64,000 bases of DNA from Acididesulfobacillus acetoxydans (GTDB lineage: Bacteria > Bacillota > Desulfitobacteriia > Desulfitobacteriales > Desulfitobacteriaceae): contig NZ_LR746496.1 in the NCBI RefSeq assembly GCF_902729405.1, positions 1,240,001 through 1,304,000 on the forward strand, in the 5' to 3' direction. Below, one piece after another: positions 1-64,000 of this stretch (within the stretch, counting starts at the first letter, position 1; the number at the start of each line of letters is the position of its first letter). The notes beneath the pieces are model-generated. The model was not told the origin of the DNA and ran no database searches. It was given only the letters and a program-made list of their open reading frames with translations. The position numbers and the translations under genes are program-made.

Positions 1-630
1 CAGGCCAAGCTGCTGCGCGTCCTTCAGGAGGGGGTCATTCGCAAGATCGGCAGCAACCGCGAAGAGCAGGTCAACGTCCGCATCATTGCGGCGACCAACA
101 AGAATTTGGAGGAGATGATGCGGCAGTCTCTCTTTCGCGAGGATTTATTCTACCGCTTGAATGTTGTGCCGATTTTCCTGCCTCCTTTGCGTGAACGAAA
201 GGAGGATATTCCCCTCCTGGTCAACCACTTCATCGCGGTTTACAGCGAGAAGCTGAACCGCCGGGTATCCGGTACAGACATGGCTTTTATGGATAAACTA
301 TTTAAACATGATTGGCCGGGAAATGTGCGTGAATTGCAAAACGTGATTGAGCGGGCGCTGGTTCTGGGGGACGATGATATTTTGAGCTTGCAGAGCCTGG
401 CCCTGAGCCTGGAACATTCCGCACAAAAGAGCGGTGAAGGGGATGCGCCTCAGCCTTTCCCCCCCGGACGGAAAAATCTAAACCTACGCAGGGCTGTACA
501 AATGTGCGAACGTGAGGTTATCGAACAAGCGCTGGCACAAAGCAAAAGTTACCGCGCAGCCGCCAGAATTTTAGGCATTTCCCATACGGCACTGATGAAG
601 AAAGTGAAGAGATATGAGTTGTCCAGTTAA
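1..630 (+). CDS. Sigma-54-dependent activator, C-terminal part (TyrR-like HTH)
   Basis: Open from the first base, so the 5' part lies outside the window. What remains is the distal half of the AAA+ sigma-54-interaction domain (QAKLLRVLQEG, VRIIAATN, FREDLFYRLNVVPI, LPPLRERKEDI, WPGNVRELQNVIERA), a linker, and a C-terminal helix-turn-helix. The HTH (LGISHTALMKKVKRYEL) resembles the TyrR type, which carries a similar SHTA helix, more than the usual Fis type. The GAFTGA loop and sensory domain are not visible. A TyrR-box-like palindrome and a sigma-54 promoter lie between this gene and the methionine gamma-lyase gene, so that gene is the likely target. Family assignment is firm; the effector is unknown (an amino acid is a guess). 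Confidence 0.93.
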   Translation, partial: QAKLLRVLQEGVIRKIGSNREEQVNVRIIAATNKNLEEMMRQSLFREDLFYRLNVVPIFLPPLRERKEDIPLLVNHFIAVYSEKLNRRVSGTDMAFMDKLFKHDWPGNVRELQNVIERALVLGDDDILSLQSLALSLEHSAQKSGEGDAPQPFPPGRKNLNLRRAVQMCEREVIEQALAQSKSYRAAARILGISHTALMKKVKRYELSS

Positions 631-705
631 ATAAATAAAGGGTTTACCTGCGGGGCTGCCGCCGGACAAAATCAATACCTGAAAACGTTAGCTCAGGTTG
701 CCAAA

Positions 706-723
706 TGTAACGAAATGATTACA
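706..723. promoter_or_regulatory. TyrR-box-like palindrome, probable enhancer site
   Basis: TGTAA-N8-TTACA, an 18-bp site with perfect 5-bp arms. The E. coli TyrR box is TGTAAA-N6-TTTACA, the same length and outer bases. It lies about 155 bp upstream of the -24 element of the next promoter, a normal distance for a sigma-54 enhancer. Binding by the upstream TyrR-like activator is inferred. Confidence 0.6.
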
Positions 724-877
724 CCACCGGCAGATAATGGCAGCATATGTTACCAGGAACGGAGCGCTAATTGACGGAGCCCGGTTACGGGCGGCTTGGA
801 ACAATAGGAATAGGCCAAGTGAAGCGGTGGAAGGCGACCTGTCGAAGTGGGAGTTGGGCTAGGGAAATAAATAATTC

Positions 878-893
878 CGGCACAATACTTGCA
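878..893 (+). promoter_or_regulatory. Sigma-54 (-24/-12) promoter of the methionine gamma-lyase gene
   Basis: CGGCACAATACTTGCA: GG at 879-880 and GC at 891-892 with the obligatory 10 bases between, matching GGCAC-N5-TTGC. The start codon follows 43 bp later, after a ribosome site (GAGGGGG, 921-927). Confidence 0.88.
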
Positions 894-935
894 AGATAAG
901 AGTAAAGCAGCAAGATTGTTGAGGGGGAAAGACAG

Positions 936-2132
936 ATGCATGACCACGCCCGAGACGCTTTTGGCACGTTGGCCATTCATGGAACTCATCGGAAGAATCC
1001 GGCCGGCGCCTTGGCCACGCCGATTTACCAAACAGCCACGTTCGTCTTTGATTCGGCCGAGCAGGGAGGGAAACGCTTTGCCGGGGAGGAAGACGGATAC
1101 ATTTATTCAAGATTGGGCAATCCGACTAATGCCGAGTTAGAAGAGAAAGTTGCCTTATTGGAGGGAGCGGAGGCCTGTATCTCTACGGCTTCCGGCATGG
1201 GGGCCATTTCAGCCCTCATGTGGACCGTCCTGCGGGCGGGAGACCATATTGTGGCGGCGAAAACCCTTTACGGCTGTACTTTCGCCCTGCTGAATCACGG
1301 TTTGACCCGCTTTGGCATTGAAGTGACTTTTGTGGACGCGACCGATCCGGAAAACATCCGTCAAGCCATGAAAGAAAACACAAGGGTGGTTTATCTCGAA
1401 ACTCCGGCCAATCCCACCCTGGAAATCAGCGATATCGAGATGATTTCTTCGATCGCCCACCGGAATCCCGGCTGTATGTTGGTAGTCGATAATACCTTTT
1501 GCACACCCTATTTGCAACAGCCCTTGACTCTGGGTGCGGACGCGGTGGTGCACTCGGCCACGAAGTTTCTCAACGGACACGGGGATGTCATCGCCGGCTT
1601 GGTCGCGGGCGGGAAGGAACTGATCGACCAGGTCCGGCTGGTGGGGGTCAAAGACATGACGGGAGCGGTTTTGAGTCCGTTCGAGGCCTTTTTGCTCCTG
1701 CGGGGCTTAAAGACTCTGGAGGTCCGCATGGAGAGACATTGCGGCAACGCCTTGGCAGTCGCCAAGTTTCTTGAGGGGCATCCGGCGGTAGAGGGGGTTT
1801 ATTATCCGGGACTGGAGAGTTTTCCCCAGTACGATCTGGCTAAAAAACAAATGCGTCTTCCCGGTGCGATCATCGCTTTCGAGATCAAGGGCGGAGTCGA
1901 AGAGGGCAAAGCCGTCATGAACAACGTACACTTGGCCAGTCTGGCGGTCAGCCTGGGCGATGCGGAAACCCTCATTCAACATCCGGCTTCGATGACCCAT
2001 TCCCCTTATACAGAGGAAGAAAGGCGGCAAGCCGGGATCAGCGACGGCTTGATCCGGTTAGCCGTGGGTCTGGAAACGGTTGATGATATCATCATGGATC
2101 TGAAGCAAGCCCTGGAAGCAGCGGTCCTCTAA
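936..2132 (+). CDS. megL: Methionine gamma-lyase (PLP, Cys/Met metabolism family)
   Basis: 398 residues, the normal length for cystathionine/methionine gamma-family enzymes. The PLP lysine is K210 in [11 protein letters not shown]. The loop LYGCTFALL places a cysteine (C114) where Pseudomonas methionine gamma-lyase has its specificity residue C116; most cystathionine lyases lack it. SRLGNPT (phosphate contact) and [10 protein letters not shown] are intact. It should split methionine to methanethiol, ammonia and 2-oxobutyrate in the cytoplasm. Start chosen from the ribosome site GAGGGGG, 8 bases upstream. It stands alone behind a sigma-54 promoter and in front of a strong hairpin. Homocysteine or cystathionine lyase activity is the alternative. 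Confidence 0.93.
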
Positions 2133-2177
2133 ATTGTCAGTGCCGTGTGACTGTCAGCGCCATAGTGGCGTGAAAGA

Positions 2178-2209
2178 AGGTCCCGGGGAGGTTTTCCTCC
2201 CCGGGACCT
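2178..2209 (+). terminator. Strong hairpin after megL
   Basis: A perfect 14-bp stem (AGGTCCCGGGGAGG and its complement) with a TTTT loop, 46 bp past the stop codon. There is no U-tract, so it may act as an mRNA-stabilising end rather than a classical terminator. Confidence 0.7.
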
Positions 2210-2554
2210 GTGCCTTAAGTAGGACGGGTTGCGAATATTCTGAGCCCTATCCTATGGAGATTTACAGGGTGCCCAACTTCAGTTGTATCTTGAGAGTATC
2301 TCGAAGCCCTTAAATGAGTCGTCACAGGTCGTAGCGATGGATGTTGCCGGTATTCTTTTGACCTTCCTCTCAAAATTTCCGGACTTCAAATTAGGGACCA
2401 ATGGCGGATTGCGGGAGAAGAAGAAAAATACTAGAATAGGTCACAAAAAGAAGAATCCAGGCCAAAAAAGGAAAGGATTCCGGTTAAAGAAGCAGAATCC
2501 CGGTTGCAAAAAGCAGATCTAGGTTACGGATTCGTCGTTGGGGGAGATTAAGTA
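2210..2554. other. Intergenic stretch, no convincing gene
   Basis: A short open frame (2283-2522) ends in a Lys/Gln-rich run produced by an A-rich tract (about 2420-2515). It has no recognisable family or clear ribosome site, so I do not call it. The far end holds the ribosome site of the chemoreceptor gene (GGGGGAG, 2540-2546). Confidence 0.5.
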
Positions 2555-4537
2555 GTGTTTAGGTTATCTGTCAGAGGCAAAATTACGACCCTGGTACTTA
2601 TGCTGGCTCTGGTTCCCACCCTGGTGTTGGGGGTCACAAACTATTTCAATGCCTACAGGGCGCTGGAGAGCCAGCTCCGCCAGGCGGCAGCCCAGTCGGT
2701 GGCTAAAGCCGGTACGCTGACTCAGACACTCATGGGTGAAGCCGAGCACAGTGCCGACCGCTTGAGTATGGATGAGAATGTCGTCACGGCACCCAGTCAG
2801 CCGCAGGCGGCCAAGGCGATGGCGGCCTTTAAAATCTACCGGGAGTCCCATCCCGATGTGCAAAATGTCTATTATGGCACGGCGAACAAGCAGATGTTTG
2901 TTTATCCCAGATCGCCCTTGCCTCCGAATTTCGATCCGACTTCCCGGCCCTGGTATAAACTGGCGGTGCAGGCTAAAGGGATCGCCTGGACCGAGCCCTA
3001 TATTGATACGGGCACAAAAAAACTGGTTGTCAGCGTGGCCAAACCCGTGCTTGAGCCGAAAACCGGGAAGGTTCTGGGCGTTGTGGGCATAGATATCTCG
3101 TTAGATAGCTTGAGCAAGATGCTGGGCAGCATCAAAATCGGGGATCATGGCTATGTGATCATGGTGGACAAAGAGGGCAAAGTCATGGTTCATCCGGATA
3201 GTTCCCTAATTGGCAAGCCGGTGCCCATCGCCGCTCTGCGGCAGGGTCTGACCGGGGGACAATCAGGCAGTGTGAATTACGTATACCAAGGGCAAAACCG
3301 TTTCGGCGTCTTTGAAACCTTACCTGACATCGGCTGGAAGATCATCGGAGTGGTGAGCTACAATGAGATCCAGGCGGCGACAGGGTCCATTTTGTGGGAA
3401 ACACTGCTTGCCAGTTTGATAGTGGTGGTCCTAGCTATCGCGTTGGGACTTTGGTTTTCGGACTCGATTGCCAAAAACCTGAAAACATTGGTTCAGGAGG
3501 CCAAGAAAATCGGCGGCGGCGATTTTACCGTGCGCACCCGGGTTAGATCCAAAGACGAAATCGGTTCTTTGGCCGCTACTCTTAACGGGATGGTTGAACA
3601 ATTGGGGCGCCTGATGGGGAATGTTAAGGACCATGCCTCTCAGGTGAGCCAATTCGCGAACTCACTGGCTTCCAGCGCGGAGGAAACGAGTGCGGCGAGT
3701 GAAGAAGTCACGGCTACCGTGACTGAGATTGCCGCGGGCGCCTCAGAGCAGGCGGCAACAGGGGAGCGGACTTCGGCTCTGGTGCGGGAGATGGCCCGGC
3801 GCCTGGCAGACCTGGCGGCGAGTTCCGAAGCCATGGCGGCGGCTTCGGCCGAGGTGCGGGCGGCCGAAGAAAACGGCGTCAACACCGTGGGGGATTTAAC
3901 CGAAAAGACCAACCACAACAGCGAAGCCATTAACAAGATCGAGACTACTATCTATGCTCTCAATACCAAGGCTCAGTCCATCGGGGAGATTCTTCAGGCG
4001 ATCAATTCCATCGCTGAGCAGACCAATCTCCTGGCTCTCAATGCCTCGATCGAGGCGGCACGTGCCGGGGATGCCGGTCGGGGCTTTTCTGTGGTGGCGG
4101 ATGAGATCCGTAAATTGGCTGAGCAATCTTCCCAGTCCACGGCTGGCATCCGCACGATTATTTCCGAGATCCAAAAGGAGAGCGGTCAGGCGGTGTCTGT
4201 GATGGCTGAGGTCCGCTCCCGTACCCGGGCGCAGGTGGATGCCGTTCATAAGGTTGGGGGTTCCTTCCAAAAGATCTCTGCCGGTATAAATGAGATTGCG
4301 GCCAAGATTCAAGGGATCTTTGCTAATGTTGAGCAGGTGAATGTCAACAGTCAAGAGATGGTGCAGATGATTGCCAATATCTCGTCGGTTTCCCAAGAGA
4401 CAGCCGCTTCTTCCCAGGAGGTTACGGCCTCCATGGAGCAGACCGCCGGTGCTGTCGAAGAAGTCGCGAGGACGGCCGAGAAGCTGAATGAGTTGGCAGG
4501 GGTTTTGAACCAAGAAGTGGATAAATTTAAAATCTGA
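2555..4537 (+). CDS. Methyl-accepting chemotaxis protein, dCache type
   Basis: 660 residues from a GTG start behind GGGGGAG. Order: membrane segment about 12-32, large extracytoplasmic Cache sensor (about 35-275, with SRPWYKLA and VVGIDISLDSL typical of dCache_1), second membrane segment about 280-302, HAMP, then the coiled-coil signalling domain. The conserved hairpin tip (EQTNLLALNASIEAARAG) is intact, as is GRGFSVVADEIRKLAE. It should sense small extracellular ligands, often amino or carboxylic acids, and signal to CheA at the cell pole. No che genes are nearby, so it is an orphan receptor. Confidence 0.96.
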   Translation: MFRLSVRGKITTLVLMLALVPTLVLGVTNYFNAYRALESQLRQAAAQSVAKAGTLTQTLMGEAEHSADRLSMDENVVTAPSQPQAAKAMAAFKIYRESHPDVQNVYYGTANKQMFVYPRSPLPPNFDPTSRPWYKLAVQAKGIAWTEPYIDTGTKKLVVSVAKPVLEPKTGKVLGVVGIDISLDSLSKMLGSIKIGDHGYVIMVDKEGKVMVHPDSSLIGKPVPIAALRQGLTGGQSGSVNYVYQGQNRFGVFETLPDIGWKIIGVVSYNEIQAATGSILWETLLASLIVVVLAIALGLWFSDSIAKNLKTLVQEAKKIGGGDFTVRTRVRSKDEIGSLAATLNGMVEQLGRLMGNVKDHASQVSQFANSLASSAEETSAASEEVTATVTEIAAGASEQAATGERTSALVREMARRLADLAASSEAMAAASAEVRAAEENGVNTVGDLTEKTNHNSEAINKIETTIYALNTKAQSIGEILQAINSIAEQTNLLALNASIEAARAGDAGRGFSVVADEIRKLAEQSSQSTAGIRTIISEIQKESGQAVSVMAEVRSRTRAQVDAVHKVGGSFQKISAGINEIAAKIQGIFANVEQVNVNSQEMVQMIANISSVSQETAASSQEVTASMEQTAGAVEEVARTAEKLNELAGVLNQEVDKFKI

Positions 4538-4708
4538 GCGGGTGCCCGTTTGCCGTGGCATGTTCAAACTACCCTAATCCGAGTTAAATACGGAAAAGAG
4601 TTTAGGGATTCGAAGGGAAAAAGGCACTCACGTAGAATTAAGAAGGAGTGAGGTTGAGGCTGCAGGGGGTTAAGGCTGCAGATAGAAATGAGGAAGGTGG
4701 AAGTCATG

Positions 4709-6403
4709 ATGAAGTTCAGTGAATTTCTTTATCAAAGGCCGGATGTGGCGGCCCTGGAATCCGAGTTCGAGGCTCTCTTGACCAAGTTCAACCGGGCCGG
4801 AACTTTCGCGGAGCAGGACGCCCTGATGGTCGAGCTCAACGGCCTCAGAAACGAATTCGAATCGATGGAACAGTTGGTCTATATCCGGCATACCATCGAC
4901 ACCACGGACGTTTTTTACGAAGGGGAGCAGAATTTTTTCGACGAGGCGACCCCGGTTTATCAGGGCTTGATTTCCCGCTACTACCAAGCCTTGGTCGATT
5001 CCAAGTTCCGAACGCATTTGGAAAAGAAATGGGGGAACCAGCTCTTTACCAAAGCGGAACTGACCCTGCGAACCTTTATCCCGGAAATTGTTGAAGATTT
5101 ACGGCAGGAAAACAAACTCTCAACCGAATATACTAAGCTGATCGCCTCGGCTAAGATCCCATTTGAAGGGGAAGAACGCAATCTGCCTGGTTTGGTGCCT
5201 TTCCAGCTGTCCACCGACCGGGCGATGCGCAAACGGGCCCATGAGGCTAAGTATGCTTTTTTTGCCGATCACGAAGGGAAGCTGGATGAGATTTATGACG
5301 AGTTGGTAAGCGTCAGAACCCGCATCGCCCACAAACTGGGTTATACTGACTACGTCGAACTGGGCTATGCCAGAATGCTGCGTTCGGATTATAACCCCGA
5401 GATGGTGGCAAATTTCCGCCGGCAGGTTGAGGAGGTCATCGTCCCAGTGGCCAGCCGGCTGCGTGAACGCCAGAGAAAGCGGCTGGGACTGTCAACGCTC
5501 GCTTATTACGACGAAAAATTCAGTTTCAAAACAGGTAATGCCAAGCCCCAAGGGGATCCGGCCTGGATCGTGGCCAATGGGCAGAAAATGTATGACGAAT
5601 TGTCGGCTGACACTGGTGCCTTTTTCAAGCTCATGGTTGAGAGGGAGCTCATGGATCTGGTCAGCAAGAAGGGCAAAGCCGGTGGCGGCTACTGCACCTA
5701 TTTGAGCAAATACCAGGCGCCGTTTATCTTCTCCAACTTCAACGGGACCTCGGGAGATATCGACGTCATGACCCATGAGGCCGGGCACGCCTTCCAAACT
5801 TACTGCAGCCGGGACTTTCAGATCCCCGAATATTATTGGCCCACCTATGAAGCCTGCGAGATCCACTCGATGAGCATGGAATTTTTCGCCTGGCCCTGGA
5901 TAGATCTCTTTTTCAGGGAAGATGCTGACAAATATAGGTTTTCTCATCTGAGCGAGGCTTTGCTCTTTATTCCTTATGGGGTTTGTGTCGATGAATTTCA
6001 GCACTTTGTCTACGCCCATCCGGAGGCCTCCCCCGAGGAACGCAAAGCGGCCTGGCGGGGACTGGAAAAGAAGTATCTCCCTCATCGAAACTACGAAGAT
6101 AACGCTTATCTGGAACGGGGAGGGTATTGGCACCAGCAGGGGCATATTTTCGGCAGCCCGTTCTATTACATCGATTACACTCTGGCCCAAGTCTGTGCTT
6201 TTCAGTTCTGGCAGCGCTCCCGGGAAAAGCGGGAAGAGGCTTGGGCTGATTATCTCCGGCTGTGCCGGGCGGGCGGGAGCCGCTCGTTCTTAGGGCTGGT
6301 GGAACTGGCCAATTTGGTATCTCCTTTTGCGGAGGGTTCGCTTAGGGCTACGGTCACCGTGATCGAAGATTGGCTGAACGGGATCGACGATTCTGTCTTC
6401 TGA
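4709..6403 (+). CDS. M3 family oligoendopeptidase (PepF-like zinc peptidase)
   Basis: 564 residues. The zinc motif HEAGH lies in DVMTHEAGHAFQTY, with the downstream glutamate helix EIHSMSMEFFAWPW, as in thermolysin-fold M3 peptidases. It should cleave short peptides in the cytoplasm. Three ATGs are possible (4688, 4706, 4709). The ribosome site AGGAAGGTGG (4691-4700) lies downstream of the first, which rules that one out, and fits 4709 best with 8 bases of spacing; the protein then begins MKFSEFLYQRPD. It has its own transcription unit, with no partner gene. Confidence 0.95.
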   Translation: MKFSEFLYQRPDVAALESEFEALLTKFNRAGTFAEQDALMVELNGLRNEFESMEQLVYIRHTIDTTDVFYEGEQNFFDEATPVYQGLISRYYQALVDSKFRTHLEKKWGNQLFTKAELTLRTFIPEIVEDLRQENKLSTEYTKLIASAKIPFEGEERNLPGLVPFQLSTDRAMRKRAHEAKYAFFADHEGKLDEIYDELVSVRTRIAHKLGYTDYVELGYARMLRSDYNPEMVANFRRQVEEVIVPVASRLRERQRKRLGLSTLAYYDEKFSFKTGNAKPQGDPAWIVANGQKMYDELSADTGAFFKLMVERELMDLVSKKGKAGGGYCTYLSKYQAPFIFSNFNGTSGDIDVMTHEAGHAFQTYCSRDFQIPEYYWPTYEACEIHSMSMEFFAWPWIDLFFREDADKYRFSHLSEALLFIPYGVCVDEFQHFVYAHPEASPEERKAAWRGLEKKYLPHRNYEDNAYLERGGYWHQQGHIFGSPFYYIDYTLAQVCAFQFWQRSREKREEAWADYLRLCRAGGSRSFLGLVELANLVSPFAEGSLRATVTVIEDWLNGIDDSVF

Positions 6404-6582
6404 TGGCAGCCTTCCGGTGGCAATAGGCCGGTTCTGCTTCGGGCTCGCGCGGGGCCCGGCGCACGGCGTGATTTTCCTGATGATGTGTATGGCGGTTTTT
6501 CTCCGGGTTCCCGCGGGACCCGGAGCTGTCTTCTGCCGGACTGACGGCAGCGCAACCCGCCGCAAACCCCATGGGCGTAAGG

Positions 6583-6623
6583 TTAGGCAGTTCCCGGCTT
6601 GTAGGGCAGTGGGAACTGCCTAA
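6583..6623. terminator. 13-bp inverted repeat after the M3 peptidase gene
   Basis: Perfect arms TTAGGCAGTTCCC (6583-6595) and its complement (6611-6623) around a 15-base loop, 180 bp after the stop codon. No clear U-tract follows, so it could also be a processed or regulatory hairpin. Confidence 0.5.
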
Positions 6624-6717
6624 TATATCTGTCCTGAGGGGCAGAGGCCAACTCTGCTTGGGGCGTTGCCTCGGAGGGTTAGGGTGGAGCACTTGCCGAT
6701 GGTTCCCCTGGAGCGAT

Positions 6718-6747
6718 TTGACTCAGAGCGGATCGTTCAACTATAAT
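6718..6747 (+). promoter_or_regulatory. Sigma-A promoter of the MFS transporter gene
   Basis: TTGACT (6718-6723), 18 bases, TATAAT (6742-6747). The predicted transcript starts about 6754, leaving a short leader with ribosome site AGGCGGAG (6778-6785). Confidence 0.82.
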
Positions 6748-6790
6748 AGAAGAATATTGTGACAATACAACGAGCAGAGGCGGAGATATT

Positions 6791-8029
6791 ATGGGGGAAA
6801 ACACGGGAAAGAACAGTGGGGAAGGGGCAGGAGAGGGCCCTGCCCAGGGGGTAGGGCCGAAAGAACTTTGGACCAAAAACTTCATCCTAATCGTTTTGGC
6901 GAATTTCATTATTTTTTTCGGCTTTCAGATGCTGATGCCGACCATTCCTGTTTATACGGAAAAATTGGGCGGCTCGCAATCCGAGGCCGGGTTGGTCATG
7001 GGCATCTTCGCCATTTCGGCAGTGCTCATTCGTCCCTTTGCCGGGCGTGCTATCGACGTTTTTGGGCGCAAGGTGATTTTTCTCTCGGGTTTAACGATTT
7101 TTTTCGTCTCAGTCCTGGCTTATAATTGGCTGCCTACGGTTCTGCTGCTGATCCTTTTTCGACTTATTCACGGGTTTGGCTGGGGAGCCTCCAGCACGGC
7201 GGCCGGGACGATTGCCGCGGACACGATTCCCCGTCCCCGCCTCACGGAAGGCATGGGCTATTACGGTATCGCGAGTGACATTGCCATGGCGTTGGCTCCG
7301 GCTTATGGGCTCTTCCTCATAGGCAGCTACGGATTTCCGGCGCTCTTCTTTTCTTCGGGGGCGGCTACGTTGCTTGCGATCATTTTAGCCTGCTTTATTA
7401 CCTATCGTGAGGCCTCTCAAACGGAGCGCGGGAGCCGGACAGCCTTTTTTGAGAAAGCCGCTTTCCGGCCCTCTTTGCTCATGTTTTTCGTGACTATGAC
7501 CTTTGGAGCGATTGTTTCCTTCCTCGCTTTATATGCGAGTCATCTGGGTATTTCAAACATAGGGATTTTTTTCACTTTCTATGCCGTGGCTCTGATGTTA
7601 AGCAGGCCGCTGTTCGGACGCCTGGCCGATCGCCGAGGATTTGATATCGTTCTTGTGCCGGGAATGCTGGCTATCTTGCTGGCCATGTTTTTGCTCTATC
7701 GCGCTCAGGCTTCCTCGCAACCTTTGCTCATCCTGCTGGTGGCGGCAGTTATCTATGGGTTCGGTTTTGGGGCTGTACAGCCGAGTTTACAGGCGATGGC
7801 GGTGCTCGATGTGCCGTTTAACCGCCGGGGGGCCGCCAATGGGACCTTCTACTCCGCCTTTGATCTCGGCATCGGCCTGGGCTCCGGTATCTGGGGTGTG
7901 GTTGCCGATGTCTGGGGTTTCAGTGCCATGTACTTGGGCGCGACCGTGCCTGCTTTCCTGGCCTTGGTTTTTTATCTGTTCATGGGTAGGCGAAAAGCGC
8001 CGGAAGGCCGAGACGGCAGAAGGGGGTAG
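6791..8029 (+). CDS. MFS transporter, 12-helix drug/metabolite type
   Basis: 412 residues with about 12 hydrophobic segments in two halves. The MFS loop motif between helices 2 and 3 is visible (RPFAGRAIDVFGRKV), with a weaker copy in the second half (RPLFGRLADRRG). The N-terminal 30 residues are hydrophilic and Gly/Glu-rich. It is an inner-membrane secondary transporter, most like the YfcJ/arabinose-efflux-type drug exporters; the substrate cannot be told. It is a single-gene unit with its own promoter. Confidence 0.92.
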   Translation: MGENTGKNSGEGAGEGPAQGVGPKELWTKNFILIVLANFIIFFGFQMLMPTIPVYTEKLGGSQSEAGLVMGIFAISAVLIRPFAGRAIDVFGRKVIFLSGLTIFFVSVLAYNWLPTVLLLILFRLIHGFGWGASSTAAGTIAADTIPRPRLTEGMGYYGIASDIAMALAPAYGLFLIGSYGFPALFFSSGAATLLAIILACFITYREASQTERGSRTAFFEKAAFRPSLLMFFVTMTFGAIVSFLALYASHLGISNIGIFFTFYAVALMLSRPLFGRLADRRGFDIVLVPGMLAILLAMFLLYRAQASSQPLLILLVAAVIYGFGFGAVQPSLQAMAVLDVPFNRRGAANGTFYSAFDLGIGLGSGIWGVVADVWGFSAMYLGATVPAFLALVFYLFMGRRKAPEGRDGRRG

Positions 8030-8469
8030 GTCTCGGCTGAGCAGTGAGGTCATGCCGGATGCAAGGTTAATTTGGATGCGGGAAAAATCCATACGTCAGC
8101 CAACTCGGATGCGGACCCAATTGGGGGACGGGCCGATCAGGATGTAAGGTCGATTGAGATCCGGGTAAATCCACGGTTGTCCCGCGTCGCCCGTCGTGGT
8201 ATGTTATTCTCAAAGTAAATTGTTGCGAGAACGGAATCGGCGTTCGGGTACTTAATTTTCCCTATGTCAACCACCCCATGCCTAAAGGCGTCTGAAGCCA
8301 GGGGCTTCCGCGCGCAGCATTCGGTGAAAGGTCGTGAAAGGTCGTTTGGCGTGAGCGGGCAGTCCTGGGGGATGATTTCCATTTATCCTGTTTCCGCAAC
8401 CGGGAAGGGTTCTGCCAAGAAACATGACGGCGGGTGGGTAGGAGGAGATTTTGGACAAGAAAGAGGTAA
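8030..8469. other. Intergenic stretch, nothing recognised
   Basis: About 440 bp with only short unsupported open frames. One short direct repeat (GTGAAAGGTC, about 8322-8342) is visible. No promoter motif or RNA fold stood out. Confidence 0.4.
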
Positions 8470-9675
8470 ATGGTGATGGGTAAAGACGAGGGAGACGGTA
8501 TTCGCAGGAGAAGCGAACTGGATAGCCTTCTCTTGAAGGCGGATTGGCGCGGATTGAGGTATCGGGCCAGCCGGGACCGTTCCGTCGTGAGGCAACTGCA
8601 GAGTAAAGTGCTGACTGCGTCGGGATTGCTGTTATGGCGGGCAGTGGAAGGGTTGGGACGGGTGGCGGGATGGTTGGAAGAGGAAAGGCCGGGCTACGCG
8701 CAGGAGATGGTTCGCCGCTATTTTTGGGCGCTCAATGAAGAATCCGGTGGTACGGCTTGGAATGCGGGGCAGGCCATCGGGAGCATCATGGCCAACAGTC
8801 CGGACACGTGCGGGCATTTTCATTGGATGTTCAGCGATTTTTTAGCCGATCCCAGTTTGCGAGACGGAGTGTTGTGGGGATTGCTGCAGTTGGCGCTTGA
8901 GGCTCCGCAATGGGTGTTCCCTTTGGAAGAGCGGGTTAAACCTTTCTTGGGGGCGGGTTCTGCGGAAACGCAACTCTTGGCGGCACTAATCTATCGTTTT
9001 ATGCGGGAGCGGGCGGGACAAGAACAGGGGTGGGAGATTTCCCGCGCGGACGGCTTGGCGGAGGGCGAGACGCCGGTCACGCTTTATCAGGAAGGGAAAC
9101 TGAGAACCCTTCCCGTGCGATCGTGGCTGCAAACGGATACGGTCAGCTTTTGGACTCAAACCATGGATATGGGCGGGGTCGAAGCCCACCTGACGCTGGC
9201 CGGCAGCGGGGAGGGGTTGTGTTGGCTTAGCTCAGGCAATCCCAGGGAGGAGGAAGGCAGGTTGCGTTCCTGGGTGCGGCGGCACTTACCGGGGTCTTGG
9301 CTGGTCCGGACTTCCCGGCCGCATGAGGAGGCACTCAGGGAACTCGGCGAGTATTTTCAGGGCGCGCGCCGCAAGTTCGAGCTGCCCCTGCACTTGAAAG
9401 GGACGGATTTTCAAAAGAGGGTCTGGCGGGCCCTGACAGATATTCCCTATGGAGAGACCCGCAGTTACCATGATATTGCGGTAGCCGTGGGCAGTCCCAA
9501 GGGTTCCCGTGCGGTGGGCGGCGCCGTTCATGAAAATCCGGTTGCTTTTGTCGTCCCCTGTCACCGGGTCATTGGACAAGACGGAAGATTGACCGGGTAT
9601 GCGGGGGGCTTGGAACTCAAAGCCGCTTTACTGGAATTGGAGAAAGGCAGGGATTCTTTGCCCGGCGGGGCGTGA
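8470..9675 (+). CDS. DVU0298-like domain fused to O6-methylguanine-DNA methyltransferase
   Basis: 401 residues. The last ~90 are a full DNA-repair methyltransferase domain: FQKRVWRALTDIPYGETRSY, the acceptor cysteine in VVPCHRVIG, and the closing LTGYAGGLELKAALLELE. The first ~190 (e.g. WRAVEGLGRVAG, LNEESGGTAWNAGQAIG) resemble HEAT-like DVU0298 proteins, judged from remembered motifs only. A middle segment (about 200-310) resembles the degenerate N-terminal lobe of Ogt proteins. The methyltransferase end should repair O6-alkylguanine by suicidal transfer. ATG 8470 or 8476 could be the start; AAGAGGT (8461-8467) favours 8476. Confidence 0.85.
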   Translation: MVMGKDEGDGIRRRSELDSLLLKADWRGLRYRASRDRSVVRQLQSKVLTASGLLLWRAVEGLGRVAGWLEEERPGYAQEMVRRYFWALNEESGGTAWNAGQAIGSIMANSPDTCGHFHWMFSDFLADPSLRDGVLWGLLQLALEAPQWVFPLEERVKPFLGAGSAETQLLAALIYRFMRERAGQEQGWEISRADGLAEGETPVTLYQEGKLRTLPVRSWLQTDTVSFWTQTMDMGGVEAHLTLAGSGEGLCWLSSGNPREEEGRLRSWVRRHLPGSWLVRTSRPHEEALRELGEYFQGARRKFELPLHLKGTDFQKRVWRALTDIPYGETRSYHDIAVAVGSPKGSRAVGGAVHENPVAFVVPCHRVIGQDGRLTGYAGGLELKAALLELEKGRDSLPGGA

Positions 9676-9760
9676 TCCGAGACCGAGCCATGCATGATTT
9701 GACAACTTTTTGGTCAGACTAGAGGTTGAACGATTGAAGATCTTACCTAAGGGAGAACAA

Positions 9761-10153
9761 ATGGTGAGTGAAAGGACGGTCAATCTCATGAAGCATGTTT
9801 ATGCCCTAATCGTCAAGTATGTCATGGTTGCGGTAATCCTGTATGTGGTCCTGGGGTTGTTTTACAGCGTCGGCATCGGGGATATTCTGTTGCTGAGCCT
9901 TGTTGTGACAGTCTTGGCCTACCTCTTGGGGGATTTGCTGGTTTTGCCGATGGGTGGTAATGTCATGGCCACGGTGGCCGATTTCGTGATAGCGGTTGTC
10001 GCCGTCTGGGGAATCGGGGGTTATTGGCTGAATTACGGAATCAGCATTGTTCCGGCCCTCTACTCGGGTATCTTGATCGGAGTGGGAGAATGGTTTTTCC
10101 ACAAATACATGGTGGGGCGGGTCGTGGACAATCATGTGGATCCGTCGGAGTAA
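9761..10153 (+). CDS. DUF2512 (YndM-like) membrane protein
   Basis: 130 residues with four hydrophobic segments. The pattern VVLGLFYSVGIGDILLLSLV, LLGDLLVLPMGGN and WFFHKYM is that of the DUF2512 family of Bacillus and Clostridia, some members of which are linked to sporulation. Function is not known. The ribosome site AAGGGAG (9749-9755) fits ATG 9761; family members usually begin at the next Met (MKHVYALIVKY, 9788), which also has a plausible site. It stands alone. Confidence 0.82.
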   Translation: MVSERTVNLMKHVYALIVKYVMVAVILYVVLGLFYSVGIGDILLLSLVVTVLAYLLGDLLVLPMGGNVMATVADFVIAVVAVWGIGGYWLNYGISIVPALYSGILIGVGEWFFHKYMVGRVVDNHVDPSE

Positions 10154-10278
10154 ATGTCAAGTCGGCGCCGGTCTCGGAGTAGACCCCGGACGGATGAAGG
10201 GTCAGCCATGAATTGCCAAGACAGACAACAAAGATGAACTACGACGTGAAGCTTTAAAGACGACCCAGAGATAGAGCT

Positions 10279-10410
10279 GAAGATATAGATATAATAGAGA
10301 TAGAGATAGAGATAAAGATAGAGATAAAGATAGAGATAGAGATAAAGATAGAGATAAAGATAGAGATAAAGATAAAGATAGAGATAAAGATAGAGATAAA
10401 GATAAGATAA
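10279..10410. repeat. GATA-type hexanucleotide microsatellite
   Basis: About 130 bp of GATAGA and GATAAA units in tandem, purine-only except for the T of each unit. The reverse strand reads as an alternating Leu-Tyr open frame that is an artefact of the repeat. It lies between the DUF2512 gene and nifJ. Such tracts are rare in bacterial chromosomes and prone to length change. Confidence 0.9.
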
Positions 10411-10730
10411 GCTATTGAGAGAGGCCATAAGGACCATCAAGTAGACAACTTCTTTACTAAAGAACTACGGGTTTTGCGGTAAGGCCCTGCCCTCTGTCCC
10501 GGTTGAGGTGACGGAAGGCGGGGTTTTTATGCATGGTTGGAGAAGGAAAGACGCATAATAAAGGACAGGGTGTGGGCGGTAGGCCGGTGTGCCCGGCGGT
10601 ATCGTCTGTTGGCATGCTTGCTTTGGTGAGCGCTTTCTTGACCAGGGCGAGAGGAGCGGGAGAAGAGCAAGATATGAAGGATAAGAAGGATGGAATGGCA
10701 AGGTGAAAATGAAAAGGAGGGCTAATCCCA
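10411..10730. other. Upstream region of nifJ
   Basis: A 320-bp stretch with a possible hairpin (CCCTGCC near 10488, GGCGGGG near 10518, then TTTTT), which could be a terminator or attenuator but has a long loop. The ribosome site AAGGAGG (10714-10720) lies at its end. No confident promoter was found. Confidence 0.35.
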
Positions 10731-13700
10731 GTGGCAAAGAAAATGAAAACGATGGACGGGAATACGGCGGCGGCCAGTGCTTCTTATGCATTGACGGAAG
10801 TCGCGACCATTTTCCCGATTACCCCCTCTTCGCCGATGGCGGAAAGTGTGGACGAGTGGGCCGCGCACGGCAAGAAGAACTTATTCAACCAACCCGTGAA
10901 GGTGGTGGAGATGCAATCCGAAGGCGGCGCGGCCGGGGCCTTGCACGGGTCTTTACAGGCGGGGGCCTTAACCACGACCTATACGGCTTCGCAGGGTTTG
11001 CTGTTGATGATTCCCAACATGTATAAGATGGCGGGGGAATATTTACCGGCAGTCTTTCAGGTGAGTGCCAGATCCTTGGCCTCTCACGCCTTATCGATCT
11101 TCGGCGACCACCAAGATGTAATGGCCGCGCGCCAAACCGGTTTTGCCTTATTGTGCTCGGCCAGTGTGCAGGAAGCGCAAGATCTTGCTTATGTGGCCCA
11201 CTTGTGTGCGCTGAAAGCCCGTGTGCCCTTTCTGCACTTTTTTGACGGTTTCCGCACTTCCCACGAAGTGCAGAAAATTGAGGTTATCGAGGCGGAAGAG
11301 ATTGCCAAATTGGTGGATTATCAGGCTCTGAAGGATTTCCGGGATCGGGCCCTCAGCCCGGAACACCCGGTTCTGCGGGGAACGGCTCAGAATCCGGATA
11401 TTTATTTTCAGGAGAGGGAATCAGGCAACCGGTTTTTCCAGGCCGTTCCGGATATCGTCGCCAATATGATGCGAGAAATTAAAACTTTAAGCGGCCGGGA
11501 GTACCAGCCTTTCGTTTATTATGGGGCGGAGGATGCCGATCGGATCATTGTCGCCATGGGCTCTGTCTGTGAGACGGCCGCAGAAGTAGTGGATTATTTG
11601 AATGCCCGCGGGGAGAAGGTAGGGATACTGAAAGTTCACCTCTACCGCCCGTTCTCCGCTCAATATTTCTTCAACGTTTTGCCCAAGACAGTGCAAAAGA
11701 TTGCCGTTTTGGATAGGACGAAAGAGCCCGGCTCCCCCGGTGAACCGCTCTACCTGGATGTGGTGAGGGTGTTTTATGAACGGGCGCAGAAGCCCCTGAT
11801 CGTCGGCGGGCGCTATGGCTTGGGTTCCAAAGACACGACGCCCGCGCAATTAGCCGCGGTTTACAAAAATCTGGCCCAAGCCCAGCCAAAAAATGATTTT
11901 ACCATCGGCATCGTTGACGATGTGACCTTTACCTCCTTACCGGAAGGTGAGCCCATGGAGACTACCCCGCAAGGAACGATCAGCTGCAAGTTCTGGGGGT
12001 TGGGTTCGGACGGGACGGTGGGAGCCAACAAATCGGCGATCAAGATTATCGGGGATCACACGGGTATGTATGCCCAGGGCTATTTTGAATACGATTCCAA
12101 GAAGTCCGGCGGAACCACGATTTCTCACTTGCGTTTCGGCCAAAAGCCGATTCAGTCCGCTTACCTCGTTTCCAGTGCCGACTACATAGCTTGTCACAAC
12201 AAATCGTTTCTCCGGCAATATGACCTCGTCAAAGGGCTCAAGCAAAACGGAACGTTTGTCCTCAATTGTCCTTGGAATATGGACGAGCTTGAGCAGAATC
12301 TGCCGGCGGCCCTAAAACGCTATATTGCCCGCAACAATATAAAATTTTACATTGTTGACGCGATTGATATTGCCCGCAAAATCGGTTTGGGTGGCCGGAT
12401 CAATATGGTCATGCAGGCGGCCTTCTTCAAGCTGGCCAATGTCATCCCGCTTGAAGATGCGGTGAAATATCTCAAAGACTCAATCCAGGCGACTTATGGG
12501 AGAAAAGGCCGGAAGATCGTGGAGATGAACTGGAAAGCGGTCGACGAAGGGATCAATGCCACGGTCAAGGTGGAAGTTCCGGCGGCTTGGGCCGATGCGG
12601 CCGACCAGGCAAAAGAGCCGGGCTTGAGCGGGGAGACCGAATTCCTGCGCAAAATTCAAAGGCCGATGGAACGCCACGAAGGGGATGACTTGCCGGTCAG
12701 CAGTTTTGTGGGGAGGGAAGACGGGACCTTCCCGTTGGGTACGACGAAGTGGGAAAAGCGCGGAATCGCCGTCATGATTCCGGAATGGCAAATTGACGAG
12801 TGTATTCAGTGCAACCAGTGTTCATATATTTGTCCGCACGCCACGATCCGGCCTTTCCTTCTGGATAGTGCGGAAGAGGAACAGGCGCCTGAAACCTTCA
12901 AGACGAAGAAAGCCATCGGCAAGGAGTTGGATGGGCTCAACTTCAGAATCCAGGTGAGCCCGCTGGACTGTACAGGTTGCGGCAATTGCGCGGATATTTG
13001 TCCGGCCCCCGGCAAAGCTTTGATCATGAAACCGGCTGATGAACAAATCGGAAAACAAAGTGCCAACTGGGAATTTGCCTTGACTGTCCGGGAAAAAAAC
13101 AATCTTCTTAATCCCAAGACCCTCAAGGGAAGCCAGTTTGCCCGCCCGCTGCTGGAGTTCAACGGTGCCTGCCCCGGCTGTGGTGAAACAGCGTATGTCA
13201 AGCTCCTGACCCAGCTTTTTGGGGATCGCATGATGATTGCCAACGCTACGGGCTGCACCTCAATCTGGGGTGGCAGTGCTCCTTCTATTCCCTATACGAC
13301 CAATGCGGAGGGTAGGGGTCCCAGCTGGGCCAACTCCCTCTTTGAGGACAATGCCGAATATGGTTACGGCATGTATTTGGGTGTTAAGCAGATGCGAGAG
13401 AGGCTGGCGCTCCTCATGCGCGGTGCGCTGGAGAGTGGGGTGCGGGAGGAAACCAAGGAAGCCTTGCGTAACTGGCTGGATCATTTTGCCGACGGGGATG
13501 TCTCCCGAGTGGCTTCCGATCAAGTCCTCCGGGCCCTCCAAGCGGAGCCTGATACCAACAATCCGGTCCTTAAGCAAATTTTAGAGGCCAAAGATTACCT
13601 GGTTAAACGGTCTCACTGGATCGTCGGCGGCGACGGCTGGGCCTATGATATCGGCTATGGCGGTTTGGATCACGTGTTGGCGGCGGGGGACGATGTGAAC

Positions 13701-14270
13701 GTCCTTGTGCTCGATACCGAGGTCTATTCCAATACCGGGGGCCAGTCCTCGAAGGCGACGCAAACGGCGGCTATCGCCAAGTTTGCCGCCGCCGGCAAAA
13801 AAATCCGCAAGAAAGATCTGGGTCTCATGGCCATGAGTTACGGTTATGTTTATGTCGCTCAGGTTTCTATGGGTGCCAACATGAATCAGGTGCTGAAGGC
13901 GATTGCCGAAGCGGAAGCCTACCCGGGCCCGTCCTTGATTATCGCTTATGCGCCTTGTATTAACCACGGGATCAAAGCCGGTATGGGGACGTCGGTGCTG
14001 GAAGGAAAGCGGGCAGTTGCCGCGGGTTACTGGCACCTTTACCGTTATAATCCACTGCTGAAGGAACAAGGGAAAAACCCCTTCACGCTCGATTCGAAAG
14101 AACCCGCCGCCTCCTTTAAGGAGTTTCTGTTGGGTGAGATTCGCTACGCCTCGCTGGCTACGGTGTTCCCGGATGCCGCCGAAAAACTGTTTGAGGTGGC
14201 TGAACGAGACGCCCGCGAGCGCTACGAATCCTATAAGCGCCTGGCGGAGATGAAATTCCCGAACGGTTGA
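10731..14270 (+). CDS. nifJ: Pyruvate:ferredoxin (flavodoxin) oxidoreductase, single-chain
   Basis: 1179 residues, the usual length for homodimeric PFOR. All parts are present in order: pyruvate-binding N-terminal domain, transketolase-like domain II, the gamma domain (GSDGTVGANKSAIKIIG), two [4Fe-4S] motifs (CIQCNQCSYICP and CTGCGNCADICP), a third-cluster cysteine in GACPGCGETAY, and the thiamine site (GDGWAYDIGYGGLDH, YSNTGGQSSKAT). It converts pyruvate and CoA to acetyl-CoA and CO2 with reduced ferredoxin, the central reductant source in this kind of anaerobe. GTG start behind AAGGAGG with 10 bases of spacing. Confidence 0.98.
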   Translation: MAKKMKTMDGNTAAASASYALTEVATIFPITPSSPMAESVDEWAAHGKKNLFNQPVKVVEMQSEGGAAGALHGSLQAGALTTTYTASQGLLLMIPNMYKMAGEYLPAVFQVSARSLASHALSIFGDHQDVMAARQTGFALLCSASVQEAQDLAYVAHLCALKARVPFLHFFDGFRTSHEVQKIEVIEAEEIAKLVDYQALKDFRDRALSPEHPVLRGTAQNPDIYFQERESGNRFFQAVPDIVANMMREIKTLSGREYQPFVYYGAEDADRIIVAMGSVCETAAEVVDYLNARGEKVGILKVHLYRPFSAQYFFNVLPKTVQKIAVLDRTKEPGSPGEPLYLDVVRVFYERAQKPLIVGGRYGLGSKDTTPAQLAAVYKNLAQAQPKNDFTIGIVDDVTFTSLPEGEPMETTPQGTISCKFWGLGSDGTVGANKSAIKIIGDHTGMYAQGYFEYDSKKSGGTTISHLRFGQKPIQSAYLVSSADYIACHNKSFLRQYDLVKGLKQNGTFVLNCPWNMDELEQNLPAALKRYIARNNIKFYIVDAIDIARKIGLGGRINMVMQAAFFKLANVIPLEDAVKYLKDSIQATYGRKGRKIVEMNWKAVDEGINATVKVEVPAAWADAADQAKEPGLSGETEFLRKIQRPMERHEGDDLPVSSFVGREDGTFPLGTTKWEKRGIAVMIPEWQIDECIQCNQCSYICPHATIRPFLLDSAEEEQAPETFKTKKAIGKELDGLNFRIQVSPLDCTGCGNCADICPAPGKALIMKPADEQIGKQSANWEFALTVREKNNLLNPKTLKGSQFARPLLEFNGACPGCGETAYVKLLTQLFGDRMMIANATGCTSIWGGSAPSIPYTTNAEGRGPSWANSLFEDNAEYGYGMYLGVKQMRERLALLMRGALESGVREETKEALRNWLDHFADGDVSRVASDQVLRALQAEPDTNNPVLKQILEAKDYLVKRSHWIVGGDGWAYDIGYGGLDHVLAAGDDVNVLVLDTEVYSNTGGQSSKATQTAAIAKFAAAGKKIRKKDLGLMAMSYGYVYVAQVSMGANMNQVLKAIAEAEAYPGPSLIIAYAPCINHGIKAGMGTSVLEGKRAVAAGYWHLYRYNPLLKEQGKNPFTLDSKEPAASFKEFLLGEIRYASLATVFPDAAEKLFEVAERDARERYESYKRLAEMKFPNG

Positions 14271-14585
14271 TCTAGGTGACCAAGAAGGTAAAGGGCCACT
14301 GGCGGTGCAAACTGTGTTACACTAAGATAGATATCTGCCAGTGTGGCATCGTAAGCAATCGGCAATGGTGATATCTATGGGTTCAAGAGGGCAGCCTTTG
14401 GGAAAAGGGTTGCCCCCTTGGACAGAAGCTATTGTTTTCTCAACTAATCGCCTAAATCTTCTTGGGAATTTTGGCCAATGGGGATTTTGGCCAATTGGTA
14501 TTTGTCAACTGACGACGCGCCCTGCTCGTTACCAGGATAGGGTCAAGGATAGAAGTTTCAAAGGCTTTAATTTCTTCAGCCGGCT
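14271..14585. other. Intergenic stretch after nifJ
   Basis: It holds an imperfect hairpin (GGGCAGCC near 14390 with GGTTGCCCCC near 14408) that may end nifJ transcription, and a short direct repeat TTTTGGCCAA. No gene is supported. Confidence 0.35.
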
Positions 14586-15161
14586 TCAGCCGTGGGAGGA
14601 TGTCTGAGGGAAAATATCCCTTAGCTGGATTTCCAAGCCTGTCAACAAAGGGGAAGTCAAAATATCCTCATCATCACATGCTTGAAATAGATTCCAGCTT
14701 TGCTCGGCCCGTGTAAAAACTTCAATCGTTTTATGGTCGGGGTCTGCTATCCAGTATTCCTTCACCCCATGTTTGTAGTACATCCTGCTTTTTTCAACTC
14801 GATCATTTTTACCCGTTGAAGGTGACAATATTTCCACGACTAAATCCGGTGCGCCCTGAATATTTGTCTCAGTAATAATATCCAGGCGGTTTTTGGCGAT
14901 AAATAATATATCCGGCTGGGGCTTTTCCGTTTCAGATAAAAGAACATCCATCGGGGCATAGAAGACTTTACCCAAGTCATGCTTACGAACAAATTCTTTA
15001 ACCGCGGAATATAGTTCTCCGCTTAACTCTTGGTGAATCGTTCTTGGCGCCGGAACCAAGATTAACCTTCCCCCAATCAGCTCGTATTGGTTGTCATCGT
15101 CTATTTTTAGGTAATCTTCATAGGTATACAACCTCTCGGTTCCTGCCTTTTCCGTACGCAT
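14586..15161 (-). CDS. Uma2 family (DUF820) putative restriction-type nuclease
   Basis: 191 residues. The PD-(D/E)XK core of the family is seen as PQPDILFI, then LVVEILSPSTGKNDRVEK, followed by the signature YYKHGVKEYWIADP. The N-terminal YTYEDYLKI and YELIGGRLIL are also typical. Uma2 proteins are abundant in cyanobacteria and some Firmicutes, and their biological role is unsettled. Ribosome site AAGGGGGT precedes the ATG. It follows a small antitoxin-like gene on the same strand (82-bp gap), perhaps as an operon. Another Uma2 gene lies at 28801-29379. Confidence 0.9.
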   Translation of the reverse strand: MRTEKAGTERLYTYEDYLKIDDDNQYELIGGRLILVPAPRTIHQELSGELYSAVKEFVRKHDLGKVFYAPMDVLLSETEKPQPDILFIAKNRLDIITETNIQGAPDLVVEILSPSTGKNDRVEKSRMYYKHGVKEYWIADPDHKTIEVFTRAEQSWNLFQACDDEDILTSPLLTGLEIQLRDIFPQTSSHG

Positions 15162-15242
15162 TATCAGACAACCCCCTTGTAAGATCCAACCAATCCGAAA
15201 AAACCATCTACCTAAAGACTACTTTTTTGAACAATATTTGCC

Positions 15243-15491
15243 TCAACTATTCTCATATTTGTCTATCATAGCTTTCGCCCAGGCGCTGCTTTCTAAATCT
15301 TGTAGGTCCTTGCATTTGTACTTTTCCAATACTCCTCTGGCCCTTTTGGTTTTCTGTTCCATGCCGCCTTCCGTATTCACATCTTCATATGGATGTATGA
15401 GTATGTCAACTTTCCGATTTCTCAGGCTTTCAGGGATATCAATAATGTGAGCTAATACATCGCTATTTTCGACCTTTCTAGTGAATGTCAT
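15243..15491 (-). CDS. Small antitoxin-like hypothetical protein
   Basis: 82 residues, with a strong ribosome site (GGAGGT, 10 bases before ATG). The start (VENSDVLAHIIDIPESLRNRKVDILIHPYED) resembles the beta-rich N-terminus of small antitoxin-type proteins with the pattern IDIPE.LRN.KV.I.I.P; the C-terminal half is charged and helical. It precedes the Uma2 gene, so the two may be co-transcribed. No function can be assigned with confidence. Confidence 0.72.
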   Translation of the reverse strand: MTFTRKVENSDVLAHIIDIPESLRNRKVDILIHPYEDVNTEGGMEQKTKRARGVLEKYKCKDLQDLESSAWAKAMIDKYENS

Positions 15492-15509
15492 TGCAAACTA
15501 ACCTCCATG

Positions 15510-15566
15510 TCAGAAAAGTGCGAAATCCCTTTCATCAGGTACGGATGTGCTTAGTATTAACTCCAC
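15510..15566 (-). CDS. Possible 18-residue leader peptide
   Basis: A GTG codon placed 4-5 bases after AAGGAGGTG opens an 18-codon frame (MELILSTSVPDERDFALF), whose TGA lies just before the ribosome site of the next gene. It is too short to judge by homology. The strong ribosome site is the main support; translation coupling to the antitoxin-like gene would be a reasonable role. Confidence 0.3.
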   Translation of the reverse strand: MELILSTSVPDERDFALF

Positions 15567-15589
15567 AGGGCACCTCCTTCATCTGTAAT

Positions 15590-15595
15590 ATTATA
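15590..15595 (-). promoter_or_regulatory. Minus-strand -10 element
   Basis: TATAAT on the minus strand, 20 bases upstream of the ribosome site of the leader frame. The -35 is poor (TTTCGC at 17 bases). Confidence 0.4.
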
Positions 15596-15830
15596 CCATA
15601 CGTTGAACGACAGCGAAAGCTCTGATCACAGGGCTTAACCCAAATGTTTATGGGCGCTCAGAAAAGACATTACGGTACTGGGGTAGCGGTTGCTCCGGCG
15701 CTTGAAAGGAAAAGGTTTGTGGGGATGCACCCGTACGATGTAGCGTGGGATCGTGGCCTGTCAATTGCACCAACTGACGGGATCCGGTATTTTTCGGGGA
15801 CAATCGCAGCGCATTTTTGCGGAAGGCTCC

Positions 15831-15859
15831 TTGTTCAAGATGGTGCGCCATGGTAAAAT
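15831..15859 (+). promoter_or_regulatory. Promoter of the first MNT/HEPN pair
   Basis: TTGTTC (15831-15836), 17 bases, TAAAAT (15854-15859). The predicted start near 15866 leaves no room for a ribosome site before ATG 15878, which favours ATG 15908 for the next gene. Confidence 0.5.
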
Positions 15860-15907
15860 AAGGATTGGAAGCGGCCGATGGGTATTGCCAGAAAGCGAGG
15901 GCCGGAG

Positions 15908-16216
15908 ATGTTGGCTTTTGAAGCGGAAATCGCAGATATTACGCGGCAGATCGGAGAACGATTTAACCCTGAGCAGGTCTATTTGTTTGGTTCATGTGCT
16001 AAAGGTTGGGCTCATTCGAGAAGTGACATTGATCTTTGTATTATCATGCCAACCCGTGACAAACGTGTGCTTGTCCGTGATATGTTGCTTGAACTGAATT
16101 ATGAGAGAGACGTCGACATTGTCGTGTACACACCCGAGGAGTGGAGCAAGCACAGCCAAGATCCTTCGACTTTTGCCAATGTTATTAGGCGGACGGGGGT
16201 AAAATTACGTGGTTGA
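15908..16216 (+). CDS. MNT-type nucleotidyltransferase (minimal, antitoxin-like)
   Basis: 102 residues. The nucleotidyltransferase signature GSCAKGWAHSRSDIDLCI supplies the G-S pair and the D-x-D metal ligands; a third acid may be the D in RDVDIVVY. Its stop overlaps the next gene (a HEPN protein) by 8 bases. In MNT/HEPN toxin-antitoxin systems the MNT protein can inactivate the HEPN ribonuclease by adding AMP; applying that here is inference. ATG 15878 is an alternative start. Confidence 0.87.
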   Translation: MLAFEAEIADITRQIGERFNPEQVYLFGSCAKGWAHSRSDIDLCIIMPTRDKRVLVRDMLLELNYERDVDIVVYTPEEWSKHSQDPSTFANVIRRTGVKLRG

Positions 16217-16604
16217 CAGCAAAAGTTATTCCGAATGGTTCAAAATGGCACAAAGAGACCTGGAGAGTGCGCGTATTCTTTTTGAGCACGATGCGGATTT
16301 TGGTACTGTTTGCTTTCACTTGCAGCAGGCGGTCGAGAAATATATTAAAGGTTTCTTGCTTAGTAAAACAGGATTGATTCAAGAAGGCCATAATTTAGTT
16401 AAATTATGCAAAAAAGCGGCGGCAGTGGAGTATGATTGCAAGCAATTCCTTAAAGATGTTGCTTTTCTCAATACGTTTTACATTGAAACACGTTACCCCG
16501 CTGAGGATCCGCTGATAGTAGAACGGGAGGATGTTATGGAGTGCTTTCGGATCACAGATAAGGTCTTGGGCTTTATCGACGGACTCCCAACACAGACGAA
16601 ATAA
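16209..16604 (+). CDS. HEPN domain protein (partner of the MNT protein)
   Basis: 131 residues from a GTG inside the end of the MNT gene. The first helix (EWFKMAQRDLESARILFE) and CFHLQQAVEKYIKGFLL are classic HEPN features. The usual catalytic R-x4-6-H motif is not obvious; ETRYPAED is at the corresponding C-terminal position. It may therefore be an inactive or non-toxic HEPN protein. The tight overlap says the two are translated together. Confidence 0.85.
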   Translation: MVDSKSYSEWFKMAQRDLESARILFEHDADFGTVCFHLQQAVEKYIKGFLLSKTGLIQEGHNLVKLCKKAAAVEYDCKQFLKDVAFLNTFYIETRYPAEDPLIVEREDVMECFRITDKVLGFIDGLPTQTK

Positions 16605-16664
16605 CTGTCGGGAATTGGTAAGGCTCTGGAAAAGGTTACATTGGAGAAAGGGTGAGGTCTTGGA

Positions 16665-17729
16665 ATGCCTGAACTATGGGGACGTACCGTGACGAAAGAG
16701 GAGCTCCGTCGTTACTGCGGCAGGATGGAACAGATCGCAGGCGTGCGGAAGTTTGTTTACGCCCAGGGTAAAGCGGCCGGGCTGGAGGGTGTGGAAGTTC
16801 GTACGGGTGGGGGTCTGCGCTTCATAGTTTTGCCCGGTCGAGGTATGGATATCGGTTTGGCGGAATTTAGGGGCATGCCACTCAGCTTTATGGCGCCGCT
16901 CGGTGAGTCCGCAGCCCAGTTTTTTGGATCGGATGAGCAGGGTTTTGTGCGTAATTTTAGTGGCGGGCTGCTTATTACCTGCGGTCTGAGCCAGGTAGGC
17001 TCGCCTAACGAAGACGAAGGCCAAAAATTGGGTCAACATGGTTTGATCTCCAATATACCGGCGGAGAGAGTGTCTTGTCGAGCTCAATGGGAGCGAGAGG
17101 ATTATGTCATGAGCGTCGAGGGCGAGGTGCGGGAGACATCCTTGTTCGAGCCGAATCTTCTGCTCCGGCGGCGAGTGTGGACGCGCCTGGGTGAAAACCG
17201 TCTTTTCCTGGAAGATCAGGTTGTCAATGAAAGCTTCTATCCGGCGCCGCTCATGCTGCTTTACCACATCAACATCGGTTTTCCCGTCCTGGACCAAGAT
17301 TCTGTTTTGCTCGCGCCCAGTCGCGCGGTCGAACCCAGGGACGAGGTAGCGGCTCGGACGGTAGAAAGCTGCAGAACATATCGGCAACCTACGCCGGATT
17401 TTCCGGATACGGTCTATTATCATGATATGCAGGCCGATGGGGACGGTTGGGTTCAGGCCGCCCTGGTCAATGAACGCTTGGGGACGGGCGTTTACGTTCG
17501 CTACGAACAGAAAAACCTCCCCTATTTTGTGCAATGGAAATATACGAACCTGGGCAACTACGTGGCCGCTTTGGAACCGGCCAACTGCCATGTGGAAGGC
17601 AGAGCCCGTGAGCGGGAACGCGGCACCCTGAGTTTCCTGGCTCCCTGGGAGGAGAGGAACTTCCGTCTGGAAATCGGGGTACTGGAGTCGGAAGAGGCGA
17701 TCCGGGCTTTTACGGATGCTTTACATTGA
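16665..17729 (+). CDS. DUF4432 family protein (aldose 1-epimerase fold)
   Basis: 354 residues. The galactose-mutarotase-like beta fold is indicated by VLPGRGMDIGLAEFRGMPLSFM, GGLLITCGLSQVGSP, GQHGLISNIPAE, LLYHINIGFPVLD and the late YFVQWKYTNLGNYVAALEPANC. The family is found beside sugar catabolic genes, but none is adjacent here and the substrate is unknown. Ribosome site GGTGAGG stands 8 bases before ATG. Confidence 0.87.
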   Translation: MPELWGRTVTKEELRRYCGRMEQIAGVRKFVYAQGKAAGLEGVEVRTGGGLRFIVLPGRGMDIGLAEFRGMPLSFMAPLGESAAQFFGSDEQGFVRNFSGGLLITCGLSQVGSPNEDEGQKLGQHGLISNIPAERVSCRAQWEREDYVMSVEGEVRETSLFEPNLLLRRRVWTRLGENRLFLEDQVVNESFYPAPLMLLYHINIGFPVLDQDSVLLAPSRAVEPRDEVAARTVESCRTYRQPTPDFPDTVYYHDMQADGDGWVQAALVNERLGTGVYVRYEQKNLPYFVQWKYTNLGNYVAALEPANCHVEGRARERERGTLSFLAPWEERNFRLEIGVLESEEAIRAFTDALH

Positions 17730-17791
17730 GAATTTACTTAGGACTCCCTACCCACCGGCTTAGAGGTCCTGTGGGGTTATGACGGACATTA

Positions 17792-17830
17792 TTGACTTCC
17801 TCCCCGCACTGAAACGCGAGGATTCCCAAG
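17792..17830 (-). mobile_element. IS200/IS605-type end sequence (remnant)
   Basis: On the minus strand this reads GGAATCCTCGC...GCGGGGAGGAAGTCAA, the hairpin-bearing terminus typical of IS605-family elements downstream of tnpB. No transposase is attached here; a tnpB fragment lies 3.4 kb away at 21225-21569. Confidence 0.55.
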
Positions 17831-17929
17831 TCTCCCGAAGGAGCTTTGCAGTATAAAGATTTGCATAGCTATTGTTAAATGGCGTGAACCGTTGTGGGTA
17901 ATAATAATGTTGATAGGGAGGGGGGTACA

Positions 17930-18515
17930 GACATGAAGCGCGGGGTTTGCTTTCTGGGTACGATGGTAAAGGCGGATCCCCTCATGGTCCAGATCGCCGA
18001 AATAGAGGAATTTTCCCTTGGTCAGGATTTCGCGGCTAAACATGCCCTGAGCGTAATTTTGCAAGGCCTCAGGCTTGGTGATCTTATTCCCTTCTCCATA
18101 GATCAGCGCTTGAATTGAAGTGCCCGCCAAGCGGTTTTTCCCGGTCTCCCGCAGAAGTCTGCGCAGGGTGAACCAGGTATCTTTATTTTCGATGACAAGC
18201 AGAGTCCCCGATAGGGAGCGCTCCTGCACATACTCAAAGAAGGCTCCGGCGTATCGTAATAGTTCAGGAAGTTTTTCGGCTGGCCGCTAAACTTGAGCAC
18301 TTCCCGGAGCGTTGAGAAGCGCTTATCGATCAGTTTTTCTTCTTTACCCCAAATGGAAAAGGAGCGTTCTTTGCGCGACATCGGCTGTTTAAGAAGATGC
18401 ACGTGCTGCCAAAGATACCGGCTCAGGCCCTTCACAATTTCCTGATGCCGGACATACAGTCTTCGGCATTTTTCAACCTCGCTGAAAATGTGTTTTCGAT
18501 GTGATTCTATCAGTT
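17930..18515 (-). pseudogene. Broken DUF2220 (JetD-like) gene
   Basis: Two overlapping minus-strand frames join across a frameshift near 18225-18260. Read together they give SFSIWGKEEKLIDKRFSTLRE, FSGQPKNFLNYYDTPEPFFEY, LLVIENKDTWFTLRRLL and FLYFGDLDHEGIRLYHRTQ, matching the Toprim-like DUF2220 domain found in the Wadjet protein JetD and relatives. The 5' end runs into stops near 18515 and the 3' end loses similarity after KANP at about 17930, close to the IS605 end. No jetA, jetB or jetC homologues are near. Confidence 0.72.
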
Positions 18516-18679
18516 ATTATCGACTGACGTTTTTCTATATTAGTGTTACCACTTTTGCCACCGCAAGCATGGGAGACTTTTCGCCGATCAGTAATAGCGC
18601 AAGAATCCTGGTAACGCTAGAAGTCTTGTTCTTTATCTATATTTTTACAATGGGGATTGTCTTTTTTGCCGATCCTTAA
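18500..18679 (+). pseudogene. Ion-channel C-terminal fragment
   Basis: About 55 codons: FFYISVTTFATASMGDFSP is a pore helix and filter region as in two-helix potassium channels (usual form TVGYGD), followed by ARILVTLEVLFFIYIFTMGIVFF, the inner helix. The N-terminal helix is missing and the fragment butts against the JetD remnant. The filter sequence SMGD is atypical. Confidence 0.55.
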
Positions 18680-18942
18680 GCCTTAAAGAAATCGACAAAA
18701 ACCGGCATCGGGCCAAAACTAGAAAAGTTGCCCCAGTTCGTGCTGAGTCAATTTTTCTCGTGGGCCGCAGTCCCCAAAGGCTGAGTTTCATCTGTTTTGT
18801 AATATGCGACTGACTCTCCCTGTGGCTCAATTTGGGGCAGGATTCCAAGAGGTGAGGAGATGAGGATCGAGTAGCGAAGCTCATCCAGTGGGTATATAAT
18901 TGAATTGAAAAACATTAAAAATAGTGCCGAAGGAGGGTCATT

Positions 18943-19722
18943 ATGTGGAACCAATTAAGAACTGATGAGTATGAAGGGATGCTGGCGGAGACTGTTACAA
19001 TGCCCGGACATAATGGAGACCGAATACATGCCTACTTTTCGCGACCGCTTGGGAAGGGACCGTTCCCGGGAGTAATCTTGATTCCTCATATGCCCGGATG
19101 GGATGAGTTTAGCCGTGAGACCGCCCGCCGCTTCTCTCAGCATGGTTATTTGACTCTCTGCCCCGACATTTATTGCCGGTTTGGGCATGGGACTCCCGAT
19201 GAGATAGCGGCAAAAGCCCGCAATGCCGGGGGTGTTGCCGACGACAGCGTGATGGGTGATTGTGAGGGGGCTTTGGAATACCTGAATTCTTTGCCTTATT
19301 CCAATGGCAAAGCAGGCGTTATCGGTATGTGCTCCGGCGGCCGTCATGCCTTTCTCGCGGCCTGTAAAGTTAGCGGTCTTGATGCGGCGGTCGACTGCTG
19401 GGGCGGTCGCGTGATCGCTTCCAAAGAAGAGCTGACAGCGGCTCAGCCGGTTGCTCCTATTAACTACACGCCTGAGCTAAGCTGCCCTCTGCTGGGGCTG
19501 TTTGGAAATGAGGATAAGTTCCCGACCCCGGAACAGGTTGACTTACAAGAAGAAGAGCTCAAAAAATACGGCAAGAATTATACATTCTACCGTTATGAAG
19601 GCGCGGGACATGGCTTTATGTATTATCATAACCAAGCGTATAGGCCGCAGCAGGCGATGGATGCCTGGGAGAAAGTTTTTGAGTTTTTCGGGGAACATCT
19701 GAGCACGGAGAAAAGGAATTAG
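18943..19722 (+). CDS. Dienelactone hydrolase family alpha/beta hydrolase
   Basis: 259 residues. The nucleophile elbow GMCSGGRH carries Cys as in dienelactone hydrolases; the acid is probably the D in GNEDKFPTPEQ and the base the H in GAGHGFMYY. GVILIPHMPGWDEFSRETARRF is typical of the family. Strong ribosome site (AAGGAGGG) before ATG. Its stop codon directly abuts the ATG of the radical-SAM gene, so the pair should be one operon. The true substrate is unknown. Confidence 0.9.
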   Translation: MWNQLRTDEYEGMLAETVTMPGHNGDRIHAYFSRPLGKGPFPGVILIPHMPGWDEFSRETARRFSQHGYLTLCPDIYCRFGHGTPDEIAAKARNAGGVADDSVMGDCEGALEYLNSLPYSNGKAGVIGMCSGGRHAFLAACKVSGLDAAVDCWGGRVIASKEELTAAQPVAPINYTPELSCPLLGLFGNEDKFPTPEQVDLQEEELKKYGKNYTFYRYEGAGHGFMYYHNQAYRPQQAMDAWEKVFEFFGEHLSTEKRN

Positions 19723-20973
19723 ATGCAGCCGTTTGTTGTTATGGCTAAGCCGGTCGGATCGCTGTGTAACTTGGAGTGCAGCTACTGTTACTATTTGGAG
19801 AGCGGACGTTTTACTCCAAGTCGGCATGAATCCCGCATGTCGGACAGCCTCCTGGAAAAGTTTATCCGGCAGTATATAGCATCAAGCCCGGGGCCTGTCG
19901 TACAGTTTACATGGCATGGCGGGGAACCGACATTGGCGGGACTCGACTTCTATCGGCTGGCTGTGAAATTACAGGAACGCTATCTCCCGGAAGGATGGAG
20001 CTGCTGGAACAATCTTCAGACCAACGGACTTCTGCTGGATGACGAGTGGTGTTCGTTTTTGGCGAACGCCCACTTTGATGTTGGGCTGAGTATAGATGGC
20101 ACACAAGGGCTGCATGACAAAAACCGTAAAGATCACAAGGGCAGCGGTACTTATGAACGGGTGGTCGCGGCAATCCGCCGCCTGCAGGCTCACGGGATTC
20201 AGCCTGATTTGCTGTGTACTGTAACATCCGCGACGGCCAAAGAACCGCTGGCCGTTTATCAAGCGCTCAAAGATCTCAACACTGGGTGGGTTCAGTTCAT
20301 ACCGATTGTAAGGCTCACAGAGGACGGGGAGCCGACGGCAGACTCTGTCTCGGGCGAAGGCTACGGAGATTTTCTGTGCGCGGTTTTCGACGAATGGATC
20401 CGTCACGATCTTGGAGTGCTGAATGTCCAACTGTTCGCGGAAACGGCCTTGGTATGGTCCGGAGGGAACGCCGGTTTATGCTGGATGGCCCCGACCTGCG
20501 GGCGGGTACTCATCGTTGAGCATGACGGCAGTGTGTATTCTTGCGATCACTTTGTTAATCCTGACCACCGTATCGGCGACATTGAAACTTCTCCGCTGAG
20601 TGCCCTGGCCGACTTGCCGGTACAGCGGGGCTTCGGTTATAAAAAGCAGACCAAACTGCCCCAACAATGCCGTTCCTGTCCGTGGCTTGCCGTATGCAAT
20701 GGCGGCTGCCCTAAAGACAGGTTCGCTTTAGCGGAGAACGGAGAGCAGGGGCTTAATTATTTGTGCAGCGGCTTGCGGCAGTTTTTTGCTCACGCCGAAC
20801 AGCCGTTGAAAGATGTCATGCGGCTCAGAAAAGAGGGGTTAACACCTGACGCGATTACGGCCGAACTGTTGGCCGAATCGCAAGCCCGTTGGCACGGTGT
20901 GGGACGGAATGATCCCTGCCCCTGCGGCAGTGGTCGCAAGGCAAAGCATTGCTGCTGGTCAAAACGTTTCTAA
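19723..20973 (+). CDS. Anaerobic sulfatase-maturase-type radical SAM/SPASM enzyme with SEC-C tail
   Basis: 416 residues. The radical-SAM cluster motif is CNLECSYCYY near residue 15; the SPASM region supplies further cluster cysteines (CWMAPTCGRV, YSCDHF, CRSCPWLAVCNGGCPKDRF). The last ~20 residues are a SEC-C zinc motif (DPCPCGSGRKAKHCC), a known extra on some members. The family turns a Cys or Ser of sulfatases into formylglycine. No sulfatase gene lies in the window, so the partner may be elsewhere or different; the adjacent hydrolase is translationally abutting. Confidence 0.92.
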   Translation: MQPFVVMAKPVGSLCNLECSYCYYLESGRFTPSRHESRMSDSLLEKFIRQYIASSPGPVVQFTWHGGEPTLAGLDFYRLAVKLQERYLPEGWSCWNNLQTNGLLLDDEWCSFLANAHFDVGLSIDGTQGLHDKNRKDHKGSGTYERVVAAIRRLQAHGIQPDLLCTVTSATAKEPLAVYQALKDLNTGWVQFIPIVRLTEDGEPTADSVSGEGYGDFLCAVFDEWIRHDLGVLNVQLFAETALVWSGGNAGLCWMAPTCGRVLIVEHDGSVYSCDHFVNPDHRIGDIETSPLSALADLPVQRGFGYKKQTKLPQQCRSCPWLAVCNGGCPKDRFALAENGEQGLNYLCSGLRQFFAHAEQPLKDVMRLRKEGLTPDAITAELLAESQARWHGVGRNDPCPCGSGRKAKHCCWSKRF

Positions 20974-21077
20974 GCACTGCGCGCTTGCCAAACTGCCTGG
21001 TCACAGCGTCGAACCTCAGTAACCTGCTTTCTCGGCAGGATTTGAACGGCACCCCGCACAGACGAAGAAATGCTCAG

Positions 21078-21112
21078 AAAGTTGACCCCTCCTTGTTGGA
21101 GGGGTCAACTTT
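21078..21112 (+). terminator. Rho-independent terminator of the hydrolase/radical-SAM operon
   Basis: A 15-bp perfect stem (AAAGTTGACCCCTCC and complement) with loop TTGTT, ending in TTT, 105 bp past the radical-SAM stop. Confidence 0.88.
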
Positions 21113-21224
21113 ACTTCCCAGTACATAATTCGTCCCGTCAAAAACCGCCCGAATGACAGATGATCTTAACGGGTGGTGCACCCAGTACGAACAAACGCAA
21201 GAATATCAGATGAAAGGCTCATGA

Positions 21225-21569
21225 ACTGCCAAAAAGCACGGAGCTAAAACCATCGTCTTTGAGCACTTAACAAACCTCAAGCCCAGCAAAGGAACTAACA
21301 CTCACCGGCTCAACCAGAAATTTATCTTCTGGGTCAAAGGGCGGATCGTCAAGTATACCCGGTATAAGGCGCTGCACGAAGGGATCGTGGTCAACCGGGT
21401 CAGCCCCAGGAATACATCTAAAGAATGTCCCTACTGTGGGGGTATACTCACTTGTTACCAAGGCGTGGCCCTCGCTAAATGCCCGACCTGTGGCGTCAAA
21501 GACGTGAACGCGGACTACGTCGGTTCACTCGGTATTGGCCAGAACTTCAGGAAAAAATGGCTTGCCTAA
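21225..21569 (+). pseudogene. IS605-family TnpB (OrfB) C-terminal fragment
   Basis: About 114 codons after an in-frame TGA. It keeps the RuvC glutamate region (IVFEHLTNLK), the zinc ribbon (CPYCGG and CPTCG) and the last RuvC aspartate (DVNADYVGSLGIGQNF). The N-terminal half and both element ends are missing, so it cannot be active. Confidence 0.85.
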
Positions 21570-21629
21570 ATAAGCTTTAAGCGAACAACAAAGAGCACAA
21601 GAGCTCGAATAATTTTGTGAACAAGTCAG

Positions 21630-21664
21630 AACCTGTTCTGCTCATCGGGGACAGGTTATTTTTT
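21630..21664 (+). terminator. Rho-independent terminator
   Basis: Stem AACCTGTTC / GGACAGGTT (one G-U pair) followed by ATTTTTT. It lies between the TnpB remnant and the response-regulator promoter and insulates the latter. Confidence 0.75.
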
Positions 21665-21765
21665 GCAATTTGCCCAGGGGGTAGTTTGTTGGTAATGTTC
21701 AGTGAACCGTTCAACGAACATTTACAGCATTTCTAAGTTATATGATAATTGATACCCTCGGGAAA

Positions 21766-21808
21766 GTGACTATTCAGTCACGTAGTTTTTAAGGAAAAAC
21801 GGTATAAT
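21766..21808 (+). promoter_or_regulatory. Operator and promoter of the response-regulator operon
   Basis: GTGACT-ATTC-AGTCAC (21766-21781) is a perfect palindrome ending where a -35 would be; TATAAT is at 21803-21808. There is no good -35 hexamer, as expected for an activated promoter. Nearly the same palindrome occurs before the ABC transporter genes (23520-23535). Confidence 0.72.
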
Positions 21809-21826
21809 AGATTTCAGGTGATGTAA

Positions 21827-22504
21827 ATGCAACGCATACTTTTGGTTGAGGATGACAAGAGCATCGTGATGGGTCTTTCCTATTCCTTGCAGCAGGAGGG
21901 ATTTGCGGTTGAGGCCTGCTCGGATACCGCTGGGGCTCTGAACAGCATAAAAAAAGGTGGGTTTGCTCTTGCACTGTTGGATATTTCCCTGCCTGACGGA
22001 AACGGCTACGATGTATGCCGGGCGATTAAAACGCACGGTGATACTCCTGTAATATTCCTCACTGCCTGTGACGACGAATCAAACGTGGTCATGGGTCTTG
22101 ATATGGGAGCGGACGATTATATTGTCAAGCCTTTCCGCCTTCGGGAGCTCCTGTCCCGCATTCGATCGGTATTGCGCCGTGTAGGACAGGGCACGGAAAA
22201 AACGGAACTGCACTATCGAGAACTTGCCATCCATACGAAACAGGCGAAGGTGAGAAAGAATGGCGTTGAAATTCCCCTTACGGCACTGGAATACAGGCTT
22301 CTGCTGACACTTGCGAGCAATATGGGGCGGGTGCTTTCACGCAGCCAGCTTCTGGAGGGTATTTGGGATATCGCCGGGGCTTTTGTTAATGACAATACCC
22401 TGACTGTATATATCAAACGCCTGCGTGAAAAAATCGAGGATGATCCGCAAAAACCGCAGTACATCCAGACGGTTCGCGGCTTGGGCTACAGGATGGGGGA
22501 TTAA
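21827..22504 (+). CDS. OmpR-family response regulator
   Basis: 225 residues: receiver domain (LLVEDDKS, phospho-Asp in ALLDISLPDGNGYD, FLTACDD, YIVKPFRLREL) and winged-helix DNA-binding domain (LTALEYRLLLTLASNMGRVLSRSQLLEGIW, YIKRLREKIEDDPQKPQYIQTVRGLGYRM). Stop is one base from the kinase ATG. With the following kinase and FtsX-type exporter it makes a BceRS/VanRS-like peptide- or antibiotic-stress unit. The shared palindrome in both promoters is its probable site. Confidence 0.94.
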   Translation: MQRILLVEDDKSIVMGLSYSLQQEGFAVEACSDTAGALNSIKKGGFALALLDISLPDGNGYDVCRAIKTHGDTPVIFLTACDDESNVVMGLDMGADDYIVKPFRLRELLSRIRSVLRRVGQGTEKTELHYRELAIHTKQAKVRKNGVEIPLTALEYRLLLTLASNMGRVLSRSQLLEGIWDIAGAFVNDNTLTVYIKRLREKIEDDPQKPQYIQTVRGLGYRMGD

Positions 22505-22505
22505 A

Positions 22506-23513
22506 ATGAGCCTGTTACGAAATAAAGAGGTAACTCGGATGATTGTAATCCTGCTGCTGACAGCGGCAGTGGCGACAACGGCTGTATTTATGTTTTCCCC
22601 CGCTGCGGCTGGGATGGCCGCCCTGGGGTACGTTTTCATGGCAGTTTTTTTTCTTATTTCCACACATGCGCGTTATCGTCATCTTGCCCGCCTGAGTGCT
22701 TACCTTAAACGGGTCAACAGTGGAGATTATGCCTTGGAACTGCCGGACAACGACGAAGGCGAATTGTCCATTCTGAAAAGCGAGATTTATAAAGTGACCA
22801 CGACCCTGCGACAGCAGAACGAATCGCTTAGGAAGGAAAAAGCCACGCTTGCTGCTTCACTATCGGATATTTCACACCAGCTGAAGACGCCGCTGACTTC
22901 CATGTTTATGATGATAGATATCCTAAGTGGAGAAAACCTGCCGGAAGAAAAGAGGACGGAATTTACCGACTGCATCCGTCAGCAGCTTGAACGGCTGCAG
23001 TGGCTGGTGGAGTCCCTGCTTAAAATTTCAAAGCTGGACGCCGAGGCGGTTACCTTCCGGATAAGACCGGTCAGCCCGGGCGAGTTGATCGAAAAGGCCC
23101 GTGTTCTGCTGAACATTCCGATGGAGCTGAAAAATCAAACTCTATCGGTCGAAGAAGGAAACGGCTTATCCATGGATTGCGATTTGAATTGGACGGCTGA
23201 GGCACTGATCAATATTTTGAAAAATTGCGTGGAGTATACCCCATCCGGCGGCAATATACGTATAGCATTTTCGACAAACCTGCTGTATACGCAGATCAGA
23301 GTGTCGGATAGCGGGCCAGGTATCGATAAGGAGGATTTGCCCCTGATCTTCAACCGGTTTTATAAGGGAAAGCATTCCGGGAACGACAGCGTGGGAATCG
23401 GTCTTGCCATGGCGAAATCTATTGTAGAAGCTCAAGGCGGTTCCCTGACAGCGGAGAACGAGCCGGGCGGTGCCATGTTTACGTTGCGATTTCCCAAACA
23501 CGACGTGGTTTAA
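22506..23513 (+). CDS. Sensor histidine kinase paired with the ABC exporter
   Basis: 335 residues from ATG 22506, behind GGGGGA at the end of the regulator gene. Two membrane helices (about 10-28 and 34-52) with almost no external loop, then a HAMP-like linker, phospho-acceptor H in DISHQLKTPLTSM, N-box NILKNCVEYTP, G1 DSGPGIDKEDL and G2 GIGLAMAKSI. The tiny sensor part suggests that it reads stress through the membrane or through the transporter, as known for BceS-type kinases; this is inference. Confidence 0.94.
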   Translation: MSLLRNKEVTRMIVILLLTAAVATTAVFMFSPAAAGMAALGYVFMAVFFLISTHARYRHLARLSAYLKRVNSGDYALELPDNDEGELSILKSEIYKVTTTLRQQNESLRKEKATLAASLSDISHQLKTPLTSMFMMIDILSGENLPEEKRTEFTDCIRQQLERLQWLVESLLKISKLDAEAVTFRIRPVSPGELIEKARVLLNIPMELKNQTLSVEEGNGLSMDCDLNWTAEALINILKNCVEYTPSGGNIRIAFSTNLLYTQIRVSDSGPGIDKEDLPLIFNRFYKGKHSGNDSVGIGLAMAKSIVEAQGGSLTAENEPGGAMFTLRFPKHDVV

Positions 23514-23519
23514 CAGCAA

Positions 23520-23574
23520 GTGACTAAACTGTCACCAAAAAAGTCATCGGAAAGTCACTTGGAGCGTTTATGAT
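23520..23574 (+). promoter_or_regulatory. Operator and promoter of the ABC exporter operon
   Basis: GTGAC-TAAACT-GTCAC (23520-23535), then two more half-sites AGTCA at 23542 and 23553 (11-bp step), then -10 TATGAT (23569-23574). The -35 position is non-consensus. The match to the palindrome at 21766 points to one regulator for both operons. Confidence 0.72.
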
Positions 23575-23607
23575 AGAGTCATGAACCTAAAAGGGAGAGG
23601 ATTATCT

Positions 23608-24291
23608 TTGGAAATACTGCGAATTGAAAATCTGAGTAAAATTTACGGTCAAGGCGAGACCGCCGTAAAAGCTCTGGACAACGTATCATTTTCGGTGGAG
23701 AAAGGACAATTTGTTGCCATCATCGGCCCTTCCGGTTCCGGAAAATCTACTTTGCTGCATATTCTGGGCGGGGTCGACCGCCCGACTTCCGGCAAGGTGC
23801 TAATCGACGGCACAGATATTTATACTCTTAATGAAACGAAACTTGCCATTTTCCGCAGGCGTCAGATTGGACTGGTGTATCAGTTTTATAACCTGATCCC
23901 GGTACTGAATGTCGAAGAAAACATAACGCTCCCCCTGCTGCTGGATGAACGTAAGCCTGACCGCGAGGAACTTGCAGGCATTCTATCGATGCTGGGACTA
24001 GAAAAACGGGCAAAGCATCTGCCCAATCAGCTCTCGGGTGGCCAGCAGCAGCGCGTCTCCATCGGCAGGGCTCTGGTAAGCAGTCCCGCGCTGATGCTAG
24101 CGGACGAGCCCACGGGCAACCTGGACAGCAAAAACAGCGCGGAAATTGTAAATCTCTTGCGTATGGCCAATCAAAAGTTCAATCAGACGCTGATCCTGAT
24201 TACCCACGACCAGAACATCGCGCTGCAAGCGGATCGCATCATCTCGATTGAGGACGGACGGATTGCGAAAGACGAGGTGATCCGGCGATGA
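23608..24291 (+). CDS. ABC exporter ATP-binding subunit (MacB/LolD type)
   Basis: 227 residues from TTG 23608. Walker [11 protein letters not shown]-loop in [14 protein letters not shown], signature LSGGQQQR, Walker [10 protein letters not shown], and the H-loop ITHDQ. An in-frame ATG at 23581 lies at the predicted transcription start, while AGGGAGAGG (23592-23600) serves the TTG with 7 bases of spacing, so I prefer the TTG. It overlaps the permease gene by 4 bases (ATGA). Confidence 0.94.
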
Positions 24292-26900
24292 ACGTCATTG
24301 AGCATTTTACGATTCGGAGTCTGAAGCAGAATCGAAAATGGACGGTCGCAACCATCATCGGCATTATCATCTCCACTGCCATGGTTACTGCCGTTGCAAC
24401 TTTTTTCTCATCTTTTATGGTAATGATGCAAAATACTGTTAAGGCGCAGACCGGAGACTGGCATGCCAAACTTCCCTGTGTCAGTGTTGCCGATCTCAAG
24501 ACCATTAAAAACGCTGGATTTGTTGGCAGTACGATGTTGACCCGTGATGTTGGTTATGCTGCTCTTTTGGGTTCTCAAAATAAAGCGAGACCCTATCTTT
24601 TTATCGAACAGTTTGACACGGCAGCTGAAAAAGGTTTCCCCACAACACTTGTAGCCGGTAGAATGCCGCAGAACGGCAGTGAACTGGCAATCTCACAGGC
24701 GGTACGGACCGATGCCGGTGTTCCTGTTCATGTGGGTGAGAAGCTGACGCTAAGCGTCGGGGAACGAATCTCTGGCAACAAGGTATTGACGCAAAAAGAC
24801 CATTTTCAGCAGCCAATGCAGGCGAATAAGCAGGCGGGTACTCCTGCCAGACCCCGCGAGACGCTTGTGCCGCGGTTGACAAAAACCTATACAGTGGTTG
24901 GTATAATCAAGCAACCGGCGTTTGAGCCATTTAGAGCAGCCGGATACACAGCGGTATCTTATCTTAACGACAGCACCTTAAAGTCCGGGGATAAAGTGGA
25001 TGTTTCCATACTTGCAAAGAACCTCAACCATAGTTTTTACAACAAGGTCGATGCTCTCGCGAAAAGTATCGGTATCAGTCCGTCATCCGTATCTTTTAAT
25101 AAGCAATTGCTCCGATACAGTGGCATATTAAGTGGGGCGAATAATCAAAAAATGGTGTATGGATTTTCCGTCTTACTGATCGCTATTATAATGATCGCCT
25201 CTATATCATTAATTTACAACGCATTTGCCATTTCATTCTCGGAGCGTACCCGGCAGCTGGGTATGCTCGCAAGCATCGGGGCAACAAAGAGACAGAAAAA
25301 GAAAAATGTGTATTTCGAAGGGTTCTTGCTCGGGCTTGTCGGCATACCGTTGGGCATTCTTGCAGGGATAGCCGGAATCGGTATGACAATTTCGGCTCTC
25401 AGGTCACTTTTGAGTACTTTCAGATCCTCCACTGGGCTGACCCTTGTGGTTTCTCCCATATCTATTATCGTTGCGGCTGTAATCGGGGTGCTGACCATTT
25501 TGATCTCGGTGTGGATTCCGGCACGGCGGGCATCCAAAATCATGCCGATTGACGCAATCCGACAAGCCAATGAATTCAGTCTCACCAGAAAAGCTGTGAA
25601 GACGTCATGGATAACCCGCGTGCTCTTTGGATTTGAGGGAGAATTAGCACTCAAAAATATAAAACGCAGTAGGAAAAAATATCGTGCGACCATTTTATCG
25701 TTAATTATCAGTCTCGTCTTGTTTCTGACTGTTTCTTCCTATGCCCAAACCGCGTGGAAAGTTAACGAAGCTACCAACTATGGAGTCAATTATGATTTTT
25801 CGGTGACATATTACAATACCCCAACATCCGTAATACAAGCACTCAACAGCAGATTAGCCAAACTTGATTCAGTCAAAAGCGCGACCACACAATACCTTGA
25901 TAGCGGTAAGATTCTGATGGAGAGCACGCAGCTGACACAGAACACAGAACACTTTGTCACACCGAATAAGCAGGGAAAGTACGAGATGAATGTACAGCTT
26001 ATAGGCCTGGATGACATTTCCTTTGAAGGATATGCAAAAAGCATTAGAGTTAACCCAAAGGACTATGAAAATCCAAAGGTGCCTGAAGCCATTATAATTA
26101 ATTACGGCACGGACTCTATCGGAGGCGTACACGCCGCGGGGCGGCTTGTAACAGTCAGCCCAGGCAGCACGCTGCAGCTTGAGAATAGTAGCGGCACATC
26201 GGAGAGTACAGTTTTGAAAATAGGGGCACTAACTGATAAAAGACCGACCGGCGTGTTGATCGGGAAATTTAATCCTATGAAAATGGTAGTTAGTGAAGAT
26301 GTTTTCAAGTCTATCAATGCCAAGCTTGATAATGGAAAACCAGCGGAAGCAGCGTTGTTTTTGACCACTGACAACAACCAACGACTTCAAGAACAGATTG
26401 GCGGTATCGACGGAATGTCTTATCTTTCTCCCGGTCAGGTGGCAATAATGAATTACATTGCTCTCAAAGAACAAGATAAAGGCAACAAAACGTTCATACT
26501 GGAGGTTTTCATTTATGGGTTTATCATCCTTATAGGCTTAATTTCTATTGCGAATATCTTCAATACCCTTTCGACGAACATTGGTTTACGGCGAAAGGAA
26601 TTCGCGATGCTTCGTTCAGTGGGGATGACGCCGAAGAGCCTTAATCGGATGCTTCGATATGAAAGTATTTTTTACGGATTAAAGGCTCTGCTCTACGGAC
26701 TACCTATAAGCGTTGCAACTGCGCTTCTGCTCTATTATTTCCAAAAGGGCGCGTTTAGCTTTGGATTCACACTACCTTGGGAAAGCTACGGGGCGGCTAT
26801 CGTACTGATCTTTGTAATTGTGCATGTTGTGATGTTTTATGCGAGTTCCAAAATAAAGAAGGAAAACATCGTTGATACGCTCAAAGACGAGACGCTCTGA
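24288..26900 (+). CDS. FtsX-like ABC exporter permease
   Basis: 870 residues, built as two FtsX-type halves. A membrane helix at about 20-45, a large external domain, three helices around 285-425, then a repeat of the plan: helix near 465, external domain, and three helices at about 740-860. LGMLASIGATKRQKKKNVYFEG and FAMLRSVGMTPKSLNRMLRYES are the paired cytoplasmic coupling motifs. Together with the ATPase it forms a mechanotransmission-type exporter or antibiotic-sensing complex, probably against membrane-active peptides (inferred). Confidence 0.93.
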   Translation: MNVIEHFTIRSLKQNRKWTVATIIGIIISTAMVTAVATFFSSFMVMMQNTVKAQTGDWHAKLPCVSVADLKTIKNAGFVGSTMLTRDVGYAALLGSQNKARPYLFIEQFDTAAEKGFPTTLVAGRMPQNGSELAISQAVRTDAGVPVHVGEKLTLSVGERISGNKVLTQKDHFQQPMQANKQAGTPARPRETLVPRLTKTYTVVGIIKQPAFEPFRAAGYTAVSYLNDSTLKSGDKVDVSILAKNLNHSFYNKVDALAKSIGISPSSVSFNKQLLRYSGILSGANNQKMVYGFSVLLIAIIMIASISLIYNAFAISFSERTRQLGMLASIGATKRQKKKNVYFEGFLLGLVGIPLGILAGIAGIGMTISALRSLLSTFRSSTGLTLVVSPISIIVAAVIGVLTILISVWIPARRASKIMPIDAIRQANEFSLTRKAVKTSWITRVLFGFEGELALKNIKRSRKKYRATILSLIISLVLFLTVSSYAQTAWKVNEATNYGVNYDFSVTYYNTPTSVIQALNSRLAKLDSVKSATTQYLDSGKILMESTQLTQNTEHFVTPNKQGKYEMNVQLIGLDDISFEGYAKSIRVNPKDYENPKVPEAIIINYGTDSIGGVHAAGRLVTVSPGSTLQLENSSGTSESTVLKIGALTDKRPTGVLIGKFNPMKMVVSEDVFKSINAKLDNGKPAEAALFLTTDNNQRLQEQIGGIDGMSYLSPGQVAIMNYIALKEQDKGNKTFILEVFIYGFIILIGLISIANIFNTLSTNIGLRRKEFAMLRSVGMTPKSLNRMLRYESIFYGLKALLYGLPISVATALLLYYFQKGAFSFGFTLPWESYGAAIVLIFVIVHVVMFYASSKIKKENIVDTLKDETL

Positions 26901-27120
26901 TGAGGTTCCCTGACGGAGAAACAACTTCTGGAAGGTTTAATGCTCCCGTCAGGAGACAACATTGCAAGTACATTAGGCCGATGGGCATCGGGCTCGGAAA
27001 GTGCTTTTCTGAAAGGGGGTCTCGGACATAAAAAAATAGATCAAACAAATATTTCTATTTTTACTTACAAACTGTAGATGGAAGAAAAGATTTTGCATCC
27101 AGCGAAAGGAAGGTGCCCCT

Positions 27121-27582
27121 ATGTTCAAGAGAAAGTACATACTGCAAGCCTTGCTGGTAGTGATGCTGGCCTTGGCGCTTGCCGGATGTGCCGGCCAATC
27201 ACAACCGATTGCCAGTAGCAGCGCCTCGGCTAATCCAACGGGCGGAGGGCAGACCGGCAGCGCTCCGGAGAGTGGCACCGGCAACGCAGCAGGGCAACCG
27301 GGACAGTCCGGCCAGACTAATGGTTCTCGCCTGGAAAATATTAAGAAAGCACTGGCGGGACTGGTAGCTGCCGGAACCATCACCCAGGATCAGGCAGATA
27401 AGGTGGCCCAGGCTTACTCTCAAGCTTTGGCCAACGGATCTTTGCGGATTAAGGGGGGCTCGGAGCAGCAAAATTCCGGCCAGAACCAGATCCTGGCGCC
27501 GCTGGTATCCAACGGAACACTGAATCAAAACCAGGTCAATGCTTTTGACAAGGCAATCAGTCAGAATCACGTCTCGAAATAG
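27121..27582 (+). CDS. Small lipoprotein, unknown function
   Basis: 153 residues with a signal peptide and lipobox LAGC (Cys 23), then a Ser/Gly/Gln-rich linker. The C-terminal half has two short similar segments (ALAGLVAAGTITQDQADKV and ILAPLVSNGTLNQNQVNAF), each with a turn followed by an x-Q-x-N/D-Q helix, as in small helix-turn repeats of secreted Firmicute proteins. Good ribosome site (GAAAGGAAGG). It follows the exporter by 220 bp and could belong to the same response, but it has no visible copy of the palindrome. Confidence 0.8.
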   Translation: MFKRKYILQALLVVMLALALAGCAGQSQPIASSSASANPTGGGQTGSAPESGTGNAAGQPGQSGQTNGSRLENIKKALAGLVAAGTITQDQADKVAQAYSQALANGSLRIKGGSEQQNSGQNQILAPLVSNGTLNQNQVNAFDKAISQNHVSK

Positions 27583-27649
27583 GCGTCGGCGGCTAAAGAA
27601 GGAACATCTATTGAAAGACGAAGGCATTTCAAGACGAATACCTGTTCCC

Positions 27650-28264
27650 TCAATTCGACAATACTTCCTCGTGATAAAAGGAAGCTATTAATCGCCAATC
27701 CTCTTGAAATAGCCTGAAAAGAACTGGTCTTCTTCGTACTGCCAAAGGGTGATAAGAAAACGCGGTAGCAACGCCGTTGTGGAAACTTATTTTTCCGCGG
27801 AGCGACTTGACCTGGGCATCTGAATTCTCAAGGAACGATTGAGTAGCGACATCTCCTAAACACACAACAAGTCGGGGAGTTTTGGATGTTAGCTTCTCTT
27901 GTAGATATTTGATACATGTTGACCGGGCCTCTACCTTATTATATTTTCGCACAGGGCGGCAGCGAAGGACATAGGTAACGTAGAGATCGTTGTTTCCCAG
28001 CCCTACGTTGGCCGCAGCCAAATAAAGGGTCTGTCTTGTGCCACAAATAAATGGTTCACCAGATTTATCTTCCCTGACACCGGGGTTATCAAGTAGGACA
28101 AATATCTGGGCATTCGGATTGCCCTCGCCCCATATTATTCTTGAACGCTGTTGGGATAGTTCACACTTCTGACAGTTCATAATCTCGGAAGGAGTAGGGT
28201 CTTCCGGCCAAATCTTTGGAGTTAAGGGCATAGTGCCAATAAGTTCTTTATAAATTTTGACCAC
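27650..28264 (-). CDS. Uracil-DNA glycosylase, Fe-S type (family 4/5-like)
   Basis: 204 residues. Four cysteines fit the iron-sulfur ligands (CQKC near residue 31, then the pair in LRCRPVRKYNKVEARSTC). Motif A appears as GEGNPNAQIFVLLDNPGVREDKSGEPF and the later motif as SYHPLAVRRRP. It should remove uracil from DNA. The GTG start at 28264 has a poor ribosome site; Met 12 (28231) is the alternative. The D-N pair in LLDNPG differs from the usual GEAPG form, so substrate range may differ. Confidence 0.85.
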   Translation of the reverse strand: MVKIYKELIGTMPLTPKIWPEDPTPSEIMNCQKCELSQQRSRIIWGEGNPNAQIFVLLDNPGVREDKSGEPFICGTRQTLYLAAANVGLGNNDLYVTYVLRCRPVRKYNKVEARSTCIKYLQEKLTSKTPRLVVCLGDVATQSFLENSDAQVKSLRGKISFHNGVATAFSYHPLAVRRRPVLFRLFQEDWRLIASFYHEEVLSN

Positions 28265-28311
28265 CTGTTTGCTGGATTAGTTCAACTGCCAATTCGATTG
28301 ACACTATTATA

Positions 28312-28509
28312 GTGGATGTGATGAAAACCTTCAAGCTAAAAACGTTATGCCATAATGTGGGGTTTAAGGAACAAGATGGCTACAGTGCATTTCAGATCAT
28401 CGTGCTCCTGTTTACAATGCCCTTCTTACTGCTAAAAAGTGTGGGTGACCTCTACAGGAGCAGCAGTCAGAGGATCATTTTTGGCAACGGGGAGGCCGAA
28501 CCCGAATGA
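28312..28509 (+). pseudogene. N-terminal fragment of an IS4-type transposase
   Basis: 65 codons: MKTFKLKTLCHNVGFKEQDGYSAFQIIVLLFTMPFLLLKSVGDLYRS-like text follows the N-terminal pattern of DDE transposases of the IS4 group, then stops where the DDE core should begin. Similarity is judged from memory of such elements. The same 500-bp stretch up to the Uma2 gene shows no other gene. Confidence 0.5.
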
Positions 28510-28752
28510 CAACCGGTGTGATCGCTTGATTTCCACATTCGGCGTTCCCATCCCCCAACGCAACCTCAGATCATCATGAGTTTGATGTGATTGACGACAA
28601 GGAAGGGGTCGAATTTGCTTGGATAGGTTGAAGACCATGATCGGCAGGGTACCGGTAAGCCCTCGTTTCGCGGATGAGATCGGGGCGGACGGCTATGCAG
28701 CCGACGCGGGCGCAGCGGTCGAGATAGTGAGGGCTGTGCTGTCTTAACGATG

Positions 28753-28790
28753 CGAGATCTCCTAAATATACTGTTATTTAGGAGACCTCG
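28753..28790. terminator. Hairpin after the second Uma2 gene
   Basis: Arms CGAGATCTCCTAAATA (28753-28768) and complement (28775-28790; 15 of 16 match) with a 6-base loop. It starts 11 bp past the minus-strand Uma2 stop. It has no strong U-tract. Confidence 0.6.
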
Positions 28791-28800
28791 TTGGTTTCTC

Positions 28801-29379
28801 TCAAAGGTTGGCAAAAACAGCCGCGAGGTCAACCTCAAAATCTGGGAAGGAGTTCACTTTTATCTTATCCTCGTTCGAGTAGATTTCCGGTCTGCCGTAC
28901 CTCTTGTTTTCCTGCAAGACAAAGACGTTCACGAGCATAATCTCAGGTTCGACTAGCCAGTATTCTCTGACACCGGCTTTTTCAAAAGCATTAAACTTTG
29001 TAAGCTTATCATTTTTTGCCGTCGAGGGTGAAACGATTTCGACAATAATTAGGGGTATGCCAAAATAACCCGTTTTTCTCAACTTGCCCTGGTCGCAGAC
29101 GATCGCGATATCCGGCTGGGATATAACATTGGAGATGTCCTCGTCGCTTTCGTCTGCTTCAGGTATACAAACATCAAAGGGTGCGGCAAAGACCCGGCAG
29201 GGTTTATCTTTGAGATAACCATGAAATTGGGCAAAGATGTTACCGGAGACCGCCTGGTGTTGCCAAGTTGGGGCCGATTGCATGTAGGGTACGCCGTCGA
29301 TTATTTCCCATCTTTCACCCTTTGGCCAGTTTAAATAGTCCGCGTAATTATACTTCTTGTTAGATTGCGGGATCGGCAT
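28801..29379 (-). CDS. Uma2 family (DUF820) putative restriction-type nuclease
   Basis: 192 residues. Family features: YNYADYLNWPKGERWEIIDG, HQAVSGNIFAQF, QPDIAIVCD, LIIVEIVSPSTAKNDKLTK, and AFEKAGVREYWLVEP. The PD/E-x-K core residues are the D in QPDI, the E in VEIVSPST and the following K. It is only distantly similar to the Uma2 protein at 14586-15161, so it is not a recent duplicate. It is flanked by transposase and intron debris, which suggests a turnover region. Confidence 0.9.
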   Translation of the reverse strand: MPIPQSNKKYNYADYLNWPKGERWEIIDGVPYMQSAPTWQHQAVSGNIFAQFHGYLKDKPCRVFAAPFDVCIPEADESDEDISNVISQPDIAIVCDQGKLRKTGYFGIPLIIVEIVSPSTAKNDKLTKFNAFEKAGVREYWLVEPEIMLVNVFVLQENKRYGRPEIYSNEDKIKVNSFPDFEVDLAAVFANL

Positions 29380-29555
29380 AAGACCAGCTCCTCACCACAC
29401 TTCACTCCCATTATCCATTATAAGGAAGAAAAACTTAACTGTCAATTTGTTTGTCGGTTAGTTTTGCGCTCAGCTGTACAAGATGGGGTGGAAAAGTCCC
29501 TTGGTGCCAGTACAGCGATCTGTAAAAAAAGTATGTTTCCGCATTTCACATTCAG

Positions 29556-29755
29556 AAACTCAAGAAGAAGATCCGAGAAGCAACGGGATGGGAGTCGAGG
29601 AGAGAAAGGGAAAACTCAATCAAATCATCCGGGGTTGGACAAACTACTTCAAGCCGGCGGACGCACGGCGGCTGCTCGAGACCCCGGATGAATGGCTGCC
29701 AAGTCGAATCCGGATGGTCACATGGCATCAAAATACGCGGCTGCGTTTTCCGTTT
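29556..29755 (+). pseudogene. Group II intron reverse transcriptase/maturase remnant
   Basis: The maturase (GIIM) tail is legible: KLKKKIREATG, a +1 frameshift near 29610, then KLNQIIRGWTNYFKPADARR and LLETPDEWLPSRIRMV. The RT domain, domain V RNA and ends are absent. Its last bases overlap the 3' end of the minus-strand oxidoreductase gene. Confidence 0.75.
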
Positions 29756-30960
29756 TGAAGCTCTTGTTGAACGGTCTGAGACAGTGGCCGCTCTGACTGG
29801 ATCAAGGCCGTGAGGACACCGGCTCGCTCGGTGTTGCCGACGAGAACGAAACCTTTCAGCTCGTCATTCTTCCAGACCAAACGTTGGTAGTGCGGATGGC
29901 CTGTTGTGCTGCGCGAAAGAGTGTCTTTGTGATGCCAAGGAGGGGCGGACGGGGGTCTGATCATCCCGGCGGAAATAATACGAAGACCAAAAAAGTCTAC
30001 CGCATTCATTCCCATCGACCCCGAATAGGTTAAGTGATGTCCAGCCATATTGGCCCCGGCTATACGGCCCTGGGTGGTAGCGTTGGGCCAAATCGGGTTC
30101 AGACGCTGGATTTGGTGAATGCGATCCCAGGCTTCGGCAACATCCCCGGCCGCATAAACGTCAGCAAGATTTGTTTCCAGGTGTTCGTTGACCGGGATTC
30201 CTTTCCGAATGGCCAGGCCGGATGAAGAGAAGGGCTGAGTATTGGGGAGAACACCCTTGCCGACGATGACAATGTCGGCAGGCAAGGTCTCTCCGTTACG
30301 GAGGTGTACGGAGTGGACGTGTTCTGAGCCCTCGATCGCCCCCACATCTTGGTTGAATTGAAATGTAAGGCCGTGGCTTGTTAAATGGGCTTGTAGGAGG
30401 TCGGCCGCTTCCGGGTTCAGCATCTGTGAGAGAATTTGCCCTGAGGAAATGATGACGGTGACCCGAAGTCCTTGTTTGAGCAGGGCATAGGCTGATTTGA
30501 GGCTGACTAAGCCTCCCCCGATGATTACGGCACGGCGGTTTGGTTCGAGATGTTTTTTGATTCGCAGTGCATCTTCCAAGTGTCTTAACGTGAATACTTC
30601 GGGAAGGTTGCTGCCCGGCACGGGAAGAGAAACGGCGGAGGCTCCGGTGGCAATAAGGCACTTATCATAACGGTAATATTCTCCCGCTGCCGTGAATAAA
30701 ACCCGTTTACGGGGCTCCAGACCGGTGACAGGGCAATGGTAGTGCACTGTCAATTGAAGTGCTTGCAGAGTATGGACGTGGCGCAGTGCGAGTTGAGATT
30801 GCGAGATATCTCCGGCCAGGAAATATGTGGTTAGGCAGCGAGAATAGAAGGGATACGTATCTGCTGTGAGGACTGTGATTTCAGAGCGGGTATCCTGCTG
30901 CCGGATTGCTTCGGCAGCGAAGAGGCTTGCGGCACTGTTACCCACCAATACGTAATTCAT
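29728..30960 (-). CDS. FAD/NAD(P)H oxidoreductase of the CO dehydrogenase operon
   Basis: 410 residues. Two dinucleotide folds: FAD (VGNSAASLFAAEAI near the N-terminus) and NAD(P) (VIIGGGLVSLKSAYALLKQG, about 150), plus the late FAD motif VYAAGDVAEA. YSRCLTTYFLAGD is typical of the nitrite-reductase/rubredoxin-reductase-like family. It follows cooS by 21 bp. CooS-CooF-FNOR operons are known in other anaerobes, where the flavoprotein is thought to pass electrons from CO to NAD(P); that role is inferred here. The last ~9 codons overlap a maturase remnant, so the C-terminus may have been altered. Confidence 0.92.
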   Translation of the reverse strand: MNYVLVGNSAASLFAAEAIRQQDTRSEITVLTADTYPFYSRCLTTYFLAGDISQSQLALRHVHTLQALQLTVHYHCPVTGLEPRKRVLFTAAGEYYRYDKCLIATGASAVSLPVPGSNLPEVFTLRHLEDALRIKKHLEPNRRAVIIGGGLVSLKSAYALLKQGLRVTVIISSGQILSQMLNPEAADLLQAHLTSHGLTFQFNQDVGAIEGSEHVHSVHLRNGETLPADIVIVGKGVLPNTQPFSSSGLAIRKGIPVNEHLETNLADVYAAGDVAEAWDRIHQIQRLNPIWPNATTQGRIAGANMAGHHLTYSGSMGMNAVDFFGLRIISAGMIRPPSAPPWHHKDTLSRSTTGHPHYQRLVWKNDELKGFVLVGNTERAGVLTALIQSERPLSQTVQQELQNGKRSRVF

Positions 30961-30981
30961 TAAGCGACTCCCCCATACGGT

Positions 30982-32889
30982 TCAAATGGTTAAACCCAGC
31001 GCTTTCCGTTTGGCGCGAATATCGGCGATCAGACCCTGAGCCGCTAAAATGGGATCGGTTTCGACATAGAATTTGCCTCCAATAACTTCGGTGAGCCCTT
31101 GCGTGAGCAGTTCGGTAACAGATTTGCTGCCTAAAACGGGGGGCACGACACCGAGATGTGTGGTAAGGCCCATCGTCACTGCCCAAGTTCCGATGCTGAG
31201 GGCTTTTTCGTGTTGCGGTTCAGGGGCGCTGGCGGCGACGGGGAGGGCTGCCGTATCGACTCCGAGATAGCGGGCTATTGCGGTGACCAGATCTCCGATG
31301 CGCGAGTTGTCTACACAGCTGCCCATGTGCAGGACGGGGGGCAGAGGCGCACCCAAGCCTGCTGCATGCCCCAGAGCAGTCAGGACGGATTTTAAATTGT
31401 CTCCGGCAAAACGTTCGGTTCCTTCGGAGTTCATTAAGCCAAATTTAGCTAAGGCATGTGCCGAACAGCCTGTGGCTGCGACGAGGATATTGTTTCTTAC
31501 GAGTTCTTTTACCATTTCCACATGAAAGCTGTCTTGAGTGACCTTGACATTGTTGCAGCCAACGGTGGCTACAACTCCGAAAATGTTGCCATTGGCGATG
31601 TTATCCACTAAGGGTTTTAAAGGCTGTTGGGGATTAAGCTGGGCTAACGCAGCAGTGATGGCTTCGACGCTAAATCCGGCCATGATCGTTGTTCGCTGAT
31701 CAGGGATGCGGACTTTACGGGGATCCCGCTTCTTATAAGCGGCAATCGCTTTGCGAACAATTGTCTGCGCGGTTTCATCCGCATTCTCCAGAGTGAAAGG
31801 AATATGAGTCGCTCCCGGAATTTTCACAATAGGCATCGTGGTGATCAATTCAGTATGGTAGCACGAGGCGACTTGAGCCAGTGAGGGCATGATGCATTGC
31901 ACGTCCACAACCATAACATCAACGGCTCCTGTGACAATAGCCAGTTCCTGAGCGAGAAAATTGGTAGCGAGGGGAATACCTTGACGCATGAGAACTTCAT
32001 TGCCGCTGCAGCAGATACCTGCCACATGGATTGACTGGGCTCCGACAGCTTCTGCTTCTGCAGACAGTTTCTTAGCCCAATAGACGATCTTTTCCGAGAG
32101 CAGCGGAACGTGTCCGTGAACGATCAGATTAACGGAATCAGACTTCAGAACACCCAAATTAGCCTCAGTCACGACTGGGGATGGGATGCCAAAGAGAATA
32201 TCCTGCATGTCTGTTGCTAACTTCAGACCGGCGTATCCATCCACAAGTCCTTGTTTAGCGGTAGCCAACACGAGATTAACCGGATCCGCATCCATGCCCA
32301 TGGTTGTTTGGTGCATCGCTTCCCGAATTTCGCGATCTGGGTTACGGGGGAGAATGCCCAAGCTTTGCCATACGGCGATCCGCTCTTTAGGCGCGTTGGC
32401 CAGAAGCCACTGCAGAGGCTGCCGGCTATGGTTCGACATATCCGCATAGGCGACACGAACGACTTCAAGAGCCAAAGCCTTTGTATCTTTGCTTGGGGTT
32501 TCCAAACCGAGGGCGGTTGCAATCTGGCGAAGTTTATCTTCACCCGCGATCGAATAATTAATTTTGTCCTCGGCAGCAAGTTCCAGAGCTTCGACGGCCT
32601 CGTAGGCGTGGTCCACGTGAGCGGCGGCTCCACCCGCAACTTGGCGCAGAAGGTTGCGGGCGACGATGACATCAGCGGTTGTTCCACAAATCCCCGCTTT
32701 GGGTCCGTTACCAAACGGATCGATCCGGCAAGGTCCCTGAAGACAATGGCGGCAACAGATTCCCAATGTGCCAAACCCACATTGCGGTTGTTGAGCCTCA
32801 TAACGATCCCAGACGGTTTCGATTCCATCTGTCGCGGCCTTCTTGAGTAATTCCAAGGCTGCAGGGTCGATGGTTTTGGCTTTAAGCAT
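30982..32889 (-). CDS. cooS: Anaerobic carbon monoxide dehydrogenase catalytic subunit
   Basis: 635 residues. N-terminal cysteines C37, C45, C46, C49, C54 and C68 reproduce the D- and B-cluster pattern of Carboxydothermus CODH-II with a constant offset of two. The Ni-Fe C-cluster ligands are all visible: H in VHGHVPLLSEK, C in GICCSGNE, C in VDVQCIMPS, C in TVGCNNVK, C in ATGCSAHA, C in MGSCVDNS. It oxidises CO to CO2 as a homodimer in the cytoplasm. No acsB/acsCDE or energy-converting hydrogenase genes are adjacent. Its start overlaps cooF by 8 bases. Confidence 0.98.
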   Translation of the reverse strand: MLKAKTIDPAALELLKKAATDGIETVWDRYEAQQPQCGFGTLGICCRHCLQGPCRIDPFGNGPKAGICGTTADVIVARNLLRQVAGGAAAHVDHAYEAVEALELAAEDKINYSIAGEDKLRQIATALGLETPSKDTKALALEVVRVAYADMSNHSRQPLQWLLANAPKERIAVWQSLGILPRNPDREIREAMHQTTMGMDADPVNLVLATAKQGLVDGYAGLKLATDMQDILFGIPSPVVTEANLGVLKSDSVNLIVHGHVPLLSEKIVYWAKKLSAEAEAVGAQSIHVAGICCSGNEVLMRQGIPLATNFLAQELAIVTGAVDVMVVDVQCIMPSLAQVASCYHTELITTMPIVKIPGATHIPFTLENADETAQTIVRKAIAAYKKRDPRKVRIPDQRTTIMAGFSVEAITAALAQLNPQQPLKPLVDNIANGNIFGVVATVGCNNVKVTQDSFHVEMVKELVRNNILVAATGCSAHALAKFGLMNSEGTERFAGDNLKSVLTALGHAAGLGAPLPPVLHMGSCVDNSRIGDLVTAIARYLGVDTAALPVAASAPEPQHEKALSIGTWAVTMGLTTHLGVVPPVLGSKSVTELLTQGLTEVIGGKFYVETDPILAAQGLIADIRAKRKALGLTI

Positions 32890-33382
32890 GGATATTCGCC
32901 TCCTTTAAATGATCAAGCCAAGAACGACGTCCGGCGGTTGCGAAGCGGTCGACTTCGATCCATTGAAGTGCTTTCGTCGGACAAGCGGCTGCACAGGCAG
33001 GTTCGTAATCCAATTCACGGCAACGATCGCACTTTAGCGCTGTATGCAGCGGACTCTCTGTGATCGCTCCAAAGGGACAGACCATGACACACATCCAGCA
33101 TCCGACGCATTTTTCAGGGTTTACTTGTACTAAGCCGGTGGTAGGATCTTTGTGCATGGCTCCGGACATGCAGGCTTGAATACAGGGTGTGTCTGAGCAT
33201 TGGCGGCACTGCAGCGGGAAGTTGAGGTCTCCGTTTGTTTCAACAAAGACGCGTTTTTGGGGAGTCTGAGCGTCAAAAATGGCGGTGAACAAGGTTTTGC
33301 CGGGAGAGTGTGCCACGGCACAGGCTAGTTCACAACTCTTGCATCCCAGGCAGTACTCTGAACGCACGAGTAACTGTTTCAC
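32882..33382 (-). CDS. cooF: CooF-type four-cluster ferredoxin
   Basis: 166 residues with four cysteine groups: CLGCKSCELACAVAH, CRQCSDTPCIQAC, CVGCWMCVMVC and CDRCRELDYEPACAAACP. This is the CooF/HycB-type electron carrier that takes electrons from CooS and passes them on, here probably to the flavoprotein two genes later. GTG start with GGAGG 7 bases upstream. A CooA-type operator lies about 70 bp upstream. Confidence 0.96.
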   Translation of the reverse strand: MKQLLVRSEYCLGCKSCELACAVAHSPGKTLFTAIFDAQTPQKRVFVETNGDLNFPLQCRQCSDTPCIQACMSGAMHKDPTTGLVQVNPEKCVGCWMCVMVCPFGAITESPLHTALKCDRCRELDYEPACAAACPTKALQWIEVDRFATAGRRSWLDHLKEANIHA

Positions 33383-33426
33383 GTTATCCCTCCTATCCAG
33401 ATGGATGATGAGTATACTCTAAATTC

Positions 33427-33472
33427 AGGATATCGGAAGATTCAGCTAAATTATGTCAGCTTCCCGACATAA
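33427..33472 (-). promoter_or_regulatory. CooA-type operator and possible promoter before cooF
   Basis: 33454-33469 reads TGTCA-N6-CGACA, the sequence known for Rhodospirillum rubrum CooA sites. The symmetry extends to TTATGTC/GACATAA (33451-33472). On the minus strand a weak -10 (TATCCT, 33432-33427) would put the operator centre near -41.5, the normal position for CooA activation. A better -10 (TATACT, 33416-33411) would put it nearer -56. Confidence 0.8.
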
Positions 33473-33526
33473 ACGAGATATTTTCACTGAACAGCCGGAT
33501 TTTGTTCAAAAAGCCGGTTCGAGAAT

Positions 33527-34243
33527 TCAGACATCAATTTTGTCACACAATAGCTTCAGATCCAGAATGTGGACTTCTCCTCTCTGCAAAGTCAGGATGC
33601 CCTGCCGTTCCCAACGGCGTAAAATTTCATTGACTGTTTGGCGGGTTATTCCGCTCATTGCGGCCAAGTCTTCATGCGTAAAACAAACACGGTAGGATGG
33701 AAGCGAAGGGAGTGACGTGTTGTAGGTTGACAACGTACCGAAGTTACGTTCGCTTTGAATAGCTCGCTCCATGACCCTGGCCAGACGTGAGGCAGCCTCG
33801 CGAAAAGCGAGATCGAAGATCAAGTCATTGGTTACACGCAGAATCTGCCCTAGGACTCGAATGAGTCGACGGGCTAATTCCGGAGATTCGTCCAGCATCC
33901 TTTGGAATTCCCGCATGCCCAGGTAGAATACTTCTGTGTCTTCCACAGCCGTAGCTAGGGCCAGAGAATGTTCACTATAGACATCCCCGGATGAGAGGAT
34001 GGCCACCGTGAATTCTTTTCCGTCTTCAGAATAATAGGAGACTTTTACCTTGCCGGAATGTACGAAAAAGATCACATCCGGACTGCCGGAAGGAAACACC
34101 AGGGGTTGTCGCTTGTGGAATTGCTGCCTAATGAAGCGGGGTTTCCAAGTATTCAATAGGGCAGAAGGCAGATTACGAAAGAGCACAAAACGTTCCAGAT
34201 CGGGCATATTAAAAGGCGTGGGTTGTTTCGGCTGGTCCAACAC
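33527..34243 (-). CDS. cooA: CooA-like CO-sensing Crp/Fnr regulator
   Basis: 238 residues from GTG 34243 (AGAAGGG 9 bases upstream; an ATG at 34252 touches the ribosome site). cNMP-type beta barrel, long dimer helix, HTH with SGITRQTVNEILRRW as in CooA (TRQTV). In SGDVYSEHSLAL the His aligns with the heme ligand His77 of R. rubrum CooA (SGDMFCMHS), but the redox-switch ligand Cys75 is Ser. An internal ATG at 34207 would give a mature N-terminal Pro as in R. rubrum, yet it lacks a ribosome site. Position upstream of cooFS, with a CooA operator between, supports CO sensing; a non-heme Crp/Fnr protein is the alternative. Confidence 0.83.
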   Translation of the reverse strand: MLDQPKQPTPFNMPDLERFVLFRNLPSALLNTWKPRFIRQQFHKRQPLVFPSGSPDVIFFVHSGKVKVSYYSEDGKEFTVAILSSGDVYSEHSLALATAVEDTEVFYLGMREFQRMLDESPELARRLIRVLGQILRVTNDLIFDLAFREAASRLARVMERAIQSERNFGTLSTYNTSLPSLPSYRVCFTHEDLAAMSGITRQTVNEILRRWERQGILTLQRGEVHILDLKLLCDKIDV

Positions 34244-34492
34244 GAGCCACATCCCTTCTGAACATGATCCATGATAAATGAGTTCTCCGGGATGTGCCGA
34301 AACTCCTTCTGGGTTTGTCGGCTTGTGCCGGATGTTGCCAAGGTTGGACCCGATCAGGCTGTGGAGGATTAGTGCCCAAAGAAGGTTAGCCCGGAAAGCT
34401 CTTTTTTTCCGGGAAAAGGGAGCGGCTCAGGAAAGATTTGCGGTTCCCGAAACAGGTGAGACCCCGAAGCGTGATGCAGCTTTAGGACACAA

Positions 34493-34531
34493 AAAAGCCG
34501 GTGATCCTTAGCGTAAGGAAAACCGGCTTTT
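34493..34531. terminator. Bidirectional terminator
   Basis: AAAAGCCGGT / ACCGGCTTTT outer arms with an inner CCTTA-GCG-TAAGG stem. A and T runs on the two sides allow function in both directions. It separates cooA from the debris to its right. Confidence 0.85.
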
Positions 34532-34637
34532 CACTCCCGAAATATGTCTTAGCGCAAATTTCCGTTAAAATGTTGGCGGGGCCCCAAATTCAAGTCGCGT
34601 CATGAAATAGCTTCAGGTCTGATGAGACTGCGAAAAA

Positions 34638-34787
34638 TCAGATGTCGCGCCGGTTGAAGCGCCTAATGGCTGCCAGGAGAAAGCAAAGAATATAGAGTCC
34701 GGTGTAGGCAAGCATCCAGATACTGGGTTCAGAATAAACGCCAAAAGGTCCCAGAAAGTTTCCGGTTAAGGCGAGTGCCGAGCTGAA
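34638..34787 (-). pseudogene. C-terminal fragment of an ABC-2-type permease
   Basis: About 47 codons: LTGNFLGPFGVYSEPSIWML then a last membrane helix (AYTGLYILCFLLAAIRRFNRRDI). The helix plus FNRRDI end is typical of ABC-2 permease C-termini. Upstream the reading frame is unrelated, so the rest is lost. Confidence 0.5.
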
Positions 34788-34903
34788 TTGAACTGTATCT
34801 ATTTCTTTACGGCCCATTGCGCAAAAGCGCGGGAAGCGCGAAAATGGACTCAGAGAGCGGCTGGTGTTTCTAAATGGATATCGGGGACGGGGTGGAAAAA
34901 TCA

Positions 34904-35221
34904 ATGGACGAAGATGAACGAATTGGAGAAGTTAAAGCTATTAGCCCGATTCGGCCCACGCGCAAGGTCGCGCTAATCAATCCCCGCCGGGGACGGCGTG
35001 AACTAAGGTATCAAATCGACCGGTATCAGAAAGCGCGAAAAGCGGAAAACGCCAAACCGGAGAGCGCCAAACCGGAGAGCGTGAAGCGGGTGGTAAAAAA
35101 GATGCCGGATGTTTCTAAAGGTGCCGAAGCCTGCTCCGGCACCGCTTTGAACCGTGTGGAGCCGCGCCATGGAAATATAAATCGCGTCGCCTATGACCGG
35201 ACGATTATACTGGGCGAATAG
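34904..35221 (+). CDS. Small basic hypothetical protein
   Basis: 105 residues from ATG 34904, with GGGGTGGA 8 bases upstream. The N-terminus (RIGEVKAISPIRPTRKVALI) resembles short cytosolic Clostridial proteins with a V-x-P/S-I-x-P-I-R-P motif, of unknown role. The middle has a direct repeat (KPESAKPESVK, from three CCGGAGAGC units). The C-terminal part looks non-conserved. It may be real or chance. Confidence 0.42.
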   Translation: MDEDERIGEVKAISPIRPTRKVALINPRRGRRELRYQIDRYQKARKAENAKPESAKPESVKRVVKKMPDVSKGAEACSGTALNRVEPRHGNINRVAYDRTIILGE

Positions 35222-35645
35222 GGAAGCAGGGAAGCGTTTAGGCGGGGAGCTGGGACCACCAAGAGGGTGCACCGCCAACGTAGAAAATACCGGTTACCGT
35301 GGAGTTCAGCAACCGGTGTTTGGTCATTTAGGCAAAGCAGTCTGCGGAATATTGCCCTGAGCCGCTTGAAAATCTTGTATTCGATGGCCGTCCGGGAGTA
35401 AGATGAACGCAAAAGGGCCGGCATATCGAACCGGAGGGCCGCTCGGCGATTATCGCTTTTGGCCCAGCCGCAGTGCGCATGACTGACAGCGTGAGATACC
35501 TTAGACTCTTGATGGACAGCGCTCGCAGACGCTAGATAGGCTTCGGCTCAGTGAAAGGATTTTAAACCGGTAGTAAAGCTTCCGGGGACATGGCAGGCTG
35601 GCCACGCTTTAATAGTTTTTAAGGTGGATGAGAACAGGGGGTTTT
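35222..35645. other. Intergenic stretch, nothing recognised
   Basis: About 420 bp with only short unsupported frames. The end carries AAGGTGG (35621-35627) and CAGGGGG (35635-35641), the latter being the ribosome site of the HAD gene. Confidence 0.4.
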
Positions 35646-36275
35646 ATGTTTAAACTTGCGATCTTTGATTTCGACGGAACCCTGGTCGATTCTAAAGACG
35701 TGGGCATCACCCTTTATAACCGGCTGGCGGAAAAATTCAAGACGAGAAAGATTGAGGATCTGGAGAGCCTGTGGAAGTTGCCGCTTCTTGAACGTTTAAA
35801 GGCACTGAACATCTCTCTCATCAAACTTCCGGGTCTCATAGCCGATATGAAAAAGGAATATGAACATTCTCTGTCCTACATTGAGATGTTTCCCGGTATG
35901 CGGGAACTGCTGCTCGAGCTCAAGGGCAAAGGCCATTCTGTGGCCATCATTTCCTCAAACTCGGAAAGCAATATCCGGGACTATTTCCGGAGCAAGCGGC
36001 TGGACGTGCTCGGGACCGTTCTCAGTCCGGCCCATCTTTGGGGCAAGGATAAAGCCATCAAGACATTACTTCGCGTTTATCATTTGAGGCGGGAGGAAGC
36101 GGTCTATGTCGGGGATGAAGTGAGAGACATCGAGGCCTGCCAAAAAGCGGGGGTTAAAATAATCTGCGTGGACTGGGGCCACGATCCGCCGGAGCTGCTC
36201 CAAGCGGCTCACCCCGATTATATGGCCGGTTCGGCGGAGGACATCCGTTCTATACTTGCCCGGTACCCGGGGTAG
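35646..36275 (+). CDS. HAD-superfamily hydrolase (phosphoglycolate-phosphatase-like)
   Basis: 209 residues. Motif I DFDGTLVDS (nucleophile Asp and acid Asp), motif II in AIISSNSE, the lysine in WGKDKAIK, motif III GDEVRDIEACQKAGV. The helical cap after motif I places it in subfamily IA, near phosphoglycolate phosphatases. Substrate unknown. ATG 35646 is preferred because the upstream ATG (35628) abuts its ribosome site. A strong terminator follows. Confidence 0.9.
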   Translation: MFKLAIFDFDGTLVDSKDVGITLYNRLAEKFKTRKIEDLESLWKLPLLERLKALNISLIKLPGLIADMKKEYEHSLSYIEMFPGMRELLLELKGKGHSVAIISSNSESNIRDYFRSKRLDVLGTVLSPAHLWGKDKAIKTLLRVYHLRREEAVYVGDEVRDIEACQKAGVKIICVDWGHDPPELLQAAHPDYMAGSAEDIRSILARYPG

Positions 36276-36311
36276 TTCACTTGATGTTCTATCTATTAAA
36301 GAGGGGGACAA

Positions 36312-36346
36312 TGTGGTGAAAGCCTCCATTGGAGGCTTTCACCACA
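36312..36346 (+). terminator. Terminator hairpin after the HAD gene
   Basis: A perfect 16-bp stem (TGTGGTGAAAGCCTCC and complement) with loop ATT, 36 bp past the stop. There is no U-tract. Confidence 0.72.
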
Positions 36347-36555
36347 GCCCTTTATCCCGAAAGGATACCTCTCGGCGAAGGCGATAGTCTCCGGTACACC
36401 GCCCCCACGTGGGAAGGATTACAACTACTATTTGAAAATAACGTCGGGAATAAGACGGCCGCAAGAAGTGAAAGGTCCTGACCAAAGCGGTTGACTCCAT
36501 AGCATAATAGAGCTCTAATATTATTAGAATGTTACTATAAGGAGCTGATACCCTA

Positions 36556-36740
36556 CTGATTAAACCGTCCGCAAGCATCCGGCAGAACTATAATGAGATA
36601 GCGGATTTGTGCAGGTCTACCGGTGAGCCGGTGTATCTTGCTAAAAACGGCGACCGTGCAGCCCATCGTCATTAAAGGACTGACCTTTTTTGACGGACGG
36701 GAGGGCGTGGAGACGCGCCTTGAAACCACCTTTCAACTCT
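36556..36740 (+). pseudogene. Degenerate Phd/YefM-type antitoxin
   Basis: The frame reads IKPSASIRQNYNEIADLCRS, TGEPVYLAKNG, then frameshifts (normally NGEGDLVVMS) and stops at 36675. A further piece in another frame is seen to about 36740. There is no ATG (CTG at 36556) and no toxin gene beside it, so it is a relic. Confidence 0.62.
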
Positions 36741-36894
36741 AGAAGTCTTCCACCCGGCTGAGAGGATGCGCTTTCTGGCGCTGGGCCACCTCATAACGAC
36801 ATAGGTCATATTTTGAGTAGGTGCATTGTAAACCGCACTGATGACAGATGCAGTGTCCCTGGCAGTCTCGACAGCGGCAACTAGACATAGACAT
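36739..36894 (-). CDS. 51-residue cysteine-rich miniprotein
   Basis: Read directly from the minus strand: MSMSSCRCRDCQGHCICHQC, then GLQCTYSKYDLCRYEVAQRQ and KAHPLSRVEDF. Eight cysteines in the pattern C-x-C-x2-C-x3-C-x-C-x2-C-x3-C-x7-C plus two His suggest two zinc or iron sites. AAAGAGGT lies exactly 8 bases before the ATG. I do not recognise the family. The regular spacing, polar tail and good ribosome site make chance unlikely. It faces a decayed antitoxin on one side and a spore protein gene on the other. Confidence 0.68.
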   Translation of the reverse strand: MSMSSCRCRDCQGHCICHQCGLQCTYSKYDLCRYEVAQRQKAHPLSRVEDF

Positions 36895-37110
36895 AGACAG
36901 CAACCTCTTTCCGATAATTAAGATATTCCCCTTACTTCCAAGTATTGCACAAATTCGCGCGAATCATTCATTTGTTAGCGACAAGCGAAATGGGTGGCAG
37001 TATCTGTTTACTGTCACCCATTTCGCTCCGTTCCTGCCCGTTAAAAAGCTCGCTGGTCAAAAAACCCGCCGTCTATCCGGAGGTAGGGGCTCAGGAAAAA
37101 ATAGCGCATC

Positions 37111-37278
37111 CTATTTCTGATTCATATCGACCCATTCTTTGGCATACTCGACATCGTCCTCGCTGGGGATGGCGACGTTGGAAACTGCTTTGGTTTTTTT
37201 AATGTTCGCCCAGGCAGCGGTATCATGTTTTTCGACGGGAGCTTGCGGGGCACTTTGTTTGCGCTGATCTGCCGACAT
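37111..37278 (-). CDS. DUF3787 (CDIF630_02480-type) spore surface protein
   Basis: 55 residues. EKHDTAAWANIKKTKAVSNV and IPSEDDVEYAKEWVDMNQK match the family's HDTAAWAN...PSE...AKEWVD pattern. Such proteins were found on Clostridioides spores. AGGAGGG is 6 bases before ATG 37278; the longer frame from 37299 lies upstream of that ribosome site and is rejected. It points to a spore-forming host. Confidence 0.82.
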   Translation of the reverse strand: MSADQRKQSAPQAPVEKHDTAAWANIKKTKAVSNVAIPSEDDVEYAKEWVDMNQK

Positions 37279-37755
37279 TCTGATCCCTCCTAACTTCATC
37301 TAATCGTGGGCTTCCCACTTCTATGAGTGGGAGTGGTGCTAAGCGCAAGTGTCCACAGGACACTGGCGTGATGGACACTAGCGTGATGTTTAGCTTTAGC
37401 TGAACGAGTTACTTTAGTATTTGTCTCCTGGGGTGAATGTATGAGGTTGATGCGTGATTCGAAAAGGAAAGTTATGCCATATGACTGCTTGAAGATCGTT
37501 GCATGCCAGGCATGAACCAGTGTTGCAATTAATCGGACCTTTTGTTATAGTTGAACCACCGAAGGGGAGTAGTTTCTAAAAAACAGTGTCAACATACTGG
37601 CTTACGGGCCTGGCACTGTTTCGCCGGCGGCGTAACGAGACTTTTGGCGCAAGGGGGACCTGCGCTGAAGGTCTTTTATATTACTATGAAAAAGAGGAGT
37701 TTGGGGGAGACTAAGCGCGGAGTTTACTCCGGGATGAAGGGGATGGGGGAAAGTT
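37279..37755. other. Intergenic stretch with possible IS605 end and short tandem repeat
   Basis: TTCCCACT-TCTATG-AGTGGGAG (about 37308-37331) resembles a subterminal IS605 hairpin. Next to it a 15-bp unit, GGACACTGGCGTGAT, occurs twice in tandem with one mismatch (37358-37387). The rest shows no gene. Confidence 0.4.
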
Positions 37756-38751
37756 ATGGTCTCTATCTTTGCGGTGTTGTTGGCGGCGGCTCTCTTGATC
37801 TATTTTAGCTGTGAGCTGTTTGTCAATGGAATCGAGTGGACCGGAGTAAGGTTCAATATTGCCAAAAACGCAGTCGGCACTGTTTTGGCCGCGGTGGGGA
37901 CGGCGTTGCCGGAAAGTGTGGTAACCTTTATCGCCGTGGTTTTCGGCCGGAATCTTCACCAGAAGGATATCGGAGTGGGCGCAGCCTTGGGCGGGCCCTT
38001 GGTCTTAAGCACGATTGCCTATGCCGTAGTCGGTTTGAGTTTGCTGGGGTTCAGCCGCAGGAGGGCCCGCGGGCGGGATTTGGACCTGCGCGGCAGTAAA
38101 TTAGGGCGGGACCAAGCATGGTTCTTGTCGATCTTTATCTTCAAGGTGGCTTTAGGGTTTTTCGCCTTTACGGGCAAGGCCCTGACCGGTTTTTTATTTC
38201 TGGCGGCTTATGCTTTCTATTTTTATGCGGAGATGAAGCCGGTGGGCGAAAGCGGCAAGGGGGAAACGATGGAACCGTTGCGCTTTCGTCCGCATTCTTC
38301 CCGGCCGGAAACGGGTTGGATCGTCTTTCAAACCCTGTTGTCGCTCTTGCTGATTGCCGCAGGTTCGCAAATTTTCGTTCATTCTTTGGAAAGCCTCAGC
38401 GCCAGAATCGGGCTGCCGTCCCATGTAGTGGCCCTATTTCTGAGTCCGGTCGCGACCGAACTGCCGGAGATTCTCAACGCAGTGATTTGGGTCAGGCAAG
38501 GGAAAGAACGGCTGGCTTTGGCGAATATTAGTGGGGCCATGATGATTCAGGCCACTGTGCCAAGCGCTTTGGGCATTCTCTTTACCCCTTGGCTTTTTGA
38601 CAAATATTTGGCTATGGCGGGTTTGTTCACGATCCTTTCGATTCTCTTTCTCTGGTTCACCTTGCGCCGGCGGAAACTTTCGGCTTATCGTCTGGCTTGG
38701 GCCGCGGTATTTTACCTCCTTTTTACCATCGTAGTATTTCAAAATGTTTAG
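37756..38751 (+). CDS. Ca2+/Na+ (cation) exchanger family protein
   Basis: 331 residues with about ten membrane helices. The two alpha repeats of the CaCA superfamily are seen as NAVGTVLAAVGTALPESVVTF and VVALFLSPVATELPEILNA, with the acidic ion-binding Glu in each (LPES, LPEI). It should exchange Ca2+ or another cation for Na+ or H+ across the membrane. The ribosome site is GGGGGAAAG. It stands alone. Confidence 0.9.
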   Translation: MVSIFAVLLAAALLIYFSCELFVNGIEWTGVRFNIAKNAVGTVLAAVGTALPESVVTFIAVVFGRNLHQKDIGVGAALGGPLVLSTIAYAVVGLSLLGFSRRRARGRDLDLRGSKLGRDQAWFLSIFIFKVALGFFAFTGKALTGFLFLAAYAFYFYAEMKPVGESGKGETMEPLRFRPHSSRPETGWIVFQTLLSLLLIAAGSQIFVHSLESLSARIGLPSHVVALFLSPVATELPEILNAVIWVRQGKERLALANISGAMMIQATVPSALGILFTPWLFDKYLAMAGLFTILSILFLWFTLRRRKLSAYRLAWAAVFYLLFTIVVFQNV

Positions 38752-39215
38752 TTCGTATTAGGTGTACGGCGAAGATTCCTTTTGTCGGAAGTATGGGAAA
38801 AGGCCGCGGCGCTCGGTACGCAAGGTATGCCTTCGGTCTGGTTCGGCGTTTTAGAATCGAAAAGAGGGTGGATCCTGAATACTTGCGCAAAATACAGAAT
38901 ACATGAGCCGAATACGTTTACTTTTCCGCTCAATTCTAATTAAATAAAGGGGGGCGTGCGCCCCAACCGGAATGTCGTTCGCCGCGATGCTCCGAAGAAG
39001 TTGTGCGGCCGGGGAAAAAAGGGGCGATCGTTTAGGGCCGGGTCAGGATCTTCGAAACCGATGCAAAAGCGGTTATCGAGCTCAACAGGGAAACGAATGG
39101 AGACCGGGGAGAGCGGTACAAGGAGAAAAAGAGAAAAGATTAAAAGGGAAAGGCCAGGAATAAGGGAAGACACAAAGGAGAGGAACAAGGGATAAGGAAG
39201 AGGAGGATGGTGCGC
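38752..39215. other. Purine-rich intergenic region
   Basis: From about 39098 to 39206 the plus strand is nearly all A and G, ending in the ribosome site AGGAGG. Short basic frames here are artefacts of this bias. No promoter is evident. Confidence 0.45.
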
Positions 39216-40199
39216 ATGGCGGTCGAGAACAAGCTGCCACCGGTCTTGGACCTGATCCGCGGCAATATCGTAAAGTACGGCAACCCTTTGGCGCTCAAGG
39301 GTTCAGAGGTCGCGGCCTGGGCCAAGGGGCTCAAGTTACCCAAGGAAGGGGACGTCCTTTTTTATACGGGCGGAGAGTATCAGCTTCTGCCCTTTATCGA
39401 TTCCCTGGTCAAGACCATGACCCATATTGACCAAGGGAGCAAGAGCTTTTCCCTGATGATGGGAGTGAGAAATATCCTCGACAAAGCGGGCTTGAATGCG
39501 GAAAAAATATACGCCTCCGTCTTGGCCAAAGACCGGGAACGGTTCAACTCCGTTTGTTACAAGGCGGCCTTTGTCCTGCAGCAGCTCGGTTATGATCTGG
39601 CCTACGCGGGAGATGAGGAACTCTACAGCGGAGCCTTGCTTTACGAACTGGGTTTTGGGGAGGATCTTAAAGAATATGCGCCTAAAGTCAGGCGGATGAT
39701 CGAGAAGACCCGGGCCAAGACTGTCGTCTGTCTTTCTCCCCATGCGGCGGAAGTGCTGAAGCTGGTGTATCCGAAAATGCTGCCCGGGTTTTCCGTTGAA
39801 GTACGGACTTTTGTCGAACTCGTTTGGGAACGAAGGAACAAGTTGCCGGCGATTTCGTCCCCAGCGGTCGTCATTCATGATTCCTGCCGCCTGGCTCGCG
39901 AACTTGAGGTGGACGAGGAAATCCGGGATATTTTGACCGGAACCGGAGTACCGGTGCGCGAGGCGCAGCGCAACCGCCAGTGGACGACTTGCTGCGGGGG
40001 GCCGGGAAAACTTCTCTTTCCGGAGCTCTCGCACGTTATGGGTTCACGCCGGGTGGCCGAGTTGGAGGAAACGGGGGCCGAGACCATCCTTACCTCTTGC
40101 CCGTACTGCTTAGCGGCTTTGGCAGGCGGACAGGAGAAGGGTGATAAGACGGCTGTCGAGGACCTGATTGAGTTTTTGTTTAGGGGGTATGCGGCGTGA
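39216..40199 (+). CDS. LutA/GlpC-like CCG-domain Fe-S protein
   Basis: 327 residues. The C-terminal CCG domain is complete: HDSCRLAREL, TTCCGGPGKLLFP, LTSCPYC. The N-terminal repeat keeps the fold (DVLFYTGGEYQLLPF) but has lost the cysteines. CCG domains bind an iron-sulfur cluster in heterodisulfide-reductase and lactate/glycerol/glycolate oxidase subunits. AGGAGG with 9 bases of spacing selects ATG 39216. It overlaps the LutB-like gene by 4 bases, so the two form a complex. The oxidised substrate is unknown. Confidence 0.88.
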   Translation: MAVENKLPPVLDLIRGNIVKYGNPLALKGSEVAAWAKGLKLPKEGDVLFYTGGEYQLLPFIDSLVKTMTHIDQGSKSFSLMMGVRNILDKAGLNAEKIYASVLAKDRERFNSVCYKAAFVLQQLGYDLAYAGDEELYSGALLYELGFGEDLKEYAPKVRRMIEKTRAKTVVCLSPHAAEVLKLVYPKMLPGFSVEVRTFVELVWERRNKLPAISSPAVVIHDSCRLARELEVDEEIRDILTGTGVPVREAQRNRQWTTCCGGPGKLLFPELSHVMGSRRVAELEETGAETILTSCPYCLAALAGGQEKGDKTAVEDLIEFLFRGYAA

Positions 40200-41470
40200 A
40201 ATCGGATCTGACGAAGGCCTTCGCGGACTATGCCAAGGACCTCAATCAAGCCAGCCGGGATGAGAATATACAGAAAGCCATGTCCAGAGCGGTGAAGTCT
40301 TACCGAGCCACGACGGATGAAACGATGCGGCGCTTTCCGCACACGCCGGAGTTGGCGGCTGAGGTTCGAGAGATTAAGACGCAAGCGATTCAAAATAACG
40401 CGGCTCTGCTGCGGGAAGCTATGGCTTCGGTAGAGCGCAACAAAGGCAAAGCTTTTTATGCCAGGGATGCTGAGGAGGCTTTGCGGCTGGCTTTGGAGAT
40501 CATCGGCCGGGGCAAGGTGGTTGTCAAAGGCAAAAGTATGTTGGGGGAGGAACTGCACCTCAGGGAATACTTGGAAGATCATGGCAATGAAGTTTGGGAA
40601 ACTGATTTGGGCGAGTTCATTTTGCAGCTGAAGAAAGAGCGCCCGATGCATATTCTTTCGCCGGCTATTCACGTGCCGCGGGAGCAGGTGGCGGACATTT
40701 TCAGCAAGTTCTTTCAGAAAGAGGTTCCGCCGGACATTGCGGCGGAAGTGGGGGCGGTCAGGGAGTTCTTGCGCGAGAAGTATTTCAGCGCGGATGTCGG
40801 CATCAGCGGGGCGAATGTCGTGGCGGCTGACACCGGGGCTATGGTCATCATCGAAAATGAGGGAAACGTCCGCCTTTCCACAGGGGCCCCGCCCGTGCAT
40901 CTGCTCATGGTTGGGGTGGAGAAAATAGTACCCACATTTCAAGAGGCCATGAAAGTGGCGGAGGTCACTTGGCGCTATGCCCAATACGGGGTTCCGGGCT
41001 ATGTCAATATCATCAGCGGGCCCAGCAAAACGGGGGATATCGAGAAAGTGACCACGTACGGCGCCCATGGGCCCAAAGAATTCTACGTTATTTTTGTCGA
41101 CAACGGGCGGAGTCTTATGGCCGGGGACGAGCGTTTCAGCCAAGCCCTCCATTGCTTGCGCTGCGGCGGCTGTATGTACGAATGCCCGGTCTTTCAAGTG
41201 ACGGCCGGACACTTCGGTCACACCTACTTGGGAGGAATCGGTGCCATCTGGACCGCGTTCGTGTCGGGGGGCCTGGATGTGGCGGCTCCTCTTCTCTACA
41301 CTTGCTTGCGTTGCGGTCGTTGTGTGGAGCGCTGCCCGATGCGTATCAATGTTCCCGGGATGGTGGGGGAATTGCGGAAAATGCTCATTTACGGGGAGTC
41401 GCTGCCGGGGGAGGATTTGCCGGAGGCTGCGATCGCCGGCGGGGTGGGCTTTGAGCATGCTCCCGTGTAA
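40196..41470 (+). CDS. LutB-like protein: LUD domain plus two [4Fe-4S] motifs
   Basis: 424 residues. An LUD (LutB/LutC) domain spans about 60-300 (VVKGKSMLGEELHLREYLEDHG, NVVAADTGAMVIIENEGN, VVGVEKIVPTF-like stretch). It is followed by ferredoxin-type motifs CLRCGGCMYECPVF and CLRCGRCVERCPMRINVPG. In B. subtilis lutABC oxidises L-lactate; here lutC and any flavin dehydrogenase are missing from the cluster. GTG start inside the stop region of the previous gene. Confidence 0.9.
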   Translation: MKSDLTKAFADYAKDLNQASRDENIQKAMSRAVKSYRATTDETMRRFPHTPELAAEVREIKTQAIQNNAALLREAMASVERNKGKAFYARDAEEALRLALEIIGRGKVVVKGKSMLGEELHLREYLEDHGNEVWETDLGEFILQLKKERPMHILSPAIHVPREQVADIFSKFFQKEVPPDIAAEVGAVREFLREKYFSADVGISGANVVAADTGAMVIIENEGNVRLSTGAPPVHLLMVGVEKIVPTFQEAMKVAEVTWRYAQYGVPGYVNIISGPSKTGDIEKVTTYGAHGPKEFYVIFVDNGRSLMAGDERFSQALHCLRCGGCMYECPVFQVTAGHFGHTYLGGIGAIWTAFVSGGLDVAAPLLYTCLRCGRCVERCPMRINVPGMVGELRKMLIYGESLPGEDLPEAAIAGGVGFEHAPV

Positions 41471-41497
41471 GGACGCTGATCTTCTTGGCTCTGTCTT

Positions 41498-41529
41498 GAA
41501 CCCTCACTTTGTCAGGTGGGGGTTCTTTT
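41498..41529 (+). terminator. Rho-independent terminator of the Lut-like operon
   Basis: GAACCCTCAC / GTGGGGGTTC (one G-U pair), loop of 8, then TTTT; it lies 28 bp past the stop. Confidence 0.82.
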
Positions 41530-41992
41530 ATATATCACAGAGCGTTTTCTTTCTCTTCTCTTAATTTTGAAGAAGGAAAAACGAGGTGCGGGGTTGAAAT
41601 AAACAGTAAATGTGAGATTGGGCCTGGGCCGGGATGTGAGGGCGGAAGAAGTGCCGGCACCCGGTGCAGTTCTATAAAGAAGTACTTATGCCTGACGCGG
41701 GGTCGAATCAAGTGCCGGTATCGGGTGCGGGACTTGGAGGGTACCGGACTTGGAGGGTACCGGATTTCGGGGTGGGCAGATATAGAATGATAGCGGACAC
41801 AGGGTCGAGTTACGTACAGGCTAAGGGGTTAAAGCTGCGAGAGCAGAGCCTGGATTTTTCAGGGAGCGCCTGATGTGCCGCATACTGGTCAGGGGGAACC
41901 TTAGGCACGATGTGCCGTTCGGGGAGAAACGGGTGCGCGATACCCCGGCAGATTCTAGTTGAGTGAGGGAACCTAAGGGAGTTGGCGGGATC
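41530..41992. other. Intergenic stretch with a 16-bp tandem duplication
   Basis: GGACTTGGAGGGTACC occurs twice head-to-tail (41729-41760). Related GTGCCGG...GGGTGC motifs stand just upstream (41652, 41712). No gene is supported. Confidence 0.45.
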
Positions 41993-42754
41993 ATGATGAA
42001 GGTGGTTTTGGTGGATGATGAGGTTCCGGCCCGCGCGGAACTTCATTATCTACTGGAACAGTTTCCGGAAATTTCTATTATCGGGGAGTGTAGAAGCGGC
42101 GGAGAAGCCTTAGAAAAAGTGCCGCTTTTGCAGCCGGATATCCTGTTTATGGATGTGCACTTGCGGGACATGGATGGCCTGGATGTTGTTCAGAACCTTC
42201 AGCGTCTGGGTGTGAATTCGTTTGTAGTTTTTGCCACCGCCTTTGACGTGCACGCCGTCCGCGCCTTTGAAGTCAATGCCGTGGATTATCTTCTGAAACC
42301 CTTTAGCCTGGAGCGTTTGACGCTGACCATCGAGCGAATCAAAAAACGCTGCCGCAACAATGAACGCGAGCTGGCAGAAACCATTTCCCAGCTCATGGCC
42401 CAGGCGGGCTTTAGACAACGGCCCCGCAGAATCCCGGCCACGGTCAAAGGAAGGGTGACCTTAATTGATCCGCAGGACTTGCTGTATGTGATGGCGGACG
42501 GCCGTTACGCCTGTCTGGTGACAGAAGGGAAAGCGTGGGCAACGACTTACAGCCTGCAGGAGATTGAGGAGCGGCTGGATCCCGCGCAGTTTGTCAGAAC
42601 CCACCGGGCTTATTTGGTGAATCTTGACCGTGTGAAAGAAGTAATTCCTTGGTTTAACGGAACCTACAGGATTATCATCGCTTACCCGGGGGCTCCGGAA
42701 GTTCCGGTCAGCCGGACTTACGTCAAGGCCCTGAAAGAACGTCTGGAATTGTAG
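41993..42754 (+). CDS. LytTR-family response regulator
   Basis: 253 residues. Receiver domain: VLVDDEVPAR, phospho-Asp in ILFMDVHLRDMDG, VFATAFD, VDYLLKPF. A linker helix leads into the LytTR DNA-binding domain (VTLIDPQDLLYVMADGRYACLV, FVRTHRAYLVNLDRVKEV). The next gene encodes a CstA-type carrier. In E. coli the related BtsR/YpdB-type regulators control CstA-like pyruvate transporters, so the carrier is the likely target. No LytS/BtsS-type kinase is in the window. ATG 41993 or 41996; GTG 41963 is a longer option. Confidence 0.9.
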   Translation: MMKVVLVDDEVPARAELHYLLEQFPEISIIGECRSGGEALEKVPLLQPDILFMDVHLRDMDGLDVVQNLQRLGVNSFVVFATAFDVHAVRAFEVNAVDYLLKPFSLERLTLTIERIKKRCRNNERELAETISQLMAQAGFRQRPRRIPATVKGRVTLIDPQDLLYVMADGRYACLVTEGKAWATTYSLQEIEERLDPAQFVRTHRAYLVNLDRVKEVIPWFNGTYRIIIAYPGAPEVPVSRTYVKALKERLEL

Positions 42755-43131
42755 GGCCGGCCTCTTGGCACGCCCTGAGTTTTGTTTCCGACCACCCTGC
42801 TTGCATCCGGTTGTCCCGGCGGGAGAATCACGGTGCAGGCAGGGTTTTCTTGGTTACTGCTAAGGGCCGCTTGCGTCTGGTGCCGTTTTTATTAAGTCCT
42901 ATGCCGGGAAAGACGCACTTCATTACGAAGTTCTCGACGGAGTCGTCAAAATTGCGTTAAAATATAGGCGGGGCTTGTCATAATCTGCAAGAAAAGGAAG
43001 GTGAGTGAACCTACTTGGCTTGTTTTAAAGCGAGCCCAGTACTCTTGCCGGTGGCAGGCTGCTCACTGCTACTTCCGTCCTTATATTTCGGATTTCGGCT
43101 GAAAACTTAGAAAAAGAGGTGACATTATCTT
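42755..43131. other. Upstream region of the CstA gene
   Basis: A 377-bp region expected to contain the regulator's target. I could not find a convincing pair of LytTR repeats or a good promoter. Ribosome site AGAGGTGA precedes the CstA start. Confidence 0.35.
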
Positions 43132-44943
43132 ATGAACGCGCTTACTTTAGTCATTGCCGCAGCCTGTATCCTGCTCCTGGCCTATCGCTTCTATGGGGCG
43201 TTCATCGCGGCCAAAATCCTCGTTACCGATGAGACCCGTCAGACTCCGGCCTACCGCCTGGAGGATGGGCAAAATTACGTGCCCACCAATAAATGGGTCG
43301 TCTTCGGCCATCACTTTGCGGCCATTGCCGGGGCGGGACCCTTGGTCGGGCCGGTTTTGGCGGCTCAGTTCGGTTATCTGCCCGGGGCCATTTGGATTTT
43401 GGTCGGGGCCGTGATGGCCGGAGCGGTTCACGACATGGTCATACTTTTCGCCTCTGTTCGCTACAACGGGCGTTCCCTGTCGGAAATTGCCAAAGCGGAG
43501 ATTAGCAAACTGTCCGGTCTGACCACGGGAATCGCTATTCTCTTCATTTTAGTTCTGGCTATGGCGGGCTTGGCTGTCGTCGTGGTGGGCGCCATGGCCA
43601 AGAATCCCTGGGGAGCTTTTATCATTACCATGACCGTACCCATCGCCCTCCTGGTCGGCCTGTACATGTACAAGATCCGGCCCGGAAAAGTGGGGGAAGC
43701 GTCATTGGTCGGCGTGATTCTCGTCTTTGTCGCTATCGCTTTGGGGCCGGTGGTCGAGGCTTCCGGGTTCGGGGCTTTCTTCAACTGGTCGGCGAAGGCG
43801 ATGTGGGTTATCCTGCCGGTCTACGGATTTGTGGCGGCGATTCTTCCGGTTTGGCTGCTTTTGGCACCCCGGGACTACATTAGCAGTTACCTGAAAATCG
43901 GAACCATCTTAGCGTTGGCTTTGGGGATCATTTGGGTTCATCCTCAGATCCAGATGCCGGCCATTACGCAATTTGCCTACACGGCCAACGGTCCCATTGT
44001 CAAAGGCCCCGTTTGGCCGTTTGTCAGCATTACGATTGCCTGCGGGGCGATATCCGGTTTCCATGCCCTGATCAGTGCCGGGACCACTCCGAAGATGATC
44101 AGCAGCGAACGCGATATTCGGCTGGTGGGCTTCGGAGGGATGCTGATGGAAGGGTTCGTGGCGATGATGGCTCTGATCGCCGCGACCGTCCTCAAACCGG
44201 GCGACTATTTTGCGATTAACACCCCGGTTCAGGCGTTTGCTGCCTTGCACATGCATACGGTCGATTTGCAGCAGCTTTCAAACCTGGTGGGGATGAACCT
44301 GGCTGGGCGGACCGGGGGAGCGGTGACCCTGGCCGTGGGTATGGCGCACGTCTTCTCACGTGTGGTAGGCGACCAACTGATGAAGTATTGGTACCAGTTC
44401 GGCATCATGTTTGAGGCCTTGTTCATTCTAACGACGATTGATGCCGGGACCCGGGTCGGCCGCTATATCTTGCAGGATTTTCTCGGCCGTTATGTGCATA
44501 AACGCTTTTCCGATATTCACTGGTGGCCGGGCGTGCTCCTCACCAGCCTGGTGATCTCTTTCGCTTGGGGCTACATGCTCTGGGGCGGCAACGTGGCGAG
44601 CATCTGGCCGATTTTCGGAGTATCCAACCAACTGTTGGCCACTTTGGCCTTAGCCATCGGCACGACGGTTATCTTGCGCAATGCTAACAAGATGGTCTAT
44701 GCTTGGGTGACCATCTTGCCCTTGGTTTATATGATTGTCACCGTCTTTTTCGCCGGAATCTGGTCTCTGTTCAATCAATATCTGGCTGTTCACGACTATG
44801 TCAAGTCAGCGCTCATCGTGATCATGCTGGCTTTGGCCGTAGTCATCGTGGTCGACAGTGTTTACCAGTGGGGCAAGATTATCGCTGCCCGTAAGGCAGG
44901 CCGTTCCACTGCTACCGTCTCGCTTCCGCTTTCCGGAAGATAA
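43132..44943 (+). CDS. cstA: CstA-family carbon starvation / pyruvate or peptide carrier
   Basis: 603 residues with about 16 membrane helices. Family motifs are clear: DGQNYVPTNKWVVFGHHFAAIAGAGPLVGP, GAVHDMVILFASVRYNGRSL, SGFHALISAGTTPKMI, and IFGVSNQLLATLAL. Members such as BtsT (YjiY) and CstA import pyruvate, and some import peptides. With nifJ elsewhere in the window a pyruvate role would make sense, but this is inference. A terminator follows. Confidence 0.94.
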   Translation: MNALTLVIAAACILLLAYRFYGAFIAAKILVTDETRQTPAYRLEDGQNYVPTNKWVVFGHHFAAIAGAGPLVGPVLAAQFGYLPGAIWILVGAVMAGAVHDMVILFASVRYNGRSLSEIAKAEISKLSGLTTGIAILFILVLAMAGLAVVVVGAMAKNPWGAFIITMTVPIALLVGLYMYKIRPGKVGEASLVGVILVFVAIALGPVVEASGFGAFFNWSAKAMWVILPVYGFVAAILPVWLLLAPRDYISSYLKIGTILALALGIIWVHPQIQMPAITQFAYTANGPIVKGPVWPFVSITIACGAISGFHALISAGTTPKMISSERDIRLVGFGGMLMEGFVAMMALIAATVLKPGDYFAINTPVQAFAALHMHTVDLQQLSNLVGMNLAGRTGGAVTLAVGMAHVFSRVVGDQLMKYWYQFGIMFEALFILTTIDAGTRVGRYILQDFLGRYVHKRFSDIHWWPGVLLTSLVISFAWGYMLWGGNVASIWPIFGVSNQLLATLALAIGTTVILRNANKMVYAWVTILPLVYMIVTVFFAGIWSLFNQYLAVHDYVKSALIVIMLALAVVIVVDSVYQWGKIIAARKAGRSTATVSLPLSGR

Positions 44944-45006
44944 GCGGCAGTGAAGGATCCGTAGGGCACAAGCCGGTTCGGTCCGCCTGTTTTCCCGCCG
45001 TAACAG

Positions 45007-45050
45007 AGGTCCCTTTGCTTCTCGGACAAGAGAGGCGAAGGGGCCTTTTT
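45007..45050 (+). terminator. Rho-independent terminator of cstA
   Basis: A 17-base arm (AGGTCCCTTTGCTTCTC) pairs with 45030-45046 with three G-U pairs; loop of 6; then TTTTT. Confidence 0.85.
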
Positions 45051-45211
45051 GTGCGCCTGCCCCCAAAGAAACGCTGCGTCATCAAACGCTGAATTTGTGC
45101 GTCTGTTCAACAAAGCCGTGAACTAGAAATTTTTCTGCTTGGGCGGAGCTAACGGAAATGGGATCACGAAATGCCTTTGGAATCTGCAACCAGGGTGGCC
45201 AAGGGGTTAAC

Positions 45212-45475
45212 TCACTTGGCCACCAAAGGCATCCCCGCCGTAGGCCGGACGCAAGCGAGAAACGAGTATGGTGGGTAGGGAGTCTGGGGTTGGGGATGAC
45301 GAAAGCGGATTAGGATTAAGATTGCAATCGCAATGATTCCGGCGCCTACGCCTACTCCTACCCCACCGGCAACGGGCACTACGAGTGGGCAAAAACCGCT
45401 GGTAATAGGCCCTACATGAGGCGGAGCGCCAGCCGGTGAGATGTTGGGATAATGACCCGCTGTCCCGCCAAACAT
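45212..45475 (-). CDS. Small single-helix membrane protein, Pro/Gly-rich
   Basis: 87 residues from ATG 45475 (AAAGGAAGG upstream). One membrane helix near 35-57 (VGVGVGAGIIAIAILILI), preceded by a Gly/Pro-rich N-terminus and followed by PQPQTPYPP. It may be a YjcZ-like sporulation or coat-associated peptide. It follows the 33-residue gene below on the same strand. An inverted repeat (GGTGGCCAAG, 45194-45203 with 45215-45224) overlaps its stop and may end transcription. Confidence 0.58.
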   Translation of the reverse strand: MFGGTAGHYPNISPAGAPPHVGPITSGFCPLVVPVAGGVGVGVGAGIIAIAILILIRFRHPQPQTPYPPYSFLACVRPTAGMPLVAK

Positions 45476-45515
45476 AACCGACCTTCCTTTCTGAGTAAAA
45501 AAATGCGGTACTTCG

Positions 45516-45617
45516 TCAGAAAACGATGCCCATGGCAATCAGCAATAAAATGATTACAACTACAATTCCGATTCCCGCTCCAAAGCCGAACCCAGCCCCA
45601 TCTGCCCCAAAAGCCAC
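45516..45617 (-). CDS. 33-residue YjcZ-like membrane peptide
   Basis: Read from the minus strand: GTG start 9-10 bases after AGAGGAGGTG, then MAFGADGAGFGFGAGIGIVV and VIILLLIAMGIVF, stop. A Gly/Phe-rich head followed by one hydrophobic helix is the plan of YjcZ-type sporulation peptides. Small size rules out a firm family call. It lies 40 bp upstream of the previous gene, so the two are likely co-transcribed. Confidence 0.62.
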   Translation of the reverse strand: MAFGADGAGFGFGAGIGIVVVIILLLIAMGIVF

Positions 45618-45842
45618 GTCGTCCTACACCTCCTCTTTACTCGCCGGCATTGTAGATACTATAACAGGGTCATCTGTTTCTCCACTGCCATTCCCTTTTC
45701 TATTCAGAACGATATTCTGCAGTGGTTCCTCCCCAACCCAAGAGAATAGCGGCGCTTCGCCTCCACCAGTTGTGGGCTAGTATGGTGATTTGATGTAAAT
45801 TACAACTCGTTTAGCGTAAATAGGGATTCAACGCGGTAAGGA

Positions 45843-45866
45843 AAGCCTAATGTTTTAGGGCTTTTT
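45843..45866. terminator. Terminator-like hairpin
   Basis: AAGCC-TAA / TTAGGGCTT (one bulge) with a TTTTTT run. No plus-strand gene ends just before it. Confidence 0.55.
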
Positions 45867-45872
45867 TATTTT

Positions 45873-46277
45873 TTGCGTTCAATCCTCAACCTATATGTTT
45901 TCCATAAAGTCTCGGGAGAACGGGATTTTCTCCGGGGCCGCTCGTCTGAAAGCATGGCGGCGGAATTGGGCATAGCTCAGTTGTTGGTGGGGCCCGGGGG
46001 ACAAGAATTACACGCGGGCAGCCTTGTCTTTTCAGGGACGGGCGATGCTGAAACGGTGACCAAAGCGGAGGAAATTCTTCCAGGCGTGATCGGCAGGCCT
46101 TCCGGGGTTGCCAGTGCCGCTGCGGCCTTCACCCAGAAAACGCAGAGGCTTAAGGTAGTCTGCGGGGCTTGGAAAAAGGTTGACAGGGCTGTAAGCAAGG
46201 AACTGCGCCAGGCGGTGATCACCGGTGGTGCTGAGTTGCGCATCACTGATGAACCGTTTATCTCTTCTCTGGGATAA
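45873..46277 (+). CDS. Hypothetical protein, doubtful
   Basis: Up to 134 residues from TTG 45873, or 107 from ATG 45954. Sequence such as ELGIAQLLVGPGG, TVTKAEEILPGVIG and ELRQAVITGGAELRITDEPFI has protein-like composition, yet no family or good ribosome site is recognised. It could be the tail of a larger lost gene. Confidence 0.35.
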   Translation: MRSILNLYVFHKVSGERDFLRGRSSESMAAELGIAQLLVGPGGQELHAGSLVFSGTGDAETVTKAEEILPGVIGRPSGVASAAAAFTQKTQRLKVVCGAWKKVDRAVSKELRQAVITGGAELRITDEPFISSLG

Positions 46278-46416
46278 CATTCGGGCAACGTAATCAGAAG
46301 ACAGCAATGATTTTTCCGTTCAAGATGTTACAGCTCTTTGGGACATGCTGCCTGATGGGCGGCATGACGTAAGAAAGCCGAAACCTTATTAAGATGAGAG
46401 AGTGCGAGCACGTCTG

Positions 46417-46452
46417 GCAAAAGCCCTGAGATCAGGGCTTTTGCTGTCTTTT
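46417..46452 (+). terminator. Rho-independent terminator
   Basis: A 13-bp perfect stem (GCAAAAGCCCTGA and complement) with a 2-base loop, followed by TGTCTTTT. It precedes the second MNT/HEPN pair. Confidence 0.82.
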
Positions 46453-46461
46453 AATGTATGG

Positions 46462-46467
46462 TATAAT
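46462..46467 (+). promoter_or_regulatory. -10 element of the second MNT/HEPN pair
   Basis: TATAAT, 36 bases before the GTG start. The nearest -35-like hexamer (TTGCTG, 46441) is only 15 bases upstream and overlaps the terminator stem, so promoter strength is uncertain. Confidence 0.5.
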
Positions 46468-46502
46468 CTTACAGAGAGAAGAAGAAGAAGGGAGGCAACA
46501 CG

Positions 46503-46868
46503 GTGGGAGAAATGCTCAACACAGTAGATAACAAAATCGCAGAATCGGTAAGCTCCGACAAGGACATTGCAATTGCCCAAAAAGTGAAGCAAAGCATTGC
46601 TGGAAAAATCCCATTGTATGAAGTGCGGTTGTATGGTTCGCGGGCGCGCGGAGATGCCAGCACTGATTCGGATCTCGATCTATACCTAGAAACAGGGCCA
46701 ATATCAAGAGAGCAGAGGCGGCTGATCAGCGATTTGGTTTGGGGAATCGGATTTGAGAACGACGTGGTTATTTCACCGTTGGTCATTCCCCAGAGTGAGG
46801 CAAGGAATGGTGCATTCTCCGTTTCTATGCTTTGCCAAACAATTAAGAATGAGGGAATTTCTATATGA
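46503..46868 (+). CDS. MNT-type nucleotidyltransferase (second pair)
   Basis: 121 residues from GTG 46503 behind GGGAGGC. The motif YGSRARGDASTDSDLDLYLE contains the G-S and D-x-D elements of the minimal nucleotidyltransferase fold; DVVISPLVI provides the third strand. It overlaps the HEPN gene by 4 bases (ATGA). It is divergent from the pair at 15908, so this is an independent system. Confidence 0.9.
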   Translation: MGEMLNTVDNKIAESVSSDKDIAIAQKVKQSIAGKIPLYEVRLYGSRARGDASTDSDLDLYLETGPISREQRRLISDLVWGIGFENDVVISPLVIPQSEARNGAFSVSMLCQTIKNEGISI

Positions 46869-47269
46869 AGGAAAACCCGAAAGATATTTTGATCCAATAC
46901 AGGCTGGATTTGTCGAGAGAGGTCCTTGCGGATGCTAGAAAACTCTTCAACGTTCAGGGTAGCCCCAGGAGTATTGTTAACCGATCTTACTATGCGATGT
47001 TTTACGCGGTGTTAGCTGCTTTGGCTGCCGCCAATCTGGGTTCCGCTAAACATAGTGGTGTAATCGGTTTATTTGACCGCCATTCCGTCAAGACAGGGCT
47101 TTTTTCCAAAGAGTTAAGTAAGACGCTCCATCGTGCTTTTGATCTACGGCAACAGGGGGATTACGGCGAGGCAACTGTGGCTGTCGATACCGAAGATGCT
47201 ACCGAATTACTGGAAAGTGCTGAAATATTTTTGGCCGCCATACAGACTTACTTAAAACAATCGGGTTGA
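46865..47269 (+). CDS. HEPN domain protein (second pair)
   Basis: 134 residues. VNRSYYAMFYAVLAAL, AKHSGVIGLFDRHSVKTG and FDLRQQGDYGE are classic HEPN features. The R-S-Y-Y...(R-x4-6-H-like) segment near RHSVKTG is a possible catalytic site. With MNT it forms a probable toxin-antitoxin or defence pair. Confidence 0.9.
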   Translation: MKENPKDILIQYRLDLSREVLADARKLFNVQGSPRSIVNRSYYAMFYAVLAALAAANLGSAKHSGVIGLFDRHSVKTGLFSKELSKTLHRAFDLRQQGDYGEATVAVDTEDATELLESAEIFLAAIQTYLKQSG

Positions 47270-47274
47270 CTTTA

Positions 47275-47478
47275 ACCGGAAAGGCCGGTGGAGGAGGCGA
47301 ATATGTTTCCACGGACAAGGCACGTAGAATTGTCCACTTTCACCGTTTGCACGCCGGTGATTTGGTTGGCATCATTGTATGTGTAAATATCTTCGGTGCT
47401 GTTGGGATTCACCCGGTTGATTAAATTGTCCCCATCGTCATCGACTAAGTGTAAATGTTCGGCTTCGTCTTGGCGCAA
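47275..47478 (-). pseudogene. RHS/YD-repeat fragment
   Basis: About 45 legible codons (DDDGDNLINRVNPNSTEDIYTYNDANQIT) match a YD repeat of RHS-type wall proteins. Ends are lost on both sides. Confidence 0.55.
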
Positions 47479-47660
47479 TCGAGGAGGCTAATCCCTTGAT
47501 GCGATGGCTGATCGATCAACTGAGTCAGCTTTCCCTTTCGGTACCGGAGGAGATAAAAACTGGACATACTCGCTATGATCCTACAATACCGCCGCAAGAT
47601 CGTATGCCTAATAATGACTGAGCTTAGAATGGTTGCTCTGGACTACCCTGCACTGTTGCT

Positions 47661-47894
47661 CTGAGCGATAGTGAATGGGGTGCACTCTATGCTGTCACCC
47701 ATAAGACAACCATCCTGCCCAAATCTCCACCCGATTTACAAACCGCTGTATTATGGATCGCGAAACTCGGCTGCTTCCCCGGGCGCAAAGGCGACGGCCA
47801 ACCTGGTGTTAAAGTGCTTTGGCGAGGTTTTCGCCGTCTTCAAGACCTAACCACTGTGCGGAAACTCTTTCATCGTTCCAAAACTTATGGGTAA
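47661..47894 (+). pseudogene. Tn5/IS4-family transposase C-terminal fragment
   Basis: SDSEWGALYAVTHKTTILP, SPPDLQTAVLWIAKLGCFPG, RKGDGQPGVKVLWRGFRRLQ: this is the C-terminal dimerisation region of Tn5-like IS4 transposases. Similar but frameshifted text upstream (MVALDYPALL, about 47628) suggests the fragment starts earlier. It is not functional. Confidence 0.72.
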
Positions 47895-48120
47895 TACAGA
47901 GGGCTTTAGCCAGGGGCATGCGGCTAAGCCTCTCGGTCTGAACGCCGGCGTCGATTCCCACGTTTCTGAAGCCGAGTGTTCCCGTGGCTGCGGCCTTAGA
48001 CTGCTGCGCGGAGATTTCCACATGGCGCTTTCCGGTGTCGTTTCCTAAGTTGTCCCGAATACCCTGAGTTGGGGATGTTTTTGCAAGGGAAGCGGTACAT
48101 CCCGAAGGGGGCGTCATGCA

Positions 48121-49023
48121 GTGGGAAAATATAGGATCCTGGCGCTGGACGGGGGCGGGATCCGGGGGGCTCTCACCGCCGTACTCTTGACCCGGCTGCA
48201 AGAGGAGATTCCCGGACTCTTGGATGGGGTGGAACTTTTGGCCGGAACTTCGACGGGAGCCATTATTGCCCTCGGTTTAGCTTATGGGGTTTCACCGTCG
48301 GCCTTAAAGGACCTTTATCTTGAGGAGGGAAAGAGGATATTTGCGCCTAAACACTGGGGGCTGTGTCGGCCCAAGTATGATGCGGAGGGGTTGCATAAAG
48401 CGCTTGAACGCGTGTTTCCTCAGGATCTGAGCCTGCAGGATCTCAGGGTCCGGGTGCTTGTCCCCGCTTTCAGCCTCAATGACGTGCGGACCGGGACTTG
48501 GAGACCCGCCTTTTTTCATAATTTCCCCGGATCCTCTACCCGGCAAGAGAAGGTTTTGGATGTGGCCTTGGCCAGCAGTGCCGCACCGGTTTACTTTCCC
48601 TCCCACCAAGGGTACATCGACGGCGGGGTGGTAGCCGGTAACCCCAGTACGGCGGCCATCGCCGAAGCTATTCACGAGGAGCGGGGACGGCAGCAGCTCA
48701 AGGACCTTTGCCTGCTCTCCCTGGGGACCGGTGTCAATCCCGAAAAGATTGTCGCTGATACCTCCCGCTGGGGCCTTCTGGCCTGGATGTTCCACCGGCC
48801 CCCTGTTTTGCCCCTGCTCGAAATCCTTCTCAACGGAGTAGGTGAGGTGGATGATTACATGAGTGCCCAGCTTCTCAAGGAAAGATATTTTCGTCTGAAT
48901 CCGAGGCTTTCGGAACCGGTGGCGCTGGATGACGCCGGAAAAATTCCCGGCTTGATCAAGAGGGGCCGCACGGAGAATCTGGGTCCCGTCCTAAACTGGT
49001 TGGAGGATGTTTGGCTGGACTAA
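48121..49023 (+). CDS. Patatin-like phospholipase
   Basis: 300 residues from GTG behind GAAGGGGG. DGGGIRG forms the oxyanion hole, the nucleophile Ser is in GTSTG, and the catalytic Asp in DGG (YIDGGVVAGNPS). LASSAAPVYFPS is also characteristic. It should be a cytoplasmic acyl hydrolase. A small resemblance to CBASS-type patatin effectors exists, but no nucleotide cyclase or CD-NTase gene is nearby. Its end overlaps the convergent kinase gene by 4 bases. Confidence 0.92.
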   Translation: MGKYRILALDGGGIRGALTAVLLTRLQEEIPGLLDGVELLAGTSTGAIIALGLAYGVSPSALKDLYLEEGKRIFAPKHWGLCRPKYDAEGLHKALERVFPQDLSLQDLRVRVLVPAFSLNDVRTGTWRPAFFHNFPGSSTRQEKVLDVALASSAAPVYFPSHQGYIDGGVVAGNPSTAAIAEAIHEERGRQQLKDLCLLSLGTGVNPEKIVADTSRWGLLAWMFHRPPVLPLLEILLNGVGEVDDYMSAQLLKERYFRLNPRLSEPVALDDAGKIPGLIKRGRTENLGPVLNWLEDVWLD

Positions 49024-50819
49024 GACGGGGTAAAAACGGGCAGCCGTATGGAGAAAGTCGATCCCTTGCCGAGTTCGCTGCTGAGAGCCACCTCCCCCCC
49101 ATAAGCCTGAACTAAACTTCTGACGATGGCGAGTCCGAGCCCGGTGCCCGTATCGGGTGCTTGGGTTCTTCCCCCGCGGTCAAACCTATTCCAGATCGAG
49201 TCCCGCTCCTCCGACGGAATCCCCGGACCCTGGTCTTGTACGGAAATCTCGACCCAGCTGTAGCCGCTGCGGCAGGAGAGGATGATTTCCCCTCCGGGCG
49301 GTGAAAAGCGGAGAGCGTTGTCGAGTAAATTGAGAATGATCTGTTCCAAACGGTCAGTGCTGCAATCTACCGGGGGCAAGTTCGGCGGCAGGTCCAGGGT
49401 CAGTCGGACGGGCTTTTCCTGTGCGGCTGTCTCGGTTTGGTCCTTAATCAGGGACAGAACGTGGGGAACGGATACCTGTTCGTGCGGGAGCCCGCGGGAA
49501 CCGTCGAATTCAATCCGGCTCAGATCCAGAAGTTCGTTGACCAGGCTGCGCAAGCGCAGAGTTTCTTTGAGGATAGTTTCAAGATACCGTTTCTTCTGGG
49601 CTTCGTCGGTGATCACCTCGTCCAGTAAGGCTTCCGAATAGCCCTGCAGGTAAGAAAGAGGGGTCCGAAGTTCATGCGAGACATCTGAGATAAATTCGCG
49701 CCGCATTTCATCAAGACGCCGTTCTTTGGTGACATCGTGCCAAACGGCGACGGTTCCTCCACACTCTTGGTCCAGCATAAGCGGTGTAGTTTCCACTTGG
49801 AAGACTCTGTCTTCGACTCGGAAGTCACCCTTGTGAGGCACGGGATCGCATAAGGATTCCAAAAGCAAGGAATGCAGGCTGTCCGGCAAATCGTGGAGGC
49901 ACAAAGCGCACTCCTGGTCCGGTTCGGATTTGGGGATACCTTTCCCGGCGGGTTGCGGCGCCCTTGAGCCAAACTGTTTCATGGCCACACGGTTGGCCAT
50001 GACGATCTCCCGGTCCGGAGTCAGACTTAAAACGCCATCCGCGATGCTGGCCAGAATGCTGGCCAGCAGTTGGCGTTCGTGCGCGATCTCTCTGAGATTG
50101 AGCCGGATTTCCGTGGACAAAGTGTTGACGGACCGGCCCAGGGAGGAAAGTTCATCCGTAGAGCTGAGCGGCAACAGGCGGCTGTAGTTACCGGTGGCGA
50201 TATCCTTAATGGCCCGGTCCATTTCGACTACAGGGTTAGCAACCCGTCGGGCCACATAGAGGCCGAGGGGAAGAGTAAGGAGGAAGGATAGCGTCAGGCC
50301 CCAGCCGCTAGAAACCCTGACGGAGCGGCCGACCGCCTCGAGATAGGTCATAGGTTCAATGACGAAGACCCCGCCTATGATTTTTCCGTCCTTGCGAATG
50401 GGATAGGCCACTTTAAGAATGGGGTGGGTTTCGTAGGGAGCATTGCCGGAAAAAGCAATATGTCCGCCCCGGCGCAGGATGGCCATGTCAGCCTCCGGCA
50501 TGACATAGTGATTCCAATTGCGCATTTCATGAGTCGCCAGAAGCACGCGGCCGCTGGGGTCCGTCGCCACCAAATCGTAGTTGAGGACCGAGCCGAGCAA
50601 GGCGAAATCAGCCTGCCCCGCCTTGATGTCTGGCAGGGAAGCCAAGTGAGCGGCCATGCTGGAGGCGGTGTTGTTTAATTCCTCGCTCTCCTCGGCCGAA
50701 TACCCGTAATAAAAGTCATGCGTAGATTTGGCGAGTATGCCTCCGAAGATGAGCAGGACCAGGAAAACCCAAGCGACAATCACGAACCAGATTTTGCCGG
50801 CAAAACTGCGGAAAATCAT
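49020..50819 (-). CDS. PhoR/WalK-like sensor histidine kinase
   Basis: 599 residues. Helix near 10-30, external sensor domain about 35-170 (DLVATDPSGRVLLATHEM), second helix about 173-195, HAMP, a PAS-like domain (ILASIADGVLSLTPDREIVMAN) with a CALC motif (CALCLHDLP), HisKA with H in DVSHELRTPLSYL, ATPase N-box NLLDNALRFSP, DQGPGIP and GLGLAIVRSL. The regulator gene overlaps it by 4 bases. The CxxC-like cysteines in the PAS region could bind metal or act in redox sensing. Confidence 0.95.
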   Translation of the reverse strand: MIFRSFAGKIWFVIVAWVFLVLLIFGGILAKSTHDFYYGYSAEESEELNNTASSMAAHLASLPDIKAGQADFALLGSVLNYDLVATDPSGRVLLATHEMRNWNHYVMPEADMAILRRGGHIAFSGNAPYETHPILKVAYPIRKDGKIIGGVFVIEPMTYLEAVGRSVRVSSGWGLTLSFLLTLPLGLYVARRVANPVVEMDRAIKDIATGNYSRLLPLSSTDELSSLGRSVNTLSTEIRLNLREIAHERQLLASILASIADGVLSLTPDREIVMANRVAMKQFGSRAPQPAGKGIPKSEPDQECALCLHDLPDSLHSLLLESLCDPVPHKGDFRVEDRVFQVETTPLMLDQECGGTVAVWHDVTKERRLDEMRREFISDVSHELRTPLSYLQGYSEALLDEVITDEAQKKRYLETILKETLRLRSLVNELLDLSRIEFDGSRGLPHEQVSVPHVLSLIKDQTETAAQEKPVRLTLDLPPNLPPVDCSTDRLEQIILNLLDNALRFSPPGGEIILSCRSGYSWVEISVQDQGPGIPSEERDSIWNRFDRGGRTQAPDTGTGLGLAIVRSLVQAYGGEVALSSELGKGSTFSIRLPVFTPS

Positions 50820-51511
50820 TTTGGCACCTCAAATTTATAGCCGACTCCCCAAACGGTTTGCAGGTAGGGAAAAGGAGCGACGGCGTTCAGCTTTTCCCTG
50901 AGGTTCTTGATATGCACGTCGACCACGCGAAATTCCGCAAAATAGTTTTCACCCCAGGCCTGGGACATGATCTGTTCCCGCGAGAATACCTGGCGCGGGG
51001 ACTTGGCCAGGAAGGCCAGAAGACTGAATTCTTTAGGGGTCAGGATAATGGCTTGACGGTGCCATTCCACCCGGTGCAAAGCGGTGTCGATCAGGAGGTG
51101 GGGGTAATCCAGAGGCCCTCCTTCGGAGGCGGAAGGTGCGGAGGAGCGCCGTAGGACGGCTTTGGCCCGGGCGGTCAGTTCTCTCGGACTAAAGGGTTTA
51201 ACCAGATAGTCATCCGCCCCGCAGTCAAAACCGAGCAGGCGGTCTTCCACTTCTCCTTTGGCTGTCAGGAGCAAGATGGGAAGATTTTGCCGGGCGCGTA
51301 TCCTCTGGCAGAGTTCCAAACCGTTCATGCGAGGCATCATGATGTCCAGGATGACTAAATCAAAGGCCTCCCGGTTGAGCATCTCTTCAGCCTCGACTCC
51401 GTCGGCGGCTTCCCCGACCTCGAAGCCTGCATTTTCTAAGTAGACTTTAACCAGTTCGCGTAAGCCGGCTTCATCGTCCACCAACAGGACTTTTGCTCTT
51501 TCCTTCATCAT
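50816..51511 (-). CDS. PhoB-type (OmpR family) response regulator
   Basis: 231 residues. Receiver: LLVDDEAGLRE, phospho-Asp in LVILDIMMPRMNG, LLLTAKGE, YLVKPFSPREL; winged helix: LTPKEFSLLAFLAKSP, VDVHIKNLREKLN, VWGVGYKFE. ATG 51511 follows GAGGTG. The operon reads away from the cupredoxin lipoprotein gene; three 11-bp direct repeats in front of that gene are its likely target. Confidence 0.94.
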   Translation of the reverse strand: MMKERAKVLLVDDEAGLRELVKVYLENAGFEVGEAADGVEAEEMLNREAFDLVILDIMMPRMNGLELCQRIRARQNLPILLLTAKGEVEDRLLGFDCGADDYLVKPFSPRELTARAKAVLRRSSAPSASEGGPLDYPHLLIDTALHRVEWHRQAIILTPKEFSLLAFLAKSPRQVFSREQIMSQAWGENYFAEFRVVDVHIKNLREKLNAVAPFPYLQTVWGVGYKFEVPK

Positions 51512-51784
51512 CAACACCTCAAGTTCATAGGATTAAGCGGGATGGGGCGGGAACAACCGTGACGAGAGGGGTCGCTTAAAAACAAGTTCGGGGCCGGGGG
51601 AGGCGAGTGCGGGGTAAGGATAACCAGTCTGCTTGCTGAGCTCCTTGCCGCCGCACCCGCACGAAAGGCAGGTGCAGGCCAGGGTAACCAGGTTTCCCTG
51701 TTTTGCCTTCGGTAAAGAAAGTATTAAGATTAAGTATGGATGTGAAGGTGCGGTAAAGTCAAGTGAATACGGCTTGGGTCAATC

Positions 51785-51817
51785 ATTCTTCATGATTTCT
51801 TCATTGTTTCTTTATCA
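51785..51817 (+). promoter_or_regulatory. Three 11-bp direct repeats, probable PhoB-type operator
   Basis: ATTCTTCATGA, TTTCTTCATTG and TTTCTTTATCA in exact 11-bp register. PhoB-type regulators bind such tandem repeats in place of a -35. A weak -10-like TAGGAT follows at 51837. It lies 76 bp before the lipoprotein start, in the gap shared with the divergent regulator gene. Confidence 0.7.
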
Positions 51818-51892
51818 AAATCAAAAAAAAATCCCATAGGATCGTTTCTGCAGACATACTTCTGAAGAATTAGTCAAGGAGGAACGATCCCG

Positions 51893-52795
51893 ATGAAGAA
51901 AACCGTATTTCTGGCCCCAGCCGTACTGCTCTTGTCCCTGGGTTTGACAGCCTGCGGGACGACGACAGCCGCCTCGTCGACCCCTTCTTCGCCCTCCAAC
52001 GGCAAGACCTCAACCGCAGCGGCTTCCTCTCTCAAAACAGATGACCTTTACATGACGATCAAACCCGGCCTAAAATTGGGTTCGGACGGCAAACTGCATG
52101 ATTCTTTCTCACCCACGGATTTGACCTTCACGCAAGGGGTTCCCACCAAGGTGACCGTCTTAAATTATGACGACGGTTCCCACGATATTGTTGCCAAAGA
52201 CATGAATCTCGACCAGCAGATTCCAGGTTCCAAGAAAAAGGGTGTCCCTTCAGTGACGACCTTCACGGTGACAGCGACCAAGACGGGCGACTTCCATTGG
52301 GCTTGCGATGTGCCGTGTGACGGGGCGGCCCATCCCGACAAACCCGGTTCCAACAAAGGCTGGGCCATGAATCATGACGGTTATATGGCCGGGACCTTCC
52401 GGGTCGTGTCCCAACAACCTTCTGTGGAAAACGTGGCGATGACAGTGCTGCCGGGTACGAAGCTGGGCTCTGACGGCAAGCTGCACGATATCTTCTCGCC
52501 GGCTAATCTCACAATTCGTAAGGGCGAGACTAAAGTCACCGTCTACAACTATGACGGCGGTTCTCATGACTTTGTCTCTAAGGACTTGAATCTTAATGTG
52601 CAAGTGCCCGGACACAAGAAAAAGGGTGACCCGTCTGTGACCACCTTCATTATCAAAGCGGATAAAGCGGGAAATTATCACTGGCTCTGCAATGTTCCCT
52701 GCGACGGCGCGGCTAATCCCAACAAACCCGGCTCGGCCAAAGGTTGGGCTATGAGTCATGACGGTTATATGGCTGGCATTGTGCACGTCGAGTAA
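51893..52795 (+). CDS. Lipoprotein with two CuA-like cupredoxin repeats
   Basis: 300 residues. Signal peptide with lipobox LTAC (Cys21), a Ser/Thr linker, and two ~115-residue copies of one domain. In each, the order is His (97; 225), C-x3-C (138/142; 266/270), His (161; 289) and Met (165; 293). This is the ligand order of a CuA site (His, CxxxC, His, Met) though the second Cys and His are 18 residues apart instead of 3. The copies share GSDGKLHD, WxCxVPCDG and WAMxHDGYMAG. It is a surface-bound copper or electron-transfer protein by inference. AGGAGG precedes ATG. Confidence 0.85.
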   Translation: MKKTVFLAPAVLLLSLGLTACGTTTAASSTPSSPSNGKTSTAAASSLKTDDLYMTIKPGLKLGSDGKLHDSFSPTDLTFTQGVPTKVTVLNYDDGSHDIVAKDMNLDQQIPGSKKKGVPSVTTFTVTATKTGDFHWACDVPCDGAAHPDKPGSNKGWAMNHDGYMAGTFRVVSQQPSVENVAMTVLPGTKLGSDGKLHDIFSPANLTIRKGETKVTVYNYDGGSHDFVSKDLNLNVQVPGHKKKGDPSVTTFIIKADKAGNYHWLCNVPCDGAANPNKPGSAKGWAMSHDGYMAGIVHVE

Positions 52796-52989
52796 GGCAA
52801 AGCCGTTCAGTTTCTCCCGGGCAGCCTTGGCAACGGAACAAAGGTGTGGGCCCCGGGCGGATGCATCGGTTCTATTCGGGGGATCCACCGGATCAGTTCA
52901 AGGGTTACCGGGAATCCCCGGCGCTGGCGCCGAAGAGTCTCTGAAAAGTCTATCGGGTCTGTTCAGGGAAAAATCTATCGAATCTGTTC

Positions 52990-53014
52990 AAGCCGCAGAA
53001 ATGCGGCTTTTTTG
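52990..53014 (+). terminator. Rho-independent terminator
   Basis: AAGCCGCA-GAAA-TGCGGCTT followed by TTTTT; it ends the lipoprotein transcript, about 195 bp past the stop. Confidence 0.88.
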
Positions 53015-53018
53015 TCCT

Positions 53019-53123
53019 ATCAGAAAATATAAATCCCCCGCAGGATAAGAAAACTTGCGTCAGCCGGCTTGATTCAACCGATCGCTCGTTTGAGCGATCG
53101 CAGCAGCCGAGTTTTCCTTATCG
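53019..53123 (+). repeat. Structured interspersed element, copy A
   Basis: About 105 nt beginning ATCAGAAAATATAA. It contains a 34-nt stretch (53068-53101) identical to copy B at 63450. The centre is a perfect hairpin CGATCGCTC-GTTT-GAGCGATCG. Outer segments ATAAGAAAACT and AGTTTTCCTTAT pair with one bulge, and CGGCT pairs with AGCCG. It may be a small RNA or a mobile repeat. Confidence 0.75.
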
Positions 53124-53258
53124 GCGTGTCAAGCATAACGATTAACCAGACGGTGAAATTTCGTTATAGGGGTAGCAAACGATGAAAATACCCGCGACGG
53201 AAGCCGCCGAAAACCGGGAGGATTTTACCTGCCGCCGCCGAAAAGTTCTAGTGAAGAG

Positions 53259-53372
53259 AGATGTGTACATGGGAAAAAGATGTGTACATGGAAAAGAGAT
53301 GTGTACATGGAAAAGAGATGTGTACATGGAAAAGAGATGTTTACATGGAAAAGAGGTGTTTACATGAAAAGT
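53259..53372 (+). repeat. Six tandem 19-bp units carrying ribosome site and ATG
   Basis: Unit AGATGTGTACATGGAAAAG at 53259, 53278, 53297, 53316, 53335 and 53354 (last two with small changes). Each AAAGAG is followed 8 or so bases later by an ATG. As 19 is not a multiple of three, successive ATGs fall in different frames. Only some are in frame with the regulator gene; the last ATG (53364) is the true start by context. Confidence 0.92.
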
Positions 53373-55187
53373 CTCAGGCAGGGCGTGATAGAAGCCGTTC
53401 ACAACGGCGTGCTGGCGATCGATACGGAGGGTAAGGTCGTTCTGTGCAATAAGGCAGCGGAGAGAGTTTTGAATTTATCTGTCGGCGAGGTCTTGGGCCG
53501 GTCTATTTTGGACTTTTTTCCGGAGTCGAGGACCTATGGCGTCTTGCAAACAGGTCAACCCGAGGTTGACTGTCCCTATGCCTGCAAGGGTTTGAATCTC
53601 CTGGTCGATTTTCTCCCGATTGCCGATCAGGGGCAAATTCTGGGGGCGGCGGCCATTGTTAAAGATGTCACCGAACTGGAGACGGTCGCGGGACGGCTGG
53701 GCAGTGTTCAGGAATTGGCAGCGACTCTGGAGGCTGTTGTGGAGAATTCCTATGAAGGGATCGTCGTTATCGACGACCGGGAACGAGTTGTCCTGATTAA
53801 TCAGTTCTTTCTCGAACTCATGGGTTATACGTCGGAGGACGTGGTGGGCAGACACATCCATGAGGTGAGCCCTGAATCCCAACTGCCCCAAACCCTTAAG
53901 ACAGGAATTGCCCAGTTTGGCGAACCTTGGCACGTGGGCGGCAGGGATTTTCTGATTATGCGGGTCCCGATTAAACGGGACGGCAAGATTATTGGGGCTT
54001 TGGGCAAGACTCTCTTCAAGAATATGGAAATTGCCAAGATGTTCGCCCGTAAAGTGGTTCGCTTGGAAGAGGATCTCGCCTTCTATAAGGAGGAGTTGAG
54101 CAAAATACACAGTTCCCAATTCAGTTTTGCCGACATCAGCGGGGAAAACGAGCACATGCTGGCTGCCAAGGCATTGGCCCTGCGCGCGGCGCGCACGACT
54201 TCGACGATCTTGCTCTTGGGCGAAAGCGGGACGGGAAAAGAGGTCTTTGCCCATGCTATTCATCAGGCCAGTCTGCGCCGCCGGGGACCGTTTGTCCGGA
54301 TTAATTGCGCCTCCCTGCCGGAGAGCCTGCTCGAGTCGGAACTTTTCGGTTATGCGGAAGGCGCGTTTACCGGAGCGCGTAAAGGCGGAAAGCCGGGAAA
54401 ATTTGAACTGGCCGACAAAGGTACTATTTTCCTTGATGAGATCGGAGATATGAGTCTCGGCATGCAGGCTAAACTTCTGCGGGTCATTCAGGAACGGGAA
54501 GTGGACCGGATCGGGGGAACCCATCCGATCAAAGTGGACGTGCGGGTGATTTCCGCCACGAATCGCGATCTGCACCGGATGGTCATGGAACACAAATTTA
54601 GGCTCGATCTGTATTACCGCCTTAATGTTGTGACTTTGGAACTTCCTCCTTTGCGTGAGCGGGTTGAAGATCTGGAGGGGATCATCAAGACGCTGCTGGA
54701 ACGTTTGAACCGGAGACTGGGAACTGTTGTCGAAGGAGTAAGCAAGGAGACACTGGATATCTTTCGCAGCTACGGCTGGCCCGGCAACATTCGGGAATTG
54801 GAAAATGTCCTGGAACGGGCGATGATCATATCGGACGAACCGTATATATCCCCTGAGCACCTTGCCCCGTCCCTGCGCTCCACCGGCGGGGAGGAGTCTG
54901 GGGAGAGAGGGGCGGGACAAACATCTTTTTCCGAAAACTTATCCTTGGAAGAAGCTTTGAAGGCGGCCGAAAAAGAAATTCTCAGCCGGGCCTTGCGGCG
55001 CAGCGGGGGTAACAAACTGCAGGCGGCCAAGGCCTTGGGTATTCATCGTTCGGCCCTTTACAAGAAACTGGCCCGTCATAATCTGCTCCCCCCGCGCGAA
55101 AACATGAGTCCCGCAGTCGCTGCGTTAAAGCAGCCGGAAGCGGGTGAGGCGGACCATGGAGAGACAGAGCACGGCGGGACGGGGTAG
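53364..55187 (+). CDS. PAS-containing sigma-54-dependent activator
   Basis: 607 residues from ATG 53364. PAS domain 1 about 5-60 ([22 protein letters not shown]), a short CPYAC loop, PAS domain 2 about 120-225 ([18 protein letters not shown]), AAA+ domain with Walker A GESGTGKE, the sigma-54 loop [13 protein letters not shown], Walker [12 protein letters not shown], arginine fingers [10 protein letters not shown] and a Fis-type HTH ([22 protein letters not shown]). It very probably drives the acyl-CoA operon, whose consensus sigma-54 promoter lies 350 bp downstream. Longer in-frame starts exist inside the repeat array. Confidence 0.95.
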
Positions 55188-55347
55188 AGCGGCACGAATT
55201 GAGGAGGTACGGATCAAGGCGGGACGTGGCAAAGCGGGAGGGATTAAAACGGGAGAGATTAACACAGTGTTCACGCAAGAAGACATATGTCTCTATTAAT
55301 GGACAACTGCGCAGAAATAGCCGCGGAAAGGGCTTTTATAGTGTTTT

Positions 55348-55389
55348 GAGCAGGGTGAGTGTTTCCGAGAATGGACACTTACCCTGCTC
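55348..55389. promoter_or_regulatory. Long palindrome, probable enhancer site of the acyl-CoA operon
   Basis: Arms GAGCAGGGTGAGTGT (55348-55362) and its complement (55375-55389; 14 of 15 bases match) around 12 bases. It contains TGT-N12-ACA. It is about 150 bp upstream of the -24 box, the distance expected for a sigma-54 enhancer. Confidence 0.72.
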
Positions 55390-55540
55390 GGTTAGGCAGT
55401 GCAGCAGGGGTTACGGTCAGAATTACGGGGTGGAAAACCAGCGGACGCTCGACCGCAAAAGAAGAGAAAAGGCGGGAAAGAGCGAATTCCAGACTTTCCT
55501 GTCATAATTCCAGGAGTCCAAACCAAAATACAGGTAATTG

Positions 55541-55556
55541 TGGCACAGTTCTTGCA
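55541..55556 (+). promoter_or_regulatory. Consensus sigma-54 promoter of the acyl-CoA operon
   Basis: TGGCACAGTTCTTGCA: full match to TGGCAC-N5-TTGCA, with GG at 55542-55543 and GC at 55554-55555. Transcription should begin near 55567, about 185 bp before the thiolase. Confidence 0.93.
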
Positions 55557-55750
55557 GTTTGGGTAATTGATGCTATTGGCAAGAGTAGCTATTGTCAATA
55601 GTCATCATTGCAAAAGCACTTTACTAAGAAACTGCTATTGAGAAGAATGAGGCATGGTTGTGACCCGAGCGACAAGGTTGGTTTCAAGCTGGGCCAAGCA
55701 AGCAGGGCTGAACAAGCGGGGATAAGATGGTAAAGATGGGAGGAAAGAGG

Positions 55751-56938
55751 ATGGCAAGGGCCGTGATTGTCAGTGCAGCCCGCACGCCGTTTGGTACTTT
55801 GGGTGGCAGCCTCAAAGAGGTTCCGGCGGTCGATTTGGGCGCTCACGTTATCAGGGAAGCTATCCGCCGGGCCGGGATCAGCGGCGAGATAGTGGACAAT
55901 CTTCTTATGGGTATGGTGATTCAAGGAGGTGCGGGTCAGATTCCCTCGCGTCAGGCTGGAATCAAAGCCGGACTGCCCAATACGGTGACTTCAGAAACGA
56001 TTAATAAGGTCTGCGCGTCAGGCCTGAGGGCGGTGACCTTGGGTGAAACCATCATACGGGCCGGGGACGCGGAAATAATCGTGGCCGGGGGAATGGAAAG
56101 CATGTCCGGTGCTCCCTTTGCCCTCAAGAGGGCCCGCTTCGGTTATCGCATGGGGAACGACAGTGTGATTGATCTCATGGTTCACGACGGGCTCTGGTGC
56201 GCTTTTCATAATGTGCATATGGCGGTGCACGGCTCAAGGGTGGCCAAGGAATACGGGATTACCCGAGAGGAGCAGGACCAATTTGCCCTGCGTTCGCACC
56301 GTTTGGCACTCAAGGCTATTGACGAAGGGCGCTTCGCCGAGGAGATAGCCCCGCTGGCCATACCCCAGAAGAAGGGGGAAGCGAAGATTTTTGCCGTGGA
56401 CGAGGCTCCGCGCCGGGACACGAATGCGGAAAAATTAGCGGCGCTGCCGCCCATCTTTGTTCAGGATGGGACCGTGACGGCGGGGAATGCGCCGGGGGTG
56501 AACGACGGGGCCGGGGCGATGGTCTTGATGAGTGAAGAGAAAGCGACCGCACTCGGCAATAAGCCCTTGGCCTATATTCTCGGCCACGCCACGGTGGCGC
56601 AGGAGCCAGCCTACATCGCGACGACTCCCGGGTTGGCCATTAACAAACTGTTAAAGCAGAAAGGCATGACCATTAAGGACATTGACCTGATCGAAGCCAA
56701 CGAGGCCTTTGCCGCGGTGGCCTTGACCAGTCAGAAGATCGCCGGGTGGGATCCGGAGAAGGTTAATGTCAACGGCGGCGCGATTGCCCTCGGCCACCCG
56801 ATCGGGGCCAGCGGGGCCCGGATTATCATGACTCTGATCTACGAACTTCGGCGTCGGGGCGGGGGCTTGGGTATTGCGGCCATTTGCAGCGGGGCGGCTC
56901 AAGGGGATGCCATTCTCTTGGAAGTTCCGGGTGCCTAG
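55751..56938 (+). CDS. Acetyl-CoA acetyltransferase (thiolase), first copy
   Basis: 395 residues from ATG 55751 (GGGAGG 7 bases upstream). Acyl-enzyme Cys in [10 protein letters not shown], the His in [16 protein letters not shown] and the late Cys in [20 protein letters not shown] is also standard. It condenses two acetyl-CoA or splits 3-ketoacyl-CoA. It is the first gene of the sigma-54-driven operon. It shares many residues with the second thiolase at 62049, but they are clearly different proteins. Confidence 0.95.
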
Positions 56939-57151
56939 CGGAAGCGGCTGCGGGAGGTGAGGCGGGGACAAAAACTTGGATAAAGCGGCTCGGAAAATCC
57001 GGGCAGAAATGCGTTCGGGGGATTGCGCGCGAGGGGATGACCAAACAGGGGGCCGGACAGACAGGGATTCGTCTGCGGCGGCAAGGCTTTGCGGATCCCG
57101 GACGGCCGCATTTTTCATGGGGTGGGGGAGAGCGAAAAGGAGATGGACGGC

Positions 57152-58291
57152 GTGGATTTCAATCTAAACAGTGACCAGTTGATGATGCGCAAAATGGTGC
57201 GGGACTTCGTGGAAGAGGAAATCGTTCCTTTGGCTTCCGTCACAGACGAGACCCATGAATTCCCTCTGGCCTCTATTCAAAAGATGGGCGAACTCGGTTT
57301 GATGGGTATTCCCATTCCGGAAGACTACGGCGGAGCGGGGGCCGACTTTCTCTCATACATCATAGCGATCGAGGAAATCGCGCGGGGATGCGCCTCCACG
57401 GCCGTGATTTTGGCAGTCCACACTTCGGTGGGGACCTTTCCCATCCTCTATTTCGGAACGGAGGCGCAGAAGCGTCGTTACCTGCCCAAGTTAGCGCGCG
57501 GAGAGATGATCGGGGCATTCGCCCTGACGGAGGCCAATTCCGGATCCGACGCCTCCAGTCTGGTCACGACGGCGGAAAAGCGCGGCGACCACTATGTCTT
57601 GAACGGGAGCAAGCGCTTTATCACGAATTCCGGCTATGCCGGCGTCTACACCGTGATGGCTTCGACGGACCGGAGCAAAGGTCCGCATGGGGTCACGGCT
57701 TTCCTGGTGGACAAAGACACCCCTGGATTCAGCGTCGGCAAAGCCGAAAAAAAAATGGGGCTCAATGGTTCGGCCACTTGTGAATTGATCTTTGAGGACG
57801 CACTCGTTCCCGTGGAAAACCGATTGGGAGCGGAAGGGCAGGGCTTTAAGGTGGCCATGTCCCTGCTGGACGGCGGCCGGATAGGTATCGGAGCCCAAGC
57901 CCTGGGTATCGGCCAGGCGGCTTTTGAAGCGGCCTTGGCCTACGCGCAGGAACGGGTTCAGTTTAAGCAGGCGATCATCAACTTTCAGGGTATCCAGTTT
58001 ATGCTGGCCGACATGGCCACCCAGTTGGAGGCCGCCCGGCTCCTTATCTATCAGGCGGCGGCCCGCCGCCTGGCCGGCCTCCCCTACAGTAAAGAGGCCT
58101 CGATGGCCAAGCTGTTCGCCAGCGACACCGCGGTCAAAGTGACCACGGACGCCGTGCAAATCTTTGGGGGGTACGGTTACACCAAAGAATACAAAGTTGA
58201 ACGTTACATGAGGGACGCCAAAATCACCCAAATCTACGAAGGGACGAACCAGATTCAGAGGATGGTTATAGCTAAACATTTGCGCAAGTAG
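57152..58291 (+). CDS. Acyl-CoA dehydrogenase, first copy
   Basis: 379 residues from GTG 57152; AAAAGGAG with 9 bases of spacing supports it over the ATG at 57143. FAD-binding FALTEANSGSDASS and KRFITNSGYAGVYTVMAST, catalytic Glu in IYEGTNQIQRMV, and GGYGYTKEYKVERYMRDAKIT. It is like short-chain butyryl-CoA dehydrogenases and introduces the 2,3 double bond (or works in reverse with electron bifurcation). ETF subunits, needed as partner, are not in the window. Confidence 0.95.
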   Translation: MDFNLNSDQLMMRKMVRDFVEEEIVPLASVTDETHEFPLASIQKMGELGLMGIPIPEDYGGAGADFLSYIIAIEEIARGCASTAVILAVHTSVGTFPILYFGTEAQKRRYLPKLARGEMIGAFALTEANSGSDASSLVTTAEKRGDHYVLNGSKRFITNSGYAGVYTVMASTDRSKGPHGVTAFLVDKDTPGFSVGKAEKKMGLNGSATCELIFEDALVPVENRLGAEGQGFKVAMSLLDGGRIGIGAQALGIGQAAFEAALAYAQERVQFKQAIINFQGIQFMLADMATQLEAARLLIYQAAARRLAGLPYSKEASMAKLFASDTAVKVTTDAVQIFGGYGYTKEYKVERYMRDAKITQIYEGTNQIQRMVIAKHLRK

Positions 58292-58449
58292 CGCCGCTTC
58301 GTGCCGAAGTGAGGATGCGGTGCCGGCAACTGCCTTGCCAAACCTTTAAACGACAAAGGGGGAGGGGGTTTGCCAAGGACTTGCGGCCAAGGCGACGGGT
58401 GGTGTTCCGTGGATATGAACTTTGTTAAGGTGAGAGGAGAGAAAAACAA

Positions 58450-59289
58450 ATGAAAACGATTATGGTGGTCGGAGCCGGCCAGATGGGCTCAGGCATTGCG
58501 CAAGTGGCTGCTCAGGCCGGTTATGCCGTGATTTTGAACGATATTAAGGATGAGTTTGTTCAACGGGGATTGCAGACGATTGCCAAAAATCTGAGTCGGA
58601 GCGTAGAAAAGGGCAAGATGGAGGCCGCGGAAAAAGAGGCGGTTTTGAGCCGCTTGAAGCCCTCTGTGGCGCTGGAAGACGCGGCCGCAGCGGACCTGGT
58701 CATTGAAGCGGCGGTGGAAAATATGGCGATCAAGGCTGAGATCTTCAAGCAGTTGGACGCAGTTTGCCCCGAAGCCACGATTCTCGCGACCAACACTTCC
58801 TCTTTGCCGATTACGGAAGTGGCGGCCGTGACTAAGCGGCCGGAAAAAGTCATAGGCATGCACTTTATGAATCCGGTACCGGTGATGAAGCTGGTCGAGG
58901 TCATCCGGGGGCTGGCGACCGATGACGCGGTGTATGGGGAAATTGAGGCTTTGAGCCGCAAGATGGGCAAGACCCCGGTCGAGGTCAATGATGCGCCGGG
59001 CTTTGTCGCCAACCGCATTCTCATTCCCATGATTAACGAAGCTGTTTGGACCCTTTATGAAGGGATTGCCGGTATCGAAGAGATCGACCAGGTGATGAAA
59101 CTGGGCATGAACCATCCGATGGGTCCGTTGACCCTGGCGGACCTGATCGGCCTGGACACGGTGCTGGCCATTTGCGAGGTACTGCACGAGGGTATGGGTG
59201 ACAAATACCGTCCCTGTCCTCTGCTGCGTAAGTATGTCAAAGCGGGTTGGCTGGGCCGGAAGACCGGCCGGGGCTTCTATCAATATTAG
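58450..59289 (+). CDS. hbd: 3-hydroxybutyryl-CoA dehydrogenase
   Basis: 279 residues. NAD fold [37 protein letters not shown] with the catalytic His, [15 protein letters not shown] and [15 protein letters not shown]. It interconverts acetoacetyl-CoA and 3-hydroxybutyryl-CoA. GAGAGGAGAG precedes ATG. It sits between the dehydrogenase and CoA-transferase genes; the hydratase for the next step is not found nearby. Confidence 0.96.
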
Positions 59290-59453
59290 GGATGGAGTCA
59301 GGAGGGACCGCGCGAAGGACTTCAGAGCGAATTATCTATAAAGGAAAGAACAGTGGGAAGCATTTCAGGTCGGGTTAGGTTAAGAGCCGTGCGAACAATT
59401 CAGGACGAATTACAGGACGGATTGCAGAAAGGATCGCAGGAAGGAGTACAGGG

Positions 59454-60752
59454 ATGGCCGATGTCAAAGAACTTTATCGACGGAAAAGGATGAGCGCGGA
59501 AGAGGCGATCAAGCTTATTCAGGACGGGGATTACATTTCTATTCCCGTGGGTGTGGGGGAGCCCCCGGCCCTTCTGACTGCCCTGTCGGATCATCGCCGG
59601 GAGTACCGGGATGTTAAGGTGATGCAGATTCTTCCTATCCGCAAATACGGCTACTATGATCCGGAGACTGTGGAAAACGTACGCCATTTAGGCTTTTTCT
59701 TGGGGGGGCCTTCCCGTTCGGGCATCGGGGATGGCTGGGTGGACGTCATCCCCAACTATTTCTACGAACTCCCCCAACTCATCCGGGAAGGTTCAATTCC
59801 GGTAGACGTCGTTATGGCTATGGCTTCGCCGATGAACAAGCATGGGTACTTTTCCATCAGCTTGGGAACGGATTATACCATGGCCGGGATTGAGAAGGCT
59901 CGGGCTTTGATTCTGGAAGTAAACCCCAATGTTCCTTTCACCTGCGGCGACTGCTGGGTGCACATTTCCCAGGTAGCCGGATTGATGGAAACGGAGGAGG
60001 AACTGCTGGAAGTGGGTTTGCCTAAAATCGGGGCAGTGGAGGAGAACATCGGCAAACAGGTCGCGGAGCTCATTGAGGACGGTTCGACCTTGCAGATTGG
60101 CTATGGGGCCATTCCGGATGCGGTGGTCATGCAGTTGAAGGACAAGCACGATTTAGGGATTCATACGGAGATGGTCGGAGACGGAATCTTGACCCTGGTG
60201 GAGAGCGGGGTGGTTACGAACCGTAAAAAGAATTATCATCCCGGCAAGATGCTGGCTACTTTTGCCCTCGGGTCACGGCGGCTCTACCGCTTCATGGACC
60301 TAAATCCCGCTCTGGAAATGCATCCGGTGAATTTCACCAATGATCCCATGCTGGCGGGCCAAAATGATAAGCTGGTTTCCATCAATGGTTCGATTGAGGT
60401 GGATTTTATGGGTCAGTGCAACTCTGAATCCATTGGTCCGCTTCCGTACAGCGGGACGGGTGGCCAGGCGGACTTTGTCCGGGCAGCTAACCGGTCCCGG
60501 GGAGGGAAGTCGTTTATCGTCCTGCCTTCGACTGCGAAAAAAGGCAGCATCAGCCGGATTGTGCCTTCCCTGACACCCGGTGCCGCTGTGACGACCGGCA
60601 AAAATGACGTTAACTATGTAGTGACCGAATACGGAGTGGCCAAGCTGAGGGGAAAGAGTTTGAAACAAAGGGCGGAAGCCCTGATTGGGATTGCCCACCC
60701 GGATTTCAGGGAGGATTTGAGAAAAGCGGCTCGCAAGCTGCATTTGCTCTAG
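59454..60752 (+). CDS. Acetyl-CoA hydrolase/CoA-transferase family (butyrate or 4-hydroxybutyrate type)
   Basis: 432 residues. Family features: [55 protein letters not shown]-like [28 protein letters not shown] and [17 protein letters not shown]. The likely catalytic Glu is in HTEMVGDG. It should move CoA between acetate and a short-chain acid, closing a butyrate-type route without ATP cost. The substrate is inferred from the operon. Confidence 0.93.
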
Positions 60753-60795
60753 AGCAGACCGAACTCTCATGAAAGTAAATGAAGGAGTGTTGACC

Positions 60796-61938
60796 GTGAT
60801 TTTTGATTTAACGGAAGACCACATCATGATGCGCAAGATGGTACGCGACTTTGCCGAGAAGGAATGCGGGCCGGGTGCGGGCGAGAGGGATGAGAAGGAA
60901 GAATTCCCCCGCGAGATTTGGGATAAGCTGGCGGAATTGGGCCTGGCCGGCATTACTTTTCCCGAGGAATACGGAGGCGTCGGAGCTGACTACATTTCCT
61001 ACGCCATCGCAGTGGAAGAGCTCTCCCGGGTGGACGCTTCCGTGGGCGTGACGGTCTCGGCCCATTCCAGTCTGGGTGCTAACCCGATCAATCTTTTCGG
61101 AACGGAAGAACAGAAGCGGAAATATCTGGTCCCCCTGGCCAAAGGAGAGAAGATGGGAGCCTTGGGCCTGACTGAGCCGATGGCGGGCTCGGACGCTTCC
61201 GGAACCCGGACCACGGCGGTGCGTGAGGGCGGGGATTATATCATTAACGGCTCCAAGATTTTTATTACCAACGGCCACGAGGCAGATATTTATATCGTTA
61301 TTGCCCAGATGGACAAGAGCAAAGGAAACAAAGGAATTGCCGCTTTCATTCTGGAAAAGGGCATGCCCGGTTTTACTTTCGGTAAGAAAGAGCAAAAGAT
61401 GGGGATTCGCTCCTCTGCCACCTACGAACTGGTTTTTGACAATGTCCGCGTCCCGGCTGAAAACCTGCTGGGGCAGGAAGGTCAGGGCTTCAAGATCGCC
61501 ATGATCACTTTGGATTACGGGCGCATCGGCATCGCGTCCCAAGCTTTGGGAATTGCCCAGGGGGCTTACGAACAGGCCTTGAAGTACGCCAAAGAACGGG
61601 TTCAGTTTGGCAAGACACTCGCTCAGTTCCAGATCAATCAGTTTAAGCTGGCGGACATGGCCACGCAGATTGAAGCGGCCCGCCTTCTCGTCTATCAGGC
61701 GGCTTACCTGGCTTCTCAGCACAAGCCGGTCTCCAAGGCTTCGGCCATGGCCAAGCTGCATGCCTCTGAAACTGCCATGTGGGTGACGACGCAAGCGGTG
61801 CAAATTCACGGAGGCTACGGCTATATCCGGGAGTATCCGGTGGAACGGATGATGCGGGATGCCAAAATTACCGAGATTTATGAGGGGACGAGCGAAGTGC
61901 AGCGTATCGTGATCAGCAACCATATTTTGCGCGAGTAA
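60796..61938 (+). CDS. Acyl-CoA dehydrogenase, second copy
   Basis: 380 residues from GTG 60796; AAGGAG lies 8 bases before it, so the ATG at 60769 is rejected. [53 protein letters not shown], catalytic Glu in [12 protein letters not shown]. It differs throughout from the copy at 57152, so it likely handles a different acyl chain. It abuts the CoA-transferase gene (43-bp gap). Confidence 0.95.
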
Positions 61939-62048
61939 GGTTCTCCCTTCCCGAAAGCCGCACGCAGTCATAGAATGTCCCAACGGCTGAGGATGAGTTT
62001 CGCCGAAGCCGCTTATCCCAAAATGATACCAAACGGAGGAAAACAGAG

Positions 62049-63227
62049 ATGAACGAAGTTGTCATAGTCAGTGCGGTTCGCACTCCCGTCGGTTCCTTTG
62101 GCGGCGCTCTGAGCCAGGTATCGGCGCCGGACCTGGGGGCACTGACCATCCGGGAAAGCATCAGAAGGGCCGGCATCACCCCCGAAGAGGTGGATGAAGT
62201 GATCATGGGCAATGTGCTGAGCGCTGGTCTGGGGCAAAACCCGGCCCGGCAGGCCGCTATGAAAGCGGGCATTCCGCAGGAAGTCCCTTCGTGGACGGTG
62301 AGTAAGGTGTGCGGTTCAGGCCTGAAAGCTGTTGTCTGTGCGGCTCAGGCCATATTAGCCGGAGACGCCGAGATCATTGTCGCCGGGGGAATGGAAAGCA
62401 TGTCCCTGGCGGCCTATGCTTTGCCTAAGGCCCGTACCGGTTACCGTATGGGAAATGCCACGGTTGTGGATACAATGATTATCGACGGTCTGACCGATGC
62501 TTTCCACAACATCCACATGGGCCTGACCGCCGAAAACATCGCGGAAAAATTCGGCATATCACGGCAGGAACAGGATGAATTTTCCGTCCGCAGCCAGAAC
62601 AGGGCCGAGAAAGCGATTAAAGAGGGCAAGTTCGCCGAGGAGATTGTTCCGGTGGTCATCCCGCAAAAGAAAGGGGATCCCGTCGTCTTCAGCCAGGATG
62701 AATTTCCTCGCTTCGGCACGAGTGTGGAGACCCTGGACAAGTTGCGCCCGGCCTTTAAAAAGGACGGTACGGTTACCGCCGGGAATGCTTCGGGGATCAA
62801 TGACGGGGCCGCGGCAGTCGTGGTCATGAGTGCCGCCAAAGCGGAGGCCCTGGGGGTCAGACCTTTGGTTAAAATCACATCCTGGGCTTCCGCCGGGGTG
62901 GATCCCCTGATTATGGGCACCGGGCCGATCCCGGCGACCCGTAAAGCCTTAGCCAAAGCGGGTTTGAAAATCGAAGATATAGACGTGGTGGAGGCCAATG
63001 AGGCTTTCGCGGCTCAGGCTCTCGAGGTGGCGAAAGAGCTTAACCTGGATATGGAGAAGACTAATCTCAACGGGGGAGCCGTGGCCCTCGGCCATCCGAT
63101 CGGTGCATCCGGGGCGCGCATTCTGGTGACTTTACTCTACGAAATGGGCCGCCGGAAGGCCCGCAGGGGTCTGGCTACCCTCTGTATCGGCGGTGGCCAA
63201 GGAATCAGTATGGTTGTGGAGCGCTGA
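62049..63227 (+). CDS. Acetyl-CoA acetyltransferase (thiolase), second copy
   Basis: 392 residues. Acyl-enzyme Cys in [38 protein letters not shown] and late Cys in [19 protein letters not shown]-like ribosome site precedes ATG. It is the last gene of the operon; a hairpin with T run follows at 63350. A second thiolase beside a first suggests condensation and cleavage, or two chain lengths. Confidence 0.95.
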
Positions 63228-63349
63228 GGCGGTTATCGATGTTCAGCTTAAGCTGAACGAGTTCACTCCGCTTACCCGGGAAGCAGCGGACCCGGGAAGC
63301 GGATGCGGCGGCCGGGGGAACCGGTTTAGGCATCCGTGGCGACAAGCGA

Positions 63350-63397
63350 AGGCCCGGTCGGGAAGCACGCGGTGTTTTCCGGCCGGGACTTTTTTTA
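63350..63397 (+). terminator. Probable terminator of the acyl-CoA operon
   Basis: GGCCCGGTCGGGAA pairs imperfectly with TTCCGGCCGGGAC, followed by TTTTTTT; about 120 bp past the last stop. Confidence 0.6.
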
Positions 63398-63401
63398 GCT
63401 A

Positions 63402-63500
63402 ATCAGAAAGTATAAGTCTGAGGGCACATAAGAAAACTGGCGTTGTCGCCTTGATTCAACCGATCGCTCGTTTGAGCGATCGCGCCGGCTGAGTTTCCGC
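63402..63500 (+). repeat. Structured interspersed element, copy B
   Basis: About 99 nt beginning ATCAGAAAGTATAAG, like copy A. The 34-nt core (63450-63483) is identical to copy A. The hairpin CGATCGCTC-GTTT-GAGCGATCG is kept. Flanks differ but still pair: AAACT-GGCG with CGCC-GGCTG-AGTTT. It lies between the operon terminator and the convergent glycosyltransferase gene. Confidence 0.75.
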
Positions 63501-63522
63501 GGGACCCATCGGAAGGGTGGGT

Positions 63523-64000
63523 TCAGCGCTTGATGTGACCTGTCGAGCGCAAAATCTGACCGGGTTCGGGGCTGGCTTCCAGGCCGGAGCCGCGGCCGCG
63601 CGTGAGGCCGGGTTCTTGGGCGGGCACGGGGTCACCGGCAAGTGCCTGCCGGTAAAATTGCAGCAACTGTTCCGCGGGTCTCTCCCAGCCAAACTCGGCC
63701 GCCGTGGCCCGGGCCCGGCCGCCCATGTCCCGGCGCACCTGTTGATCCCGCAAGTCTTCGACCGCTTGCTCCAGGCTTTCGGCTTGGGCCGGGTTGTAGA
63801 GCAAGCCGTTTATTGCAGGGGCGATCTGTTCCCGGGCGGGACCGCTGTCCGCGGCGATCACCGGCAGACCGGAAGCCATGGCTTCTAAAATGACGAGGCC
63901 CAAAGTGTCGGTCAAGGAAGGGAAGAGGAAAATATCCGAGGAGGCATAAGCTTTCGCCAGGTCTTCGCCATGGAGAAAACCTGTGAAAACGGTCTGTGTA
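63523..64000 (-). CDS. Glycosyltransferase family 4, C-terminal part
   Basis: Open to the window edge; about 158 codons visible. FTGFLHGEDLAKAYASSDIF, LFPSLTDTLGLVILEAMASG and LPVIAADSGPAREQI are the nucleotide-sugar-binding half of GT4 enzymes, with the E-x7-E-like motif. MgtA-like diacylglycerol glucosyltransferases are the closest type I recall. The last ~25 residues are Gly/Pro-rich and probably unstructured. The start is outside the window. Confidence 0.9.
   Translation of the reverse strand, partial: TQTVFTGFLHGEDLAKAYASSDIFLFPSLTDTLGLVILEAMASGLPVIAADSGPAREQIAPAINGLLYNPAQAESLEQAVEDLRDQQVRRDMGGRARATAAEFGWERPAEQLLQFYRQALAGDPVPAQEPGLTRGRGSGLEASPEPGQILRSTGHIKR

Follow-up and report, generated by a model that had tools for sequence, protein, structure and literature searches.

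A twin cupredoxin lipoprotein of Acididesulfobacillus acetoxydans as a probable copper electron carrier of a Rieske/cytochrome b-c complex

Electron carriers based on copper are usually linked to oxygen, photosynthesis, or denitrification. Plastocyanin and cytochrome c6, a copper protein and a cytochrome c, share one role downstream of a Rieske/cytochrome b complex, and the copper of nitrosocyanin is liganded by one Cys, two His, and one Glu. For comparison, the CuA center was defined by the ligand motif H ... C-x3-C-x3-H-x2-M, and the type 1 blue copper site by one ligand Cys that is followed, within a few residues of the ligand loop, by a conserved His. Among Bacillota, CupA of Streptococcus pneumoniae is a membrane-anchored cupredoxin with a bis-thiolate and Met-rich site (PMC7558416), and c550-c552 of B. 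azotoformans are lipid-anchored carriers of menaquinol-oxidizing bc/b6f complexes (PMC3475470). Here, in an acidophilic sulfate reducer, Acididesulfobacillus acetoxydans, and its relatives, a twin copper protein appears to do the work of a cytochrome c. The genus takes in Peptococcaceae bacterium CEB3, and the group inhabits metal-rich acid drainage (PMC10949509, PMC8982180). The literature on tandem cupredoxins, or on cupredoxin with Rieske proteins in this group, contained nothing on the twin cupredoxin in the texts covered. A comparison with plasmid records gave no match.

We analyzed a window of 64,000 nucleotides (1,240,001-1,304,000 of the 4.52 Mb one-contig genome), in which the protein and its surroundings are laid out as follows.

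51893..52795, + strand: gene of the twin cupredoxin lipoprotein, 300 aa (open reading frame, Pfam match, AF2 model)
51953..51955, + strand: Cys21 in the putative lipobox LTAC (motif match only)
52031..52414, + strand: cupredoxin domain 1 (residues 47-174), with conserved H69, H97, C138, C142, M159, and M165
52334..52357, + strand: 8-residue insertion in the ligand loop of domain 1 (about 148-155; placement approximate), missing in most relatives
52427..52792, + strand: cupredoxin domain 2 (residues 179-300), with conserved H198, H225, C266, C270, M287, and M293
52718..52741, + strand: 8-residue insertion in the ligand loop of domain 2 (about 276-283; placement approximate)
52990..53009, + strand: terminator-like hairpin 3′ of the cupredoxin gene (consensus match only)

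The sequence-only reading had described two CuA-like cupredoxin halves on one membrane-anchored chain and had proposed a fold prediction and an HMM search of each half; both analyses returned cupredoxins. The two domains, 68% identical to each other, both matched Pfam Cupredoxin_1 (PF13473), with a whole-chain E of 3.7e-14, above the cut-off. AF2 modeled the whole chain at pLDDT 84, with the domain blocks mostly >90, as two beta-sandwiches after a disordered N-terminus, and domain 2 modeled alone reached 90.7. By their Greek-key beta-sandwich and profile match, both domains belong to the cupredoxin superfamily, and the lipobox in the disordered N-terminus would anchor the chain to the membrane. 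Structure comparison of both domains gave the best fold matches with nitrosocyanin (red copper; Z 13) and B. anthracis Cupredoxin_1 (4hcf; Z 12-13), which are both single-domain proteins. CupA and the CopA metal-binding domain followed at Z about 10, and the CuA domains of N2O reductase at Z 9-10. A PDB search with the family profile matched copper nitrite reductases, Cupredoxin_1, and N2O-reductase CuA domains; the latter are among the closest solved relatives of both halves. A 25-bp direct repeat (1.9 copies; window 52943-52990) lies downstream of the cupredoxin stop codon, ahead of the terminator-like hairpin.

Homologs were found in Alicyclobacillus, Neobacillus, Paenibacillus, and Bacillota MAGs. 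Nearly all of them have twin domains, so that two copies per chain, earlier called unusual, are the norm in this Bacillota cupredoxin family. The closest relative, CEB3 (G001), encodes a cupredoxin 95% identical to the window protein, and the cupredoxins of the window, G014, G037, and Neobacillus sp. PS3-12 formed one clade in the tree (support 94/94). Several variant forms were also observed. In Neobacillus sp. PS3-12 (L025:7456-8372), the twin cupredoxin adjacent to Rieske-cytochrome b genes consists of two ORFs with an ATGA overlap, the second having no signal peptide; a frameshift, a sequencing error, or coupled translation may account for the split. Contig C9 of G037 (L005:811-1884) encodes a twin-cupredoxin lipoprotein of 357 aa that has diverged: each domain has C-x3-C and two Met but no HD His. 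This paralog resembles a single-domain protein of G263 (L017:33-494). A single-domain relative in an Actinomycetes MAG (L041:3985-8342) adjoins a copper-type P-ATPase-like ORF and another cupredoxin-like ORF.

Residue conservation was then counted over 33 related cupredoxin domains. The window protein has in each half the order His97/225, Cys138/266-x3-Cys142/270, 18 residues, His161/289, x3, Met165/293, just as it had been described from the sequence. Conservation in the homologs divided this set. The His of GxH, both Cys of C-x3-C, and two Met, one in [AS]M and one following GY, were invariant (33/33), whereas the second loop His, at the H161/H289 position, was conserved in only 16 of the 33 domains, the others having Asn (8), Gln (8), or Glu (1). 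Moreover, the 18-residue spacer includes an insertion of 8 residues that is limited to the window's genus, domain 1 of G014, and Neobacillus sp. PS3-12. Because the loop His varies and these 8 residues are an insertion, the family departs from the CuA ligand motif: C-x3-C is there, but the loop is longer. The N-terminal HD-motif His (H69/H198) was invariant across the close cupredoxin family, with the most distant row, L017, seemingly aligned by gaps only and the diverged G037 paralog having no such His. The COX2 domain profile PF00116 listed no match to the window protein at E up to 1, and CoxB chains reached E about 0.6 at best against the cupredoxin family profile.

The twin cupredoxin thus shares with CuA of N2O reductase and cytochrome oxidase subunit II the cupredoxin fold, the early His, C-x3-C, and the loop-end Met. 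It differs in its variable second loop His, its longer loop, and its stand-alone twin lipoprotein form, and has beyond CuA an extra invariant Met and the conserved N-terminal His. Of the CuA reading, the fold and the kinship with N2O-reductase CuA domains therefore stand; the standard ligand set and a conserved 18-residue spacing do not, and as judged from the residues we would replace the label CuA with CuA-related, for a presumed copper site that is related but not identical. A true dinuclear CuA in each half, in which H161/H289 is the ligand and relatives tolerate its substitution, would fit the residue order of the window protein and the match of N2O-reductase CuA domains by both sequence profile and fold. 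Nevertheless, with Asn, Gln, or Glu replacing the loop His in 17 of the 33 domains, and with that His one residue too far from the Met in a longer loop, we regard it as highly improbable. The type 1 blue copper arrangement differs as well, since the family has two invariant Cys and a loop without an invariant His. Nitrosocyanin has one Cys, in contrast to the two Cys and two Met invariant here. CupA, a fold neighbor with similar residue types, shares the membrane-anchored cupredoxin of a Bacillota species, a Cys pair, and Met residues, whereas the twin cupredoxin has other genomic partners, two domains, C-x3-C on one loop, and conserved His. As far as sequence comparison goes, the conserved residues fully match no known electron-transfer copper site, and the Cys/Met/His set is distinct from CuA, type 1, and CupA sites. 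It is conceivable, although rather unlikely, that each domain holds a new type of copper site, possibly dinuclear, in which the HD His H69/H198 serves as the second CuA His and a Met is added; such a protein would be a two-site, lipid-anchored carrier displacing cytochrome c in anaerobic respiration.

The genomic neighborhood pointed to a function in electron transfer. In G014 and G037, the kinase and regulator genes are divergent to the cupredoxin gene, which is followed by Rieske and then cytochrome b with a C-terminal CxxCH domain. Neobacillus sp. PS3-12 has the same cupredoxin-Rieske-cytochrome b order without the window's type of kinase. The gap between the cupredoxin and Rieske genes is about 190-315 bp in these three, wide enough to make a single transcript uncertain, and most of the Alicyclobacillus and Neobacillus relatives examined have no adjoining Rieske gene, which counts against the explanation favored here. 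In the window, the next gene, past the terminator-like hairpin, encodes a sigma-54 activator, and in CEB3 it is a transposase-like ORF on the opposite strand. The physical linkage between cupredoxin and complex is broken in the window's genus.

Other kinase/regulator loci contained cytochromes. That of G011 has an LPXTG-type cytochrome c, a sortase, a lipoprotein cytochrome c, Rieske, and cytochrome b-c; that of G039 has the same first three genes and then the contig end; and in G041 only the LPXTG-type cytochrome c and sortase were visible. A small lipoprotein without a Pfam match lies upstream of other Rieske-cytochrome b pairs of the group, and its G003 copy has, by sequence, a CxxCH-like heme motif. 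The twin cupredoxin occupies the position held by heme c carriers in related operons, and it is therefore called an electron carrier; this is the main ground. There is a resemblance to the lipid-anchored c550-c552, in that G011 has a lipoprotein cytochrome c in the cupredoxin's operon slot, the difference being a copper-protein fold instead of heme c. Compared with plastocyanin and cytochrome c6, the present case concerns anaerobic Bacillota, a twin-domain lipoprotein, and two-component control. The replacement of cytochrome c is not strict, because G037 keeps an LPXTG cytochrome c elsewhere alongside its cupredoxin; mutual exclusion of the two was accordingly rejected. As a separate observation, the LPXTG-type cytochromes c at L053:1954-4113, L054:121-2312, and L073:1-1371 each come with their own sortase, with a lipoprotein cytochrome c beside them in L053 and L054 and Rieske-cytochrome b next in L053. 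These loci may represent cell-wall electron wiring in Bacillota.

We also analyzed the regulatory region, in which the two-component genes and promoter elements are arranged as follows.

49020..50819, − strand: HAMP-PAS-HisKA sensor kinase (PhoR/PnpS/WalK-like)
50816..51517, − strand: PhoB/OmpR-type response regulator, divergent
51786..51818, + strand: three 11-bp direct repeats, TTCTTCATGAT TTCTTCATTGT TTCTTTATCAA, the predicted site of the divergent response regulator
51837..51842, + strand: −10 element TAGGAT (TAnnAT), 23 nt after TTCTTT of the third repeat

The divergent pair and the three repeats before the gene, both noted from the sequence alone, were confirmed. None of 1000 dinucleotide shuffles of the window's intergenic region reached its tandem repeat score. 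Tested per locus, the score exceeded 1000/1000 shuffles at four loci, those of the window's genome, CEB3, G014, and G011, whereas 74/1000 shuffles reached it in G037 and 42/1000 in G039. The triple repeat was kept in register at the aligned loci, upstream of cupredoxin or cytochrome c alike, and the distance from the third repeat to TAnnAT was identical at all nine promoters. A composite pattern of three 11-bp repeats, 23 nt, and TAnnAT was scanned in 13 whole genomes and gave nine matches. Seven were the kinase/regulator locus itself, in 7/7 genomes with the kinase, and the remaining two lay directly 5′ of a Rieske-cytochrome b pair, in the window's genome (at 2.49 Mb) and in CEB3. The pattern was absent from all six kinase-less genomes, including two with the complex. 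As a control, the pattern was reversed, and this version gave no match in the 13 genomes. Since the pattern was derived from several of the nine promoters, the recovery of those is by construction; the independent points are the 2.49 Mb site, which was found by a repeat-only scan, the G041 site, and the lack of any other match. The site of this dedicated two-component system can thus be read in 13 genomes without stray matches.

In the window's genome, an exact scan found the composite promoter only before the cupredoxin gene and the 2.49 Mb Rieske-cytochrome b pair. This genome has three such pairs, all outside the window, and the promoters of the other two, including the nos-linked pair, have no composite promoter. 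Repeat-like sites at 751 kb and 3607 kb (3 mismatches), likewise without a composite promoter, were taken as chance. Because the composite promoter is common to these two loci alone, the cupredoxin and one particular Rieske-cytochrome b complex very likely form one regulon, although they are 1.2 Mb apart. The cupredoxin is encoded together with the complex by adjacency in G014, G037, and Neobacillus, and regulated together with it by a common promoter in the window's genome and CEB3, as would befit its electron carrier. The complex was present in every genome found with the kinase, and the likely functional partner of the cupredoxin is this Rieske/cytochrome b-c complex outside the window. Such a regulon of cupredoxin and complex is short and testable, and concerns one respiratory branch.

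The regulatory model proposed earlier, with copper or redox stress as the signal, was upheld in part. The repeats as a two-component site, conserved with the kinase and absent without it, agree with the model. Copper is unlikely as the signal because the two-component system also controls heme c operons: in three relatives, heme c genes are preceded by the same kinase, regulator, and promoter. In addition, conserved Cys are missing from the outer domain of the kinase, and just one of its His is conserved. A respiratory signal, or one from the envelope, appears more likely.

The same data bear on a role as Cu(I) chaperone or copper buffer, in which the Cys pair and Met would, like those of CupA, bind Cu(I) at the membrane and the protein would supply or sequester copper. 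The fold neighbors CupA (itself membrane-anchored, with its bis-thiolate and Met) and CopA metal-binding domain, the invariance of C-x3-C and two Met in the family, the metal-rich habitat of the group, and the copper-ATPase-like ORF beside one distant single-domain relative all speak for such a role. We consider it unlikely, because the regulon ties the cupredoxin to the Rieske-cytochrome b complex, heme c proteins replace it in relatives, and no copper exporter was found at the kinase/regulator loci read.

For an electron carrier, the question is then which acceptor it would serve. The window's genome encodes an NorBC-type reductase as well as a nosZ operon to which a Rieske-cytochrome b pair is linked; both the operon and the reductase have been reported for Acididesulfobacillus acetoxydans (PMC10949509). 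At L021 (genome 772-790 kb), the nosZ operon of this sulfate reducer ends in the Rieske-cytochrome b pair and has no two-component promoter. The sole COX1-type gene of the whole genome adjoins an NorC-like cytochrome and fits NorB, which bears out the earlier remark that no cytochrome oxidase is nearby. COX1-type genes were present in 7/7 genomes with the kinase (NorC-linked in the four read) and in 4/6 without it. The cytochrome-c-type NO reductase (cNOR) is one candidate acceptor; because COX1-type genes also occur in these four kinase-less genomes, their distribution is not evidence for it.

The cupredoxin could also be a dedicated donor to nitrogen-oxide reductases, cNOR or NosZ, and not a general carrier of the bc complex. 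Both enzymes are encoded in the window's genome, an NorC-linked NorB is found in G014, G037, and G039 as well, and lipoprotein carriers serve such enzymes in Gram-positive denitrifiers (PMC3475470). Yet nosZ is missing from CEB3, G014, and G037, all of which have the cupredoxin, a distribution that excludes NosZ as an obligate partner or as the general role. The nos-linked Rieske pair has no composite promoter, the COX1-type genes extend to kinase-less genomes, and norBC showed hardly any expression under nitrate or sulfate (PMC10949509). A dedicated donor of this kind is therefore quite improbable.

We thus favor, as the probable explanation overall, a copper electron carrier of a menaquinol-oxidizing Rieske/cytochrome b-c complex, in the place of cytochrome c. 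The operon structure, the common promoter, the predicted fold, and the conserved residues were obtained by computation; the copper binding, electron transfer, partner, and regulator binding to the repeats are what we infer from them. On the outside of the membrane, the two-domain copper protein, held by its predicted lipid anchor, would receive electrons from the menaquinol-oxidizing Rieske/cytochrome b complex, in which a c-type heme domain forms the end of cytochrome b, and would pass them to a terminal reductase, for which cNOR of the window's genome may be one candidate. It would fill the position of c-type cytochromes, in the way that cytochrome c6 can give way to plastocyanin. The divergent kinase and regulator would switch the cupredoxin on via the three 11-bp repeats beside the −10 element, and the same regulator would serve the matching Rieske-cytochrome b pair 1.2 Mb away.

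Further downstream in the window, a 19-bp tandem array of 6.3 copies (GAAAAGAGATGTGTACATG; window 53253-53371) has an ATG in each copy. It spans the annotated start (53280) of the sigma-54 PAS activator, the true start of which may be about 53365.

Follow-up and report, generated by a model that had tools for sequence, protein, structure and literature searches.

Ahead of the gene for a sigma-54 dependent regulator, Acididesulfobacillus acetoxydans carries a 19-bp tandem array that is real and unusual, and that is most likely a minisatellite derived from a duplicated start site. We assign a probability of roughly 60% to the reading in which the array grew from such a duplication, its last unit being functional and its regulatory effect modest at most. 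The array lies within a stretch of 64,000 nucleotides (the window) of a genome available as one contig (4,520,225 bases; sampled GC content of 53.5%). The species has a single chromosome of 4.52 Mb with 53.65% GC, assembled from PacBio reads with HGAP and corrected with Illumina reads, according to the available part of the genome description (PMC8982180). This long-read assembly makes the unit count at the array credible.

Tandem Repeats Finder (TRF), run on the window, reports 6.3 copies of period 19 at positions 53253-53371 of the forward strand (score 189, 92% matches), that is, six units plus a few bases. The units start at 53253, 53272, 53291, 53310, 53329 and 53348 and together span 53253-53366, and comparison of the array with itself at an offset of 19 gives 91 equal positions out of 100. 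The array is thus not a chance pattern, and the near-identical 19-bp units that the preliminary description had seen are indeed present. The same description gave every unit an AAAGAG and an ATG. An ATG does occur in all six, but units 1-5 hold two (agATG and acATG) and unit 6 one, and AAAGAG is absent from unit 1 (GAAGAGAG) and unit 2 (GGAAAAAG). The five upstream units contain AGAGATG or AAAGATG. The last one, GAAAAGAGGTGTTTACATG (53348-53366, forward strand), is the sole unit with AGAGGTG, likely the Shine-Dalgarno sequence that precedes the start ATG at 53364; GTTTACAT is present in units 5 and 6. When the whole genome was searched for the unit with up to three mismatches, seven matches were obtained: the six units and one at C1:4518465, which has two mismatches, is at the level of the reversed controls (1 and 1) and lies, by our reading, in an unrelated place. 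No plasmid match to 53000-53900 was found, and no paper on this array was among those listed by literature searches, in which the core string was likewise absent from the matches listed. Elsewhere in the window, at 10267-10409, TRF detects another array, in which AGAGAT is repeated about 24 times.

The regulator (53364-55187, forward strand; 607 amino acids) combines a PAS domain, a sigma-54 AAA+ domain and a Fis-type helix-turn-helix, and its best matches outside the genus are 60-65% identical. Its translation likely begins within the last unit, at ATG 53364, judging from sequence: Shine-Dalgarno pairing at this codon is the maximum of the array (-7.1 kcal/mol, against values between -1.4 and -5.4 for the remaining ATGs of the array, calculated with the anti-Shine-Dalgarno sequence), and the start of the regulator in a congener (genome G001) aligns with it. 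Both observations favour the duplicated start site. Two points weigh against it, since two comparison starts pair better (-11.2 and -10.2 kcal/mol) and an ATG upstream of the array, at 53182, rivals the real start with -6.5 kcal/mol. The latter opens a frame of 61 codons (53182-53367, forward strand) that terminates in a TGA overlapping the ATG of the regulator (ATGA); in our alignment this ATG is ACG in the congener, and hence it is not conserved. A terminator-like hairpin (52990-53009, forward strand) lies 3' of the upstream gene, which suggests a separate transcript for the regulator. Next to it is a dispersed hairpin element (53008-53123, forward strand), with partial copies elsewhere in this genome and in the congener, that by our reading is missing at the congener's locus and of which no copies were found in 400 kb of the other sampled genomes. 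Downstream of the regulator, TGGCACAGTTCTTGCA (55541-55556, forward strand) is the only zero-mismatch match to a sigma-54 promoter in the window. It precedes thiolase and acyl-CoA dehydrogenase frames (names by our reading), which are likely the regulator's target.

In phase-variable contingency loci with simple repeats, the number of repeats alters expression, and repeat number could alter expression here as well. The preliminary description proposed that this occurs through the reading frame, with the unit number determining the upstream ATG that shares the regulator's frame. Part of its premise holds, because 19 is not divisible by three and the 11 array ATGs, 53364 included, do fall in all three frames (4, 3 and 4). 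However, no ATG of the array lies downstream of the main start, which remains in frame with its own gene at any unit number. Moreover, three or more units already place ATGs in all three frames, and frame therefore cannot be a switch. The weaker Shine-Dalgarno pairing at the other array ATGs likewise counts against a role of the upstream ATG in frame. In contrast to contingency loci, no on/off state follows from frame logic in this array, whose unit has 19 bp, and gain or loss of units does not move the gene in or out of frame; we regard frame-based phase variation as very unlikely. The array ATGs may be a source of candidate short decoy peptides. A related reading, in which the regulator truly starts at 53280 or 53307 and bears an N-terminal extension encoded by the repeat, draws on an open frame and on a related regulator of another genus with a CBS domain added N-terminally to its PAS domain. 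The extension (28 codons, 53280-53363, forward strand) consists of repeat sequence only and is probably untranslated; in a domain scan of the extended protein it contributes no Pfam domain, unlike the CBS domain. Furthermore, the upstream starts have a weaker Shine-Dalgarno sequence, and in the congener (locus L068) the open frame upstream of the start enters insertion-element sequence in which the repeat is absent. An upstream start is, if anything, even harder to credit than a frame switch. The close relative with the CBS domain (L069 1501-3603, genome G012), the one among the best matches outside the genus whose domains were scanned, has it in addition to what is found in A. acetoxydans, where the regulator is thus taken to begin at the PAS domain.

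The history of the array can be approached through the congener. There, the left flank of the locus (contig C28) carries GAAGAGAGGTGTGTCCATG followed by a GAAAAGAGGTGTT that is broken by an insertion, that is, two units; it reads GAAGAGAGGTGTGTCCATGGAAAAGAGGTGTT and then continues into the insertion element. The right flank (contig C42) carries the regulator start. By our reading, each of the two contig ends holds one half of the same IS110-family transposase, from which we infer that the contigs adjoin. The congener's locus thus appears to hold two units, the second split by the element, as against six in A. acetoxydans, so that unit number appears to differ between the two species. The element's target in the congener resembles the last array unit, and the insertion gives the congener's regulator a stronger Shine-Dalgarno sequence (-10.0 kcal/mol). 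IS110 insertion as the origin of the arrays was rejected: in A. acetoxydans the element is matched only over 56 bases (about 80%, at several places) and at its ends in two cases, over 40 and 43 bases. In the congener, the six near-identical copies found all end in GGAGGTTTACATG (ends also given as GAGATGGAGGTTTACATG), a more diverged copy on contig C59 lying outside this group. The element loci are L343, L345, L347, L349, L351, L353 and L009, with GGAGGTTTACATG carried by the right end. By our reading, three of the five readable right-hand junctions are at gene starts (the regulator, an epimerase-like gene and a signal-peptide protein), one is inside a corrinoid-protein-like gene and one is ahead of a short frame. 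Genes downstream of the element may in this way receive a ribosome site from it.

In the model that we favour, the minisatellite would have arisen from the start site of the regulator itself (ribosome-binding site plus start codon). This site was probably already double in the ancestor shared with the congener and would have grown to six units in A. acetoxydans, with slippage during replication or unequal recombination as the likely cause. Initiation would take place at ATG 53364, and the five upstream units would mostly be tolerated passengers, so that the functional effect is presumably small. The two units on the congener's left flank support this model, as does an array before a xanthine-permease-like gene (array 5 below) that likewise has two units in the congener and six in A. 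acetoxydans. The lack of a sigma-70-like promoter in 52790-53480 and of any Rfam match in 52700-55800 up to an E value of 1 is also in line with it.

The model further places the array, as a putative member, in a small set of intergenic arrays within a minisatellite-rich genome whose arrays vary between species. In fact, array density is high in A. acetoxydans, another point in favour of the model: intergenic arrays number 18 per 400 kb, against 9 in the congener, and 400 kb from four genomes representing three further genera, which are lower in GC content, gave 2. The sampled density of about 40-45 intergenic minisatellites per Mb is far above that of these related genera. Five arrays of the genome have the core GTGTACAT in units that are otherwise different, with spacers that vary and a period between 18 and 20. 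The five, with cores counted at no more than one mismatch, are array 1 (C1:1076k; 36 cores, period 19), array 2 (C1:1174k; 5 cores, period 19), the window array (6 cores, period 19), array 4 (C1:1932k; 18 cores, period 20) and array 5 (C1:3987k; 6 cores, period 18). All five are intergenic by our reading. Only the window array includes a start site; by our reading, array 1 stops about 20 bp before one and the other three are considerably more than 100 bp away. The longest array of GTGTACAT and GTGTCCAT type (L097 3120-3835), with its 36 counted cores, is flanked by an epimerase-like gene and a nucleotidyltransferase-like gene. The genome holds 86 occurrences of GTGTACAT (27 in the reversed control), 45 of which are in the five arrays. 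Paired TGTACAT motifs separated by 5-15 bases match 39 times in this genome, against none in the reversed control. At least one match is present in 13 of the 41 genomes, the second-highest count being four. Pairs of GTGTNCAT number 63 in A. acetoxydans and 1 in the congener, with none in the reversed controls. Within the class, a triple core pattern is confined to three of 82 genomes: A. acetoxydans (five loci), the congener (contig C18) and G018. In a collection of species genomes it occurs in at least 110 stretches, many phyla being represented among the matches listed, a result that gives no firm picture of its distribution. The C18 array of the congener (period of 21 bp) was set aside, as by our reading the opposite strand has a coding frame there with heptad-like repeats, and the array is probably coding.

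About 0.1 arrays with a given 8-mer would be expected (180 x 38/65536, the approximately 180 arrays genome-wide being extrapolated from 32 intergenic arrays in 800 kb), against the five observed, of which only three are independent because the core was picked after two arrays had been seen. The shared core nevertheless exceeds what neutral, independent slippage predicts and counts against our model. Related repeat units thus occur at several non-coding loci, as in transposed satellites, the window array being linked to the others by the core alone. A start-codon repeat family of the TAACTGA type, with the repeat just upstream of many genes, is not what is found. The core could instead be a putative protein-binding site, in which case the arrays would gather that protein beside genes. 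This is compatible with an identical 8-base core in five arrays that differ in spacers and period, with the confinement of the triple pattern to so few genomes of the class, and with the retention of the core in all six units of array 5 although the spacers vary. However, single copies are not enriched in intergenic regions: there are 41 of them, and among the 40 looked at with a crude frame caller eight are intergenic and no common context was seen. In addition, array 1 consists mostly of GTGTCCAT (23 of 36 cores), and by our reading the orientation of the arrays relative to neighbouring genes varies. Selection on the core was not supported either, as the difference in conservation is not significant (variable columns are 3 of 40 in the core and 11 of 55 in the spacer over the five arrays; Fisher p 0.14). 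We consider arrays of operators improbable. Avoidance of a restriction site was also rejected as the source of the core. Raw counts of TGTACA had seemed low, but a Markov model of 800 kb of the genome disagrees (83 observed, 74.8 expected).

General kinship among the arrays of A. acetoxydans was rejected: an 8-mer is common to one pair among the 27 arrays sampled (periods of at most 30; 800 kb sample, which left out array 4), against 2.5 in shuffles, and among the first 15 arrays 7-mers are common to six pairs against 3.0 (p 0.07). In the congener, an 8-mer is common to two pairs among eight sampled arrays against 0.16 (p 0.01), and TCAGAGGT is common to array 4 and two sampled arrays of the congener; there is thus some kinship beyond the GTGTACAT set, at least in the congener. 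At the locus of array 1, the congener has one unit like the first type of A. acetoxydans, followed by four GGTGTACGTCTkAmATCAGA units that resemble array 4 of A. acetoxydans (GGTGTACATCAGAmATCAGA) and have the same internal A/C variant, while no array was found in the congener at the locus of array 4. In a degenerate search, this 20-bp unit type has perfect matches at just two places, locus 4 in A. acetoxydans (17 units) and locus 1 in the congener (four units); with one or two mismatches there are 12 matches in the former and 17 in the latter (reversed controls 10 and 8). That the same unit type occupies different loci in the two species suggests that units move. At locus 2, the congener has by our reading an old degenerate array without GTGTACAT, and array 2 may thus be convergent. 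Array growth driven by hairpins was rejected as a general explanation, since four-unit DNA folds of the 27 arrays gave a mean z of 0.09 relative to shuffled units; z was below -1 in three arrays, and that of the window unit was -1.75 (p 0.09).

Because the core GTGTACAT is self-complementary, units can pair in mRNA, and folding predictions make it possible that a regulatory effect runs through mRNA structure rather than frame. Shuffled sequences fold less well than the RNA of the array region (z -3.14), and in silico the cost of opening the Shine-Dalgarno sequence together with the start alternates between even and odd unit numbers. For three to eight units, the mean cost for even minus odd numbers is +1.56 to +3.44 kcal/mol in all ten combinations of context and scheme, which are not independent, as the two schemes differ only for three to five units. 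With scrambled upstream units, none of 60 controls reached the real value of 1.56 in the one context and scheme used. The fold and the parity pattern indicate that the array may not be neutral, contrary to our model. Units would pair in twos through the core, and translation might accordingly be flipped from one level to another when a single unit is gained or lost. If the number is even, the partner of the last unit would be left with no other free partner and the start would be held closed, whereas with an odd number this partner would re-pair elsewhere and the start would open more easily. However, these are predictions for naked RNA at equilibrium, no parity effect is seen when the Shine-Dalgarno sequence alone is opened, and the minimum-energy fold around the start is alike for five and six units. 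Moreover, GTTTACAT in units 5 and 6 weakens the pairing, and four of the five GTGTACAT arrays have no start site. Such tuning by parity is unlikely on balance. A combined version, in which the array belongs to a family of movable GTGTACAT minisatellites, mainly in A. acetoxydans and its congener, and would act as a counting switch in the mRNA leader, appears more doubtful still.

The duplicated start site is thus best placed among bacterial minisatellites or VNTRs, with which the array shares short, near-identical head-to-tail units, here within the range of about 10-100 bp, and a copy number that is apparently different in a relative. It differs from them in that the unit comprises a ribosome site and a start codon and that five arrays have one core. 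Prokaryotic satellite families, as presented in the available part of Subirana and Messeguer (2019; PMC6749651), are related non-coding tandem repeats at several loci that are read as the result of intraspecies transposition; in the same excerpt, transposed non-coding families with long repeats are rare and are exemplified by Leptospira interrogans and Methanocella conradii. Related non-coding repeats occur at several loci here too; however, the repeats of those families, as far as that excerpt goes, are long, whereas the units described here are 18-20 bp and have mainly the core in common. The TAACTGA direct repeats of the Beggiatoaceae form, in the part of the report available (PMC4679880), 169 sets of one heptamer with little Shine-Dalgarno character. 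As portrayed there, they are likewise tandem repeats over the expected ribosome site by start codons with a possible translational role, but in A. acetoxydans one of five arrays holds a start, and the unit is longer and contains a Shine-Dalgarno sequence and an ATG.

If the parity effect is real, repeat number would control translation independently of reading frame or spacing, and, were the counting switch true, slippage by one unit would flip regulator synthesis. Beyond the regulator, this genome has five arrays with one 8-base core, although its sampled minisatellites otherwise look unrelated. Together with one unit type that is found at different loci in two congeners, this core set is a good case for the question of how short satellites spread in bacteria.
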